Assembly: GCA_021732405.1 (NCBI GenBank)
Contig: JAKFVB010000002.1
Span: 33,739-97,738 of the forward strand
From: Methylotenera sp.
GTDB lineage: Bacteria > Pseudomonadota > Gammaproteobacteria > Burkholderiales > Methylophilaceae
Direction: 5' to 3'
Length of the DNA stretch: 64,000 nucleotides
Part shown: positions 1 to 64,000 of the stretch, piece after piece
Layout of the letters: the number at the start of each line of letters is the position of its first letter
Numbering within the stretch: the first letter of the stretch is position 1
Notes under the pieces: generated by a model
What the model was told of the DNA's origin: nothing
Database searches by the model: none
The model's input: only the letters and a program-made list of their open reading frames with translations
Position numbers and translations under genes: made by a program

Positions 1-13
1 GAGAGTAGCTGGA

Positions 14-532
14 ATGGGTGGAATTTTTCGCTCAGCGGTTTGGTATCCGCGTGAAAACCGAGAGGCTTTTCCAAATTTTGACAATTATGATGACTATGTT
101 GCAAGCGAGCTGGAAGCTGAGCGCTTTAAAGAATTCCGCCGACTAAAAAAGGCTGGATTAGAGCCTGACGGCCTGCCCTCTCCCGCGCTGACCGGTAAAG
201 CATTGACACATAAAAGCACAATTTTTTACGAAGAATGGCTAAATATGTACGGACAGCGCGCTGATATTTTAGTCACGCATGAAGCACCTAGTTGCCATCC
301 TTACGGATTTGTCGGTATTGATGTTTTAGCGCAATCAATGAAGGTTAAGTACAGCTTTAATGGCCACCATCACGACAGGCTCAACTATGAAAAAGATCAT
401 GAACGCCTAGGTTTTAGCGCGCATGGTGTTGGCTTTTGCGGCGTAAGTGACATGTGGGGTGGGATGATCATGACCGGTGACTTTGATGACAATCGGCTGC
501 GTTTGAATGAACAAAGAAATCAGGACGAATGA
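14..532 (+). CDS. metallophosphoesterase-like protein, possibly N-terminally truncated by the window edge
   Basis: Motifs ILVTHEAP and FNGHHHD typical of the calcineurin-like phosphoesterase C-terminal half; N-terminal metal motifs (DxH, GD) not seen, so the gene probably starts upstream. Confidence 0.6.
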   Translation: MGGIFRSAVWYPRENREAFPNFDNYDDYVASELEAERFKEFRRLKKAGLEPDGLPSPALTGKALTHKSTIFYEEWLNMYGQRADILVTHEAPSCHPYGFVGIDVLAQSMKVKYSFNGHHHDRLNYEKDHERLGFSAHGVGFCGVSDMWGGMIMTGDFDDNRLRLNEQRNQDE

Positions 533-1008
533 TGGCAGAACAATATCCAAACTATGAGGAATTAATGGCTAAGTTGAGCCCTGTTGTAAGAGCGAAGATC
601 CCGGCGTCATTAAATGATGTAATCAAATTAAAACGAAGGGATTACAAGCTTCGTTTAACAACAGATGAGGAGATTTTAGATTTATCCAAAAGTATCAGCC
701 CACACGCGCCAACGGACGTTATTGATAACTGGAATCTAATCACACTTCAAAGGCCTCGGGGCAACCTAGTATTCTTATTGGGAGAAGTTAGACGCAAAAA
801 TGGCTGCCCACGGATTACCAGCGATGTAGTTTCTATTGATCGTAATGGAGGTTTTTTAACAACGATGTCGGGATCCCTTTACCAACTGGGAAGCCCTAAA
901 AACGCACCTCCTACTGAGCTGGAGCTTTTCTTGGTTTGCAGAACATTTCACTCATGGGGGTTGGGTGATGAATTAGGTGTGCCACTTTACGTAATTCATT
1001 ACCATTAA
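529..1008 (+). CDS. hypothetical protein, paralog A of tandem pair
   Basis: ORF overlapping the upstream stop (ATGATGG); shares SGSLYQLGxP and W-LG---GVP blocks with the next ORF. Confidence 0.7.
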   Translation: MMAEQYPNYEELMAKLSPVVRAKIPASLNDVIKLKRRDYKLRLTTDEEILDLSKSISPHAPTDVIDNWNLITLQRPRGNLVFLLGEVRRKNGCPRITSDVVSIDRNGGFLTTMSGSLYQLGSPKNAPPTELELFLVCRTFHSWGLGDELGVPLYVIHYH

Positions 1009-1019
1009 GAATAATTAAA

Positions 1020-1478
1020 ATGGATGAGCCAATAAAAGATAGGAATGAAGACCAACTGGGCACAGCGATCTTGGCATTAAAGCCAAATTCATTGGATGAC
1101 ATTATCCGGAAAAATCGTGATCGCCTTCAATTGCGCTTGGCTAATGAATTTGAAATTCAAAATCTGCATTCAGACGTGGATGCCAGCGATCCAAAAGACA
1201 TCTTTGATGATTGGAGCCTAATCGCTTTCGTTACCAAGGATAAAACCTATCTGAGGTTAATTGGTGAAGTTAGAAGCTGTAAAAAGACAAAAATGACCAG
1301 CATCATTTTGAAGACGGATATGAGGCAAAACGTTGTAAGTACATTGTCTGGCAGCCTTTATCAATTAGGCACACCCAATATTGGTGAGCCGGATCTCGAT
1401 CAACGGATTTTTATTTGTTCATTTCTGCATGATGTTTGGTTGGGTCTTTCTTTTGGTGTGCCGGAATTTTTCTACTAA
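1020..1478 (+). CDS. hypothetical protein, paralog B of tandem pair
   Basis: Similar to 529..1008 along its length (GEVR, STLSGSLYQLGTP, WLGLSFGVP). Confidence 0.7.
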   Translation: MDEPIKDRNEDQLGTAILALKPNSLDDIIRKNRDRLQLRLANEFEIQNLHSDVDASDPKDIFDDWSLIAFVTKDKTYLRLIGEVRSCKKTKMTSIILKTDMRQNVVSTLSGSLYQLGTPNIGEPDLDQRIFICSFLHDVWLGLSFGVPEFFY

Positions 1479-1485
1479 AGACGCA

Positions 1486-2058
1486 ATGATTATTTTCTTA
1501 GACTTTGACGGAGTACTTCACCCTGACGCAGTGTTTAAACCAGCCAAAAAGCCAATTGAGCTTCGATTGCCTGGTCAGTTGATGATGCATGCTCAAATAC
1601 TAGAAAATATCTTAAATCCTTTCGATGTAAGCATCGTGCTATCGACAAGCTGGGTTCGCTCTATAGGTTTCTATAAAACACTCAAGAGTATGCCTACTGA
1701 GCTAGCTAGACGTGTCATCGGTGCGACATGGCATTCGGAAATGGTTGATAAAACTGTATATCCGTATGCTTCTGTAAAATATGCTGCTGATCCTTTTAAC
1801 TACTGGTCTAGGTTTCAGCAAATAGATCATTATGTGGTTAGAAATAGTGTTAAAAATTGGCTGGCGATCGATGATTTGCATTCAGGCACAGAAATAGAAA
1901 AATGGCCATTAAATATTCGAGACAATTTAGTACTAACGGATGGTGTTAAGGGTTTAGGCTGCCCTGATACGCAGAAAGATTTAATCAATAAATTATTCAA
2001 TTTTAAGATCATTCATTCAAGCGAAGGCCACTACAAAAAACAAGAAAAGGACGATTAA
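1486..2058 (+). CDS. HAD-domain protein (start at 1486 preferred over 1381)
   Basis: MIIFLDFDGVLHP HAD motif I directly at the internal ATG; the 1381 start would overlap the preceding CDS by about 100 nt. Confidence 0.7.
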   Translation: MIIFLDFDGVLHPDAVFKPAKKPIELRLPGQLMMHAQILENILNPFDVSIVLSTSWVRSIGFYKTLKSMPTELARRVIGATWHSEMVDKTVYPYASVKYAADPFNYWSRFQQIDHYVVRNSVKNWLAIDDLHSGTEIEKWPLNIRDNLVLTDGVKGLGCPDTQKDLINKLFNFKIIHSSEGHYKKQEKDD

Positions 2059-2540
2059 TGTTTATCTATATCGATACAGAATTCACGACTTTAATGGCAC
2101 GAATACAAAACATTAAGCTTATTTCAGCGGGTTTTGTGGCTGAGAACGGTCAAGAGCTTTACTTTGAGCTGCCAAAAAATTACAGAGAAACAGACTGCTC
2201 TTATTTTGTTTCAGAGAGTGTGCTCCCTTATTTGGATAATACTAAAGATGTTGCATTAAGTAATTTTGATGCATTAATAAAACTCAAAAACTGGGTTGAA
2301 AGTTTTGAAGTGCCAGTTACCTTTTTAACGGATGCTCTGGCTTATGACTGGATTTTACTGAATGAATTGTTCTACAGACACGGTGACTATTTTCCAAAAA
2401 ACTTAGCTCATACACCACTGAATGTGGCCTCATTACGCGTAGAAACCTTCATTGAGAAGTATTTTGAAGAAAATGAAAACGCGTTAAGACATCATGCTCT
2501 TTGGGATGCGCGAGCCTTGGCTTATGCTTGTAAAGCTTAA
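2058..2540 (+). CDS. DEDD-type 3'-5' exonuclease-like protein
   Basis: YIDTEFT, YDWILLNEL and HHALWDARALA match the DEDDh exonuclease layout; TAATG overlap with the preceding gene. Confidence 0.65.
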   Translation: MFIYIDTEFTTLMARIQNIKLISAGFVAENGQELYFELPKNYRETDCSYFVSESVLPYLDNTKDVALSNFDALIKLKNWVESFEVPVTFLTDALAYDWILLNELFYRHGDYFPKNLAHTPLNVASLRVETFIEKYFEENENALRHHALWDARALAYACKA

Positions 2541-2837
2541 GGTGTATAGTTACAGGACGGGCATTAGTCAAAGTGAAATTGAAATCTATATTGCAGGACC
2601 CAATGGGAACTGCAACAGCATTGTAAGCGGATTTTGAAGTTGCAAATGCATCAGCAATTAAGTAGCTATATTGCGCCTATCGAGCGCAGTGTGTGACAAG
2701 ATGAAAGCTTAGAAAATAAGTGAAAAACACTTGTATTCTATTTCTAATGGATACCTAAAAAACTGGTGGCCTTATTTGTTTAGGCTCCTGCTTTGAGTTT
2801 TTCCAATAATTTTAATTCTTATCAACCATGAATCTTC

Positions 2838-3023
2838 CTATATAAAGTAGTCGTCAACAATAAGCGATTTCTTTCGTTTTTCCGCCGACTCTTCAACCAG
2901 CTCTTCCATATTTTGCCCACTTACACCAAGATTTACACCGGCTTGAAATACCACGTCGTAGCTAATTTCGCCTTTTTGAGCGCATTCCAAATACTTTCTA
3001 ATGATTAGATCTATTTCATTCAT
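2838..3023 (-). CDS. small hypothetical protein
   Basis: 61-aa ORF without recognised motifs. Confidence 0.35.
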   Translation of the reverse strand: MNEIDLIIRKYLECAQKGEISYDVVFQAGVNLGVSGQNMEELVEESAEKRKKSLIVDDYFI

Positions 3024-3306
3024 ATCTTACACTCCAAAAAAATACACCCTTAGTTGACCTGTTTGATTTTAATCACTAATTAATCTCTACAAGATTCATA
3101 AAACCTTCCCCTGCACTTTGGTCATCAGCTATGAGTTTAATCGTCACAACACATAATATCTTCCACATAATACAAATTCTGTTTTTAGTAGCTTAACGAT
3201 ATTAGCTACAACTACCTGGGCGGGTATTTATATTCTTCAAATTTTGAATGCTTTAATCCTTAATCTTTATATATGTAATTATGTAAGTTATATGGCTAGC
3301 AATACT

Positions 3307-3990
3307 TTAAAATTTGCGTTCACGGTATTGAAATGGGTCTTCGTTAAGGTTTATTAAAATTTGATCAGCAAGTCTGCGTGATAAATTATTAACATCACTC
3401 GGAATTTCTTTTAAATCAGGTCTGTTGAGTTTTGCCGCGGCATTCATTTCAATGACTGGGGGTAGCATCATTTGTCTATGTTCATCTGTGAACATTTGAT
3501 TAAAAAGCTTTTCGGTGCTGTCACGAGAAAATGGATTCGTAGGATATTTTGATGGAAGCAGCCTGACAAGTTCGAAATCTTCTTCAGATAAATTCACGCG
3601 CAAGTTTTCAACATCGGCAATTGCTACTTCGATGTCCTCATATGCTGTAAGAAATGGTATTAACACTAAGCTTGAGCTCTTTGCTAACTCAACGTCGAAC
3701 TGGCTACGGCTGGCGCCGCCATCAATGACAACCAGCGAGGTAACTTTAATCTCTACATTAGAGAAGTGTTCCAAAAGTGCATTTAATGCCTCATCCGATT
3801 TAGCTGAAAATGTATCATAAATACGGTTTTCATCGTTTCTAACGTTTCGTCTTGCGTCACTCGTTGCAAGGATAGATGAATACTTGCGAAGACCTAAACC
3901 CTGGCAAAGCATGTGCGATGTTAATGTTTTTGCAGATCCGCCTTTAGACCCTCCGATACTTACGACATGTTTATTTAAAGTTGGACTCAT
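3307..3990 (-). CDS. ParA/MinD-like partition ATPase
   Basis: SIGGSKGGSAKTLTSHML deviant Walker A; LVVIDGGASRSQFD Walker B-like segment; overlaps a small upstream gene. Confidence 0.8.
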   Translation of the reverse strand: MSPTLNKHVVSIGGSKGGSAKTLTSHMLCQGLGLRKYSSILATSDARRNVRNDENRIYDTFSAKSDEALNALLEHFSNVEIKVTSLVVIDGGASRSQFDVELAKSSSLVLIPFLTAYEDIEVAIADVENLRVNLSEEDFELVRLLPSKYPTNPFSRDSTEKLFNQMFTDEHRQMMLPPVIEMNAAAKLNRPDLKEIPSDVNNLSRRLADQILINLNEDPFQYRERKF

Positions 3991-4334
3991 GCTGCACTCC
4001 TTTTATGTTTTTTTATTCCATCGCTGATAAAACGAGAAATTATTGACTGAATGCTAACTACCTTTTCTTCTTCAAGAGTAGTTTCTGAAGAAATCTTAAC
4101 TAGTTCAGCGTAGACGGCTTTATCTAGACGCATCGTTAACATCGTTTTTTCGCCTAAAAGTTCTTTGATGGCTTTTTTCTTAAAGGGCTTTATAGTTTTT
4201 TGGACCTTAGATGGATCATTATCAGAAGTTTTAATTTTTTTCTTAACAGAATCTACAATCGCAGCTTGTTGAGCTGCGAAAGGCGCTATAGAAGGCTTTA
4301 CGCCAATACCGGGTTTTAAAGAATTTTTAAACAT
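3987..4334 (-). CDS. small basic protein, probable partition partner or DNA-binding protein
   Basis: Overlaps parA start by 4 nt; C-terminal segment MLTMRLDKAVYAELVKISSETTLEEEKVVSIQSIISRFISDGI is RHH-like. Confidence 0.5.
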   Translation of the reverse strand: MFKNSLKPGIGVKPSIAPFAAQQAAIVDSVKKKIKTSDNDPSKVQKTIKPFKKKAIKELLGEKTMLTMRLDKAVYAELVKISSETTLEEEKVVSIQSIISRFISDGIKKHKRSAA

Positions 4335-4360
4335 ATGCCAGTGCCTTGTAATTTATATAA

Positions 4361-4380
4361 AATGCTATATGTAATTACAT
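4361..4380. promoter_or_regulatory. candidate shared operator AATGCTATATGTAATTACAT upstream of the par operon
   Basis: 19/20 identical to 6076-6095. Confidence 0.5.
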
Positions 4381-4390
4381 TAGACTAATT

Positions 4391-4715
4391 AAATCATGAT
4401 GTCAATTTATTTTGATATACGTTGTCTAGTAAACTTTAAATTTTGATTTTGTTAAAACAAAATATTTTGAAATCAAGAAAACAAAAAATCATGACATCAT
4501 TCAATCAAAACTTTATGAAATCGTTTGAATGAGTGTGTAGATCTTATTGAATTGACATCATGAAATGTTGGTGCACTAAACTTTTAAGTTTTAGTAAATG
4601 ACAGCTCTAAATATTGACATCATGAGTACATGACAAGATTAAATTTTGACATCATGAATACACGACAACATTAATCTAAGATTTTATGAAATCATGACAA
4701 CATGTGCTCATGATT
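4391..4715. repeat. repeat cluster with core TTGACATCATGA (candidate parS/iterons)
   Basis: Core GACAT(C)A at about 4493, 4554, 4616, 4648, a degenerate copy at 4696, and an inverted copy at about 4395. Confidence 0.65.
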
Positions 4716-5227
4716 TTTTAAGTTAGGCTAATATAAATTTTATTTTAAATTTCATTACCGTACTTAGTACCTAATTTTAAGCTACCCATCTTTATTAGTG
4801 CAATGTCATTAGCCAATCTGGCCAACTCACTAATTTGCACTTTCATCTTCCTTAACAAGGAAAAGTTTAAAACTGACTTTTTAACTTGAGTGGATAAGGA
4901 GTTTACGAATGGGGCACCAGGTTCAATTCTGTTATCTTAAAGTTAACAGATGTAATCAAAAAGTTAACATATGAATTTAGATATTATTTCGAATATTATT
5001 TACTAACATAGAAATTTCTTGAATTATCCTAAAATCAAGTTAATTCTAATTACTAAGGATAAATTCACATTTTTCAATTACTTAGTAAAATTTACTTTTT
5101 AAATTACCAATTTTTAGTTTTGGTACATCAATACACTCGCTATTTATGCGGCTGAAAATTCACACATGCGTCTAGGGCACGTTATAGTGGGCTGACCTAT
5201 GACTTATAAATCTTAACCCTAGAAAAA

Positions 5228-5784
5228 CGTCTGTAGACGTCTCACAGTAAGCTTAAGCGTTAGTAACTGGAAAATAACCCATTATGTAGACATGCACTCT
5301 AGTTTGGATTTTATGGAAAGAATTCTGAAGACATACGCATGTGCACATGGATAACCATCCTGTAGATATACACTTAAGTGAACCATAATCCTTTATTAAG
5401 TAGATTTTTGGAATAAGAACAATCGAATTTCATGCCTAATTTTTCACTTTACGATAATAAAGCCGTATTAGGTACACGTTTTATTGATATCAAAATTGCG
5501 TCCTGTAATCATGCACCTAACAAAGTCCAATCAATCGTCATGTGCCTTTGTTGGGAGAATAGCGTCCTGTAGACGTTCAATCTGGAGTTTTTTCATCCTG
5601 TAAACGTTCACTTTTGGCGTTAAATAGTTAAAAACAAGCAGAACATATAAACTTTATGAACAAAAAAATGCTCAGGCAGATACATTTGGCGGGCCAATAT
5701 CCTGTCCTGTAGATATTCACCTATCATGGTTTAATCAATAGGTATGGGCCTTTGAAGGAAGGCAAGCATACTGCAGACCGACAA
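5228..5784. repeat. second repeat family, consensus about GTCCTGTAGACGTTCAC, including two composite 81-bp units
   Basis: Copies at 5228, 5281, 5357, 5500, 5564, 5595, 5704 and degenerate 5768; units 5500-5580 and 5704-5784 align along their length. Confidence 0.65.
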
Positions 5785-5984
5785 TAACTACCCTTTCATC
5801 CTTTAAAAGCACATCTTCAGCATAACTGAGTCAGCATTTAGATCTTGGTAGAAACATTCTAATTATCTATCTGTGCTTCGACTCGACTTGATGTTGTAAT
5901 CTTCAACGAGCGGCCGATAGTCACTTCTTAGACTTTTGTTAGCACAATTTGAATGTAGATTTTTACTTTTAAGCCCAACTAAGT

Positions 5985-6050
5985 TTCTTTAACCACACCC
6001 CACGCACCTTCGGTGAACGCTAAGGGTGTTTCACAGCCTTAAGGCCACAT
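5985..6050 (-). other. candidate origin of transfer (oriT) with nic site on the minus strand between 5995 and 5994
   Basis: Minus strand reads CACCGAAGGTG-CGTGGGGTGT^GGTTAAAG: hairpin abutting a GCGTGGGGTGTGGT core that matches the F-plasmid nic region as recalled; lies upstream of an RHH protein and MobF relaxase; palindrome GCCTTAAGGC at 6036-6045. Confidence 0.7.
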
Positions 6051-6075
6051 TAAATATAAGGTTTTAACGTTTAAC

Positions 6076-6095
6076 AATGCTATATGTAATTTCAT
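6076..6095. promoter_or_regulatory. candidate shared operator AATGCTATATGTAATTTCAT upstream of the mobilisation genes
   Basis: 19/20 identical to 4361-4380. Confidence 0.5.
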
Positions 6096-6164
6096 ATTGA
6101 CGTAATCATTTGATAATGTTAATATGATTGATATTAAAGCATAGTATCTAAAGGTGTATTTGGT

Positions 6165-6731
6165 ATGAAAAAGGCTAAAAAAGGGTCAGAGGAAGCTCTA
6201 ACTAGAAATGTCGGGATTAAGTTAAGTGATCAAGATCGAGAAAATTTAACGCGTTTAGCAAATGAAGCCGAACTAACAATTACTAAATTTATCAGGAATG
6301 CCATTACTGAAAAAATTAAAGGCGTTGAGTTGTCTGAGAAAATTCAAGGGTTAATAAAAGATGGGATTCATCAAATTAATGAAACAGCTCGCAATAATAA
6401 AACCAATCAAGAAATTTTAAACTTGGTGAATAATTTGATCGAAAAAGTTTCTTTAAAAAGCGATTTTGATGAGCACAAAAATGAAGTGCTGGCTAATATT
6501 GAATCACTAAATAATCAATTTATAGAAATGGGAAGTAGTTATACAAAATTGATTAATTATTCTAAAGAATCCACTAAAACCCGTGAATCAAAAGAAAAAG
6601 AAGAATTAAACGAAATTAAAAAAAACCAATTTCTATCAGAGTTTTTAATTGGAAAAATGCTTGAAAAGCTTCAAATTCCTATTAATAAAGAAGAATTAAG
6701 TGCTGCGATTAACATGAAAATTTCCAAATAA
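6165..6731 (+). CDS. ribbon-helix-helix / coiled-coil relaxosome accessory protein
   Basis: N-terminal VGIKLSDQDRENLTRLANEAELTITKFIRNAI RHH-like; located between oriT candidate and relaxase. Confidence 0.6.
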   Translation: MKKAKKGSEEALTRNVGIKLSDQDRENLTRLANEAELTITKFIRNAITEKIKGVELSEKIQGLIKDGIHQINETARNNKTNQEILNLVNNLIEKVSLKSDFDEHKNEVLANIESLNNQFIEMGSSYTKLINYSKESTKTRESKEKEELNEIKKNQFLSEFLIGKMLEKLQIPINKEELSAAINMKISK

Positions 6732-6810
6732 AAACCACCAAATTCCACAAATTAGTTTGCATAGATAGTAGATTTTAAATACGAAAAAAAACAAAAGATG
6801 GCTAAATAAA

Positions 6811-9810
6811 ATGACAATGACCTATAAAAAAATGGGAAATGGTGTCGCAGCTGGTAACTATTACATCAGCAGTGCTGGTCAAAACTCTACATTAAGAGGC
6901 ATTGATGACTACTACGTGCAAGCAGTTGGTTCAGAGCCTTGCGGCGTATTTAACGATTTTAGCGGAGCTCTTAATCAGTTTGGAATTAACCACTACGATG
7001 AAGTTAGTGTTCATACATTCCAGCTACTCTTAGCTGGCAGAAATCCTCTAAACGAGCAACCACTGACTGAAACAGTTGATGAAAAGCACGTAAGCGGTTA
7101 TGACTGCACAAACAGTGCACCTAAGTCATTTTCTGCCTTAAGAGCGATTGCCACTTCTTTTGGGAATAGTGACTTAAACGAGAGATTACTTAAAATTGCC
7201 ACCAAAGCCAATCAAGATTCGATGAAATTTCTTTCAGAACACGCGGGCTACACTCGTCGGGGTAAAGGGGGAGCAACTTTAGAAAAAGTCGATTTAATCT
7301 CAGCCCAATGGCAACACTCTACATCAAGAGCAGCCGACCCTCAGCTGCACTTCCATAATACAATTTTCAATATTGCCTTTCGAAAATCAGACGAATCCTC
7401 AGGAACGATTGAATCGAAAAATCTTATGCAATGGCAAACTGCAGCAGGCGCAGTATTTCGGGCGAGTTTAGCTACTGGTCTTAAAAAGGACTTCGCTGGT
7501 ATCAATATCATTATTGATGAGAAAAAAGGCGCGTTTGTAATAGACGGTATCAACGAAAATTTGATTAAATTCTGGTCGAAAAGGAAAAATGAGATTAATA
7601 ATCAAATGAAAGCGTCTGGTTTTATTTCGCTGGCTGCAGCTGATCGAATAACTCTCGAAACAAGAAAAAATAAAACCTTTGAAGAAACGCCCACAGAACT
7701 TGAAATCCGATGGAAAGAAGAAGCTATTAAATATGGTGTTAATCAACAAACAGTTGAAGACATCCTAACGGCTAATAGCGACCAAATTTTGGGCACGTCG
7801 CGAGAAGAAAAAGAGGCATTAGATAAGCAAACTTTCCAAGTAAAAATGAATTCAATTCCTGGCATGTTAATTGAAAATGAGAGTGTTTTTACAGAGCAGC
7901 AACTTTATAGAAAAGTAGCTGAATTGTCCGCCGGCGTTCAGGATTTAGACGGTATTAAATCAACGGTTAACCGTCTCCTGACGAGAAAATCAGAAGAATT
8001 AGTAGTAAAGGAAGATGTTTTAATTAACGTTAAAGATTTGAGCCAGAGACACGATGAAAGCAATCAACAAATAACCACACGTGAAAAGGTGTTAAATGAG
8101 CAGCGAGAACAAAACTCGGTAATCATTGAAATGGGCGTAAATAAAAAGGGTCAGAAAATTTACACAACCCTTGCTCATATTCAAATTGAAGCGGATCTTA
8201 AAAAACGTTCCCGTGAAATGTCGAATGACGGAACTCATGTTATAGACAAAAGAATTATTGCAGATGCTATCAGTAAAAAAGGGACAATAAGCCTTGAACA
8301 GGCAGACGCAGTGAGGTGGGCACTTAGCCCTGGCTCGCTAAAAATAGTCGAGGGGGGCGCGGGGACGGGTAAGTCTTATTCATTGGATGTAACTAGAGAA
8401 ATTTGCGAAGCGAGTGGCTATAACCTTATTGGCATCGCCCTCTCCTGGGATGCCGCAGGTGTGCTTAAAACAAGCGCAAATATTGACTCTGTGGCAATAA
8501 CAGGATTCTTAGATAAACTCGAAAAAGGTACATTGAAGCTGACTAAAATGGATGTCGTTGTATGCGATGAAAATGGGTTGGTTGGAAGTGTTTACGGTCA
8601 AAAAATATTGAGATTTGTTCAAGAAGCCGGTTCAAAATTAATCGTTACTGGTGACTCTCAACAGTTAAATCCTGTGTCTGCAGGCAGTGCTATGAAAATA
8701 ATGTTGTCAGAAGCAGGCAGTGCGAAAATAACGGAAATCCGTCGCCAAAAACAACAATGGGCGCGTGAGATGGTGGCTAATTTCGCTGTTGGCAATTCAA
8801 TAGAAGCGCTGACTGCATTGAAAGACCTTAACATGATTAACATACTAAGCGATCGTCAATCGACAATTGATCGTGTTTCTTCAGATTTTTACAGCTATTT
8901 AAAAAACAATGTTGGCAAAACTGCGCTCGCAATCTGCGGATCTAATGACGAGGCGGCACAACTTAATCAATCTATTCGTGAAATGAAGCGGAAGGATGGC
9001 TTAATTTCTAAGTTTGATACCGTTATAGCTACGGAGTTTGGAGAATTATCATTCGCTGTGGGGGACAAGATTATGTTCAGGAAAAATGACAATAAATTGG
9101 ACATTAAAAATAGGAAAACGGCTGAAATTCTTAGTATTGATGGCTATGGTGGCGGTTTTCAGTTAAGAGTCAGAATGCATGAAGACGGTCGTGAATTAAT
9201 CGTAGACTCACGAAAATTTAAAGGTGAAAACGGCAAGTTGGCACTTCACCATGGCGACGCTGTTACTACCTATTCATCTCAAGGTGCTACCGTTGATCAG
9301 ACGTTCGTTATGCATTCAAACATCACTGATAGGCGGCTTGCTTACGTTGCTTTCTCTCGACACAAAGATGAGACACATCTTTACGTAGACAAATCAGCAG
9401 TCGTCTCAAAAATTCAGTCACAATTGAGTGCTGACGAATACGTTAAGTTTCAGCCTAATGATCAAGATATTTTTGACTCAATTACTGCGCAATATCACCA
9501 ACAAAGCCAAAAAGTCACCACGTTTGATTATTTGACGGAGGAAAAGATTGAGAAAGTCTTTGCTCAGCATGTTGTAAAACAATCATCTAAGGTTGAATAC
9601 AATACAAGTGCTGTTGACAGCATGGCCCAGAAATGGAATGACCTCCTAGAATACGGAGATGGCGACGTTTCTGTAGTTAAAACAAAGATATTGAAAAATA
9701 AATTTATCCCTAAACCTTCAGGTTCCGCACGAATAATTCATCATAAAGAAGAAATAGTAACTGAAATCGAGGATCAAGAATCAAAAACTAGAAACTCTGC
9801 GAAATTGTAG
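6811..9810 (+). CDS. MobF-family conjugative relaxase with C-terminal RecD-like helicase (TrwC/TraI type)
   Basis: Histidine triad region DPQLHFHNTIFN; VEGGAGTGKS Walker A; DENGLVGS Walker B-like; YVAFSRHKDETHLYV. Confidence 0.9.
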   Translation: MTMTYKKMGNGVAAGNYYISSAGQNSTLRGIDDYYVQAVGSEPCGVFNDFSGALNQFGINHYDEVSVHTFQLLLAGRNPLNEQPLTETVDEKHVSGYDCTNSAPKSFSALRAIATSFGNSDLNERLLKIATKANQDSMKFLSEHAGYTRRGKGGATLEKVDLISAQWQHSTSRAADPQLHFHNTIFNIAFRKSDESSGTIESKNLMQWQTAAGAVFRASLATGLKKDFAGINIIIDEKKGAFVIDGINENLIKFWSKRKNEINNQMKASGFISLAAADRITLETRKNKTFEETPTELEIRWKEEAIKYGVNQQTVEDILTANSDQILGTSREEKEALDKQTFQVKMNSIPGMLIENESVFTEQQLYRKVAELSAGVQDLDGIKSTVNRLLTRKSEELVVKEDVLINVKDLSQRHDESNQQITTREKVLNEQREQNSVIIEMGVNKKGQKIYTTLAHIQIEADLKKRSREMSNDGTHVIDKRIIADAISKKGTISLEQADAVRWALSPGSLKIVEGGAGTGKSYSLDVTREICEASGYNLIGIALSWDAAGVLKTSANIDSVAITGFLDKLEKGTLKLTKMDVVVCDENGLVGSVYGQKILRFVQEAGSKLIVTGDSQQLNPVSAGSAMKIMLSEAGSAKITEIRRQKQQWAREMVANFAVGNSIEALTALKDLNMINILSDRQSTIDRVSSDFYSYLKNNVGKTALAICGSNDEAAQLNQSIREMKRKDGLISKFDTVIATEFGELSFAVGDKIMFRKNDNKLDIKNRKTAEILSIDGYGGGFQLRVRMHEDGRELIVDSRKFKGENGKLALHHGDAVTTYSSQGATVDQTFVMHSNITDRRLAYVAFSRHKDETHLYVDKSAVVSKIQSQLSADEYVKFQPNDQDIFDSITAQYHQQSQKVTTFDYLTEEKIEKVFAQHVVKQSSKVEYNTSAVDSMAQKWNDLLEYGDGDVSVVKTKILKNKFIPKPSGSARIIHHKEEIVTEIEDQESKTRNSAKL

Positions 9811-9900
9811 TAAACATATGGGTTTGCATCCGAGGGAGTATTTTAGGAAAAAAAAGGTGAAGAAAATAATGAGCGATATAGAGCCGCGTGCCGCATTGAC

Positions 9901-10932
9901 TTGAAAGCATACTTAGAGGATCTAAACTATCACGTCGAGAGTGTGTCGACCAAAGATGAATTTGTAGTAAAACAATCCCCTTTGGGTAAAATAAGACTAA
10001 AAATGGCAGAAGTATGGCTGTGTTTTGTCGATAATGATGGACCCATGAACGCTGTTCAACTGGTAGAAAGACTCTACGGATGCACAAAAACACAAGCAGT
10101 TGTTTATATTTTAGGCAAGAGTGTCGTCCAAGCTTCAATTAAAGATAACTCATATGCAATCGGAAGAGCCAAAGAAAATCAGAAAAAAGACTTAGCTGAA
10201 TTACCTGAACCCACTGCTGCCCATATAACCGCTGGTGTGGATTATTTGAAAACGCGTGGTATTGATCGTTCTACCTTTGAAATGTTGCGCGCAGCTGGAA
10301 ATGCCCAGTATGTAAGGGATGGTCTGTGTTTTATTGGCAGAAAACCTAACGGCGCCCCAGGGTTACAGGAGACCCGACTCATTGATCCAAAGCCAGACAA
10401 GAATAATCCAGATAAATTAAAAAAACATTCAGTCAGTCATGGCAGTAAGCGAATATATGCGATCACAATACTTGGCACTAATCAAAAAGTGGTTGAAATC
10501 GTTGAGGGAAATTTTGACGCGATGGCACTTTTTGAGATGAACCAGCGAAATTTATCCGCAAATAATCAACCGACAATTATTATAAGCGGTGGAAAAGACA
10601 CTACTAGATTTCTTGAAAATACCGCCATTATTGAATTGTTGAAAAATGCGTCATTAATAAAATGTTATGGCGATAATGAGGTGGTTGATAAAAAAGATTT
10701 TGATAGCACAGCAGAACATATGGATGCATTAATTAAGAAGCAGGCAGATTCTGATTCGGCTCATCTTAAAAGAATTGAACAAATTAAGTTAACCATTCAA
10801 TTTGCAAATGTTGAGTACAATAAGCCACCTTTGGCACATCATGATTTAGCTGAATTCAACCATAAAATTAAAGATCTATTAATGATAGCAAACTTACCAA
10901 AGCCAGCGGTGGTAAAAAAATTTAAATTTTGA
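9901..10932 (+). CDS. DUF3991/toprim-type plasmid primase-like protein
   Basis: YLKTRGIDRSTFEMLRAAG, toprim-like VEIVEGNFDAMALFEMN, IIISGGKDTTRFLEN; no ATG at the 5' end. Confidence 0.65.
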   Translation: MKAYLEDLNYHVESVSTKDEFVVKQSPLGKIRLKMAEVWLCFVDNDGPMNAVQLVERLYGCTKTQAVVYILGKSVVQASIKDNSYAIGRAKENQKKDLAELPEPTAAHITAGVDYLKTRGIDRSTFEMLRAAGNAQYVRDGLCFIGRKPNGAPGLQETRLIDPKPDKNNPDKLKKHSVSHGSKRIYAITILGTNQKVVEIVEGNFDAMALFEMNQRNLSANNQPTIIISGGKDTTRFLENTAIIELLKNASLIKCYGDNEVVDKKDFDSTAEHMDALIKKQADSDSAHLKRIEQIKLTIQFANVEYNKPPLAHHDLAEFNHKIKDLLMIANLPKPAVVKKFKF

Positions 10933-11054
10933 TGTAACTATAGTTTTACTCTTACTATATTAAGTTTTATGGTAATAAAGTGCGTGGGTAATAGGTTTAA
11001 TCAAGAATTAAAAGTCTAAATAGTTGAATTATATGAAAATATACACTTAAAAGA

Positions 11055-11777
11055 TTAAAGCCTTTTTCTTCCTATTTTATTAAACTCAGTAGAATTTAAT
11101 GCTGCTGTTTGGATGTTGTTTTCTACACTATCAAGTAAGGCTTGATTTTGCAACATAGCAGCGTACTTACTTTTTACTGATTCACTTTTTGCAGCGCTTA
11201 GTGTGAAATCCCAATCGTAATCACTGCTTTTACGCGGCCCAGCACCGGATACTATCAATAAAGCAACCATTTCTTCATTGTCATCTCCAATAGCGACCTG
11301 CAACGCAGTTAAACCAGTTGCATTACGTAAGTTGACATCAACTCCTCCGTCGATCAGTATTTTAGCTAGCTGCGGCCTACCTTTGGCAGAGAACTCGAAA
11401 TAACCCGACTTGGCTGTAATCATCAGAGGCGTCATACCTTCTTTATTAATCGCCTGAAGATTGGCCTTACGTTTAACCATAAGTTGCTCTAAGAAGCGAA
11501 TGCTACGGGTGGTCGATCTGCCATTACATAAATAATGTGTAGCTGTATTACCTAAATTGTCGGCAAAATTGATATCTGCGCCAGCATTGAGTAAAAGTTT
11601 GGCTGGGTCAAATTGGGCACTGATAGATGTATGTATGAAGGCTGTCCGGCCGTCTTGATCAATGTCATCTACCAAAGCGCCCGCTTCGATCAATGCCTTA
11701 GCTGCTTCCGTGTCACCATTTCTGGACGCAATCATCAGTTCAGTATCTAAATATTTTGCTACGATTTTTCTAGCCAT
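11055..11777 (-). CDS. ankyrin repeat protein
   Basis: Successive ankyrin repeats (DGRTAFIHTS, LGNTATHYLC, EGMTPLMITAKSGYFEF, TGLTALQVAIGDDNEEMVALLI). Confidence 0.85.
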   Translation of the reverse strand: MARKIVAKYLDTELMIASRNGDTEAAKALIEAGALVDDIDQDGRTAFIHTSISAQFDPAKLLLNAGADINFADNLGNTATHYLCNGRSTTRSIRFLEQLMVKRKANLQAINKEGMTPLMITAKSGYFEFSAKGRPQLAKILIDGGVDVNLRNATGLTALQVAIGDDNEEMVALLIVSGAGPRKSSDYDWDFTLSAAKSESVKSKYAAMLQNQALLDSVENNIQTAALNSTEFNKIGRKRL

Positions 11778-12019
11778 ATAGTTATTATATAATAATGCTA
11801 CATCATATTCAATAATGAGAATAATTACTTTTAAATGCTAAAACCTCGAATGCTTCGTTTCTAATTGCAATACTTGGCTTCATGAGGCATTAGATTAAGG
11901 TTTTTAGTCAAAATAATTTTGAAATTTATTCTCAAAAAGAGTGAAATTAATCATTTTGTACTAATATTCGCTAACTGTACTTTTCAAAGTACTCAATAAT
12001 AAATTCAATAATGGTAATT

Positions 12020-12445
12020 ATGAAAAAAATACTTATTTTAGCCTTTACTGTTTTAACAACAAATGCCTGCTTGGCATTTGGGGAAGAAATAATATGTAAG
12101 CCTCTTAAACATGCCCAAGTTTCATCAATTACCGACCTCAACTATCACAAAGCAAGAAAGACATTGATAAAGGCTGGTTGGCAGCCACTTCAAACAAAAT
12201 CGTTTAACGACGCAGCTACGGAAGCGAGTGAAGACCCCGATCTTTCATCAGGTAATGGTGCGTTATTTTGGGAAAAAGGTTACGTTGAGATATTTGGTTG
12301 TGCGGGAACCGGTCTCGCGCCTTGTTCCTTTATGTTTAAAGACATGTACAACAATCAACTAAAAGTAACTACCGCCGGTGAGGAAAATATAAAAGAAAAA
12401 GCGTACGCAAGAGTAACTGGATTCAATTTTGTATGTACTCAATAG
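12020..12445 (+). CDS. exported hypothetical protein
   Basis: Signal peptide MKKILILAFTVLTTNACLAFG; conserved cysteine pairs. Confidence 0.6.
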   Translation: MKKILILAFTVLTTNACLAFGEEIICKPLKHAQVSSITDLNYHKARKTLIKAGWQPLQTKSFNDAATEASEDPDLSSGNGALFWEKGYVEIFGCAGTGLAPCSFMFKDMYNNQLKVTTAGEENIKEKAYARVTGFNFVCTQ

Positions 12446-12517
12446 TATGAGTATGAAAAATAGTGTAAAAAAACGCATTGTAAATGACAATTTTCAATTT
12501 GAATTAAAATACGCATC

Positions 12518-13441
12518 GTGAGCTTACTCCATGAAATTCAAGCCTCGCTACTCCAAGAAGGGGCTGATCTCGCACCTATACTTCTAAAACTAAGACTATT
12601 GGCAGCCAGAATTGGAAGTGTTCCTCTTGCTGAATGGGTTAGGCATGAGTCCGAGGGCTACCCAGATGATACAGAAATACCAAATTATCGACATATTGAT
12701 GTTTCTTATACAGCTAGTTTCGCCGGATCCTTTGGTAGGACCATTACTAACGCTCCAATTTCTCCCTTTATGGTAAGCAGCTATGCCGGTGAAGATTGGG
12801 TGCGAACTAATATGCGTGTCAGTATAGCCGCAGTGGACGATTTATTAACCTCAGCAGAAAATGGTAAAGAAATAGGAATAAACGCTGCCAATTTAATTCA
12901 TCTGTTTCAGGGGAATATATATCCTGATTACAATTGCCTTTCAGTTACTGGCCGCATCTCAAAATCGGCACTTGCTTCTATTCGCCATTCAGTGCGCAGT
13001 CGCATTCTAGAACTCACTCTTGAACTAGAAAAATCAATTCCAGGTGTCTCAGAAATAACTTTAGGACCTTCTGCAATTCCATCATTAATTAGTACAGTTG
13101 CTGCCAATCAGATTGCTCAGCAAATTATTTACGGTAACTATACTTCAATCGCAGTAAATGGTGATGGAGCCACAATTCGAGTTGGGGTCCTAGCAAATGA
13201 TACTAAAAGCCTAGAAAAATTTCTGATTGAATCAGGCATGGCCTCAGAAGATGCTATTGAGTTAGCAAATCTAGCGGAAACAGAGATGCCTGATAATATC
13301 GCCGAACCCATGGGTCCTCGTGTAAGTAGCTGGTTTGTTGAAAATATTAAGAAAGCCGCATCTGGAACTTGGAAGATGGGTGTTGCAGTTGCCACAGAAG
13401 TCATTAAAGAAGCGTTACTTAAGTTTTACGGATTTAAATAA
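12518..13441 (+). CDS. AbiTii-domain protein
   Basis: N-terminal MSLLHEIQASLLQEGADLAPILLKLRLLAARIGSVPLAEWVRHESEGYP is characteristic of the AbiTii domain. Confidence 0.75.
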   Translation: MSLLHEIQASLLQEGADLAPILLKLRLLAARIGSVPLAEWVRHESEGYPDDTEIPNYRHIDVSYTASFAGSFGRTITNAPISPFMVSSYAGEDWVRTNMRVSIAAVDDLLTSAENGKEIGINAANLIHLFQGNIYPDYNCLSVTGRISKSALASIRHSVRSRILELTLELEKSIPGVSEITLGPSAIPSLISTVAANQIAQQIIYGNYTSIAVNGDGATIRVGVLANDTKSLEKFLIESGMASEDAIELANLAETEMPDNIAEPMGPRVSSWFVENIKKAASGTWKMGVAVATEVIKEALLKFYGFK

Positions 13442-13656
13442 ATAAACTTACAGATTACATGGACAATTAAATGTAACTAGCCATCGCTTGACAGATGTAC
13501 TGTTGCCAGGATGCGTTAGCCCGAGGTGCTCCAAATAGGACAAGACACCCATATCAACAATAACAAAGTGCCGCTGCGTTTTCGACGCTATCAAAGCATG
13601 TAGCGTCACAGGCGTTGAATCTTATTCAGGCGATTCCATTTTAAGATCACCAATTT

Positions 13657-14088
13657 TCATTTTCTTGCTTGCCTAAAAAACCAACCCTTGAGCGTTTTCC
13701 AGAAATTCTTTGTGCAAGATAAAGTATTGATCAGCTCCAGATTTTTTTTGCTCAAATACTCAGCTTGATCCCGTTGATCTTTTTCCTGAACCCACGCAGT
13801 CTCTTCAAGTGACAAGGCTTTAGCCCAGACAATTTGGTTATTTTTTATCCAATAATGTGATTTACAGGCCATGTTCCAATTGCCAATTGAAGGATATAAC
13901 GTTACTTTTCCTTGGGTAACCCTTACTTGCCAGTGCGCAGGAGATAACGGAGTCATGACTTTTTCTCCACAACCGCAACTGCACTTGTGAACGGCTGCCT
14001 TGTATTTATAGCTAATATATAAAACCCCCTCCTCAAGGACAGGAGGGGCCAAATCTATAAACTCATGCTTTATCGTCGTCAGCTTCAC
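13657..14088 (-). CDS. DUF6527-like protein of a ubiquitin-like operon
   Basis: HEFIDLAPPVLEEGVLYIS, CSCGCGEKVMTPLSP, PSIGNWNMACKSHYWIKNN; overlaps E1 gene by 26 nt. Confidence 0.75.
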   Translation of the reverse strand: MKLTTIKHEFIDLAPPVLEEGVLYISYKYKAAVHKCSCGCGEKVMTPLSPAHWQVRVTQGKVTLYPSIGNWNMACKSHYWIKNNQIVWAKALSLEETAWVQEKDQRDQAEYLSKKNLELINTLSCTKNFWKTLKGWFFRQARK

Positions 14089-15292
14089 GCTTGGACCTTT
14101 CGTTGTGTACAGATCTAGTCAGTGCCTGCTGATTCACTGTGTAGATTTGGTTGTGCGAGTGCATTTGGTCAATATAGAAACCACAATATTGCTTCCACAT
14201 AGTGATTGCTAGCATGGCATTGATTACATTCATATCGGCAATTTGTATGTTGTCACTATACAAAGCATCACCACCCTCCTCCATGAAAGGAGCGCAATTA
14301 TCGAAGTGATCTTCTTGCTGTGGCGTGCACAAAGTAGCACGACATTGGCCATAGATACCTCTAGAAAGCTTTTTGTCGACCTTCAAGTCCATGCCACAGT
14401 CAATGAAAGGAATTTTCTTCTGACGCAGGAATTCACTTATCATCTTTCTAGCCGGACCACTATCTACGCAGATAAAGACAAAATCAAAGCCTTCAAGATC
14501 GCAGAGGTTGTCTTTGGTGACGTAGTAATTATGTTTGACCAACCCTTTGTGCATTGCAGAATACTTTCGGTGAAAGTACTCAGTTTTCGCCATGCCAAAA
14601 TCTGACTGTTTTGCTGCTCCTGGAGCACGGAATGCATTATGCATTTCGAAAACATCACCATCAAAAATATGGATTTCCCAAGAAGGTGTTTTGGCCACCT
14701 GATCCAGCACATATGACCCAGTTCCACCCAATCCAATAACGGCTGTCTTTTTTAGGGCAAGCCGTTCGGTCGTGGCAACATATGCACCTCTTAAAGAAGA
14801 TGCATCAGGATATTGAAAAGGTGTCGGTATCTCATTAATAACCGCCTCTCCTTCTTCACGTCTCCCTGCACTAGGGTCGAATGCCCGAGCTTGAAAAGTA
14901 ATAAGCGCATCGTAATGCTGAATCTGTTCTAGATGAGTCTTATAATGAGACCAACCTGGTTTTGATGGTTTACTAGAAAAGTGATAATTGGCTGAGACGC
15001 CTTGACCTAAATCTCCCGCTGTAGATTCCGGGGCGCCAATTGCCATTAAAGGTTTCCCGTCGGACATGCGGGGGAATTCACCATGAAACCAGACTTGGTG
15101 GGTGTTGGGAGGGGCGACCTGATCACCATTCATTATAAATGTTGTGATAAGTTTTCCTTTTTTGAGGGCTGGCCCATTTGCGACGTAAGGTATGTCATGA
15201 ACAATCAGGTAGTCCCCTTCCGCAGTAACCTTGAATCCAGCATCTACAAAAGGTTGCAATGCCTGATTAAGAGCGATTGGATTTGCCGACAT
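14063..15292 (-). CDS. ThiF/E1-like adenylyltransferase with N-terminal E2-like domain
   Basis: TAVIGLGGTGSYVLDQVAKTP nucleotide-binding motif, HIFDGDVFEMHNAFRAPG, DFVFICVDSGPARK; about 180-residue N-terminal domain; internal Met 15292 preferred as start. Confidence 0.8.
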   Translation of the reverse strand: MSANPIALNQALQPFVDAGFKVTAEGDYLIVHDIPYVANGPALKKGKLITTFIMNGDQVAPPNTHQVWFHGEFPRMSDGKPLMAIGAPESTAGDLGQGVSANYHFSSKPSKPGWSHYKTHLEQIQHYDALITFQARAFDPSAGRREEGEAVINEIPTPFQYPDASSLRGAYVATTERLALKKTAVIGLGGTGSYVLDQVAKTPSWEIHIFDGDVFEMHNAFRAPGAAKQSDFGMAKTEYFHRKYSAMHKGLVKHNYYVTKDNLCDLEGFDFVFICVDSGPARKMISEFLRQKKIPFIDCGMDLKVDKKLSRGIYGQCRATLCTPQQEDHFDNCAPFMEEGGDALYSDNIQIADMNVINAMLAITMWKQYCGFYIDQMHSHNQIYTVNQQALTRSVHNERSKREADDDKA

Positions 15293-15536
15293 TGAACACC
15301 ATACCTTCCTTAAGTTTTGCAGTCTCACCAGCTCTCAATTCTTTCGATTGCCCATCTTTATAGCTATACGTAATCGTGTAAGTGATTTCTGAATTATCCG
15401 AATCATCAGGATAAACAAGCTTGGCTACCTGTAGATAGCTAATCTCCTTGCCTTCAACGTAATACTCATTTAGGTCCACTATAATCATAGTGGTCTTGTT
15501 TTGCCCAGGGGCGTTAACTGCATTTTCATTCGACAT
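15267..15536 (-). CDS. multiubiquitin-type ubiquitin-like protein (single domain)
   Basis: Small beta-rich ORF ending EGMVFNVGKSNRS, typical of multiubiquitin-family Ubls; GGAG motif upstream of 15536 start; overlaps E1 start by 26 nt. Confidence 0.7.
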   Translation of the reverse strand: MSNENAVNAPGQNKTTMIIVDLNEYYVEGKEISYLQVAKLVYPDDSDNSEITYTITYSYKDGQSKELRAGETAKLKEGMVFNVGKSNRS

Positions 15537-15618
15537 GTTGGTCTCCGGAGGATTAATGTGAACCGCTGTTAAGGCAACTTTCAAGACTGAACCTAAACAT
15601 TAATGTAATGATATAACC

Positions 15619-15660
15619 ATACGAATTTGGTTGTCAAGATTTATCTATACGAAATCGTTT
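15619..15660. promoter_or_regulatory. candidate XRE operator: direct repeats ATACGAATTTGGTT / ATACGAAATCGTTT
   Basis: Repeats at 15619-15632 and 15647-15660 in the divergent intergenic region, 28 bp apart. Confidence 0.5.
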
Positions 15661-15681
15661 TAGTGATGTAAGATTTTACAT

Positions 15682-16032
15682 ATGAATATGATTAGTTTTG
15701 GAGTTCGACTGAGAAAATTCCGCATGGCGCGGAAACTTTCTTTGCAAAAACTTGCAGATGCAGTTGGTGCATCTAAAGCTCACATTTACGAACTCGAAAC
15801 AAATCGCTCCAATAATCCTTCGCTGGCACTACTCACATCCCTTTCGCGTGAACTAAATGTCCCAATCAAGGATTTAATTGGGGAAGGCTCTGAGGTTATT
15901 GAAGGTGAAGCCCCAGAATTAGCACCTTTGTTTCGTGAGTTAAGGGGATTGGGATCGGATGATTTGGAGATCATTAAAACCCTGACTCAGAAGCTGCGCG
16001 AAAGGAAAGATGCGGACAAGCCTGATCATTGA
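15682..16032 (+). CDS. XRE-family HTH regulator
   Basis: GVRLRKFRMARKLSLQKLADAVGASKAHIYELETNRSNNPSLALLTSLSREL. Confidence 0.85.
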   Translation: MNMISFGVRLRKFRMARKLSLQKLADAVGASKAHIYELETNRSNNPSLALLTSLSRELNVPIKDLIGEGSEVIEGEAPELAPLFRELRGLGSDDLEIIKTLTQKLRERKDADKPDH

Positions 16033-16897
16033 ACGCATCGATTTAGCTGATACTGGACATCCTGTCCAGTTGGCAGAGATTCTAACTCATCAATTAAAAG
16101 CTCAACTCCCCCAACTTCTACCGATCCTAATCGAGGACGTTGCTTTCGCTTGTGGCATTGAGGAAATCAAAGGCCTAAATACAGAAGGCTTCGAAGGAGG
16201 GTTAATCCAGAACGAAGAAAAAACAAGTGGCTACATACTGGTGAAGTCTACAAGCCGGGAAGATCGTCGTAGATTCACCATAGCCCATGAACTTGGACAT
16301 TTTTTAAATCCATATCATGTAGCCCCTGAAGGTGGACTCTGGTGCACCAAACAGGATCTTCGTGCTAGCGGACAATGGGATAATAGCAGGCTTGGAATTG
16401 AAGCGCAGGCCAATGAGTTTGCTGCTCACCTGTTAATGCCACCGACTCATCTAAAAACCATCTCTACATTATGGGGTAGCCCAGAAATACAAAACATTCT
16501 CAATCTTCAGCATCTGTGTAACGTAAGTAAAGAAGCCGCTTCAATCCGATATGTTGGTATGCACGGAGACTCTTGTGCCGTCGTTTTCACACATGAAACT
16601 AAGGTACGATATATCGTTTATGGTGGTGGCTTTCCGCGCATTTCAATAGAAAAAGGTCATTCTGTTGGACGGAAAACATTGACCCGCAACTATACTGGCC
16701 CAATTGGTAGCATCTCAGATCAAGAAGAATCCGACTCTCACCAATGGTTATTACCTAAAGATGCAAATCGGTGGAATTTATGGGAAGAGGTTCTGTTACA
16801 AACTGATTCATACCGTTTAACCCTACTTTTGGCAGAGGCCTCCAATCTGGATGAGGACGAAAAACTTATTGAGTCATGGACGCCTAAATTTCGTTAA
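16010..16897 (+). CDS. ImmA/IrrE-family metallopeptidase
   Basis: RRFTIAHELGHFLNPYH zinc motif; EAQANEFAAHLLMP; overlaps HTH gene by 23 nt. Confidence 0.85.
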   Translation: MRTSLIIERIDLADTGHPVQLAEILTHQLKAQLPQLLPILIEDVAFACGIEEIKGLNTEGFEGGLIQNEEKTSGYILVKSTSREDRRRFTIAHELGHFLNPYHVAPEGGLWCTKQDLRASGQWDNSRLGIEAQANEFAAHLLMPPTHLKTISTLWGSPEIQNILNLQHLCNVSKEAASIRYVGMHGDSCAVVFTHETKVRYIVYGGGFPRISIEKGHSVGRKTLTRNYTGPIGSISDQEESDSHQWLLPKDANRWNLWEEVLLQTDSYRLTLLLAEASNLDEDEKLIESWTPKFR

Positions 16898-17146
16898 TTC
16901 GTTAATCACAAAAAAAGATCGGCGCCGTAATCGGCCAGGGAAGCTTTTCATTCAGTGCGCATAGCACTAAATAATAACGTTATAAAAAAGTGTAGTAATA
17001 ACAATATTGTTACCGTTATTAAAAGTTACTATGCTTTAATGCAATGGTTTTTAATTCCAACACGTTTTATTCACTCAAAAATGATTTCGCGTTAGATTGT
17101 TACTTTTTCTGTTGCTAAAAATATAAGGGAATCATTAATTTAAATC

Positions 17147-19564
17147 CTATGAATTCTTACGTAACAAACGCAACCCATTAAAAACTACTATCAAACTTGC
17201 CCCCATATCCGCAAAAACCGCCATCCAGAGCGTTGCTATTCCCATGAAAGCAAGCAATAAAAACACCGCTTTTATACTCAAAGCGATAAAAATATTTTGT
17301 TTTAAAATGCCAGCAGCTTTTGTGCTTAACCTAATGAAGCGGGGAATTTTCCTTAAATCGTCATCCATCAGAGCAACATCCGCCGTTTCTAATGCGACAT
17401 CAGTTCCAGCTGCACCCATTGCGAATCCAATACTTGATTTAGCAAGCGCGGGTGCATCATTAATGCCATCCCCTACCATCCCAACGGTGCCGTATTTAAT
17501 CAACTCTTCATTAATAACAGCCAATTTATCTTCAGGTAACAAACCGCCTCGCGCATCATCTATACCAACATTTTTGGCAATTGCTTGTGCTGTAAGCTTA
17601 TTATCACCCGTCAACATTAAGGTTCTTACCCCTAATGCGTGCAATTCAATAATTGCTTGACGACTGGTTTCACGAAAGGTGTCTGCAACGGCAATTACTG
17701 CCAGCGGTGCAGTTTCACTACAAATCACAATGGCCGTTTTACCTTCAGCCTCTAATTTATTTAAGACAGCTTCAGTTTCAAGATTGCAGATGCCTAACTC
17801 TTCTACCAGACGATGATTTCCCAGATAAAACCACTGATTATCAATGCGACCCTTAACACCGCGCCCTGTAATCGCTTCAAAATCGGTAACTTCAACTAGC
17901 GCAATGTTATCTGGCAACGCATTCCAGTGCTTACTAACGGCAGTTGAAACAGGATGATCAGAACGCGCAGACAATGTTGCCGCCAAAGACAATGCAACTT
18001 TTTGTTCACCTTGCAAAACCACTATATCGGTGACAACTGGCTTACCTTCTGTAATTGTCCCCGTTTTATCTAATGCCAAAGATTTTAGCTTGCGGCCTTC
18101 TTCAAGATAAACGCCACCTTTAATCAAAATTCCAGCTCTAGCTGCTGCTGCCAAACCGCTCACGACTGTTACTGGTGTGGATAGTACCAACGCACACGGA
18201 CAAGCAATTACCAGTAAGACAAGCGCCTTATAAATCCACGGCATCCATGCCAGCCCAAACAGAAGAGGGGGCACAATTGCTATACCTAAGGCGATAATAA
18301 AAACGATAGGCGTATACACTTTGGCAAAGCTATCTACAAAGCGTTGTGTCGGTGCACGGCCGCCTTGAGCATCTTCCACTGCACGTATGATGCGTGATAA
18401 TGTTGAATCGCTCTGTAATGCAGTGATGCGATACTCAAAAGAACCCGTTTCATTAATAGTGCCCGCAAACACCTTATCGCCTATAGATTTAGCAACCGGT
18501 ATACTTTCACCGGTAATTGGCGCCTGATTCACTGCAGACTGCCCTTTTGTCAATTCCCCATCTAATGCAATCCTCTCACCAGGCGCTACACGAGCAATCA
18601 TTCCGATAGTAATTGATTCGGCCTTTAATTCTTTCCACGTCCCGTCAGGTTGTAAAACATTTGCCTTGTCAGGCGTCATTTCCATTAAGCCACGGATAGC
18701 GTTGCGCGCCCGATCTAGAGACAAGGCTTCAATCATCTCAGCCAAGGTAAATAACACCATGACCATCGCCGCCTCAGGCCATTGGCCAATTAAGACAGCA
18801 CCAGTTACTGCTATTGCCATCAATGCATTTATATTAAGGTTAAAGTTCTTTAATGCAATCCAACCCTTTTTATATGTACCTGTACCGCAGACTGCAATAG
18901 CAAAAACGGCTAACATTATTACAGGCCAAGATTTCTCCGAATTTCCAGTCCACACCATTACCTCGGCAAGAATGGCTGCAACACCGCCAAGACCTAATAG
19001 CCACCATTTTTTTTGTGAATTTGGACCGGGCTTACTATCTGACTGCTCTTGAATGGCTGTTGCGACCACCGGAATAGCATGCATATCAATATCAATTAGC
19101 GCTTGCAGGATGGCATCAGACTTCCCTATGGAATGGGTGACTGTTAGCTTGCGTTGCATCAGATTGAAATCTAAATTAGTGACACCTTCCATTGTGGAAA
19201 TTTTATTACGTATCAATGCTTCTTCGGTCGGGCAGTCCATATTATCGATTATAAAAATGTCTTGCGAACTAATGGAGGGTGACTTAAGAGCGTTTTCCAC
19301 GACAGGCTCCATATCAAGTGCTGCAACAGCAGCAATAATTGGTTCAGGGTCCTGTAAATGGTGTTTTACCGTCAGTTTTCGTTGTATTAAGTTGAAATCT
19401 AAACTTTCAACGCCTTTCATATTTTCAAGTTTTTTGCGTATTAAAGATTCCTCAGTCGGACAATCCATTTTTTCGATATGCAGGACTAACGTACTGAGAA
19501 AATCTTTTGTTGATGCCTCAGGTTTACTTAGTACGGGGGAATTCAAACTGTTATTTTCACTCAT
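17147..19564 (-). CDS. cadA: heavy-metal P1B-type ATPase, Zn/Cd/Pb class, with two N-terminal HMA domains
   Basis: [29 protein letters not shown]; two MDCPTEE HMA domains. Confidence 0.9.
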   Translation of the reverse strand: MSENNSLNSPVLSKPEASTKDFLSTLVLHIEKMDCPTEESLIRKKLENMKGVESLDFNLIQRKLTVKHHLQDPEPIIAAVAALDMEPVVENALKSPSISSQDIFIIDNMDCPTEEALIRNKISTMEGVTNLDFNLMQRKLTVTHSIGKSDAILQALIDIDMHAIPVVATAIQEQSDSKPGPNSQKKWWLLGLGGVAAILAEVMVWTGNSEKSWPVIMLAVFAIAVCGTGTYKKGWIALKNFNLNINALMAIAVTGAVLIGQWPEAAMVMVLFTLAEMIEALSLDRARNAIRGLMEMTPDKANVLQPDGTWKELKAESITIGMIARVAPGERIALDGELTKGQSAVNQAPITGESIPVAKSIGDKVFAGTINETGSFEYRITALQSDSTLSRIIRAVEDAQGGRAPTQRFVDSFAKVYTPIVFIIALGIAIVPPLLFGLAWMPWIYKALVLLVIACPCALVLSTPVTVVSGLAAAARAGILIKGGVYLEEGRKLKSLALDKTGTITEGKPVVTDIVVLQGEQKVALSLAATLSARSDHPVSTAVSKHWNALPDNIALVEVTDFEAITGRGVKGRIDNQWFYLGNHRLVEELGICNLETEAVLNKLEAEGKTAIVICSETAPLAVIAVADTFRETSRQAIIELHALGVRTLMLTGDNKLTAQAIAKNVGIDDARGGLLPEDKLAVINEELIKYGTVGMVGDGINDAPALAKSSIGFAMGAAGTDVALETADVALMDDDLRKIPRFIRLSTKAAGILKQNIFIALSIKAVFLLLAFMGIATLWMAVFADMGASLIVVFNGLRLLRKNS

Positions 19565-22500
19565 AAGATTTCTCCTGCCATATTTTTTGAATTGGGCTTA
19601 GTTTTGGGCTGATTAACTAGTCTGAATAGCATGGGCAGAACCAGCAATGTCAGAATAGTAGATGACAAAATACCGCCAATCACTACAGTAGCCAGCGGCC
19701 GCTGAACTTCAGCCCCAGTGCCAGTTGCAATAGCCATGGGTAAAAAGCCTAGAGATGCCACTAATGCGGTAATTAATATTGGTCGCAATCGATTCATACT
19801 GCCTTCTTGAATTGCTATATCCAGTGGTTTGCCTTCAGCGATAAGGCCTTTGATGAAGGTAATCATCACCAATCCATTTAAAACTGCAACACCAGATAGA
19901 GCGATAAATCCAACACCAGCAGATATCGAAAGCGGGATGCCTCGTAAATATAAAGCAAGTACACCGCCCGTTAAGGCAAATGGAATCCCTGTAAAAACTA
20001 TTAACCCATCTTTCAGATTATTGAACATCATATAGAGCAATATGAATACAAGAAGCAGGGATATGGGTACTACAATCTGTAAGCGTTGGCTAGCCGATTG
20101 AAGTTGCTCAAAAGTACCGCCCCAGTTAATCCAATAACCAGCAGGAATTTTTACTTGCTCTTGAATACGTTGCTGCGCTTCTGCAACATAGGAGCCAATA
20201 TCACGATCACGCACGTTTGCCGTTACCACTACGTTTCGTTTACCATTTTCACGGCTGAATTGATTTGGCCCAGGCGCAATGTCAATTGACGCTACCTCAC
20301 CGAGCTGTAAATAAACAGGGGTGCCACTATCATTGGCTATTTTGATCGGTAACCGTTTAAAGCTCTCCATGTCGGTCCTCAATTCTTCTGGCAGCCTTAC
20401 TACAATGTCAAACCTCCGGTCGCCTTGAAAAACCTTTCCCGTTTCTTTGCCATTCATTGCAGTAGCCACAGCATCTTGAACCTGCGACACATTGACCCCA
20501 AGTCTAGCTATCTTTTGCCGGTCAATATTGACTGTAAGTATTGGTAAACCAGTAGTTTGCTCAACCTTGATGTCTTCTCCGCCCTGAATGTTGGACAACA
20601 CTTCAGAAATTTCTTTGGCTGATTTATTCATTATTTCCATATCATCACCAAAGATTTTTACTGCTACATCACTACGCACGCCTGAAATTAATTCATTAAA
20701 CCGCATTTGAATGGGCTGGGTGAATTCATAGTTATTACCTGGAACCTTGTTAACTGCCTTTTGAATTTGCGCTGTTAGTTCATTTTTACTTAAATTAGGA
20801 TTAGGCCATTCTGATTTTGGTTTAAGCATGATGAAGTTATCGGCCACATTGGGTGGCATAGGGTCAGAGGCAATTTCCGCTGTTCCGATTTTGGCAAAAA
20901 CTGTTTGAACCTGAGGGAACGATTTGATTGTATGCTCAAGCTCTTTTTGCATTTCTACCGCCTGAGAAAGGCTGGTGCCTGGTATTCGTAACGCATGCAA
21001 GGTGATATCACCTTCATTCAAGCTAGGCACGAATTCACTGCCCATTCGTGTGGTTAATAAACCACTAAGCACTACTGTGGCAATTGCAATCGTTAGTATC
21101 AGGGCCTTGTTGTCCATTACTTTTTTGTAAATTGGCTCATAACCCCTTTTGGCTAAACGGATCAGCAACTGCTCTTTTTCATCTATTTTCCCATTGATAA
21201 AAACCGCAACGGCAGCTGGAATAAACGTGACAGAAAATAACATGGCGCCGACTAGTGCTATCACTACAGTTAGAGCCATTGGGTGAAACATTTTGCCTTC
21301 CACTCCTGTTAAGGCAAAAATTGGCAGGTAGACGACCATGATGATAAGTTGACCGTAAATGAGCGGCTTTCTCGCTTCTTTAGCCGCTTCAAACACTTCT
21401 GAAAAACGCTCTGAACGTGTCAAGGGCCGGCCTATTACGGATTGCGCATGCGCAAGTCTTCGCATACAGTTTTCTACAATCACAACGGCACCATCAATGA
21501 TAATGCCGAAATCTAGTGCGCCTAAACTCATCAGGTTTGCACTGACTTTTGCTGTGGCCATTCCCGTAAAGGTAAAAAGCATGGACAACGGAATGACCAA
21601 CATGGTGATAATGGCCGCGCGAAAATTACCCAAGAAAATAAACAGGATGGCAATGACTAAAAGCGCGCCCTCTAGTAGGTTTTTCTTAACGGTATTAATG
21701 GCTTTATCAATTAATATCGTTCGGTCGTAAACAGTATTTGCAACTATTCCAGCAGGTAAGGATTTATTGATCTCTGCCAGCTTCCTTTCTACTGCAGCGG
21801 ATACGGTACGGCTATTTTCACCCATCAGCATAAAGACGGTGCCTAATACTACTTCTTGGCTATTTTCGGTGGCGGCTCCGTTTCGGGCCTCCTTGCCAAT
21901 CATCACTTCTGCCACGTCTGAAACACGAATGGGTACTTCATTTTTTGCACTAATTACAATATTGCTAATGTCGACCATGTCTTTGACTTGACCTGGCACG
22001 CGAATCAAATATTGTTCACCAGATTTTTCAATAAACCCCGCCCCCATGTTGGCATTGTTATTCTCTAGTGCTGTCACCAGATCATCAATTGATAACCCTC
22101 TTGCAGTCAATTTTTCAGCGGAAGGCGCGACTTGATACTGTTTAACATAGCCGCCAATCGTATTGATCTCATTAACACCAGGAACATTGCGCAACTGGGG
22201 TTTTATAATCCAGTCTTGCACTTCCCTTAAATCCATCGGAGTGTAAGGTGTTTTATCCGCTTTCAAAGCGCCTTCTTTAGCCTCTACCGTCCACATGAAG
22301 ATTTCACCTAGGCCTGTAGAAGTAGGCCCCATCTCTGGCAGGATTCCTTGTGGCAGCTGGTCTTTAGCTTGTTGAATCCGTTCATTGACTAACTGTCTAG
22401 CAAAGAAAATATCCGTACCTTCCTCAAAAATGACCGTCACCTGAGAAAGGCCGTAGCGAGAAATAGATCTGGTTTGTTCTAATCTAGGCAAACCTGCCAT

Positions 22501-22716
22501 CACTGTTTCTATCGGGTACGTGATCCGCTGCTCTGTCTCTAAAGGGGCATAGCCAGGCGCAGAAGTGTTGATTTGAACTTGTATATTGGTAATATCCGGT
22601 ACTGCATCAATCGGTAGTTTTTGGTAACTAAAGATGCCTAATACAGCTATTGCTAAAACCATTATTAAGGTTAACCATCTTTGGTCAATTGCAAATCGAA
22701 TAATTTTCTCAAACAT
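19561..22716 (-). CDS. czcA: CzcA-family heavy-metal efflux RND transporter
   Basis: Full-length HME-RND (KLPIDAVPDITNIQVQINT, DFGIIIDGAVVIVENC). Confidence 0.9.
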   Translation of the reverse strand: MFEKIIRFAIDQRWLTLIMVLAIAVLGIFSYQKLPIDAVPDITNIQVQINTSAPGYAPLETEQRITYPIETVMAGLPRLEQTRSISRYGLSQVTVIFEEGTDIFFARQLVNERIQQAKDQLPQGILPEMGPTSTGLGEIFMWTVEAKEGALKADKTPYTPMDLREVQDWIIKPQLRNVPGVNEINTIGGYVKQYQVAPSAEKLTARGLSIDDLVTALENNNANMGAGFIEKSGEQYLIRVPGQVKDMVDISNIVISAKNEVPIRVSDVAEVMIGKEARNGAATENSQEVVLGTVFMLMGENSRTVSAAVERKLAEINKSLPAGIVANTVYDRTILIDKAINTVKKNLLEGALLVIAILFIFLGNFRAAIITMLVIPLSMLFTFTGMATAKVSANLMSLGALDFGIIIDGAVVIVENCMRRLAHAQSVIGRPLTRSERFSEVFEAAKEARKPLIYGQLIIMVVYLPIFALTGVEGKMFHPMALTVVIALVGAMLFSVTFIPAAVAVFINGKIDEKEQLLIRLAKRGYEPIYKKVMDNKALILTIAIATVVLSGLLTTRMGSEFVPSLNEGDITLHALRIPGTSLSQAVEMQKELEHTIKSFPQVQTVFAKIGTAEIASDPMPPNVADNFIMLKPKSEWPNPNLSKNELTAQIQKAVNKVPGNNYEFTQPIQMRFNELISGVRSDVAVKIFGDDMEIMNKSAKEISEVLSNIQGGEDIKVEQTTGLPILTVNIDRQKIARLGVNVSQVQDAVATAMNGKETGKVFQGDRRFDIVVRLPEELRTDMESFKRLPIKIANDSGTPVYLQLGEVASIDIAPGPNQFSRENGKRNVVVTANVRDRDIGSYVAEAQQRIQEQVKIPAGYWINWGGTFEQLQSASQRLQIVVPISLLLVFILLYMMFNNLKDGLIVFTGIPFALTGGVLALYLRGIPLSISAGVGFIALSGVAVLNGLVMITFIKGLIAEGKPLDIAIQEGSMNRLRPILITALVASLGFLPMAIATGTGAEVQRPLATVVIGGILSSTILTLLVLPMLFRLVNQPKTKPNSKNMAGEIL

Positions 22717-22760
22717 TGGAAAGCTCCTTCAGATTTAGAGCAGATTCAAGAATTAATGAT

Positions 22761-24359
22761 TTAATGATCATGACTTGCTCCTGCTTTACCAATGTCTGCT
22801 TTTACCAAGAAGCTGTTACCTGCTGCATATTTTTCCCCAGCGTTTAAACCTTCTAAAACCTCAGCATATTTTTCATCCTGCCGACCAAGCTTGACCGGTC
22901 TAGCTTCAAAATAAGTGCCATAGCGGCCAAATACAACTGTCTCTTCATTCAGATTTTGAATGCCTTCAACTGAAATCGCCAATGGCACATTCACCTCATT
23001 TGAAGTGAGTTCAATATTGACAGGCAGGCCCGGCATCCAGGTTCTATCAGGGTTGTTTAGCACCACTCTCGCCATCGCTGTCCTAGATTGCTCCCCAACC
23101 AATGAGCCTACGTAGACTATGCTGCCAACAGCTTGCGCATCAAAGGCACTCGCTTTGACGGTGACTTGTTGACCCGATTTAACAGTGTTGATATCTTTGG
23201 CATAAATAATCAATTCGGCCCAGACTGTCGACAAGTCAGACACTTCAAATAAGCTGTCTATTTCACTTACTACCTGTCCTTGACTGACCTTTTTTGAAGT
23301 GACGACCCCGTCAATTGGTGAACGGATGTCATAACGCGTCTGACCAGCTCCGCTGGGACTAGCACCTAGCGCGCCTAATTTTTGCTGTACTCTACTAAGG
23401 TTAATCTCTGCTTCTTGCAAATCATGTTGCGCCTGAAGGTAATCTTGTTGAGCAGAGATTTTTTCTTCCCAAAGCTGCTTCTCACGGGAATAGGTTGTGC
23501 GTGCTAGCCCAACTCTTTTCTGTGCAGCCAATAAATCATTACGGATTTCTGCAATCAGTTGACTAGAAACTGTCGCAAGCACTTGCCCCTTACGAACTTT
23601 ATCGCCTGCATTTGCATTAACCTTTTCAATAATGCCTCCTACTCTGGAAACAATTTGCACACTTTTATCAGCATTCAGCTTGATTTCACCTTGAAGTTTC
23701 AAAATGCTTTTAATTTTCGCAGGGCCTGCTGTCAGTACTTCAACAGAATTCAACGTCAGCTGTTTATCCGACATTGATATCCTTCCCTCAACTTGACTGT
23801 AAGAGAAGCTATAACTTTTGCCGTTATATTGTGAATTAAGATGCACATCAAAAGAATGTGGCTCTTCTACGGGTTCCGCACTTTTCAGATAATCTTTTTC
23901 TTTAGAAAAATTAAAAGTTTCGGGCTTTCTTCCTAAACGTTCTATGTTGACACTCACTTTAGATGAAGCCGGTTCCAAAGGCTTATCATCCAAATATGTA
24001 TAAATTCTGAACTCTGGAGTTGTATCATCTTCAAAAATAGCGATTTCTACACCATAGTTATCTTTCACAAACAATTTACCGCCATGTGGCCCTTTTAAAG
24101 CCTCCTGCGGCTGCACTGCATGCTGTTTTTCATGATCTTCTAAGGCTTTTTTATCTGAACCTGGCGATTTTTCAGGCATTCCCTCCTTATTTTCTGAGTG
24201 TGCTTCACCTTCAGAATGCACTTCATGTTCTTCAGTCATCGCTTTGGGCTTTTCGGCTTTTAATATCAACCCGCCTAATACAATGCTTATGATGATGACC
24301 AAAAAAATGGCAAGCATTTGCCCAGTTTTTTTGCTGGTTTTATTAGAATTTGAACTCAT
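22761..24359 (-). CDS. czcB: CzcB-family periplasmic adaptor
   Basis: Membrane-fusion lipoyl/hairpin features (VGGIIEKVNANAGDKVRKGQVLATV); His-rich N-terminus; operon context. Confidence 0.85.
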   Translation of the reverse strand: MSSNSNKTSKKTGQMLAIFLVIIISIVLGGLILKAEKPKAMTEEHEVHSEGEAHSENKEGMPEKSPGSDKKALEDHEKQHAVQPQEALKGPHGGKLFVKDNYGVEIAIFEDDTTPEFRIYTYLDDKPLEPASSKVSVNIERLGRKPETFNFSKEKDYLKSAEPVEEPHSFDVHLNSQYNGKSYSFSYSQVEGRISMSDKQLTLNSVEVLTAGPAKIKSILKLQGEIKLNADKSVQIVSRVGGIIEKVNANAGDKVRKGQVLATVSSQLIAEIRNDLLAAQKRVGLARTTYSREKQLWEEKISAQQDYLQAQHDLQEAEINLSRVQQKLGALGASPSGAGQTRYDIRSPIDGVVTSKKVSQGQVVSEIDSLFEVSDLSTVWAELIIYAKDINTVKSGQQVTVKASAFDAQAVGSIVYVGSLVGEQSRTAMARVVLNNPDRTWMPGLPVNIELTSNEVNVPLAISVEGIQNLNEETVVFGRYGTYFEARPVKLGRQDEKYAEVLEGLNAGEKYAAGNSFLVKADIGKAGASHDH

Positions 24360-24371
24360 GATTATTTATCC

Positions 24372-25637
24372 TTAAGGCTTAGTAACTTGATGCTCTATCA
24401 CCGCACCGAGTGTGCGTTCAATCTCAGCAATAGATTGATGAGCTTCTAAAAGTGCATTGATATATTGCGATTTGGTTTGATATAACGTGCGCTGAGCATC
24501 TAATACATCTAAAAAATTAAACTTGCCTAAACTAAAGCCTCTATTGGCTGCATCAAAAGCGCTTTGAGCATTGGGAAGAATGTCATTTTGAAGTGAGAGG
24601 GTTGCTTGTCTGGCTGAGGATAGCCTTTCATATTGTGTAGCCAAGTTCGTTTGAATTCTGTTTTTAATCGCAACCAGTTCATCCTCTGCTTTTAACTTGC
24701 GGCTGACAGCCTCTTGAACATTACCCTGATTGCGATCAAAGACTGGAATTGGAATGGATAAGCCCAGTAGTGCCTGATTGAGTCCGACTTCTTGGTTATT
24801 TACCACGCCAGCACTAACAGTGATGTTAGGTACCGCTCTGCTGCGCTCAACTTTAGTCATTGCATCGCGTGCACTGATTTCGATTTTAGCTAATTTAACA
24901 GATGGTGAACCGTCAATTAACCCTTGCAACTCAATAAGCGGACTGACTTCAGGAATACTAGTAACTTCACCAGCAGCGTGTTTAAAGCTCGGTTCGCTAT
25001 CACCCCATAAGGCACTCAAACGTTTGCGGCTATTATTTAATTGCGTCGTTGCTTGAATTAATTCTAATTTTACTGATGACGCAGCAATAGCTGATTTTGT
25101 TTGTTCTACGGGTGAACTTTTCCCTGCTTTAACACGTTTTGAGGCGACGTCTAGGGCCGATTGGGCGACTTGATTTGAAGATTCGGCCAGGATTGTTCGT
25201 TCCTGTGCTATTAATACTTCATAAAAAGCTAACACCACACTGGCATGAATTTCAGCTTGTTTGGTTTGCAGTTCTGCATCTGCTTTATTGTACAAAGCAT
25301 CCGCTACACCCATTCTAGCTGTGCGTTTATTTCCTAACTCAATCTCTTGATTTAATTGAAGGTAAATTTGACGTGTATCACTGCGGGTGTCTTGAATAGA
25401 TGTAGAGACAAATGGGTTCAAACGGGTTGCTGCCTGAACTTTTGTACCTATCAGGGCTTCTCGCTCACGGATTGCAACTGCAATATCAGGATTTGCTTTT
25501 AATGCTAGATCAAGCGAATCTGAAAGTGTAAGTTCTCCTGAGCTCTGCCGGGCAGCCTCTTGTTGGTCAGCGTTATTGGCCGCATACAACGAAGGTGATA
25601 ATAAAATAAGTGATAAAAACAAATAGCAAAAATGCAT
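24372..25637 (-). CDS. czcC: CzcC-family outer membrane factor
   Basis: TolC-family protein (GELTLSDSLDLALKANPDIAVA; NRGFSLGKFNFLDVLDAQRTLYQTK). Confidence 0.85.
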   Translation of the reverse strand: MHFCYLFLSLILLSPSLYAANNADQQEAARQSSGELTLSDSLDLALKANPDIAVAIREREALIGTKVQAATRLNPFVSTSIQDTRSDTRQIYLQLNQEIELGNKRTARMGVADALYNKADAELQTKQAEIHASVVLAFYEVLIAQERTILAESSNQVAQSALDVASKRVKAGKSSPVEQTKSAIAASSVKLELIQATTQLNNSRKRLSALWGDSEPSFKHAAGEVTSIPEVSPLIELQGLIDGSPSVKLAKIEISARDAMTKVERSRAVPNITVSAGVVNNQEVGLNQALLGLSIPIPVFDRNQGNVQEAVSRKLKAEDELVAIKNRIQTNLATQYERLSSARQATLSLQNDILPNAQSAFDAANRGFSLGKFNFLDVLDAQRTLYQTKSQYINALLEAHQSIAEIERTLGAVIEHQVTKP

Positions 25638-25722
25638 AGAATTCTCCTAAAAAAGGTAAGAATTCAGCGAGAAAACGCTATTTGCTAAAAGAAATTAGAT
25701 ATTAAGACAAAATCTCGCTGAA

Positions 25723-26088
25723 TTAAACGGCGAGATTCCAATTGGGTCGTTCAGGTTTCAACGGGATTATTTCTGGATAACTATAATAAATATCAATCCT
25801 TACAGCAGGCTCGATATATGCCTCAAAAGCTGTCAAGTTATTAGTCATATATTTTATGCTGCCAAGGTGACAGTAAGGGCAATCGTTACCAACATTAGTC
25901 TTTGAACTATCGGCCAAATACTCACTGCTTACATTTTTACTATCCGCTTCTTGTACATCATGTTTTGGTGATTGTTGCCCGACCTGCCTAACCTTTAAAG
26001 TTGTTTCCTGCTGGCAGTATTGAGCAGCAACAGCCCATATTGATTGCAACATAAAAATAAAAAGTATAGCTTTGAATAAATTTTTCAC
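25723..26088 (-). CDS. CzcI-like small periplasmic protein
   Basis: Signal peptide, CPYCH motif, C-terminal RPNW; first gene ahead of czcC. Confidence 0.6.
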   Translation of the reverse strand: MKNLFKAILFIFMLQSIWAVAAQYCQQETTLKVRQVGQQSPKHDVQEADSKNVSSEYLADSSKTNVGNDCPYCHLGSIKYMTNNLTAFEAYIEPAVRIDIYYSYPEIIPLKPERPNWNLAV

Positions 26089-26342
26089 AATATTACTCTA
26101 TCACGATGTATCGTGGTCCACAAATAATTCTAAAATAATTTATTCTACAGCCAGCCCCAATTCTAATGGAAGCAAGATTTGTTGGCTTTGTCAGTTACGT
26201 ACAACGCCTTACGGCTTTTGAAGTTTTGCACTGTTGAGATCAAGTATAAAGCCCCAGATTAAAAGCCGAGTAGCCTGAAGCTTCCTGTCAATCAGTCGGG
26301 TTTTTAAACCTCGACAATTTGAAGGGAACTGCATACACTCAA

Positions 26343-26912
26343 TCAAGCTAAGCCATTTAAATGCTCATATAGAATATAACAACCGATTCCAACCAAGATG
26401 ATGCCGCCTAAGATTTCTGCACGCTTGCCGACTACCATCCCCATCACACGTCCTAGCATGACTCCTAGAGTCACCATGGTAAAAGTGGCAAATCCTATAG
26501 CGGCTGCGGTGACAAAAATATTCACATCAATAAAAGCAAGTCCAACGCCAACGGCCATAGCATCAATACTGGTGGCAAAAGCGGTAATCGCTAAGACAAT
26601 GAATGTGTGATGATTCGGCTTTTCCTCAGCAGATTCACTTTCTTTGAATCCTGCATAAATCATGTGAATGCCGAGAATTACCAGTAATGTAAAAGCAATC
26701 CAATGATCCCAGGCAACCACATAAGTTGATGCGCCTTTACCAATTAACCAGCCTATCAATGGCGTTATAGTCTCAATGACTCCGAAGATAAGTCCTGTGC
26801 GAAGTGCTTCTGAAAGTTTAGGTCTTTTTAACGCTGCACCTTTACCGATAGCAGCAGCAAATGCATCGGTGGACATGGCAAGCGCAAGAAGCGCGGTGGA
26901 AATAATATTCAT
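26343..26912 (-). CDS. mntP: manganese efflux pump MntP
   Basis: [16 protein letters not shown] and [15 protein letters not shown] motifs; preceded by Mn riboswitch. Confidence 0.9.
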
Positions 26913-26923
26913 GGATAGTTTCT

Positions 26924-27078
26924 AGTCGGGCCAAGAATAGTGAATGTCATCACGCCCGACTTCATATCGCGTTGACATCCATTAGTCTCGCCAACCGAAA
27001 ACGGCTATCTGCACCACGACAAAGGTCGATTATGTTGACACAGACACTTCAGATAAAAAGCAGGCTACTCCCCAAGGG
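26924..27078 (-). ncRNA. yybP-ykoY (Mn2+) riboswitch and expression-platform hairpin
   Basis: Minus strand contains CCTTGGGGAGTAGCC...GTCAACATAATCG...GGCGAGACTAATGG, conserved blocks of the yybP-ykoY motif, directly upstream of mntP; stem AGTCGGGC/GCCCGACT next to the start. Confidence 0.85.
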
Positions 27079-27198
27079 TTAATTTGATTTTAACCGATAT
27101 CAGAAGATTTCTAAAATTAATCACAAAGTTGTTATTTGCTTCGAGTCAAAGTGACAGTGCCTTACCTTTAGTTTTCATTTCGACTTTGAATGTAAAGC

Positions 27199-27918
27199 TT
27201 AAATTAATTGTTGTTTAACTCGATTACTAATCGATTCAGCTGATTCTTTGCGCTCACTGTATCGGTCTACCAGTAAGCCAGACACATCCCGTATTAATAA
27301 CGTGAATTTAACCAATTCCTCCATGACATCAACCACTCTGTCATAGTATGCAGATGGTTTCATTCTGCCATCCTCATTAAACTCTTGGAAAGCTTTAGCG
27401 ACAGACGATTGGTTAGGTATTGTTATCATGCGCATCCAACGCCCTAATATCCGCATTTGGTTTACTGCATTAAATGATTGAGACCCGCCTGACACTTCCA
27501 TGACTGCAAGTGTTTTACCCTGCGTAGGTCGAACAGCGCCCATTGCTAATGGAATCCAGTCAATTTGGGCTTTCATAATTCCTGTCATTGCGCCATGTCT
27601 TTCAGGCGAGCACCAGACCATGCCTTCAGACCATACTGTAAGTTCGCGTAATTCTTGCACCTTTGGATGGGTTTCAGGCGCATCATCAGGCAACGGCAAA
27701 CCATGTGGATTAAATATTTTAACCTCACCGCCTAATGCTTCGAGCAATCTAGCCGCCTCAAGTATCAGTAATTTACTGTAAGACCGTTCTCTTAAAGAGC
27801 CATATAACAATAAAAAACGAGGCGCATGATTTGATGGCACGTGATTAGTTAATGCCGATATGTTCCTTCGGCTGAATAATTCACTATCAACATTCGGCAA
27901 ATCATCCAATGATTTCAT
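27199..27918 (-). CDS. arsH: ArsH NADPH-dependent FMN reductase
   Basis: [39 protein letters not shown]. Confidence 0.9.
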
Positions 27919-28398
27919 TTATTTAATCTCACCAATTGTATTGAGCTGGCTTTGCAGTTCAGCTTTATTGTTAATTTCAAATGATGATGCAGGCAACTTT
28001 AAAAATGCTTCTATACGTTTACGAAGTATTGAATAGGCCAATTCAAATGCAGCATCAATTTCTGCATCAGTTCCTGTTGCTTTTGCAGGGTCATCAACAC
28101 CCCAATGCGCTCTAATCACTTTGCCTAAATAAGCTGGACAAGTTTCACCTGCGGCATTGCCACAAACGGTAATCACAACATCGGGCGTTACGGGTAAATT
28201 GTCCCAAGATTTACTTGTATAGCCATCGGTAGCAATACCTTTGGATGATAACAAAGCAATGGATTTAGGATGGACAAATCCAGCAGGCTGACTACCTGCA
28301 CTTATGGCTTTCATATCACTTGGCGCTAATGCATTAAACGTCGCTTCAGCTAAAATAGAACGGCAAGAATTGCCCGTGCATAAAAATAATATGTTCAT
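27919..28398 (-). CDS. arsC: arsenate reductase, LMW-PTPase type
   Basis: MNILFLCTGNSCRSILAEA. Confidence 0.9.
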   Translation of the reverse strand: MNILFLCTGNSCRSILAEATFNALAPSDMKAISAGSQPAGFVHPKSIALLSSKGIATDGYTSKSWDNLPVTPDVVITVCGNAAGETCPAYLGKVIRAHWGVDDPAKATGTDAEIDAAFELAYSILRKRIEAFLKLPASSFEINNKAELQSQLNTIGEIK

Positions 28399-28414
28399 TC
28401 TTTACTCTTAAAAA

Positions 28415-29488
28415 TTAATTAGTTTCATACCAATGTTTACTGCGATTGACAATAGCTACCACCGACAACATCACAGGCACTTCAATTAACACCCCGACAA
28501 CCGTGGCAAGAGCAGCACCTGAATTAAAACCAAATAATGCAATCGCTGTAGCTACCGCCAGTTCAAAGAAATTTGAAGCACCAATTAAAGCAGATGGACC
28601 TGCTACGCAATGCGCCACTTTAAGTTTCTTATTCAACCAGTAAGCCAACATGGAATTGAAGTACACCTGAATCGTGATGGGAATAGCTAAAAGTCCAATA
28701 ATGATTGGTTGCGCTAATATTTGCTCGCCTTGAAATGCAAACAAAAGTACTAAAGTAACGAGTAATGCTAACAATGAAATGGGATGTAGACGTTTAACAA
28801 AACTCTCAAAAGTATGTTGGCCTTTGAATAGTAGTAACTTACGCAATATTTGGCTAATCACTACTGGCACAACAATGAACAAAAGCACGGATAAAAATAG
28901 CGTATTCCACGGCACGGTAATGCTTGATAGTCCAAGTAACAACGCAACGAGTGGAGCAAATGCAAATAACATAATGGCATCATTTATGGCCACTTGCGAA
29001 AGTGTAAACTTCGGCTCACCACCACATAGACCACTCCACACAAATACCATTGCCGTACATGGTGCAGCGGCTAGTAGAATCAATCCTGCGATGTAGCTGT
29101 CAATCTGTTCTACAGGTAATAAGCCAGCAAATAGATGACGTATAAATATCCAAGCCAGTAATGCCATTGAGAATGGCTTTACCACCCAGTTAATAAACAG
29201 TGTTACTCCTATCCCTTTACTGTGCGTTAACACATCTTTCATTGCGCTGAAGTCAATTTTAAGTAGCATCGGGATAATCATCAGCCATATCAATACAGCA
29301 ACAGGCAAATTCACTTCAGCGACTTTTAGATTTCCTACTGAATGAAAGAAACTGGGGAATAATTTACCTAATGTGATACCGATAATGATGCAGCCAAGCA
29401 CCCACCAAGTAAGATTGCGTTCAAAAGTACCCATTGTTTGTTTAGTAATATTTAATTCGCTTGATACTGCTACTTTATCCATACCCAT
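28415..29488 (-). CDS. ACR3-family arsenite efflux permease
   Basis: AAAPCTAMVFVWSGLCGGEPKFTLSQVAIND signature; ars operon. Confidence 0.9.
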   Translation of the reverse strand: MGMDKVAVSSELNITKQTMGTFERNLTWWVLGCIIIGITLGKLFPSFFHSVGNLKVAEVNLPVAVLIWLMIIPMLLKIDFSAMKDVLTHSKGIGVTLFINWVVKPFSMALLAWIFIRHLFAGLLPVEQIDSYIAGLILLAAAPCTAMVFVWSGLCGGEPKFTLSQVAINDAIMLFAFAPLVALLLGLSSITVPWNTLFLSVLLFIVVPVVISQILRKLLLFKGQHTFESFVKRLHPISLLALLVTLVLLFAFQGEQILAQPIIIGLLAIPITIQVYFNSMLAYWLNKKLKVAHCVAGPSALIGASNFFELAVATAIALFGFNSGAALATVVGVLIEVPVMLSVVAIVNRSKHWYETN

Positions 29489-29494
29489 AATTCT

Positions 29495-29818
29495 CTATTT
29501 TGGTTTGCATGTAGGAGAAGGAGCGCAATCTTTTGCCCCTGCACAGCAATTCTCAGTCAGGTAAGCTAATAAGCCATTCATTGCATCATAGTTTGCTGAA
29601 TAATAAATAAAGCGACTTACTTGACGTGAATTGATTAATCCCGCATGGCTTAATTCTTTAAGATGAAAAGAAAGCGTGCTGGCTGGAATTTGAAGTGTTT
29701 CGCCAATATTTCCAGCAGGAAGACCTTCTTGCCCAGCCTGCACAAGTAGCCTGAATATTTTCAGACGCGCTTCTTGAGCAATTGATGAAAGTTGTAATAT
29801 TGCTGATTTAATATCCAT
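29495..29818 (-). CDS. arsR: ArsR-family repressor
   Basis: ARLKIFRLLVQAGQEGLPAGNIGETLQIPASTLSFHLKEL winged helix. Confidence 0.9.
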   Translation of the reverse strand: MDIKSAILQLSSIAQEARLKIFRLLVQAGQEGLPAGNIGETLQIPASTLSFHLKELSHAGLINSRQVSRFIYYSANYDAMNGLLAYLTENCCAGAKDCAPSPTCKPK

Positions 29819-29823
29819 AAACT

Positions 29824-29851
29824 CTATATTTCCATAAATATAGAAATATAG
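29824..29851. promoter_or_regulatory. candidate ArsR operator CTATATTTC-N10-GAAATATAG
   Basis: Perfect 9-bp dyad just upstream of the arsR start. Confidence 0.65.
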
Positions 29852-29945
29852 TCAAGTGATATATTATTTAGCGAATGACTACTTGGTGGCGTATGTAGCT
29901 ATTCTTAAGGTCAAGTTCTGGCTCAATGTGGACGCTAAACCCAAC

Positions 29946-32273
29946 TTAACCTTGAGACCTTTTCAATCGTAACGCATTCGTAATTACAGAAACTGAACTT
30001 AAACTCATTGCCAATGCCGCAATCATTGGTGAGAGTAACCATCCAGTAAACGGATAAAGAACGCCTGCCGCTAAAGGAACGCCTAAAGCATTATAAATAA
30101 ATGCAAAGCCTAAATTCTGTTTCATATTGGCAATTGTTTGTTCAGAAATGGCACGCGCTTGAGCAATACCACGTAAGTCGCCTTTAACAAGTGTAACTTG
30201 AGCACTGTTCATCGCCACATCCGTACCTGTTCCCATAGCAACCCCCACGTCCGCTTTCGCTAATGCAGGTGCGTCATTGATTCCATCTCCAGCCATGGCT
30301 ACTACATGCCCTTCATGTTGTAATTTATCTACCAAGGCAAGTTTATCGGCAGGTTTTACCTCGCCATAAAATTCTTCTATGCCCAACTGATCAGCAACTG
30401 ATTTGGCTGTTAGAAGTCCATCTCCCGTTGCCATGATGACGCGCATGCCTAATGTTTTCAAAGTTGATAATGCTTCTATTGTGCTTTCTTTAACGGGATC
30501 TGATATTGATAACAAGCCTGCAACAAGTCCTTCCACTGATAGATATACCACGCTAGCGCCTGTGGCGCGCAATTCGTCCGCCTGTACTTTCAGTAACCCG
30601 ATTTGTACGTTGATCTGATCCATTAACGCAGTATTTCCAAGCGCTAATTGTTTCCCATTGACACTGCCACGCACTCCAATTCCCGTACTGGACTCAAAAT
30701 TATCCACTTTATCTAGTATCAAACCTTTTTCACGCGCCGCTTTTACGATGGCATCGGCTAATGGGTGTTCACTGCCTTGGTCAAGACTGGCTGCCAGGCG
30801 TAACACTTCGTCTTCACTAAAACCTGATGCTGCTAAGGCTTGATTGAAGCGTGGTTTACCTTCGGTCAATGTCCCCGTCTTATCGACGATCAAAACATCG
30901 ACTTTGCGGAAGTTTTCGATTGCTGCAGCATCGCGAAACAACACTCCTTGCGATGCTGCTTTACCAGTGGCGACCATGATAGACATCGGCGTTGCCATAC
31001 CAAGTGCACAAGGGCAAGCAATGATGAGTACCGCCACTGCGTTGATTAGACCAAACACCCAACTAGGCTCTGGACCAAACAACCCCCAAACCACAAATGT
31101 CATCAATGCAATGGCAACGACAGTAACTACGAAGTAGCCAGCCACTTGGTCAGCCATGCGCTGCATAGGTGCTTTTGAGCGTTGCGCTTGCATGACCATT
31201 TGAACAATACTGGCCAATACCGTTTGTGATCCCACTTTTTGAGAACGCATGATTAATGCGCCGTTGGTATTCATAGTTGCGCCAATAAGATTATCCCCAA
31301 CCCCTTTCGTAACAGGCATAGGTTCGCCAGTGAGCATGGATTCATCCACTGCGCTTTGACCTTCTATAACAATGCCATCAACAGGGACTTTTTCACCAGG
31401 ACGAATACGTAGCAGGTCACCGACATGAACATGTGTAAGTGCAACGTCTTCTTCAACTCCGTCCGCATTTATCCTACGGGCTGTTTTAGGCGATAAACCA
31501 AGTAATGATTTAATGGCAGCAGACGTTTGTGAGCGTGCCTTAAGTTCAAGAATTTGGCCGAGAAGAGTTAAGGAAATAATTACTGCAGCCGCTTCAAAAT
31601 AGACGGCTACGCGACCCATTGCAATAAAAGATGCAGGGAATACATCGGGGAAAACCGTGGCAACAACACTATAAATAAATGCGGCTGCAGTCCCTAAGCC
31701 GATCAAAGTCCACATGTTCGGACTGCGATTCACGATTGATTGAAAACCACGTACGAAGAATGGCCAACCTGCCCATAATACTATGGGTAAAGATAATATA
31801 AGCTCTATCCAGCTTTGCGTGCCCATCTGAAACCATTGCAAACGGTGACCGAGCATTGCCAACAAGGTAACTGTAAGGGTTAATGGCAGTGTCCAAATAA
31901 AGCGCCGTTTAAAATCCACCAATTCAGGACTCTCACCTTCATCCAAATTAGGCATTTCAGGCTCTAGTGCCATGCCGCATTTAGGACAAGCACCCGCATG
32001 TTCTTGGCGGACTTCGGGGTGCATTGGGCAGGTGTAAATAGTACCTGTCGCTAGAATTTCAGAAGGGTTGGGATTTGCGACTTTGGTGGCGGGAAGCGCT
32101 TGAGAAGCGTCCACTAAATACTTTGATGGTTCGGCAACAAACTTAGTCCTGCAACCAGCGCTGCAAAAATAGACGGGCTTATCTTTATATTTGAAGACAT
32201 GAGGTGACTTTTCCGTAACCGTCATGCCGCAAACTGGATCTTTGAAAGATATTTTAGCGTCTGCAGCATCCAT
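29946..32273 (-). CDS. copA: copper/silver P1B-type ATPase with YHS and heavy-metal-binding (YTCPMHPEV) N-terminal domains
   Basis: [65 protein letters not shown]. Confidence 0.9.
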
Positions 32274-32303
32274 TTAGTTAACTCCTAATGATTTCTTATT
32301 TGT

Positions 32304-32555
32304 TTACCCACAACATCCTTTACCTGAAGACTGTTGTGAAGTGTCAGAACCATCTATACCATAACCAGCCTCTTTTATCGCTAGTTTCAACTGCTCAGGC
32401 GAGGTCATCTTTTCATCATACTCTACTGTCGCATTAGCATCGGATAATGAAACATTGACATTCACAACTCCATTTACGGTATTTAAAGCTTTTGTAACAT
32501 TGCTACTACAACCGCCACATGTCATACCTGTTACTTTAATTTGCGTAAATTGCAT
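32304..32555 (-). CDS. HMA-domain copper chaperone
   Basis: VTGMTCGGCSSNVTKAL; C-terminal GKGCCG. Confidence 0.85.
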   Translation of the reverse strand: MQFTQIKVTGMTCGGCSSNVTKALNTVNGVVNVNVSLSDANATVEYDEKMTSPEQLKLAIKEAGYGIDGSDTSQQSSGKGCCG

Positions 32556-32615
32556 GGTAAGTCCTCATTCTGTTGAATATCAAAAACAATAAAATTGATT
32601 AAGGAGATTCTTGAT

Positions 32616-33020
32616 TTATTTTTGTTTAGCTAACCATTTGTCAAATTGAGCGATTTCCTTTTTCTGAGCACTCATAATTTTTTTTGCCATTGCCTTCATT
32701 TCAGGGGATTTACCATGGGCTATTTCCATTTTTGCCATATCTAACGCTTGCTGATGATGCATCTTCATCATCATCGCAAAATCTTTGTCAACGTCGCCAG
32801 ACATTTCCATGTTTTGCATTGTTTCCATACCCGTTTTCATTGAGTCCATCATTTCATGCGAGCCACCACCTTTTTCCATGTGCTCATGAGATGTTGCAAT
32901 GGTTGATGTTTCAGCATTTGCTAATGTCATGAAACTTGATGACATGATTAATGCCGTAATCGGAACAATACTTAAAGCTTTAACTAATTTAACTGATTTG
33001 AATATCATTTTTCTCTCCAA
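32616..33020 (-). CDS. DUF305-type exported metal-associated protein
   Basis: Signal peptide; MMKMHHQQALDMAKMEIAHGKSPEMKAMAKKIMSAQKKEI. Confidence 0.8.
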   Translation of the reverse strand: MERKMIFKSVKLVKALSIVPITALIMSSSFMTLANAETSTIATSHEHMEKGGGSHEMMDSMKTGMETMQNMEMSGDVDKDFAMMMKMHHQQALDMAKMEIAHGKSPEMKAMAKKIMSAQKKEIAQFDKWLAKQK

Positions 33021-33135
33021 TGTATAAAAGGTTTAAAACTTGATCTTAATTGATAACAAATGTTATTAAATTTGACCAAGTTTTAAATTATCTCAAGAGA
33101 AAATTATAGTCTGTACGTTAGCAAGCTTAGGCCGG

Positions 33136-34530
33136 TTAATGACCTGCATGACCTGATGGTTTGCGAACATTTAACTCAATTCCAGCATCAGGTGTCTTCA
33201 TATCTGACCGTTCAACAGGAGGCAGGTCGTTTACAACTTCGCTTGCCACCGTACCTTTAGGGTGCTTGTAATAACCAGGGTCTTTAAAATCATTGCGAGC
33301 AAGGCCTTCTCTTACTTTAACTGTAGTGAACATACCGCCCATTTCAACAGCACCGAATTGCGCCTTACCAGTCATCATGGGGAGCGTGTTTTCAGGTAAT
33401 GGCATATCCATCATTTCTGCCATCTCTGTCATTTCCGACATGCCAGTTTTACCCATTGGCATATAATCTGGCACTAAATTACCGATTTTTTTCATCAAGT
33501 CACCTTGTTTCACGCCAAGTAAAGTAGGGATGTCGTGTCCCATAGCGTTCATGGTGTGATGACTCTTGTGACAGTGAAACGCCCAATCACCAGGTTCATT
33601 TGCCACAAATTCAATCGCGCGCATTTGACCCACTGCAATGTCTGTCGTCACTTCTGGCCAGCGTGCGGTTGGAGGAACCCATCCGCCATCAGTGCCAGTG
33701 ACTTGAAACTCGTGCCCATGAATATGAATTGGGTGGTTGGTCATGGTGAGGTTGCCAACACGGATGCGAACACGCTCATCCTTGCGGACAACTATGGGAT
33801 CAATACCTGGGAAAACACGGCTGTTCCATGTCCATAAGTTGAAATCTAACATGGTGCTTACTTTGGGTGTGTAGCTACCAGGATCAATATCATATGCATT
33901 TAGTAGAAAGATAAAATCACGATCAACTGGCATAAATTTCGGGTTCTTCGGGTGTGTGACCCAACTCCCCATCATACCCATCGCCATTTGTAACATTTCA
34001 TCGGCATGCGGATGATACATAAACGTTCCAGCTCGTCTTGCCTCAAATTCATACATAAACGTTTTACCTGGTGGGATTGGTGGTTGATTAAGGCCACTAA
34101 CGCCATCCATACCATTCGGTAATCTTTGACCATGCCAGTGAATACTTGTTATTTCAGGTAAACGGTTCGTTACAAAAATTCTGACCTTATCCCCTTCAAC
34201 CACCTCAATTGTAGGGCCAGGGCTTTGCCCGTTATAGCCCCATAAATGTGCTTTCATGCCTGGCGCCAACTCACGTACAACGGGTTCAGCCACCAAATGA
34301 AATTCTTTTACTCCTTTATTCATGCGCCATGGCAAACTCCAACCATTAAGCGTTACAACGGGGTTATAGGGCCTTCCAGTATTTGGTTGCAAAGGTGCTT
34401 GTGTGATGCCTTGCTCCATTGAGACGATTTCCGGCAAAGCGGCCATCGAAACTTTACTCACAGCAGATGCAGCAATGCCAGCACCCGCTAATCTGAAAAA
34501 GTCACGTCTACTAAATTTAGAAAAATCCAT
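33136..34530 (-). CDS. Tat-exported multicopper oxidase
   Basis: SRRDFFRLAGAGIAASAV Tat signal; IHWHGQRLPNGMDG, GTFMYHPHADEM, HPIHIHGHEF, WAFHCHKSHH copper ligands. Confidence 0.9.
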   Translation of the reverse strand: MDFSKFSRRDFFRLAGAGIAASAVSKVSMAALPEIVSMEQGITQAPLQPNTGRPYNPVVTLNGWSLPWRMNKGVKEFHLVAEPVVRELAPGMKAHLWGYNGQSPGPTIEVVEGDKVRIFVTNRLPEITSIHWHGQRLPNGMDGVSGLNQPPIPPGKTFMYEFEARRAGTFMYHPHADEMLQMAMGMMGSWVTHPKNPKFMPVDRDFIFLLNAYDIDPGSYTPKVSTMLDFNLWTWNSRVFPGIDPIVVRKDERVRIRVGNLTMTNHPIHIHGHEFQVTGTDGGWVPPTARWPEVTTDIAVGQMRAIEFVANEPGDWAFHCHKSHHTMNAMGHDIPTLLGVKQGDLMKKIGNLVPDYMPMGKTGMSEMTEMAEMMDMPLPENTLPMMTGKAQFGAVEMGGMFTTVKVREGLARNDFKDPGYYKHPKGTVASEVVNDLPPVERSDMKTPDAGIELNVRKPSGHAGH

Positions 34531-34531
34531 G

Positions 34532-35920
34532 TTAATTCCCTTCCATCATATTTTCGTTACCTATCAGCGTCATTTGTAATGTGCTATCAGCCACCCAAAA
34601 TTCACGTAAAGATTCGATATAGCTTTTCACACTAGTGACTTGCGCGCGTGCGTCACCAAACAGTTCAAACGGGCTTGTTAGCATGCCGTTGTAGCGAAGT
34701 TGGTTTTCCTGAAGAATTTTTTTGCGAAGCGGCACAATTTCATCGCGAATATGCTTAGTCACATCGTAATTGGTACGGTAAGTGTTGTAAGCCTCTCGGA
34801 TTTCAGACTGTGCGTTGATTGCCACTTGTGCAGCCCGATTCACTGATTGCATATAAATGGACTCGGCCCGCGCAACGCGTGCCGTGCCCCAATCGAATAT
34901 AGGCAGCTCGAAAGAAAGCTCTATACCTTTTTTATAAGGATCGCCACGACGGCCTTCTAACACTCTGGCAGGGCCTATTTCCAGTACATTTATGAAGCGG
35001 GTGGTTTTTGTTAGGCCAAGCTGTTTAGCTAGCGCATCCGTTTCTAATTTAATAGCCTGTAAATCCAATCGTTGTTCAAAAGCACCTTTTTCAAATGGTT
35101 GCAACTCAGTGAGCGATTTAGGTAAATCAGGTAGGCGTTCCTCCAAATTCAATTGGTCAACTGATACACCTAATAACCGCGATAGTGCTTCATAGGTGCT
35201 CACTTGCTTATTGGTAGCGTTTGCATAATCTAATGCTGCATCCGCATAAAAGCTTTGTTCACGAACTTGTTGAAGCTTATTAAAATTACCTGCCTTAAGT
35301 AGTCTTCTTGCTAATTCAGCACTGGCTTCAGCTGATTCCTTTACTTGTTCGCTATAACGTACTTGCTCTGTTGCAGCGACTGCATTGAAGTACGCTATAC
35401 GCGTGTGATTGGCAATTTTAATGACCTCAAAAGCGGTTTTTTTCTGAGCTTGCATGAATCTTTGACGTTCAATTTCTTGCATTTTTGGCATGGTTAAAAG
35501 CGAGAAAATATTGAAAGTCAGCATTTGTTCGATTTTGTAGTTACCGTTTTCACGGACGTAAAGCATGCCAAACCTAGGATTAGGCAGACGACCAGCTTGC
35601 ACTAAATCGGATTCAGAAATACCAAGATTATAAAAATCAGCCTGTAAACCTTTATTGTTTAACAACGCTATTTGAACCGCTTGGTCTACATCTAAACGTT
35701 TTGATAATAATTCATTTACGCGTTCTGTTATTTGAGTCTTTTCAGTATCCGTTTTTGGCCAAACCACCTCTTGTTTGATATGTTTTTGAGTGTTTTCTTG
35801 AACCCCGCTAAAACCACCATCTTTAGAAAAGGTAGCGCATCCACCTAGCGCAAAACTGGCAATAATGAGAACTGTTAAAGTGCGGTATTTGAAGTCCACA
35901 TGTTTTGAATTAGTGCTCAT
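34532..35920 (-). CDS. TolC-family outer membrane factor (lipoprotein)
   Basis: FALGGCATF lipobox; TolC repeats; start taken as MSTNSKHVDF. Confidence 0.8.
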   Translation of the reverse strand: MSTNSKHVDFKYRTLTVLIIASFALGGCATFSKDGGFSGVQENTQKHIKQEVVWPKTDTEKTQITERVNELLSKRLDVDQAVQIALLNNKGLQADFYNLGISESDLVQAGRLPNPRFGMLYVRENGNYKIEQMLTFNIFSLLTMPKMQEIERQRFMQAQKKTAFEVIKIANHTRIAYFNAVAATEQVRYSEQVKESAEASAELARRLLKAGNFNKLQQVREQSFYADAALDYANATNKQVSTYEALSRLLGVSVDQLNLEERLPDLPKSLTELQPFEKGAFEQRLDLQAIKLETDALAKQLGLTKTTRFINVLEIGPARVLEGRRGDPYKKGIELSFELPIFDWGTARVARAESIYMQSVNRAAQVAINAQSEIREAYNTYRTNYDVTKHIRDEIVPLRKKILQENQLRYNGMLTSPFELFGDARAQVTSVKSYIESLREFWVADSTLQMTLIGNENMMEGN

Positions 35921-37265
35921 GAGATTCTCCTTCTTTATGATTGTCCTTATCTGCGTGCTCGCTTGCCATCTCATTGGGCATAGCTGACTCTAATACGCCT
36001 TCATTATGAAAATGGCCTGAATTACTGCTGGATGGAATGGATAACACACCTACACCATGTCGATACACCACTTCTCCTCCCAGCCATCCTGTTATTGCAA
36101 TTGCTTGAGAAAGCAGGAAAAGTAACAAGAACATTGGCACCGATATCAATTCAATAATTCGGTATTTCCATGCATCCCAGCTAGCCAGCAACATTAAACC
36201 TGCAGCCGTTGGGATAGCCCATGAACGATGTAATAACATGGCGGCATGGCCTGAGTCATCATGATTAGTTATCGAGTTAAAGGCCAGCCAACCAAATAAT
36301 AAGGCAGTAGCAGCTCCAATTGCAGCGAGCCAGAGAGTGAAATGCCCAGCAGCGGCCAATTGTGAGGATTCGGGATGGTTGCGTCTAACATAAGCTGCGA
36401 AACTTAACAGAAAAGATACAATTGTTAATGCAATCGGGAAATGCACCACAATAGGATGAAAGTTAGGGATTATCCGCCATGGCGTGGCTTCTGTTGCAGC
36501 TGGCATCGAAGGCATTGACATCCCTGCATGTTCTGACGCTTGTGTAGATGCATGCGCGTATGGTTGAGTTTCATCTTGCCTGACCTCTGCGTGTAGCGCA
36601 CTTTCCTGACTTGGTTGCATGTCATTAGGCTTTGAGTCGCTTATCTTTGGCTCATTCATTTTTGAATGATCCATCGCTTTCATATCAGACCCACCGTGGT
36701 TATGCCCAGCCATTTCCTCATGGTTCATCACTGGCATGTTTTCTTTTTTCGTTGGTTGAATGGCTGATTTGCTATCAGGCATAGACTTCATATCGCCATG
36801 ATCCATGCCGGTCACTTTAGAATGATCCATTCCAACCATTGGTTTCATGGTTTGGTCAGGTTTCATTTGGCTGTGATCCATGCCTTTCATATCGTCTGGA
36901 GCCGCTTTTTTCATGCCTTGCATGCTGCTATGGTCCATACCTTCCATTACAGGCATTTCTTTACTATTGGACGGCATATTCGCCATCTGCTCTGGCGTCA
37001 TGTCATGTTGCATACCCTGCATTTGATGACCAGAATGCCCGCCATCATCTGAGGATTGGTTGATTGTCTTCCAGTCAGTTAAGCTATCTTTGCTGGTAGC
37101 GCGATAATCGTCAAACGCCGATTGATAAGGAACGTCACCTTTAGCGTTTGCGGTCTCTTCTAGCGCAAAGGCTGTAGTTGTTTCAAAAAATAATGCTGTA
37201 AATAGCCACATTACATATGGGCGTAATATCGCTGGCCATGGCCGCTTGGAAAGTATGTATTTCAT
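35910..37265 (-). CDS. Met/His-rich protein with C-terminal DUF2231-like membrane domain
   Basis: Multiple GMDHSxM-type motifs followed by IIPNFHPIVVHFPIALTIVSFLLSFAAYV. Confidence 0.75.
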   Translation of the reverse strand: MKYILSKRPWPAILRPYVMWLFTALFFETTTAFALEETANAKGDVPYQSAFDDYRATSKDSLTDWKTINQSSDDGGHSGHQMQGMQHDMTPEQMANMPSNSKEMPVMEGMDHSSMQGMKKAAPDDMKGMDHSQMKPDQTMKPMVGMDHSKVTGMDHGDMKSMPDSKSAIQPTKKENMPVMNHEEMAGHNHGGSDMKAMDHSKMNEPKISDSKPNDMQPSQESALHAEVRQDETQPYAHASTQASEHAGMSMPSMPAATEATPWRIIPNFHPIVVHFPIALTIVSFLLSFAAYVRRNHPESSQLAAAGHFTLWLAAIGAATALLFGWLAFNSITNHDDSGHAAMLLHRSWAIPTAAGLMLLASWDAWKYRIIELISVPMFLLLFLLSQAIAITGWLGGEVVYRHGVGVLSIPSSSNSGHFHNEGVLESAMPNEMASEHADKDNHKEGESHEH

Positions 37266-37397
37266 AGAAACCTCTTATTTAGTTTTTCCAAATTAATGAC
37301 TTCGGAAAAATGATTCTTTGCAAACTAGTTGCTTAAGAATGCCTGTGAATGTTCGAGTAGAGGCAAATAAAAATCTGCCACTACTCTACAAAACAAT

Positions 37398-37820
37398 TTA
37401 AATAAGGGTGTATCTTGGGGGTCGCTCTAGACCTGAGGGGATAAAGCCAGTGAAAAGAAGTGAGTTGTAACCGTATCTAATTTCACCAGAGTTTAATTGC
37501 TGAATCAAACTTGATGTAGTAGTTTGGAACGTAAAACCAGCACAACAGCTTGTACATTTAGCGCAATAAGCGCATGAGTGCTTACTTTTATCCGCATTTT
37601 GAGATACTGGATTGCTGCTATCACTTGCGTCATGAGAATGCTCATTAGACATGTCATGTCCTTTGTGCTGGTCATGATCGTGAACAGTATCAGTCGCAAG
37701 ATTTTTGCTATGATGATTGGGTGACTGCTCACAGTTCATCATTGCAACCGATGCAAACCCTTGTACAGGGATTGCAACTGCAATAAGCAAAATAGCGAAA
37801 ATTTTAATTAATCTAATCAC
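37398..37820 (-). CDS. small exported His/Cys-rich protein
   Basis: Signal peptide; HDHDQHKGHDMSNEHSHD; CAYCAKCTSCCAG. Confidence 0.6.
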   Translation of the reverse strand: MIRLIKIFAILLIAVAIPVQGFASVAMMNCEQSPNHHSKNLATDTVHDHDQHKGHDMSNEHSHDASDSSNPVSQNADKSKHSCAYCAKCTSCCAGFTFQTTTSSLIQQLNSGEIRYGYNSLLFTGFIPSGLERPPRYTLI

Positions 37821-37889
37821 CAGATTATTCTACATAACTAATTTAATAAAATCCAAAAAATATTGATTATTGGATAAATGACTTTAAAT

Positions 37890-37910
37890 GGGCGGCTTAC
37901 TAAGCCGCCC
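37890..37910. terminator. strong hairpin GGGCGGCTTACTAAGCCGCCC
   Basis: Perfect 10-bp inverted repeat downstream of the minus-strand gene 37940..38320; no clear U-tract. Confidence 0.5.
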
Positions 37911-37939
37911 ACTTTTACTAGCTTATCAATACAAAGGCA

Positions 37940-38320
37940 TTACTTCATATGATGGTCGCAAGGCATAGATGATGTTTTCACCTTATGTTCTTCCATCATC
38001 TGTCCCATCAAAGCATCCATAATTTTTTGATGCTCTGCAAACCACTCATCACGCTCTTTCTCTGTCATACCTGCTTTCGGTTTCATTTCACGGCAAGCAG
38101 CCATGTTGTCATGTAACATCTGTGAATGCTCAGATAATAGCTTTTGTTGCTCTGCGCCTTTCGATGACTTGGCTTGTTCAAGCTTTTGTTTAGTCACTTG
38201 AATATTTTGAATTAACTTTTCTTGATAAGCGTCTCGGCCCGCCATAGCGCTAGCAGAGGCAAATCCTAAACATGCAATCAATGCGGTGGTAACAATTGTG
38301 TTCATCATTTTGTTGCTCAT
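37940..38320 (-). CDS. exported helical hypothetical protein, metal-associated
   Basis: Signal peptide, charged helical body, C-terminal MPCDHHMK. Confidence 0.6.
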   Translation of the reverse strand: MSNKMMNTIVTTALIACLGFASASAMAGRDAYQEKLIQNIQVTKQKLEQAKSSKGAEQQKLLSEHSQMLHDNMAACREMKPKAGMTEKERDEWFAEHQKIMDALMGQMMEEHKVKTSSMPCDHHMK

Positions 38321-38539
38321 GGTAATTCTCCTAATTTTGGTTTCACCTTATTGGTGACAAATTTTTACTCTCTTTAAACCATTGCGTGACCTCGTATGTT
38401 CTGAGTTGTCGCAATGTTTTTTTGATGGAACTTGGTTGCAAGGGTGGTTTTTTAACCATCATGCATGCGGGATGATCAAGTACAATGTAAATCGGACTAC
38501 AAAACCCGTTTTAATTGCAGAAACGTAGACCACCCAGCA

Positions 38540-38959
38540 TCAAGAGAGTGATGTCTTTGGAGGATGCAATAAAGGAGGTGAAAAGTGTTGATACAAAGGT
38601 ATGATTAAATCGTAATAAGCTGTGCTGTGGCTGTCGATAAAGAAAATATTATTAGCGTCGGGCAACTGAAAAAAACTTGCATGACAAAGCGAGCAGTTCA
38701 TGGTTGAACAGTCTTTACTGTTTTCATCAATGCATTTGCTACTAATCAGCAAATGACAATCATTGGATATCTCCGTCACTTTTGCGTTGTTAGCTACACG
38801 GTCTAGTTTAATGCTTTTAGATGGTAAAGGCGTGTCAATACATACGGGCATCGTTGCACCAGCAATTCCCTGAAGCGGAATGCTGATCGCAAGTGCTATA
38901 AAAACTAGAAATTTGACCCAATATTTCATTTGTATTTTGTAGTTCGTGCTATTTACCAA
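38540..38959 (-). CDS. exported Cys-rich protein under a CueR-type promoter
   Basis: Signal peptide; CSTMNCSLCHASF; CueR box at 38983-39013. Confidence 0.6.
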   Translation of the reverse strand: MVNSTNYKIQMKYWVKFLVFIALAISIPLQGIAGATMPVCIDTPLPSKSIKLDRVANNAKVTEISNDCHLLISSKCIDENSKDCSTMNCSLCHASFFQLPDANNIFFIDSHSTAYYDLIIPLYQHFSPPLLHPPKTSLS

Positions 38960-38982
38960 TTAAGTTGTCATTACATATTTTA

Positions 38983-39013
38983 AATATAAAGCTTCCAACA
39001 CTGGTAAGGTCAA
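38983..39013 (-). promoter_or_regulatory. CueR-type promoter (TTGACC-N19-TATATT)
   Basis: TTGACCTTACCAGTGTTGGAAGCTTTATATT on the minus strand with 19-bp spacer. Confidence 0.75.
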
Positions 39014-39050
39014 GCGCTTTTATTCAATATTTTCATTTATTCTACAAAAG

Positions 39051-39458
39051 TTATTTATCTTGTGCCAATTCGTCCAGTATTGGGCAATCTGGGCGCTCAT
39101 CTCCATGGCAGCAACTTACCAATCGCGTTAATTCAGACTTCATGGTAATTAATTCTTGTATTTTTTGATTTAGCATTTCAATATGTTCTGAAGCCATCTG
39201 CTTAACTTTACTGCTAGGACGATTTCTATCGCGCCACAGACTTAACAAGTCAGAGATTTGTTTAATCGAAAAGCCCAAATCGCGTGAATGTCTAATGAAC
39301 CGCAACATATGCACATCTTGATGGCTGTAGGTTCTGTAGCCAGAAAACGTTCTTGATGCAGCTGGCAACAGCCCTACCTCTTCATAGTGACGAATCATTT
39401 TTGCAGAAATTCCTGAAGCTTTTGCTGCCTGACCAATATTGTATATATCACTTTGCAT
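39051..39458 (-). CDS. cueR: MerR-family copper regulator CueR
   Basis: IGQAAKASGISAKMIRHYEEVGLLPAASRT; C-terminal CCHGDERPDCPIL metal-binding loop. Confidence 0.85.
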   Translation of the reverse strand: MQSDIYNIGQAAKASGISAKMIRHYEEVGLLPAASRTFSGYRTYSHQDVHMLRFIRHSRDLGFSIKQISDLLSLWRDRNRPSSKVKQMASEHIEMLNQKIQELITMKSELTRLVSCCHGDERPDCPILDELAQDK

Positions 39459-39467
39459 AAATAGTCC

Positions 39468-41657
39468 TTATCTTTTGCTTGAGGGTCGCCATTTGCTTAA
39501 CATCAACGCGTTCATTACTACACTAACTGAGCTGAATGCCATGGCAGCGCCTGCTATAACGGGGCTGAGAAATCCCATCGCAGCCAGTGGAATACCAATT
39601 AGATTGTATATAAACGCCCAGAACAGGTTCTGTTTAATCTTGGTATACGTTCTGCGGGAGATATCTATGGTATCTGCCACCAAACTTGGGTCTGATTGCA
39701 TTAATGTAATGTCAGCAGTATGCATCGCTACATCCGTACCTGAAGACATGGCAAAACTTACGTCGGCTGCTGCCAATGCTGGTGCATCATTGATTCCATC
39801 ACCCACCATGGCAATAACTGCATCTTTTTCACGTATAGATGCAATGCTACTAGCTTTTGATTCCGGCGTTTGTTCTGCCAATACATTATCAATGCCAATC
39901 ATTTCGGCAACGCGTACTGCACTAGTACTGTTGTCGCCTGTTAATAATAACGTCTTGATTCCTTTATCATGTAAAGCGGCTATTGCTTTGGTTGATGTCT
40001 GTTTGATTTGATCTCCAAAAGCTAATATACCTAACAAGGTTGGCTTATTCTCATTAGCTCCCTGCGCAACCCAAGATACTGTGTTACCCGCATCTTTAAA
40101 TGCTAGAGCGGCTACATTTTGGTGATCAATTGATACGCCCAATTCTTCCATCCAGCGCTGGTTGCCGACGTAAATAATTTGGTTATTCACCATGCCGTGT
40201 AAGCCACGTCCAGCCAGATTTCGAACTTCAGTCGCTATAAATGGACTCTTTCCTAATTCATGTAGTTGATTTACAACTGCGTTAGCGAGAGGGTGCAGGC
40301 TGTTTTGTTCAATACTGGCAGCTAGTTCCAATAACGATTGATCGTTACCGTCTACTGCTTTAAATGCCAATAAAACTGGTTTACCTTCGGTTAATGTGCC
40401 CGTTTTATCTAACACCACATGGGTAATTTTATGCGCCAACTCTAACGCTTTTGCGTCTTTAATTAAAATACCGTGACGCGCAGCTACCCCTGTCCCCGCC
40501 ATAATAGCGGTTGGCGTCGCTAAACCAAGCGCACATGGGCAAGCAATGACAAGAACAGCCACAGCATTTAATATCGCAAGTTCCCAGTTGGCGGAATATA
40601 GACCCCAAGCCAGCAGTGTAATGAAGGCAATAACGATGACTACTGGCACAAACACAGCGCTAACTTTATCAACTAGACGCTGGATGTCTGGCTTTGCCGT
40701 TTGTGCATCCTCTACTAAACGTATAATACGAGACAGCGTGCTTTCAGCGCCTATAGCAACCGTCCTAACCATTAGCATGCCGTCGATATTTACTGCCCCG
40801 CCTATCACTTTGTTACCCACCACTTTATTCACTGGCTCACTTTCTCCAGTCATCATAGATTCATCAACATGGCTGCTTCCCTCGATAATCAATGCATCTA
40901 CGGGTATACGCTCCCCTGGACGAATGATTACAACGTCATCAATCATTACTTCTTGAAGGGGGATATCTAGCTCTACATCTAAACGCTTTACTCTGGCTGT
41001 TTCAGGTCTTAGTTTTTGTAAAGCGCGTATGGCCTCTGTAGTTTGTCTCTTTGCACGTTTCTCTAGCCATTTACCTAGCAACACAAGGGTAATGACCACG
41101 CTTGAAGCTTCAAAATATAAATGCTCATGACCTTGTGACATCATATATATGGAAAGGAAATATGCGGCTGAAGTGCCGATTGCAACTAACAAGTCCATAT
41201 TGCCTGTTTTGTTCTTAATGGCTTTCCAAGCGGATGTATAAAATCCTGCACCTAAATAAAACTGTACAGGTGTTGCCAGTAGCAACTGAACCCACCCTGG
41301 AAGATTCCAACATCCTCCCGCCAGATTAAATAGCATCGGGATAATGAGAGGAGTACTTAATAAAATCGCCATTACAATACGGGTGCCATTGGCTGACTCA
41401 TCGTCATAATTTTTTAGGCTGTGGTTGTGCGCAATTAATTCAGCGCCATATCCAGCATCAGTTACAGCCTTTAAAATGGCTTGCGTATGAAATGTCATGC
41501 CTGCTTTATTCACTAAATGAGCTTTTTCAGTGGCAAGATTAACGGTCGCAGATTCAACTTCAGGGATTTTGCGCAAAGCATTTTCTACAGTAGAGACGCA
41601 TGACGCGCAACTCATACCACTAATAGAGAGGTCTATAGAGTGATCAGAATTTTTCAT
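39468..41657 (-). CDS. copA: copper-exporting P1B-type ATPase
   Basis: [52 protein letters not shown]. Confidence 0.9.
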
Positions 41658-41687
41658 TTTTATCTCCAGATTTAATCATTATGAATT

Positions 41688-41718
41688 ATCTTAAAGATTC
41701 CCACCATTGGAAGGTCAA
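41688..41718 (-). promoter_or_regulatory. CueR-type promoter for copA (TTGACC-N19-TAAGAT)
   Basis: Minus strand TTGACCTTCCAATGGTGGGAATCTTTAAGAT. Confidence 0.8.
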
Positions 41719-41743
41719 GTGGTATTTTAACGATTTAAACTAC

Positions 41744-41774
41744 TTGACCTTGCCATAATTGTAAGGTCTAAAGT
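41744..41774 (+). promoter_or_regulatory. CueR-type promoter for the chaperone gene (TTGACC-N19-TAAAGT)
   Basis: TTGACCTTGCCATAATTGTAAGGTCTAAAGT. Confidence 0.8.
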
Positions 41775-41804
41775 GATCGTTCGATTATTGAAAGGACATG
41801 TTAT

Positions 41805-41996
41805 ATGTATACATTTAATGTACCAAAGATGAGCTGTGGTGGCTGTGTGAACACTATTAAGAAAGCCATTATGCATCTAGACCACAATGCTGTTGTTGAA
41901 GTGGATTTAGCTTCCAGAAAAGTTAACGTTAAATCGGATAATTCTGAAGAAGCTATTACTGAGGCAATGTCTGATGCTGGCTATAAACCTATGTAA
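41805..41996 (+). CDS. copZ: CopZ-like copper chaperone
   Basis: VPKMSCGGCVNTIKKAI; 63 aa HMA domain. Confidence 0.85.
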   Translation: MYTFNVPKMSCGGCVNTIKKAIMHLDHNAVVEVDLASRKVNVKSDNSEEAITEAMSDAGYKPM

Positions 41997-42114
41997 AAAG
42001 TGGCAGCAATAAAAAATACTGCACGTAACAATAATCAATTTAATACATCAAATGATGCGAAAAAGTGCAGTAAATTAGCTTTATCAGATGAGCCGTCTGA
42101 ATAACTTTAATTTA

Positions 42115-43461
42115 TTATTTGAGATGATAAAAATCTAGCTTATTCCAAAGACTTCTCTCACTGATATCCATCAGCCTAGCTGCTTTAGCTTTATTACCTT
42201 GGCACTCAAGAAGTGCCTCGGAGATTAATTTCTTCTCGATTAATGCAACCGCTTCTGGTATTGAAAAACTGTTTAAAGCTGGGCCTGCTGAAATATGTAA
42301 GCTTAGGTTCCTAGCATCAATAATGTCTTTAGGTAAATCTGCTAACTTTATTTGTCTATTCTTACAAATGATTGCTGCACGCTCCATCACGTTTTGTAAC
42401 TCACGCACATTGCCAGTCCATTGATATTGCTCTAAAGCTGAAATCGCATCCTCTGACACATCAGCTTTATGAACTAAAGCGAAATGTTTTGCCAATATTG
42501 ATATATCACCAATACGATCACGTAGTGGCGGAACATTCAGTTGAAACACATTCAAGCGGTAATACAAATCCTCTCGTAATTTACCAACCTGAACTGCATC
42601 TAGCGGATTTATGTTTGTAGCAGCCACTATGCGTAAATCGAGTGAAATTTTACGATTGTCTCCAACCTTCTCAATAACGCCCTCCTGCAAAGCCCTTAGT
42701 AATTTTGCTTGCAAATGAATTGGCATTTCAGTAATTTCATCTAAAAATAATGTGCCCCCATTCGCTAATTCAAATTTGCCAGTGCGTGATTTTATTGCGC
42801 CTGAAAATGCACCTTTTTCATGCCCAAACAACTCTGATTCCATTAGTTCTGCCGGGATGGCCGCACAGTTAATTGCTACAAATAATTGATTTTTACGTGG
42901 AGATTGCTGATGTAACATTTGAGCTACCAACTCTTTACCAGTCCCCGTCTCACCAGTAATTAATACGGTGGCTTTACTTGGGGCTACTTGCTCAATAAGG
43001 TGCTTGATTTCTTGTATTGGGGAACTGTTGCCAATAAGTAGTTCTGTTAGCTCCTTTTTTTCACGGAAATATGAATTCTCAATTTGCAACCGCTTATGAT
43101 CTAACGCTTTTGCAATAGCAATTTCTAAAGTTTCCAGCTCAAATGGCCGTAATATATAATCTGATGCGCCTAACTTCATTGCTTCTACAGCGGTTTTAAT
43201 TTCCCCCTGAGCGGTCACCATAATAAATGGGAGGCTTTCTGATTCCTGGCGTATCGCCTCTAATAATGCTAGTCCATTCATATTCGGCATATGAAAATCA
43301 CTGACAACTAAATCAACGTGTTCTGTTTTAATTACTTCTAAAGCGGCCTTACCATTGTTCGCTATTAAAGGTTTATAACCAGCTTGGCGTAAGCTAATTT
43401 CTAGCAATCTACGCATATTAGGTTCATCATCTACTGCTAAAATAGTTTTCAATGCTTGCAT
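42115..43461 (-). CDS. NtrC-family sigma-54-dependent response regulator
   Basis: REC domain; GETGTGKELVAQMLH, ESELFGHEKGAFSGA, GGTLFLDEI; C-terminal HTH. Confidence 0.9.
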   Translation of the reverse strand: MQALKTILAVDDEPNMRRLLEISLRQAGYKPLIANNGKAALEVIKTEHVDLVVSDFHMPNMNGLALLEAIRQESESLPFIMVTAQGEIKTAVEAMKLGASDYILRPFELETLEIAIAKALDHKRLQIENSYFREKKELTELLIGNSSPIQEIKHLIEQVAPSKATVLITGETGTGKELVAQMLHQQSPRKNQLFVAINCAAIPAELMESELFGHEKGAFSGAIKSRTGKFELANGGTLFLDEITEMPIHLQAKLLRALQEGVIEKVGDNRKISLDLRIVAATNINPLDAVQVGKLREDLYYRLNVFQLNVPPLRDRIGDISILAKHFALVHKADVSEDAISALEQYQWTGNVRELQNVMERAAIICKNRQIKLADLPKDIIDARNLSLHISAGPALNSFSIPEAVALIEKKLISEALLECQGNKAKAARLMDISERSLWNKLDFYHLK

Positions 43462-43476
43462 TTCTTTATTAAATTA

Positions 43477-45144
43477 TTATGTTTTAAATACGGGGTTAAT
43501 TGGTAGGTTAATAGTAAAAAGTGCACCACCAAATTGACTGTTTGAACAAGTAATTTCACCTAAGTGCGACAGTATAATTTGTCGAACAATCGCTAAGCCT
43601 AGACCTACTCCACCCGCACGCTGCGTAAAAAAAGGCTCAAAGATTTGTGCTTGAATTTCTGCTGTCATACCTGGCCCATCATCAGAGATTTCTACTTTTG
43701 CAAAAGCTTCATGTGTATATAACTTAATATTTACTTTACCGCCGACTGGCAAAATTTGGATTGCATTCATTAAGATGTTCATAAAAACTTGGGTCATTTG
43801 ATCTGTATCTATTTCTAAAAATACAGGCTCTGCTAATTCAGCGCTCAATACAATACCGTTTGAATCTGCTTGTGTTCGTAATAGTGCAATTGAATTATGA
43901 ATAACCTTTGCAATATCCACTCTAGCAAAAATAGGTGAACGTGGTCTTGCCGCATCAATTAAAGTAGAAACCAATTTATTTAGACGTTCTGTTTCAGAAA
44001 TAATAAACCCTAGCACTTCTCTACCATCATTGCTAAGTGTTGGCTCACGCAATAACAAATCAGCAGATGATCTTAGAATTCCTAATGGTGTACGGATTTC
44101 ATGGCTCATTGCGGCTGCTAACTCTCCTACTACTGCTAATTTTGCAGCTCTGGTGAGATTCGCTTGGGTTTTAGCTAAGTCGTCAATCAAACCTTCAAAT
44201 GCTAGCCCTAACTCTTGTACTTCTGGGGGCCCTGATTTTGGTGTTTCACTAAGTTGTCCTTGGTTAAAGCTACGAACAAAAATGGTTAGTTTAGCTATAG
44301 GTTGCGTAATTGCTTGCGCAATTGGAGTGACTAAAAATGCTGCCAATAAAAGTGTACTTGCCAACAAAGCAAGAAATATATAACCCAGACGATGTACAGG
44401 CGCGACGGCTAATGAATGTAACTTTTCTACACGCACCTGCCATTTTGATACTACTGACTGGCTAGAAAACGGACTAACTGCACGCATTTCATAGCCATTT
44501 TGAGAATTCCAATTGCTGGTTGATGCCAACACATGTCCTTGTTCATCAAATAAGGCTGCAGCACTAGGCTTACGTACAGATACTTTAAGAAAATCTTGTA
44601 TTTGTTGCCAATTGAATTCAGCAACAAGTTTTCCAATGACTTGATTAGAGTTATCGTCTCTAATCTCCTGAGAAATTGCCAAGACATTACTTTTGATCCT
44701 GTAAAAATCTATTCGCTTTTCAGCTGCATCATGACTAAACCAATAAGTGCGTAAGTTTGCAGGTTGATTTAACAACTTAGCATCGCTGGAGGCAATAACT
44801 TTGTTGTTATTATCAATCACATAAATCGACTTATATACACCATCATAGCTACTATTTAACTCCTCTAAAAATATAGATAACCGTTTATCAACATCTTCTA
44901 GCAAAAGTTCTTGCATAATGGCGAGTTGACTCCATGAGGCCACATTTTTAACCCGCTCAAACATCATGCGAGAGACATCATTGTTTAAAGTTTGACTCAG
45001 GGTTACGATGTCTCGCGTGAGTTCCTTTTTAAGCACTACTCTTGCTTGATAAAAGCTTAAAAAGCTGACTAGCATTGCTGGTAGTAATCCTGCTAAAAGA
45101 AATGCTAGTAATAAAAGCTTAGGAATAGATAGGCGTTTAATCAA
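43477..45144 (-). CDS. membrane sensor histidine kinase
   Basis: Two TM segments with periplasmic domain; AMSHEIRTPLGILRSSADLL; HATPase GVGLGLAIVRQI. Confidence 0.9.
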   Translation of the reverse strand: MIKRLSIPKLLLLAFLLAGLLPAMLVSFLSFYQARVVLKKELTRDIVTLSQTLNNDVSRMMFERVKNVASWSQLAIMQELLLEDVDKRLSIFLEELNSSYDGVYKSIYVIDNNNKVIASSDAKLLNQPANLRTYWFSHDAAEKRIDFYRIKSNVLAISQEIRDDNSNQVIGKLVAEFNWQQIQDFLKVSVRKPSAAALFDEQGHVLASTSNWNSQNGYEMRAVSPFSSQSVVSKWQVRVEKLHSLAVAPVHRLGYIFLALLASTLLLAAFLVTPIAQAITQPIAKLTIFVRSFNQGQLSETPKSGPPEVQELGLAFEGLIDDLAKTQANLTRAAKLAVVGELAAAMSHEIRTPLGILRSSADLLLREPTLSNDGREVLGFIISETERLNKLVSTLIDAARPRSPIFARVDIAKVIHNSIALLRTQADSNGIVLSAELAEPVFLEIDTDQMTQVFMNILMNAIQILPVGGKVNIKLYTHEAFAKVEISDDGPGMTAEIQAQIFEPFFTQRAGGVGLGLAIVRQIILSHLGEITCSNSQFGGALFTINLPINPVFKT

Positions 45145-45222
45145 AACCGTAAATACGCTTACGTTTTATCAATTATGAGATAATTATGATTAGTCAGACG
45201 GCATCGCAAAGTTGTTGCGAAT

Positions 45223-46239
45223 TTGAGGTTATTCATGCGCATTAGTTGTGTTTTCATTGTTGGTAGTCTAGCCTTGAGTATAGGGCTATGCAAGCCCGTA
45301 TTTTCTGAAGAAACAGCTAATTGGAAAGAAAATTTTAAGTTAGGTGGATTTAGTAGCGCAGGAATCATCATTAACCGCGATGAAAGTCCAGAAGCAGCTA
45401 TAAATGAGGTAAGCTTGTTGCTAACCTGGGCTAATGACTCACGTTTAAGTTTTTTTAGTGAACTAGAGCTTGAGCGACCCTTAAGCTGGGGTGATGAGGA
45501 AAAGTTTAGTCGTAAAGAAGGACGGTTAGATTTAGAGCGCTTATACTTTGATTACAATATCTCAGAAAAGATAAATTTCCGAGCAGGTCGTTTTTTAACG
45601 CCGAATAGCCGATGGAATCTTTTGCGTGCGCCCCCACTGGTTTGGACAAGTTCGCGTCCACTTGCCACCTCTAGGCTTTTCCCCACAAGAACAGATGGTT
45701 TAATGTTGCATGGTGCCATACCTTTTAAAAACAGCGCCTTTGAATATAAGCTGTTCGCAGAGCTTTTAGAAGACCAAGAACAAGAAAATAACGAATTAGA
45801 GTTTGAGCATGTTCGGGGTGCACGATTTAGTCTAAAAAATGAGTCAGACCTTGGAATGTCACTCGTATCGTTTGAGGAAAGTGGCGTTAATGGAGGGAGC
45901 TTTCGAATGTTGGGTCTTGATTATCTAACGCACATTAAAGGCATTGAAGTAAGTGCTGAAGGTTTTCAAAGGTTTAACACTGATAATAAAGATGGTGGTA
46001 GCGGTGCATATGTACAAACTGCTGTACCACTCAACTCTGTAGGTTTTCATGATTGGTACTGGATTACACGACTTGAGACATTTCAACGACCTAATGAGGG
46101 GTCATTTGAGCGTTGGCTATTGGGTGCAACTTGGCGGATAAAACCAACACAGCTACTGAAGCTAGAGTTTATTGGTGGCAGCGGCGACCAACCTGAATCC
46201 CCTCGCGGGTTTACCGCGTCATTTGCACTGTTTTTTTAA
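45223..46239 (+). CDS. outer membrane beta-barrel/porin-like protein
   Basis: Signal peptide; alternating beta-strand pattern; C-terminal aromatic FTASFALFF. Confidence 0.65.
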   Translation: MRLFMRISCVFIVGSLALSIGLCKPVFSEETANWKENFKLGGFSSAGIIINRDESPEAAINEVSLLLTWANDSRLSFFSELELERPLSWGDEEKFSRKEGRLDLERLYFDYNISEKINFRAGRFLTPNSRWNLLRAPPLVWTSSRPLATSRLFPTRTDGLMLHGAIPFKNSAFEYKLFAELLEDQEQENNELEFEHVRGARFSLKNESDLGMSLVSFEESGVNGGSFRMLGLDYLTHIKGIEVSAEGFQRFNTDNKDGGSGAYVQTAVPLNSVGFHDWYWITRLETFQRPNEGSFERWLLGATWRIKPTQLLKLEFIGGSGDQPESPRGFTASFALFF

Positions 46240-46251
46240 CGGTGTAATGGC

Positions 46252-46683
46252 ATGCATAGCTTAACGATTATTATCTTAACACTTTCGATAATGGCATCAT
46301 TTAGTGCCATTGCCCATGAACGTCAGCCAATTATTGCAGTGGTAGTAGATGCTAAGGAAAATTTGACAGAGTTAAAATTTACTAATAACGAATTACGTTT
46401 AATTTATTGGCGCAAACAATTGTATTGGCCAATGGGTCGCAGAATTAAGCCAATTAATCTAACTGCCGAACATCCCCTACGTTCGCAGTTCACTCAGGCT
46501 GTATTAGGTAGCCTACCTAAAATGCAAATTGATTATTGGAACGGTTTATACTTTGATGGTATATCTCCACCACACTCGGTTAATTCTGAAGAGGCCGTAA
46601 TTCGTTTCATAACACAAACTGACGGAGCAATTGGTTATATAAACGCCTGCAAAATTGATAATCGTGTAAAACCATTAGCTTGA
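46252..46683 (+). CDS. PstS-like periplasmic substrate-binding family, short
   Basis: Signal peptide; FWGRxxxWxxG-like LIYWRKQLYWPMGRRIKPIN and GAIGYI pattern of short phosphate-binding-like proteins. Confidence 0.55.
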   Translation: MHSLTIIILTLSIMASFSAIAHERQPIIAVVVDAKENLTELKFTNNELRLIYWRKQLYWPMGRRIKPINLTAEHPLRSQFTQAVLGSLPKMQIDYWNGLYFDGISPPHSVNSEEAVIRFITQTDGAIGYINACKIDNRVKPLA

Positions 46684-46747
46684 ATTATTAATAACCAAAT
46701 CAATATGAGCGAACCATCCACAAATTACTGTGATAAGTAGATCAAAA

Positions 46748-47170
46748 TTACTTTTTAGAAATAACTATAAGCCCCACAAGAATTAATATGGCACCACAAG
46801 CAATGCGCCAAGTAATCGCTTCTTTGAGTAGCCACCAAGCCAGCAGTATGGCCACTATTACACTTCCCTTATCGATTAAAGCAACTGTTGCTACGTCACC
46901 TAATTTGAGGGCTTTGTAGTAAAAAATCCATGAGCCTGTTGTAGTCAATGCAGATAAACCAAGCCAGAAATAATTATCTTTTTGTAACGCTTTGAAATCT
47001 ATTGAAGTTGAAGAGAGAAACGCAAATAACAATATAAATCCACACACAAAAAGCGTGCGGATTGTTAGACCTAGTTCAGCTGAAATACCCACTAAACCCT
47101 GCTTGGCAATCACCGAAGTAAAGCCTGCGAAGCACGCCGAAATAATTGCATATACAACCCAATGCTTCAT
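46748..47170 (-). CDS. EamA-family small membrane transporter
   Basis: Five-TM EamA domain (FTSVIAKQGL, VALIDKGSVIVAILLAWWLLKEAITW). Confidence 0.8.
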   Translation of the reverse strand: MKHWVVYAIISACFAGFTSVIAKQGLVGISAELGLTIRTLFVCGFILLFAFLSSTSIDFKALQKDNYFWLGLSALTTTGSWIFYYKALKLGDVATVALIDKGSVIVAILLAWWLLKEAITWRIACGAILILVGLIVISKK

Positions 47171-47223
47171 TTAACCCAGCTAATTTTTATTTTTTAAATG
47201 CATTATCAAAGCACTAATTGAAT

Positions 47224-47616
47224 TTACTCAACATATTTTTTATAGCTTTCGTAGCATAACACCCACAGGGAATAAACCGTGATTCTCCCCCAAAAATCAA
47301 CAAATACAATAGTCTCTGGTGTGTTACTAATTTGATTAAAGTAAGCCATTAACAAAAATAAAGGAATATTTAAGCTGACTATAATCAAAACTAAGTTCCT
47401 TAGTGGCTCAGATGATGAAACATATTTTATATATAACGCAAAGCCAATAAACCACATCGAATAAACAGTAAATCTTCCCCAAAAATCAATAAATACAGCT
47501 GCGTTTGCAGATGTGCTCAGCAAATGTAAATATGCCATTCCAAGAAACAATAACGTATTTGCTACAACCAGAAATCCGAAAAAGTTCTTTAATTGATGAT
47601 TGTTCTTAAAAGTCAT
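47224..47616 (-). CDS. membrane protein with internal duplication
   Basis: FIDFWGRFTVYSMWFIGFALYIKYV and FVDFWGRITVYSLWVLCYESYKKYV. Confidence 0.6.
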   Translation of the reverse strand: MTFKNNHQLKNFFGFLVVANTLLFLGMAYLHLLSTSANAAVFIDFWGRFTVYSMWFIGFALYIKYVSSSEPLRNLVLIIVSLNIPLFLLMAYFNQISNTPETIVFVDFWGRITVYSLWVLCYESYKKYVE

Positions 47617-47666
47617 TAATTTTCCTAAAAAGTATCAAATTTTTGTTCAAGGAACAACTTTCAAAA

Positions 47667-48443
47667 CTAATGTGCTCCTGCTTTTGCCGCTCGCTGCGGA
47701 AAAAAATAAATGCATGCTAGGATCAGTAACATGAGCGTGATGGATGCAGAGTAACGGCTTAGTGCCAATCCCCCAGAGGCAACTGGTTTATCAAGGAAAT
47801 CACCGACAACCGCACCGAGCGGGCGGGTTAAAATAAAGGCTCCCCAGAATAAGAGGGTTTTAGATATTCTTGTATAAAAATGTGCGACTATGATGATCAA
47901 TAAAATACTTCCGAAAATTGCTGCTGCTCCAACATAGCCTAACCCAGCTGCATCGGCTGTCCAATCACCAAGCGCGGTGCCTAAGGTCTGTGAGAACATA
48001 ATGGTCACCCAGTAAAACATCTCTGCTGTTGGTGTGTTGACTGTGTTTATAGAAACTGAACCGAGTGTTTTGTACCACACCATTAAAGAGGCAAGCAATA
48101 AGCCGAGCAAAAGCGCAGACCCGCCTGTGTAGCCAATGCCCAAAGACCGTGTTGCATAGTCGGCTAAAGTTGTTCCCACCGTAGTAGTGGCAACAATAGT
48201 TAGCCAGTACAAATAAGGATGGAATTGCCTAGCTTTAATTTGTGCCGTTACGGCAATAATAAAAATGCCTGCAAAAATGAATGTGCTAAATAAATAACCT
48301 AGATTTAGCGACATGGATACTGCATCTCCCGCCGTTTCACCAAGAGTAGTTGCAAAAATCTTAACTATCCAAAAAACAAATGTTAATGCAGGGACTTTAC
48401 TCAGCACCTCGCCATACATAATCTCTTGATTCATACGTTTCAC
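47667..48443 (-). CDS. COG4705/DUF347-repeat membrane protein
   Basis: Four G(E/T)xxGD...GY repeats (LGETAGDAVS, VGTTLADYAT, LGTALGDWTA, LGAVVGDFLD). Confidence 0.75.
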   Translation of the reverse strand: MKRMNQEIMYGEVLSKVPALTFVFWIVKIFATTLGETAGDAVSMSLNLGYLFSTFIFAGIFIIAVTAQIKARQFHPYLYWLTIVATTTVGTTLADYATRSLGIGYTGGSALLLGLLLASLMVWYKTLGSVSINTVNTPTAEMFYWVTIMFSQTLGTALGDWTADAAGLGYVGAAAIFGSILLIIIVAHFYTRISKTLLFWGAFILTRPLGAVVGDFLDKPVASGGLALSRYSASITLMLLILACIYFFPQRAAKAGAH

Positions 48444-48457
48444 TTAGCACTCCTTTG

Positions 48458-50395
48458 TTAGTTTATATTTTCAGATTCTTTTAATGCGCCCGTTTTAAAT
48501 GCGCGATTAGCTGTTTGATAATAAGCTATCGCCTCATTCAACAATGCCTTATCCATTTTTGTAGGCGTAGACTCCATCGTGATGGGATCAACCTTGTAAG
48601 CTTCTGTTTTTTGTTTAGGGCTTAATACAACCAAAGTATCATTTTTGTAATATCCCAACTCTTGGTAATTGCTGATGAATGCACGCGAGGCAATTTGCTC
48701 GGATTGATCTTCAAACAGCGACTGACCAAAAAAATGCTCATCGCCTTTTTTACCCAACACATCCAATAGTGTTGGCACGATATCAATTTGGCTGGCCATA
48801 CGGCTGTAATGACCTGAAGGCAACATGTCAGGTGCGTAAAAAATTAAAGGGATGTGATATTTAGCAACTGGGAGTTTGGTTTTTCCAGCAACAGATGAAC
48901 AGTGGTCTGCCACAATCACAAATAAGGTATCTTTAAACCAAGGTTTTGTTTTGGCTTTTGCAATTAGCTGACCAATAGCGTAATCGGTATATTTGACTGC
49001 ACCTGCTCGATTACCTTGTGGCAAATCAATTTTACCCGCAGGATAAGTAAATGGTCGATGGTTACTCGTTGTCATAATTTGCGCAAAAAATGGCTTGCCT
49101 GTTTTTGATGTCTTATCAAGCTGCAAAATTGCGTTATCAAACAAACTTTCATCATCTACACCCCAAACATTTTCATGCTGTATCGTTTTTTTATCGAAAT
49201 CAGTACGGTCTACCACTTTGTAGTTATTACCTCTGTAATAGGCATTCATGTTATCAAAGTAGCCATAGCCTCCGTAGATAAAGAATGTATTGAAGTTTTG
49301 CGCCCCTAGCATTTCGCCAATGGTGGCTAGATGCTCATTATTAGGTCTGCGCACAATGGCTTGGCCAGGAATAGGTGGGATTGCAATAGTAAGTGCGTCT
49401 AAGCCGCGCACCGTACGCGTGCCAGTTGCAAAAATTTTGTCAAAAATTAATCCTTCTTTAGCTATTTTGTCTAGGTTAGGTGTTAGATTTTCAGTATTGC
49501 CATATACGCCAACATACGAAGCAGAAAAGCTTTCAACTGAAACCAACACAATGTTTTTAGGGCGACGTTTGAAATTACCCATTTCGAAAGTTTCGGCTTC
49601 ATCTACATCTTCTTTAAGTACATCTGTAGTTAATTTTCGCTCTACTTCAAGACTACGTAGAACTTTATCCGCCTTAGCCTGAGGTATAGTTTTGTAAAAT
49701 TGGTCATAATCTAATTCATTACGACGCATGGCGGACGCCAAAGTAAACAAACCATTACCCGATAACTCATTGGCATAAGCATTTTTACTGAATGCCATTT
49801 GATCAGCGTTTGCAAGTTGATAACTTAATAGTGGTAGGCCTAACAGCGCCAACAATATAATTGTTTTCTGTTTAGCCAACATAGGATTATGTTTAAACAC
49901 TATAAATTTGTGTGCCAACCACATCATGCACATTGCTATAAAAGCGATTGCAAACACTATTAAAGGTACTGGATAAGACTCACGAATATTCCCGACCACT
50001 TCATGGGTGTAAATTAAATAATCGACTGCGATAAAATTGAATCTTGTGGTGAATTCTTGCCAAAATATCACTTCCGAAACCACACCAAATAAAAGAGCAA
50101 AAGTAATAACACATGCAATTGCCCATTTTAATGGGTTAAGCCAGCGTTTGGTTCGCCAGCTATTAGGCAAGGCTATGGAGAGTATTAACCAAGGTACGAT
50201 TAAATAAGCCAGTGTGCTCAAGTCAAACCATAAGCCACGACTCAACATTTTAATGGTTTGACCAAGAGATAACTGCGTTGGACCAACATCTATCCAAAGC
50301 GCTAACCTAAGCAATAGCCACACACTCAAAGCAATCAAGGTCAGAAATACAGTGAAAGGTAATTCAATACGAGAGGATTTTAATGTTTTTTGCAT
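48458..50395 (-). CDS. LTA synthase/phosphoethanolamine transferase-like sulfatase-fold membrane protein
   Basis: N-terminal TM segments; NIVLVSVESFSASYVGVYG; FVIVADHCSSV. Confidence 0.8.
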   Translation of the reverse strand: MQKTLKSSRIELPFTVFLTLIALSVWLLLRLALWIDVGPTQLSLGQTIKMLSRGLWFDLSTLAYLIVPWLILSIALPNSWRTKRWLNPLKWAIACVITFALLFGVVSEVIFWQEFTTRFNFIAVDYLIYTHEVVGNIRESYPVPLIVFAIAFIAMCMMWLAHKFIVFKHNPMLAKQKTIILLALLGLPLLSYQLANADQMAFSKNAYANELSGNGLFTLASAMRRNELDYDQFYKTIPQAKADKVLRSLEVERKLTTDVLKEDVDEAETFEMGNFKRRPKNIVLVSVESFSASYVGVYGNTENLTPNLDKIAKEGLIFDKIFATGTRTVRGLDALTIAIPPIPGQAIVRRPNNEHLATIGEMLGAQNFNTFFIYGGYGYFDNMNAYYRGNNYKVVDRTDFDKKTIQHENVWGVDDESLFDNAILQLDKTSKTGKPFFAQIMTTSNHRPFTYPAGKIDLPQGNRAGAVKYTDYAIGQLIAKAKTKPWFKDTLFVIVADHCSSVAGKTKLPVAKYHIPLIFYAPDMLPSGHYSRMASQIDIVPTLLDVLGKKGDEHFFGQSLFEDQSEQIASRAFISNYQELGYYKNDTLVVLSPKQKTEAYKVDPITMESTPTKMDKALLNEAIAYYQTANRAFKTGALKESENIN

Positions 50396-50426
50396 GGTGA
50401 CTTATCAATAATGTTCATTAGGAAAA

Positions 50427-51170
50427 TTAGTACGTGTAATCAAGCGATCTAAATTCGACTTGCTTTTTTTTAGCGAGGCTGGCTATGTTGCAAGCGCTAA
50501 GGATTAATAAAACCAACCACACCACCCAGGCAGACCAAAGACTATGCGATAAGAAATGTGCACCACGTATCATTTGTGTCCAACCCATCACAAAGCCCAG
50601 CATGAGAGACATCACTAAACTGACGTAGGCGAATATTGGATGTGTGCGTCGGAAGGTAAAGAAGAATGCCATCAATGCAAATCCACCGCTGGCATGCCCG
50701 CCTGGCCAGCAATGTCCACCCAGCTCTCCGATTGGTAAGCTAGCGAACATTGGATAAAATTGAAGGCTGCCGCCAAACTGGGTCAAATCCCAAGGGCATG
50801 CATGCATGCTTTGACTTTTAAGAATAGAGACTGCAAGCGTGCTTAGCATCATGCCTACGAAAGACCAACATAATTGACGGCGGACCAATGCAGATAATTT
50901 GAATTTATCACCTAAGACAGCTAAGAATAGCGTCGTTAGGGCCACAAAAATTACAAAATACCGTAATCCCACATGCATCACTTGTGTTAAAAATAAGTCA
51001 TTCTTTAAACTGAAAACTTTATTTTCTATATCGTAATAAGGAATGATTAAATCAAAATCCAAATTAGTTCTTGGATAAATCCACAATAGAAATACTGCAC
51101 AAGCAATCAAATAAAACATCTGTTTGATATGCCAGATTGCGAACGGAGTTAGCTTGTCAAAGGCCCTCAT
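50427..51170 (-). CDS. PAP2-family membrane phosphatase
   Basis: GGHCWPGGHASGGFALMAF and RGAHFLSHSLWSAW PAP2 motifs. Confidence 0.85.
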   Translation of the reverse strand: MRAFDKLTPFAIWHIKQMFYLIACAVFLLWIYPRTNLDFDLIIPYYDIENKVFSLKNDLFLTQVMHVGLRYFVIFVALTTLFLAVLGDKFKLSALVRRQLCWSFVGMMLSTLAVSILKSQSMHACPWDLTQFGGSLQFYPMFASLPIGELGGHCWPGGHASGGFALMAFFFTFRRTHPIFAYVSLVMSLMLGFVMGWTQMIRGAHFLSHSLWSAWVVWLVLLILSACNIASLAKKKQVEFRSLDYTY

Positions 51171-53893
51171 TATTGAGCCTCAGCTTTAGTTGATTTTTTA
51201 GTGAAGTGGCTCAAATCACGCATGATTTGCATATTGCTGGTACTTTTTTTATGCAACATCGCGCTTGCATCCTCGCCAATGAGCGCGACATCTTTTCTTG
51301 TGCTCACTTTTTGCATAAAAAATGCTTTGCTATTTACTGGCTGAACAATTTTCACGTCCTGATCGACATAGGCCAATTTATCCCAGTCAGCGATGTAAGT
51401 ATAATCACGGACTTTATCTCCCAATAAATTGAAGCCAATACTGTAATCACTTTCTGGATTCGATACGCCTAAAATTGGCATTAGTGTTGGCACAATGTCA
51501 CTGTGACTGGTTAATCTCGACACAATCTTTGCGGCTTGTTTTGGAGCATAGATCACTAGTGGTGTACGTACTTGCTCATCGACAAATGTTGAGTTATGAC
51601 CCCAAAAGCCATGCTCCATAAACTCTTCACCATGATCACCAACTAAAATCACAATAGTGCTATCAAGTAAGTTTTTCTCATTTAGATAATCAAACACGCG
51701 CTTATATTGGCTATCTAAATGATGCACTGCATTAATGTAGCGATTTTTAATTGGTACAATATCCTGACGGAGTGCCTCTTTGCTTAAGGTGGCATAGTTC
51801 AAATCATCACGATAAGGCTTAGCAATCACACTTTCAGGCGGAAAAAAGTAGCGCGCGTGAGGCGACTCAAAAAACATAAAGGTAAAGAATGGTTTGCTGG
51901 TATCTCGCTTGTCTATAAATTGAAGTAAATCACTTATATTTTTCTGATCGTTCTGCCAAGAAATTTTGCCGTTACGTTGTAAAGCTTGCATTTCGTTCTC
52001 TGGCACTTTTGCAAAAATAGTTCTATCAAATTCAGGATAACTAAATAAGGCGCTGGTAAAAAAGCGCATCTGATAGTCTTGCTTCTGCATCACATCAATA
52101 ATTGCTGCACCCTTCTGCTCTTGTAAAAACTGAAACCAATAACTAGCAGGCATGCCCATAAACATACTAAAAACACCTGCCCGCGTACCATTGCCACCAC
52201 TATAATTTTGAGTAAAACGGGTTGCTTGTTTAGCGAATTGCCAAGTATTTGGCATAACTTTTTCGTTTAGAGTATCTGCTCGCCAGGATTCAGCCGTCAG
52301 CCAAATAATGTTGTAAGGCTTTGCTGGCTTAGTATATTGAATGGGGTTTAGCGGATAATTAAGTTTTCCTTTAATTTTTAGTGAAGTGTCTCTTCTACCT
52401 GTAATCCCCATTGATTTAAATAGACTGCGTGAGGATACTGTTTGATAAAAAGGTACCGCTTGAGCCACCGAAGCAAGGCCATTAGAAGTAAAACGATCAA
52501 ACGCGAATGTCATGTGTAGCGTAATAACCGCTACAAATGCGATCAAAATACCGCGCCAATTGGAGAAAAAATTTAATGAATTTAGTCGGGTTACTATGCG
52601 TGCCTTACTTAAACGAATCGCAAAATAAAGTAAACTGATTTGCATCAAGAAAAAGCCTATTGCAATTGCTGCAAAGCTAGCATCAGTTGCTGCGCTACCG
52701 CCTAAAGACTCTATACCCCCTGGCGTAAACACCAAATTAAGAACAAAACCATTGATATACATGCCGTAAAGTGTGTAAAGCTTAGCATTTGCATAAAAGA
52801 TTAGACTAGTTACACCGGTGGTAATGATGGCAATGGCATAAACAATTTTTTGATATTTATTATTGGGTGAATCTGCTTGCTCGATTTTGACTTTAAGAAG
52901 TTTTTTTGTGAGATGTGTAATGGCGTAAGCTGGTAATAAATAAAATACCCCGTACATCAATAAAGCAACTATTAAAAATGCAAACGTCAGAATGTTTTCT
53001 GTATAAATAGAACTATTCAGGCGCACACTTAAAAATCCATGTAGAGACTCACCATATTTCAATTGGCCATCTCTATATTTGATAGGGTATAAACTAGCCC
53101 CACCACCACCAGAAATAAAATATAGGGGTTCATTTTGATTAACGATGGCTTGTTGGTTGTGGTCATGTCCGCTGATATAAGCATCGATTTTTGCTTCTTT
53201 GAGCGCAGGTAAAATATATTCCTGCATCAGTGCGGTTTCATCCGCATGTTTGCCATAATTTCGAACAGGGTGATGCCCTATCACTATGCGCCAAATAGGT
53301 TGTTTAGTATTTTCTGCAAAGCTTTTCCGAATAAAGTTTGCTTGTGTTTTTAATGATTGAACGTTTGGCTGTGTATCCAAAAACACTACTCTCAATAGTG
53401 GCCTTCCTCCTATGTTCCCCATATCTCTAGTGTAAAATCTTGCTGGCATGCGCCAACGATTTGAACCCAGATGCTGTTCCGAGTAAGCTAATTCATCTTG
53501 AATTTTTTTTAACTTGTCATGATTACCCAGTACTGCATAAAAAGGTACAGCATCTAAAAATCTGCCTGAGTAAACGTTTTCAAAATATGCGTTCCACACC
53601 TTACTCTTTAAGCCCAAGTCTCTGCTTGTATAAAAATTATCGCCTAGAACAGCTACAAAATCTAATTTCTGGTATTTTTCTGCAACTTCTTCCATTGCTT
53701 TGGCAACGCGCCATTGTGCAAAATTCCCTTTCCCCGCATCGTCTAAAGCAAAAAAAGTAATTTCTTTGGATTCATTAATGTCAGAAGGAATGCTTTGATT
53801 TGGCTCTTTAGTAATAAATACAAAACATGCAATTAGAAATAATATAAGCGCAAATACAAAAAGAGAATATTTGATTCGGAGTAAATTTGGCAT
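51170..53893 (-). CDS. metallophosphoesterase fused to a YejM/LTA-synthase-like membrane sulfatase domain
   Basis: N-terminal FALDDAGKG, VLGDNFY, VLGNHDK, IGHHP, SGHDHNQ; TM block; C-terminal WLTAESWRADTL, FTFMFFESPHARYF, VGDHGEEFMEHG. Confidence 0.85.
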   Translation of the reverse strand: MPNLLRIKYSLFVFALILFLIACFVFITKEPNQSIPSDINESKEITFFALDDAGKGNFAQWRVAKAMEEVAEKYQKLDFVAVLGDNFYTSRDLGLKSKVWNAYFENVYSGRFLDAVPFYAVLGNHDKLKKIQDELAYSEQHLGSNRWRMPARFYTRDMGNIGGRPLLRVVFLDTQPNVQSLKTQANFIRKSFAENTKQPIWRIVIGHHPVRNYGKHADETALMQEYILPALKEAKIDAYISGHDHNQQAIVNQNEPLYFISGGGGASLYPIKYRDGQLKYGESLHGFLSVRLNSSIYTENILTFAFLIVALLMYGVFYLLPAYAITHLTKKLLKVKIEQADSPNNKYQKIVYAIAIITTGVTSLIFYANAKLYTLYGMYINGFVLNLVFTPGGIESLGGSAATDASFAAIAIGFFLMQISLLYFAIRLSKARIVTRLNSLNFFSNWRGILIAFVAVITLHMTFAFDRFTSNGLASVAQAVPFYQTVSSRSLFKSMGITGRRDTSLKIKGKLNYPLNPIQYTKPAKPYNIIWLTAESWRADTLNEKVMPNTWQFAKQATRFTQNYSGGNGTRAGVFSMFMGMPASYWFQFLQEQKGAAIIDVMQKQDYQMRFFTSALFSYPEFDRTIFAKVPENEMQALQRNGKISWQNDQKNISDLLQFIDKRDTSKPFFTFMFFESPHARYFFPPESVIAKPYRDDLNYATLSKEALRQDIVPIKNRYINAVHHLDSQYKRVFDYLNEKNLLDSTIVILVGDHGEEFMEHGFWGHNSTFVDEQVRTPLVIYAPKQAAKIVSRLTSHSDIVPTLMPILGVSNPESDYSIGFNLLGDKVRDYTYIADWDKLAYVDQDVKIVQPVNSKAFFMQKVSTRKDVALIGEDASAMLHKKSTSNMQIMRDLSHFTKKSTKAEAQ

Positions 53894-54164
53894 AAATATA
53901 GATTCATCAATGATAATTTATCTCAATTTATGCAACTAACATGCCTACGACATAACATATTGTTTTTAATGAATAAATTTAGCTTCCTATTAAACTACTA
54001 GCAAATTTCATGCAAAATATGCATACATCTATGCATTTACTGATACATTTCTTGCAAAATTTGCGTACTCATGGCTAATTTGATTAATAACGGATGATAT
54101 TTTTGCGTACTAAAGTTAAATCCATAGCTCAGCAAATGCTTTAAATCTTTAGTATTGAATTGAA

Positions 54165-55511
54165 TTAAGCATTAAGCGCATTCTTATGCGCAAAATAAAC
54201 TCTAAATGAAAGTCCAGGATCAAGATTTGACAACTGAATATATGCGCCATGCTGTGTTGCAATTTCTTTAACGATAGAGAGCCCCAGACCTGATCCATCA
54301 ATATTTTGATTATCCCCTCTATAAAACCGTTCAAATACTCGCTCAAGTTCGTGAGTGGCTATTCCCACACCAGAGTCATTTACCTCCAGAATAATATTTT
54401 GTGAATCTGAAAACAAAGAAATATCTACTTTTCCATTAATTGGTGTGTAGCGAATTGCATTGTCAACGATATTGTTAATGAGTATCGCTATATTCTGAGG
54501 AACTCCTGATATCACGAACACTTCTGAAGTGTTTAGTCCTAAGTCAATACACTTTTCATGTGCCAAAGGCAACAAACCCTCAATACTTTCCTTTATCAGG
54601 TTTAGCATATTGATAGACTGGTTTTCCTTGGCCTGACTATTTGGTTCAATACGCGCTAATGTCAGTAATTGACTAACTAGTTGCTCTGATCGATTTATAC
54701 CGGTTTTCAGATTCTGGATAGCAACTTCTCGCTCCGCATCTGAACTAGACTGCTCAATTAAAGTAAGTTGTAATTTCAGCGCAGTGATTGGTGTGCGTAA
54801 TTCATGGGCAGCATCTGAAGTAAACCGCTTTAATACTCCCACCATGTCAGATACTTTAGCCATGAATATATTCAGTGAATGTACTAAAGGCTTAATCTCT
54901 GTTGGTATCTTATCGTCTGAAAATGGTTTTAAATTTAAGCTCTCTCTGTGCTTAATTTCAGCGGACAATGCTGATAGAGGGGAAAGGGCTTTTCTGATTG
55001 CGTAAAAAATTAATATGACCAAAACAGGAATGAATAAGAGCTGCGAGAGCATTAAACTGATGGCAGTATCTTTAATGGTTTTTTTTCTTAATTTTAAAGA
55101 CTGAGCTACTTGAATGGTTTCTTGATTCACTTTAACTGCAAAAAATCGCCATTGATTATTCTGGTATTTTTGCGTCGAAAGACCTGCCACAGAAGGATGT
55201 GGTACTTTAGCTTGCGGATGAGAGACATATAGCACTGCGCCGTCTTTAGTTATTACGCGCACATACAACTCCTCTTCACTTTTTATCTTAAGGCCCGTAC
55301 CAACTTGATTATTACTGTAGAGATGAGTGACATCTTCAATTGCAAGATGCTGTGCAGCAATTGCGCTAGCTACTTGTTGTAAATTAGCATCGTACAATTC
55401 ATTAAGTTCTTCTTTACTGACCCAATAAGATGCATAACTTATCAGGGCGTATATCACCAGAATCGCCAGTGTGATATAGATCAGCAAAAAGCGTTTAATG
55501 GAATAACTCAT
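54165..55511 (-). CDS. sensor histidine kinase, QseC/PmrB-like
   Basis: TM regions; DAAHELRTPITALKLQL; GSGLGLSIVKEIA. Confidence 0.85.
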   Translation of the reverse strand: MSYSIKRFLLIYITLAILVIYALISYASYWVSKEELNELYDANLQQVASAIAAQHLAIEDVTHLYSNNQVGTGLKIKSEEELYVRVITKDGAVLYVSHPQAKVPHPSVAGLSTQKYQNNQWRFFAVKVNQETIQVAQSLKLRKKTIKDTAISLMLSQLLFIPVLVILIFYAIRKALSPLSALSAEIKHRESLNLKPFSDDKIPTEIKPLVHSLNIFMAKVSDMVGVLKRFTSDAAHELRTPITALKLQLTLIEQSSSDAEREVAIQNLKTGINRSEQLVSQLLTLARIEPNSQAKENQSINMLNLIKESIEGLLPLAHEKCIDLGLNTSEVFVISGVPQNIAILINNIVDNAIRYTPINGKVDISLFSDSQNIILEVNDSGVGIATHELERVFERFYRGDNQNIDGSGLGLSIVKEIATQHGAYIQLSNLDPGLSFRVYFAHKNALNA

Positions 55512-56173
55512 GTATTGGCTTTCAGTTTAGGGAAGGTGTAACCAACACCTCTTACATTTAAAATTATCTCAGCGCCAAATTTTCGTCTAATGGTATGAAT
55601 ATGTACTTCTACGGCATTACTCTCTACCTCTTCATCCCAAGCATAAATTTTTTCCTCTAAATGGCTTCTTGAGTAAATCACTCCTGGGTTTTCTAGTAGC
55701 GTTTGCATAATACTAAAGGCTTTGACTGAAAGCCTTTCAGCCACACCTCGATAACTTAATGTATAAGTGGCTGGGTTTAGACTGGCATCGCCATAGGTAA
55801 TCAAAGGGTTAGTGCGGTCTTGTTTTCGTCTAGTCAGGACGCGGATTCTTGCCTCTAACTCTTCTAGAGCAAATGGCTTTAATAGATAATCATCAGCACC
55901 ACAATCAAGACCTTTCACACGACCCTCAACACTATCGCGTGCTGTAATAATCAATACTGGTATCGTCACACCTTTTTCACGTAATTGAATCAAGTATTCG
56001 AGCCCAGAACGTTTGGGCAAGCCAAGATCTAGTAAGATTAAATCATATGCCTCTAGGGTTAAGGTCTGCTCTGCTGCAAAGGTATCTGTGACCCAATTCA
56101 CAGCATGACTTTTCAAAGCCTTTTGTAGGCTCTGGCCAATCATTTCGTCATCCTCAACCAATAGTATTCGCAC
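55508..56173 (-). CDS. OmpR-family response regulator, QseB/PmrA-like
   Basis: MRILLVEDDEMIGQSL; DLILLDLGLPKRSG; winged-helix C-terminus VEVHIHTIRRKFG; overlaps kinase gene. Confidence 0.9.
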   Translation of the reverse strand: MRILLVEDDEMIGQSLQKALKSHAVNWVTDTFAAEQTLTLEAYDLILLDLGLPKRSGLEYLIQLREKGVTIPVLIITARDSVEGRVKGLDCGADDYLLKPFALEELEARIRVLTRRKQDRTNPLITYGDASLNPATYTLSYRGVAERLSVKAFSIMQTLLENPGVIYSRSHLEEKIYAWDEEVESNAVEVHIHTIRRKFGAEIILNVRGVGYTFPKLKANT

Positions 56174-56241
56174 GATTAGTCCTTTTACTTTTTAAAACTA
56201 CAACTGCTGATATGCATATAACCTTATTTTGTCACGCAATA

Positions 56242-56290
56242 CTTAATGGAAACTTAAAGAAATAACTTCATCTGTTAAGTTTCCATTAAG
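56242..56290. promoter_or_regulatory. perfect 16-bp inverted repeat CTTAATGGAAACTTAA-N17-TTAAGTTTCCATTAAG
   Basis: Read directly; lies in divergent intergenic region between response regulator and RND operon; each arm contains CTTAA-N6-CTTAA. Confidence 0.85.
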
Positions 56291-56339
56291 TTTAAGCCAT
56301 TAAAGTGCACACAACTTTATTAAAGTATCCGATGCACTT

Positions 56340-57671
56340 ATGCCATTCAAGTTGATCAATTGCTTTGTTTTACTAGCCACTGTTGCAGCAATCAGTGGCT
56401 GTCAAGCCATTCCTAACACTATTGATAAACCAGGCGTGTTTCAAAAGATAGTTGCTTACGATCAGCAACTATCTAGCAACACTGTTGATGATATAGAGCG
56501 CATAGAAGCCAAACTTAAAGAAAAAACCACGCTAACAGAAGATGATGCGGTGCTGTATGCACTAAATAATAATGCAAATTTTAAGGCGTTATTGATAGAC
56601 CTCAAACTAGCAAAAGCAGATTTAGTAAATGCAGGTTTATTGCCAAACCCTGAATTGCTGTTTGCATTTGGCGTGTCTAATAAACCATACCGCTATGCGA
56701 TTGATTTACCGATAGAGGCTTTATGGCTACGCCCTATAAGATTGCGCAATATGAAGCATGAAGCCGATGCTGTAGCACACCGTCTTACACAGTCAGGCCT
56801 CAATCTCATTAAAGATGTACGTATCATCTATGCACAAACGGTTTTAGCGCAAGAGCAATTAAAGGTGGCTGAGTCATCCTACCAATTGCGCAATAATATT
56901 TATACACTCTCACAGAAGCGCCTCGAAGCAGGTGATATCAATGGTAAAGATATTTTGCTGGCGCAGAATGATGCCGCTATTGCCAAGCGTGATTGGGAAC
57001 TTGCGCATTATGATGTAAAAATCAAAAAGCAAAGTTTTCTTAATGCGTTGGGTATTGGGCAAAAATATCAAGATATTGCGTTAGCCCCTAATCTCATTCC
57101 TCCTTGCAATATAAATGAAGTGGATCAGCTAGTAACCCAATCGCTTGAACAGCGCCCAGATATCTTGTCTGCAAAATATTCAATCAATGCTTCAAAAGAG
57201 AAAATCAAATTATCAAAATTAAACTGGCTCAAGTTTACAGCCACTGCCGATGCGACCAGCGGGACTCAGAGTGGTCACACGCTTGGTCCTTCGATTAGAT
57301 CAACCATTCCCATTGCCAATCAAAACCAAGGTGCTATCAGTAGAGCAGAAGCTGAGCTGGAAAAGGCGGAATTCAGTCTGGAAGCATTGAAACAGCAGGC
57401 ATTGCTAGAGACAAAGACTGCAAATCTCCAATATCAGCAATCTTGCCGGGACTGGCATGTATTACAAGAGACTCTGATGCCAAATGTGCAGCAAATGGTT
57501 CATTTAACAGAACGCTCCTATCAAAAAGGCGACATTGCTTATTTGCAAACGCTGGAGGCAAATCGCCAGTTCGTGGATACACAAATGAGGGAAGTTCAGC
57601 TGAAAGCAGACCTTATAGCCAAGTATGCAGAATTGATGCGCAACAGCAGCAAAAAAGTTGATGCTAAATAA
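56340..57671 (+). CDS. TolC-family outer membrane lipoprotein of RND efflux operon
   Basis: AAISGCQ lipobox; TolC-family features. Confidence 0.8.
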   Translation: MPFKLINCFVLLATVAAISGCQAIPNTIDKPGVFQKIVAYDQQLSSNTVDDIERIEAKLKEKTTLTEDDAVLYALNNNANFKALLIDLKLAKADLVNAGLLPNPELLFAFGVSNKPYRYAIDLPIEALWLRPIRLRNMKHEADAVAHRLTQSGLNLIKDVRIIYAQTVLAQEQLKVAESSYQLRNNIYTLSQKRLEAGDINGKDILLAQNDAAIAKRDWELAHYDVKIKKQSFLNALGIGQKYQDIALAPNLIPPCNINEVDQLVTQSLEQRPDILSAKYSINASKEKIKLSKLNWLKFTATADATSGTQSGHTLGPSIRSTIPIANQNQGAISRAEAELEKAEFSLEALKQQALLETKTANLQYQQSCRDWHVLQETLMPNVQQMVHLTERSYQKGDIAYLQTLEANRQFVDTQMREVQLKADLIAKYAELMRNSSKKVDAK

Positions 57672-58965
57672 TAGAAACCAGAATATGAAAACTAGAAAAA
57701 TGACACTCAGTACCATGAATAATAGACAATCAATATCGCCATTAGCAATTACAAAGAAGCGAATTTGGTTTGCAACAGTGCTCATAACGCTCACTGTTTT
57801 ATTCATTTCAATAAAGCTTTCGGCAAAACTCGATGAGACAATTAAAACACCCAACGAACCTACTCAGAACGTTGTGCAAGAAAATGCATTAAATACGGTC
57901 TACCTTAGTGAGGATTCATATCGCAAATTAGACATTCAAATTGCGACTATTAAACGTGAAGAGTTAGTTGCAAGTAAAACATATGGGGGTGATGTCGTCA
58001 TACCTGCTGGTGGATTAGTCAGTGTTTCAGCGCCAATTTCTGGTAAGTTAATCTCTCTCGATAAAAACCTATTAAAACCAGGTGAACGGGTAAAATCAGG
58101 TCAATTACTGTATCGGATCCAGCCGATTATTTCCGCAGACGCTCGTGCCAATTTAGTGAACGCTCTAGCGGATGCAGATAGTTTAGTAAACGTTACAAAA
58201 TCTCAGGTTGACGCCACTCAAATAGCACTTAATCGTGCTAAAAAATTGCTAGAAGACCTTGTAGGCAGTCAACGCAGTGTTGATGAAGCAAATGCTGCTC
58301 ATGAAATTGCACTTAGAAACTTAGAGGCTGCGCATGTAAAGCGAAACGCACTTCATCAAGTGGTCAATTTAGGCACAGTTGAGCCTTTAGACATCAAATC
58401 ACCACAAGCGGGGATTGTCAGTAATATATTTGCTGTCAGTGATCAATTAGTGTCAGCAGGCAATCCCATTATAGAGATTTCTACGCTCACATCACTATGG
58501 GTGCGCGTGCCTATTCCAGCAGGTGATTTAGAAACGATAGATCAACAGGCTGATGCTAAAATCCAGTCATTATCAGCCACATCAAAAACAGAATATCTAC
58601 TTGCAAATCCCGTTAAGGCTCCACCAACGGCAGATCCGCTTACAAGTTCTACACACCTCTACTATGCGATTCAAAATAACCAGTCAGCGTTAAGACCTAT
58701 GCAGCGCGTATCTGTCACGCTTAATACGCAGAGTAAATCTAGTAAAGCTTTAACGCTTCCATGGTCCGCTGTTGTAATCGATATTTATGGCGGCAGTTGG
58801 GTTTACACACAGCAATCTAAAAATCTCTATGCGCGCAAAAGGGTATTTTTAGATTATGTAAGTGGCAGCCAAGCCATTATCACGGATGGTCCGCCAGAAG
58901 GCTCTAAGATTGTGGTGAATGGCGCGCTAGAGCTATTCGGTGTTGAAACTGGCTTCGCCCACTAA
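57658..58965 (+). CDS. RND periplasmic adaptor
   Basis: Membrane-fusion features (VSAPISGKLISLDKNLLKPGERVKSGQLLYRI). Confidence 0.85.
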   Translation: MMLNNRNQNMKTRKMTLSTMNNRQSISPLAITKKRIWFATVLITLTVLFISIKLSAKLDETIKTPNEPTQNVVQENALNTVYLSEDSYRKLDIQIATIKREELVASKTYGGDVVIPAGGLVSVSAPISGKLISLDKNLLKPGERVKSGQLLYRIQPIISADARANLVNALADADSLVNVTKSQVDATQIALNRAKKLLEDLVGSQRSVDEANAAHEIALRNLEAAHVKRNALHQVVNLGTVEPLDIKSPQAGIVSNIFAVSDQLVSAGNPIIEISTLTSLWVRVPIPAGDLETIDQQADAKIQSLSATSKTEYLLANPVKAPPTADPLTSSTHLYYAIQNNQSALRPMQRVSVTLNTQSKSSKALTLPWSAVVIDIYGGSWVYTQQSKNLYARKRVFLDYVSGSQAIITDGPPEGSKIVVNGALELFGVETGFAH

Positions 58966-58981
58966 TCACATAGGCTTAAAT

Positions 58982-61900
58982 ATGTTAAAAAAACTCATTT
59001 ATGCTGCAGTGAGCGGTCGTTTTGCTGTGCTGTTTATTTCGTTAATGCTTATTGTGGTTGGATTAAATACCATCCGGCAAGCACCATTAGACGTATTCCC
59101 TGAATTTGCGCCTATTAAAGTAGAAATTCAAACAGAAGCGCCAGGGCTGTCAACTGAAGAAACAGAACAATTAATTAGCATGCCACTAGAGCAGGCTTTG
59201 AATGGTACCCCTCAACTTAAAACACTTCGTTCAAAATCGGTATTGGGTTTATCTTCTGTAGTTTTATTGTTTGAAGAAGGTACTAATCTCTTTCAAGCAA
59301 GGCAGTATGTGCAGGAACGCTTAAGTCTAGCCGCTAGCCGGCTGCCTATTGTGGCAAAACCACCTGTGATGATGCCGCCATTATCATCTCTATCACGCGT
59401 TTTAAAAGTCGGGGTTACCTCTAAAACACTCTCCCAAATGGATATCAGCACATTAACAATGTGGACGATACGACCTCGCTTAATGTCAGTTCAAGGTGTT
59501 GCAAACGTAGCTGTTTGGGGGCAACGCGATAAGCAGTTGCAAATACTCATTAATCCAGAACGATTACGTGCTAGGGGAGTAACACTACAGCAGGTAATGA
59601 CAGCTTCAGGGAATGCGGCCAGCATTGAGTCTGGCGGCTTTGTCGATACACCAAATCAGCGCATTGCTATACGGCATAAAAACTTAACCACAAAACCTGA
59701 TGAGCTAGCAAATACAGTGGTTGAATTTAAAAACGGTGCACCGATTCGTTTGGGTGATGTTGCCGATATTAAGATTGGTACGCCTCCAGCTATTGGAGAT
59801 GCCGTCATTAATCGTGGTGATGGCCTGTTATTAATTGTAGAAAAGCATCCCAATGCCAATACGATTGAAGTTACTAAAAATGTAGAAGCTGCAATCGCAG
59901 AATTAAAACCTGCACTTAAAAGTCTGGAGATTGATTCCACAATTTTTAGGCCAGCCACTTTTATTGAGCGTGCGATTGATAATTTACAACATGCACTGCT
60001 ACTGGGTGCGCTGTTGGTTGCGCTTATTCTCATGGTATTTTTACGCAACAAACGTGCCGCGCTAATCAGCATTTGTGCTATTCCACTCTCGCTTATTAGT
60101 GCTGTGTTAGTGCTTACCGCCTTTAATGTCAGCATGAATACCATGGTGATTGCCGGTTTAGTGATTGCGCTTGGCGAGGTGGTAGACGATGCGATTATTG
60201 ATGTAGAAAATATCATCCGTCGGTTAAAGTTAAATAATCTTTTAGAGAAACCCCTATCTAAGATAAGCGTTATTGTGAGTGCATCACTTGAAGTACGTAG
60301 TGCGGTGGTGTATGCCACGATGATCGTGATGGTGGTTTTCCTGCCAGTATTCTTTTTAGAGGGCATTGCAGGTGCTTTCTTTAAACCGCTAGCTACTGCC
60401 TACTTATTCGCCATTTTAGCTTCTTTGATTGTGGCATTAGTGGTGACGCCAGCATTATCTTTTATGTTACTGAACGCTGAAGATGAAGAAAAAGAGATCG
60501 CTATTGTTCGCTGGCTACACACCAAATATGCCACATTATTAGATTCTGTTCTTGCTAAGCCCAAAAAATTATTTATTACTACAGCAATAGCATTTGTTAC
60601 AACAGGTTTGGGTTCATTGTTTCTAGGTTCTGAGTTCTTACCTGAGTTTAAAGAAACCGATTTCTTGATGCATTTTTTGGAACGTCCAGGCGCATCAATT
60701 GAACAAATGAAGAAAATGAGTATTCGGGCGAGCCATGATTTATTAGCCATTCCGGGTGTGAGAAATTTTGGGGCGCATATTGGCCGTGCAGAGGCAGCAG
60801 ATGAAGTGGTTGGCCCTAACTTCACTGAGTTATGGGTCAGTATTGATCCCAATGTAAATTACGAGAAAACAGTAAACGCCATTCAACAAACCATGCAAGG
60901 CTACTCAGGTATTTTTACTGATGTTCAAACTTACCTAAAGGAGCGCAGCAAAGAAGTGTTGTCAGGCACAAGCTCCAGTATTGTAGTGCGTCTATACGGT
61001 ACAGATTTAGCAATATTGAGACAGCAAGCAGAAGAGATTAAAAAGGTGATGCAGTCGGTAGATGGTATTGCCGATTTGAAGGTTGAGCCACAAGTACTAA
61101 TCCCTCAAATTGAAATACGCCTCAAACAAGAAACTGCACAACGCTACGGCATCAATACCAATGATATCCGTAAGGTGACGAGTGCGGTGCTTAAAGGCAC
61201 AAAAGTGGGTGAGGTATATGAAGCACAGCAGAAAGTGGATGTGGTTGTGATTGGGAGCCCAGAAACTAAATTAGATCTACATGCTATTCAACAACTACCG
61301 ATAGATTCAGTGTTTGGCCCGCAACTTAGAATCAAAGATGTGGCAGATGTTTACTTTGTTGGTATGCCGAATGAGATAAAGCGCGAAGCTGTTTCGAGAC
61401 GTATTGATATTGTTGCCAATGCCAAAAACCGTGACTTAGGTTCTGTGGCAACTGAAGTCGAAAGCAAAGTATCCGAGATGGGCTTTCCTACTGGTTATTA
61501 CCCACAGTTTTTAGGTGAGCATACTGCACAAAAAGCGGCTACCCAAAAATTAATGGGCTTAACAATGTTGATGATTTTAGCGATAGTCTTGATTGTGTAT
61601 GTAGATTTTAAATCGTATCAACACACATTGATATTTTTGGCCTCACTACCATTTGCACTTTTGGGCGGTGTTGTTGGCGTATTTTTATCAGGTGGCATTA
61701 TTTCTCTCGGCTCTATTGTAGGTTTTATTGCCGTATTGGGCATTGCCGCCAGAAACGGAATTCTATTGATAAGCCACTACCGATATTTAATCAGTACTGA
61801 AGGATACAAGCATGGCCTAGACGTTGTTAAGAAGGGCTCAGAGGAGCGTCTTGTGCCTATCCTGATGACCGCATTAGCTACATCACTTGCTCTAATGCCG

Positions 61901-62038
61901 ATTATATTAAAAGGCCCAATATCGGGTTATGAAATTGAATTCCCCTTAGCTGTAGTTGTTGTGAGTGGGTTGTTTACATCGACATTACTCAATCTTATGT
62001 TGTTGCCTAGTATTTTTCTTAAATTTGGAAAAAGTTAA
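58982..62038 (+). CDS. CzcA/CusA-type RND efflux transporter
   Basis: QAPLDVFPEFAPIKVEIQTEAPGLSTEETEQLI; ALGEVVDDAIIDVENIIRR; start at 58982 preferred. Confidence 0.9.
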   Translation: MLKKLIYAAVSGRFAVLFISLMLIVVGLNTIRQAPLDVFPEFAPIKVEIQTEAPGLSTEETEQLISMPLEQALNGTPQLKTLRSKSVLGLSSVVLLFEEGTNLFQARQYVQERLSLAASRLPIVAKPPVMMPPLSSLSRVLKVGVTSKTLSQMDISTLTMWTIRPRLMSVQGVANVAVWGQRDKQLQILINPERLRARGVTLQQVMTASGNAASIESGGFVDTPNQRIAIRHKNLTTKPDELANTVVEFKNGAPIRLGDVADIKIGTPPAIGDAVINRGDGLLLIVEKHPNANTIEVTKNVEAAIAELKPALKSLEIDSTIFRPATFIERAIDNLQHALLLGALLVALILMVFLRNKRAALISICAIPLSLISAVLVLTAFNVSMNTMVIAGLVIALGEVVDDAIIDVENIIRRLKLNNLLEKPLSKISVIVSASLEVRSAVVYATMIVMVVFLPVFFLEGIAGAFFKPLATAYLFAILASLIVALVVTPALSFMLLNAEDEEKEIAIVRWLHTKYATLLDSVLAKPKKLFITTAIAFVTTGLGSLFLGSEFLPEFKETDFLMHFLERPGASIEQMKKMSIRASHDLLAIPGVRNFGAHIGRAEAADEVVGPNFTELWVSIDPNVNYEKTVNAIQQTMQGYSGIFTDVQTYLKERSKEVLSGTSSSIVVRLYGTDLAILRQQAEEIKKVMQSVDGIADLKVEPQVLIPQIEIRLKQETAQRYGINTNDIRKVTSAVLKGTKVGEVYEAQQKVDVVVIGSPETKLDLHAIQQLPIDSVFGPQLRIKDVADVYFVGMPNEIKREAVSRRIDIVANAKNRDLGSVATEVESKVSEMGFPTGYYPQFLGEHTAQKAATQKLMGLTMLMILAIVLIVYVDFKSYQHTLIFLASLPFALLGGVVGVFLSGGIISLGSIVGFIAVLGIAARNGILLISHYRYLISTEGYKHGLDVVKKGSEERLVPILMTALATSLALMPIILKGPISGYEIEFPLAVVVVSGLFTSTLLNLMLLPSIFLKFGKS

Positions 62039-62094
62039 TATTTACAAAATTTATAATTAATATAAAACATAACTAGGTAATTCCTTAGTAACAA

Positions 62095-63372
62095 CTAATA
62101 GGTCTCAGAAAGTTTAAAAGCTTGAGACATACTTTCTTGCTCTCTCAAAGGTATACCTATTGCATCTGCAACATTTCTCCATTGGCCAACAGTAAACTTA
62201 AACCGATCAATAGTATCGACTGCATCATGCTTGTTAATTCTAAAAAGATGAGCGACCGACAAGGCTAAGTCCAGATCCAACGCATTGTCATACTCACTGA
62301 TATTCAATTTTAATCCGTCAGATTGCGGTTCTGGATTCATGTCATAAGCTTCTGATAACCGCCACCCCTTCCCTGGAACCAATATAAAGCCATGATTTCT
62401 GAGGTGGTCATCAGTATTTGATACCAAAATATTAAAGACAATTCTGGACCACAATTCTTTTAAGTCTGCATTCGTATTTGCTCCATGATTAATGATGACT
62501 TCTGCTATTTCTAAGTAGCTCACGCCTTCTGCGGCACCATCTCCATCTTTATGGCCAGTTAATGTCATCGCTGATGCAAAATGTAATCGCTTACCTTCAT
62601 TTGTCCGATCGAAACGCTTAATTAGAAACGTATTATGTTTGTGATTACCAAATTTTTCCGCAATCGACTCAGGCACCTTTAAACCAATATCTAAAGCGAG
62701 TGTTTGTACCAATAGCTCCCAAGCACCCATATCTCGTTCATCTCTTACACTTGGAAATTTTGCAATCCACAAACTTCCATCTTGATGCGATACACTGGCT
62801 TTAGGGCGAGCGCCACCTAGAGAGCCACCCGGAGCAATTAACATTCTCAGCCATTCATTAGCATCGCTGTCCGAGTTGTTTTCATCATTCTCTAATGAAA
62901 TGCTTGCCTGCTGCAGTTCTCTTAAACTCGTAAATGGGGGAGCAGCTAAATCATGTTGGTCATCCAAGAAATTGCCTTGGTTATCTAATTTAAAGCGAAG
63001 GCCACCAACTCGAAATTGGTCATGTACCCCAATTAAATAGTCAGATTCATTCAATCTTAACTTAGTGTCTTTTAATCCTTTTCTTTGTTGACGTTCTAAG
63101 CGTCTTTTCATCAACATTCGCCCCCATCTGTCTGGACTAGAATCTGAAAACAAACCAAATATAGGGATATCAGCAGGTGGATATTGTCGACCCTCCAAAA
63201 AAAGGAGGCGAGGATCTAGGTACAAATCATTGAAAAGTGGATTTTCGAATGTGCTTTTAAGAAATTCAAACTCAAAAATTTCGCCACGGCCGCTAGTCCT
63301 TGCATGTAACCACCCCAAATGAGTAGGGCCAGGCAAACCATCCCAATCAGCATAAACTGCTATATCAGTCAT
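62095..63372 (-). CDS. hipA: HipA-family toxin kinase
   Basis: GLFSDSSPDRWGRMLM, APGGSLGGARPKASV, LVSNTDDHLRNHGFIL. Confidence 0.85.
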   Translation of the reverse strand: MTDIAVYADWDGLPGPTHLGWLHARTSGRGEIFEFEFLKSTFENPLFNDLYLDPRLLFLEGRQYPPADIPIFGLFSDSSPDRWGRMLMKRRLERQQRKGLKDTKLRLNESDYLIGVHDQFRVGGLRFKLDNQGNFLDDQHDLAAPPFTSLRELQQASISLENDENNSDSDANEWLRMLIAPGGSLGGARPKASVSHQDGSLWIAKFPSVRDERDMGAWELLVQTLALDIGLKVPESIAEKFGNHKHNTFLIKRFDRTNEGKRLHFASAMTLTGHKDGDGAAEGVSYLEIAEVIINHGANTNADLKELWSRIVFNILVSNTDDHLRNHGFILVPGKGWRLSEAYDMNPEPQSDGLKLNISEYDNALDLDLALSVAHLFRINKHDAVDTIDRFKFTVGQWRNVADAIGIPLREQESMSQAFKLSETY

Positions 63373-63899
63373 TTAATTTTAACGCCCGAATTTATTCTAG
63401 GTTTAATTAGTGATACAAGATCTGATGATCTTTTCATAGAGTCACTTTTTGTACGTTCACCAGATGCGGTTGATCTAATGTTTTCTTGATTTTTGGAAAT
63501 GAAACTACCCGTAGTGGAGCTTCTGACTGTAGTTAGCGAACTCATCCGTGTATTCTTATTTAGGCTTTGATTTAGCGCTTTTCCTGCTAACAATTTGATG
63601 GATTTTGTAGGTTTATTTAATAATGAATCTTGCAACTCTCTGCCTAATTCGTCTTTTTGAGCTAATTGATTAAAATCTTTCTCTAAACCTAGTACTTGCA
63701 TTACCGCAATGTAAGAACCAATCGTTACGCCTGACTCCCCTTTTTCCACATTTCTTAAGGTTATTGGTGACATACCGGCTCTACTTGCAACCATATCGGC
63801 CGTCAACTTCCGACGTTTTCTAGAAAAGCGTATTCTTTCACCAAGTTTTCTTAAAATTTCATTGGTAGAAGGTAATAGAGGTGATGATTTATTTGCCAT
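63369..63899 (-). CDS. HipB-like XRE antitoxin/regulator with long C-terminal extension
   Basis: RKRRKLTADMVASRAGMSPITLRNVEKGESGVTIGSYIAVMQVLGLE; overlaps hipA start. Confidence 0.8.
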   Translation of the reverse strand: MANKSSPLLPSTNEILRKLGERIRFSRKRRKLTADMVASRAGMSPITLRNVEKGESGVTIGSYIAVMQVLGLEKDFNQLAQKDELGRELQDSLLNKPTKSIKLLAGKALNQSLNKNTRMSSLTTVRSSTTGSFISKNQENIRSTASGERTKSDSMKRSSDLVSLIKPRINSGVKIK

Positions 63900-63953
63900 A
63901 ATGTAAGTATTCTATACTTTTAATAGCATTAAACAATATAATTCTTACATTAT
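63898..63953. promoter_or_regulatory. candidate hipBA operator: ATAATGTAAG-N36-CTTACATTAT plus AAGTAT-TCT-ATACTT
   Basis: Perfect 10-bp inverted repeat spanning the hipB start; second palindrome at 63905-63919. Confidence 0.6.
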
Positions 63954-64000
63954 TTTAAGATTTCGTAATTATTATATGTAAATTTTTCAAATACTTATTT

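Follow-up and report, generated by a model that had tools for sequence, protein, structure and literature searches.

The window analyzed here, a 64,000-nucleotide stretch of a Methylotenera sp. contig (JAKFVB010000002.1, positions 33,739 to 97,738), contains a five-gene locus that is probably a DNA-damage-inducible module for the activation, and likely the conjugation, of a ubiquitin-like protein (Ubl). Three minus-strand genes encode the Ubl, an E1 fusion and a DUF6527 protein, and a divergent pair encodes a CapH-like HTH repressor and a CapP-like M78 (ImmA/IrrE) metallopeptidase.

Results

Layout of the locus

The features of the locus are as follows (nt, nucleotides; aa, amino acids).

12518-13441, plus strand, convergent: AbiTii neighbor, PF18864 2.1e-38; not counted in the module
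13657-14088, minus strand: DUF6527 protein, 143 aa, GTG start; PF20137 8.9e-25
14063-14088, minus strand: E1/DUF6527 overlap, 26 nt
14063-15292, minus strand: E1 fusion (DUF6791 and ThiF), 409 aa; PF20590 2.6e-32, PF00899 1.5e-15, NF004804 464 bits
15267-15292, minus strand: Ubl/E1 overlap, 26 nt, read in two frames as Ubl tail and E1 N-terminus
15267-15536, minus strand: Ubl gene (Multi_ubiq), 89 aa, one beta-grasp domain; PF14452 6.3e-13
15604-15659, no strand: divergent intergenic region, pair of 28-nt direct repeats with 71% identity, candidate operator for CapH
15608-15637, minus strand: sigma-70-like promoter candidate for the Ubl operon, TTGACA-18-TATCAT, 11/12 consensus match
15682-16032, plus strand: CapH-like HTH repressor, 116 aa; HTH_3 1.5e-9, PADLOC capH 1.9e-19, PDB 7t5u 2.3e-8
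16010-16032, plus strand: HTH/protease overlap, 23 nt
16010-16897, plus strand: CapP-like M78 (ImmA/IrrE) metallopeptidase, 295 aa; PF06114 3.2e-12, PADLOC capP 4.6e-45
16286-16300, plus strand: HELGH motif of the M78 protease (HExxH present), by motif match

Pfam, PADLOC and NCBIfam agreed on the identities of the five genes. A sequence-only reading of this DNA had described three minus-strand genes with 26-nt overlaps at the Ubl/E1 and E1/DUF6527 junctions, divergent from an HTH and HExxH protease pair overlapping by 23 nt, and all of these coordinates were reproduced. Its naming of the three minus-strand products was borne out by the Multi_ubiq, ThiF and DUF6527 profile matches, and Pfam, PADLOC and the best PDB matches identified the HTH and ImmA/IrrE-type pair as CapH/CapP-like. 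It had also pointed to the AbiTii protein; this gene does adjoin the operon, but it is absent from the other surveyed loci, and a functional link is not supported.

The same reading had called the locus plasmid-borne, which the rest of the contig contradicts. The contig is 97,738 bases long, and 5' of the window it carries prs (ribose-phosphate pyrophosphokinase), pth (peptidyl-tRNA hydrolase), ychF, tRNA-Gln and tRNA-Met; thus, the locus looks chromosomal, possibly within an integrated element, rather than plasmid-borne. As for an attachment site, the 3' ends of tRNA-Gln and tRNA-Met had no copy elsewhere on the contig, and a search for plasmids nearly identical to window positions 1-25000 returned one CzcA fragment only. 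Further along the contig lie RNA-repair-like genes, a MobF relaxase (∼4 kb from the module) and metal-efflux genes. A cluster encoding HAD_SAK_2 (RNA-repair HAD), ankyrin-repeat, RNase_T and DSP phosphatase proteins occupies window positions 1381-2058 and upstream contig sequence (L023:14760-19474), after ychF and tRNA-Met. Positions 17147-62038 hold a series of heavy-metal P-type ATPase and RND efflux genes, and a HipA gene lies at 62095-63372.

A fixed overlap and a serine-ended tail

E1 searches of plasmids and genomes yielded 40 DUF6791-E1 loci including the window, with a few near-duplicates among them (e.g. L063/L064, L065/L069 and L018/L074). The Ubl/E1 overlap was exactly 26 nt in all 40, across at least three phyla, and the E1 start codon that sets it was ATG in 38 loci and GTG in 2. 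This fixed overlap is more than chance, and its length is most simply explained if both reading frames are under constraint. The second 26-nt overlap of the window, at the E1/DUF6527 junction, is a coincidence, because its length differs among relatives (1, 4, 11 and 32 nt). The class occurs in Pseudomonadota, Bacteroidota and Cyanobacteriota; relatives are common on plasmids (135 records), a scan of genome contigs found one, and no relative of the E1 was found in the phage records searched. The Acinetobacter johnsonii plasmid pXBB1-8 (L063, L095) has two Ubl operons, one of DUF6791 type and the other of Prok-E2_E/JAB type.

The Ubl of the window ends in ...GMVFNVGKSNRS, and tails of the class follow the consensus F-x-[VA]-x-x-[TS]-x-[KRQ]-S, with the F and the final S each present in 39 of the 40 loci and no Gly-Gly. 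The Ubl family profile matched PDB 9cd2, a multi-ubiquitin structure, at 1.2e-23; the C-terminus of 9cd2 (...TDKS) has the same Ser ending.

The E1 fusion and the DUF6527 protein

In the E1 fusion, DUF6791 spans approximately residues 11-163 and the ThiF adenylation domain approximately residues 173-335, with GLGGTGS at 186-192. The predicted structure (pLDDT 82.8) had Citrobacter BubCD as its top Foldseek PDB match (2e-12), and the sequence match to BubCD covered the ThiF part only. The alignment rows used for structure prediction came solely from the window and genome sequences.

The name “E2-E1 fusion,” given to this protein from its sequence, is an interpretation of the N-terminal domain. 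A fused domain on a ThiF E1 was indeed found, but it is DUF6791, its homology to Prok-E2_E is not significant, and residues 1-165 of the window protein contain no Cys. Among 33 aligned E1 fusions, no Cys column was invariant; the Cys of an FxGxxPC motif in DUF6791 was present in 28 and is Arg75 in the window, and two had no Cys anywhere in the domain. When DUF6791 was tried as an E2, hhalign against Prok-E2_E gave a collinear alignment that beat four controls and was not significant (P 0.014-0.033, probability at most 3%), and no global alignment was obtained. In the DNA examined around each of the 40 loci, neither a JAB nor a Prok-E2_E match was found (0/40 for each); the two co-occur in classic operons, which were retrieved separately.

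The DUF6527 protein is predicted to bind metal through the motifs HxCxCGC ... CxSHY, and in 31 sequences H34, C36, C38, G39, C40, C75, S77 and H78 were invariant. Its predicted structure reached pLDDT 85.7, and a fold search of this model against the PDB returned nothing below E 0.5.

Damage-linked regulators beside Ubl operons

The closest PDB sequence matches of the regulator pair were 7t5u for the HTH protein and CapP 7t5t (1.9e-8) for the protease, the latter being its sole PDB match. The pair and the Ubl operon are separated by a divergent intergenic region of 145 nt (15537-15681), and the same layout was seen in relatives. The 28-nt repeats there were picked out by eye and by a tool; the promoter match overlaps them, with promoter-like sites being no more numerous than in shuffled sequence.

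The sequence-only reading had made its proposal depend on a recurrent linkage of the regulator pair to such operons, and the neighborhood survey found the pair recurrently divergent from Ubl operons, including a second operon in the same genome. Regulators 5' of the Ubl gene at the 40 loci were distributed as follows.

CapHP-like pairs: 12 (L027 weakly)
CapW-like WYL: 6
HTH-M78 fusion: 1
GHKL and wHTH, CapKS-like: 1
UvrD helicase: 11
Other or unassigned: 9

Thus, a regulator of a DNA-damage-linked type stands at ∼31 of the 40. Two of the UvrD loci have M78-UvrD-PDDEXK fusions by Pfam directly 5' of DUF6791-type Ubl operons (L062:1792-5187 and L066:1791-5189); eight further UvrD-locus ORFs, including two fragments, match the capP profile, and one more was assigned by annotation alone.

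The assembly of the window, which is 89% complete, yielded no more than two M78 genes, and both are divergent from a Ubl/DUF6527 operon. The assembly holds two more Ubl operons, both on contig C7. The one at C7:52500-56169 (L022:4501-8170) is Bub-type, with a Ubl-Prok-E2_E fusion, a JAB-ThiF protein and DUF6527, and is divergent from its own HTH and M78 pair. The other, at C7:15804-17845 (L021:5805-7846), encodes a Ubl-E2_E fusion, a 176-aa protein and a ThiF protein; the 176-aa protein has no Pfam match and matches the JAB profile. Elsewhere, relatives of the window CapP lie in divergent orientation next to CBASS cyclase/HNH operons (L087-L089) or a TIR gene (L090), and the HTH and M78 pair therefore looks like a portable controller.

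Discussion

A proposed mechanism

It is reported that ssDNA switches on CapP, which cleaves CapH (PMC13373217). In the mechanism proposed for the window, the CapH-like protein would bind the divergent intergenic repeats and repress both the Ubl operon and its own. DNA damage, in the form of ssDNA that arises, for instance, as a phage replicates or during conjugation, would activate the CapP-like protease, which would then cleave CapH and release expression. The ThiF domain would adenylate the Ubl C-terminus, which ends in Ser in the DUF6791 class; DUF6791 would replace the separate E2 (Prok-E2_E) and the JAB of the sister Bub pathway, presumably passing the Ubl to targets; and DUF6527 may act as a metal-binding accessory or adaptor.

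Support for a damage-inducible Ubl module comes from the family matches, the CapP and CapH PDB matches, the match of the Ubl to 9cd2, the BubCD-like model of the E1, the damage-type regulators in the survey and the placement of both M78 genes of the assembly at Ubl/DUF6527 operons. Against it we count the non-significant homology of DUF6791 to E2, the replacement of the Cys by Arg75, the lack of a significant PDB fold match for DUF6527 and the nine loci with other or unassigned regulators. If the mechanism is correct, this would be a minimal three-protein Ubl system under direct DNA-damage control that dispenses with the usual deconjugating peptidase and cysteine E2. A further proposal, which we rate as rather improbable, is that operons of the DUF6791 class encode a Ubl pathway whose chemistry differs from that of both Bub and eukaryotic ubiquitination. 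Such a pathway would activate a native C-terminal Ser and operate without Gly-Gly, without a JAB peptidase to expose or remove the Ubl and without a strictly conserved catalytic Cys, its Ubl tail and E1 start being locked together by the 26-nt overlap conserved across phyla. Because the class is widespread and its Ser-ended tag is conserved, a handful of components would be enough to test its chemistry.

Adenylation-only relatives of ThiF exist, such as MoeB, and they provide a precedent for a reading in which nothing is conjugated: the E1 would merely adenylate the Ubl, which would serve as a carrier or in non-covalent assembly, and DUF6791 would not be an E2. The DUF6791 of the window, with neither a Cys nor significant E2 homology, and the Ubl tail without Gly-Gly are as this reading expects. 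On the other hand, DUF6791 is strictly retained in the surveyed E1s, and the fold of the E1 is nearest to BubCD, for whose pathway a 2026 paper by Ye et al. reports protein conjugation in its title (reference list of PMC13373217). We regard an absence of conjugation as unlikely.

What a conjugating module would be for is a separate matter. It may serve anti-phage defense proper, with the Ubl conjugated to phage proteins as in Bil (ISG15-like) or the infected cell killed; CapHP of the same subtype also controls CBASS cyclase/HNH operons, the relatives lie on mobile elements (the 135 plasmid records), and AbiTii adjoins the operon. Against this, AbiTii does not recur at other loci, the operon is missing a Bil-type E2 with an active Cys, and for Bub operons phage protection has not been demonstrated (PMC13373217, 2026); we consider defense a credible purpose that stops short of being the expected one. 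The module could instead act in general stress or in maintenance of a mobile element, damage or conjugative ssDNA inducing the attachment of the Ubl to host or repair proteins, and any phage resistance being a by-product. The prevalence of damage-type regulators, including UvrD/PDDEXK helicase-nuclease neighbors, and the nearby MobF relaxase speak for this purpose, but the same kinds of regulator also guard abortive defense systems, and we entertain it tentatively. Either purpose would be compatible with a damage-inducible Ubl module.

Comparison with known systems

Table 1, row 6e, of Iyer, Burroughs and Aravind (2006; PMC1779556) describes operons that combine a (poly)Ubl, a metal-binding protein that is a treble-clef candidate and an E1 carrying a fused JAB; in a subset, an unrelated, uncharacterized “domain X” takes the place of JAB. 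On the terms of that description, the window operon falls into the domain X subset, and its class was already described in 2006: a Multi_ubiq Ubl lies beside a ThiF E1, the N-terminal domain of the E1 is not JAB, and a Cys/His protein predicted to bind metal is present. Gene content, position and the conserved Cys/His residues suggest that DUF6791 corresponds to domain X and DUF6527 to the metal-binding protein “Y.” In the 6e description we found no mention of a CapHP pair, a constant 26-nt overlap or a Ser-ended tail.

The operon shares with Bub (Citrobacter BubA/BubB/BubCD; PDB 9ea4, 9ea5, 9ea8, 9eae and 9eav) a Multi_ubiq Ubl and a ThiF E1 of BubCD fold, and DUF6527 also occurs in the Bub-type operon of the same genome. 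Damage-type regulators are likewise common to both: CapW or CapH and CapP accompany 219 of 544 Bub operons and CapKS accompanies 59 (PMC13373217, 2026), so that CapH and CapP beside related operons have been reported. Bub has the JAB half of BubCD and a BubB-like Prok-E2_E, whereas the window operon has neither and carries DUF6791 where JAB would be. Citrobacter BubCD is matched nearly end to end (287 bits) by the JAB-ThiF protein of the C7 operon and is judged from this to be a JAB-ThiF fusion; since the window E1 matches it in the ThiF part only, we class the window operon as a sister to Bub rather than a Citrobacter-type Bub operon.

As in CapH/CapP of CBASS (PADLOC and PDB matches), a CapH-related HTH repressor and a CapP-related M78 protease with HExxH are divergent from the neighboring operon; the CBASS pair controls a cyclase operon, whereas the window pair adjoins a Ubl operon. 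Bil (bacterial ISG15-like) also combines a Ubl and an E1 in a single operon, but its E2 with an active-site Cys and its JAB peptidase have no counterpart in the window, where the would-be E2 domain has no Cys and the Ubl is of Multi_ubiq type without Gly-Gly. The operon class and its regulator linkage are therefore known, and what is distinctive is the conserved Ser tail and overlap, which make the chemistry testable.
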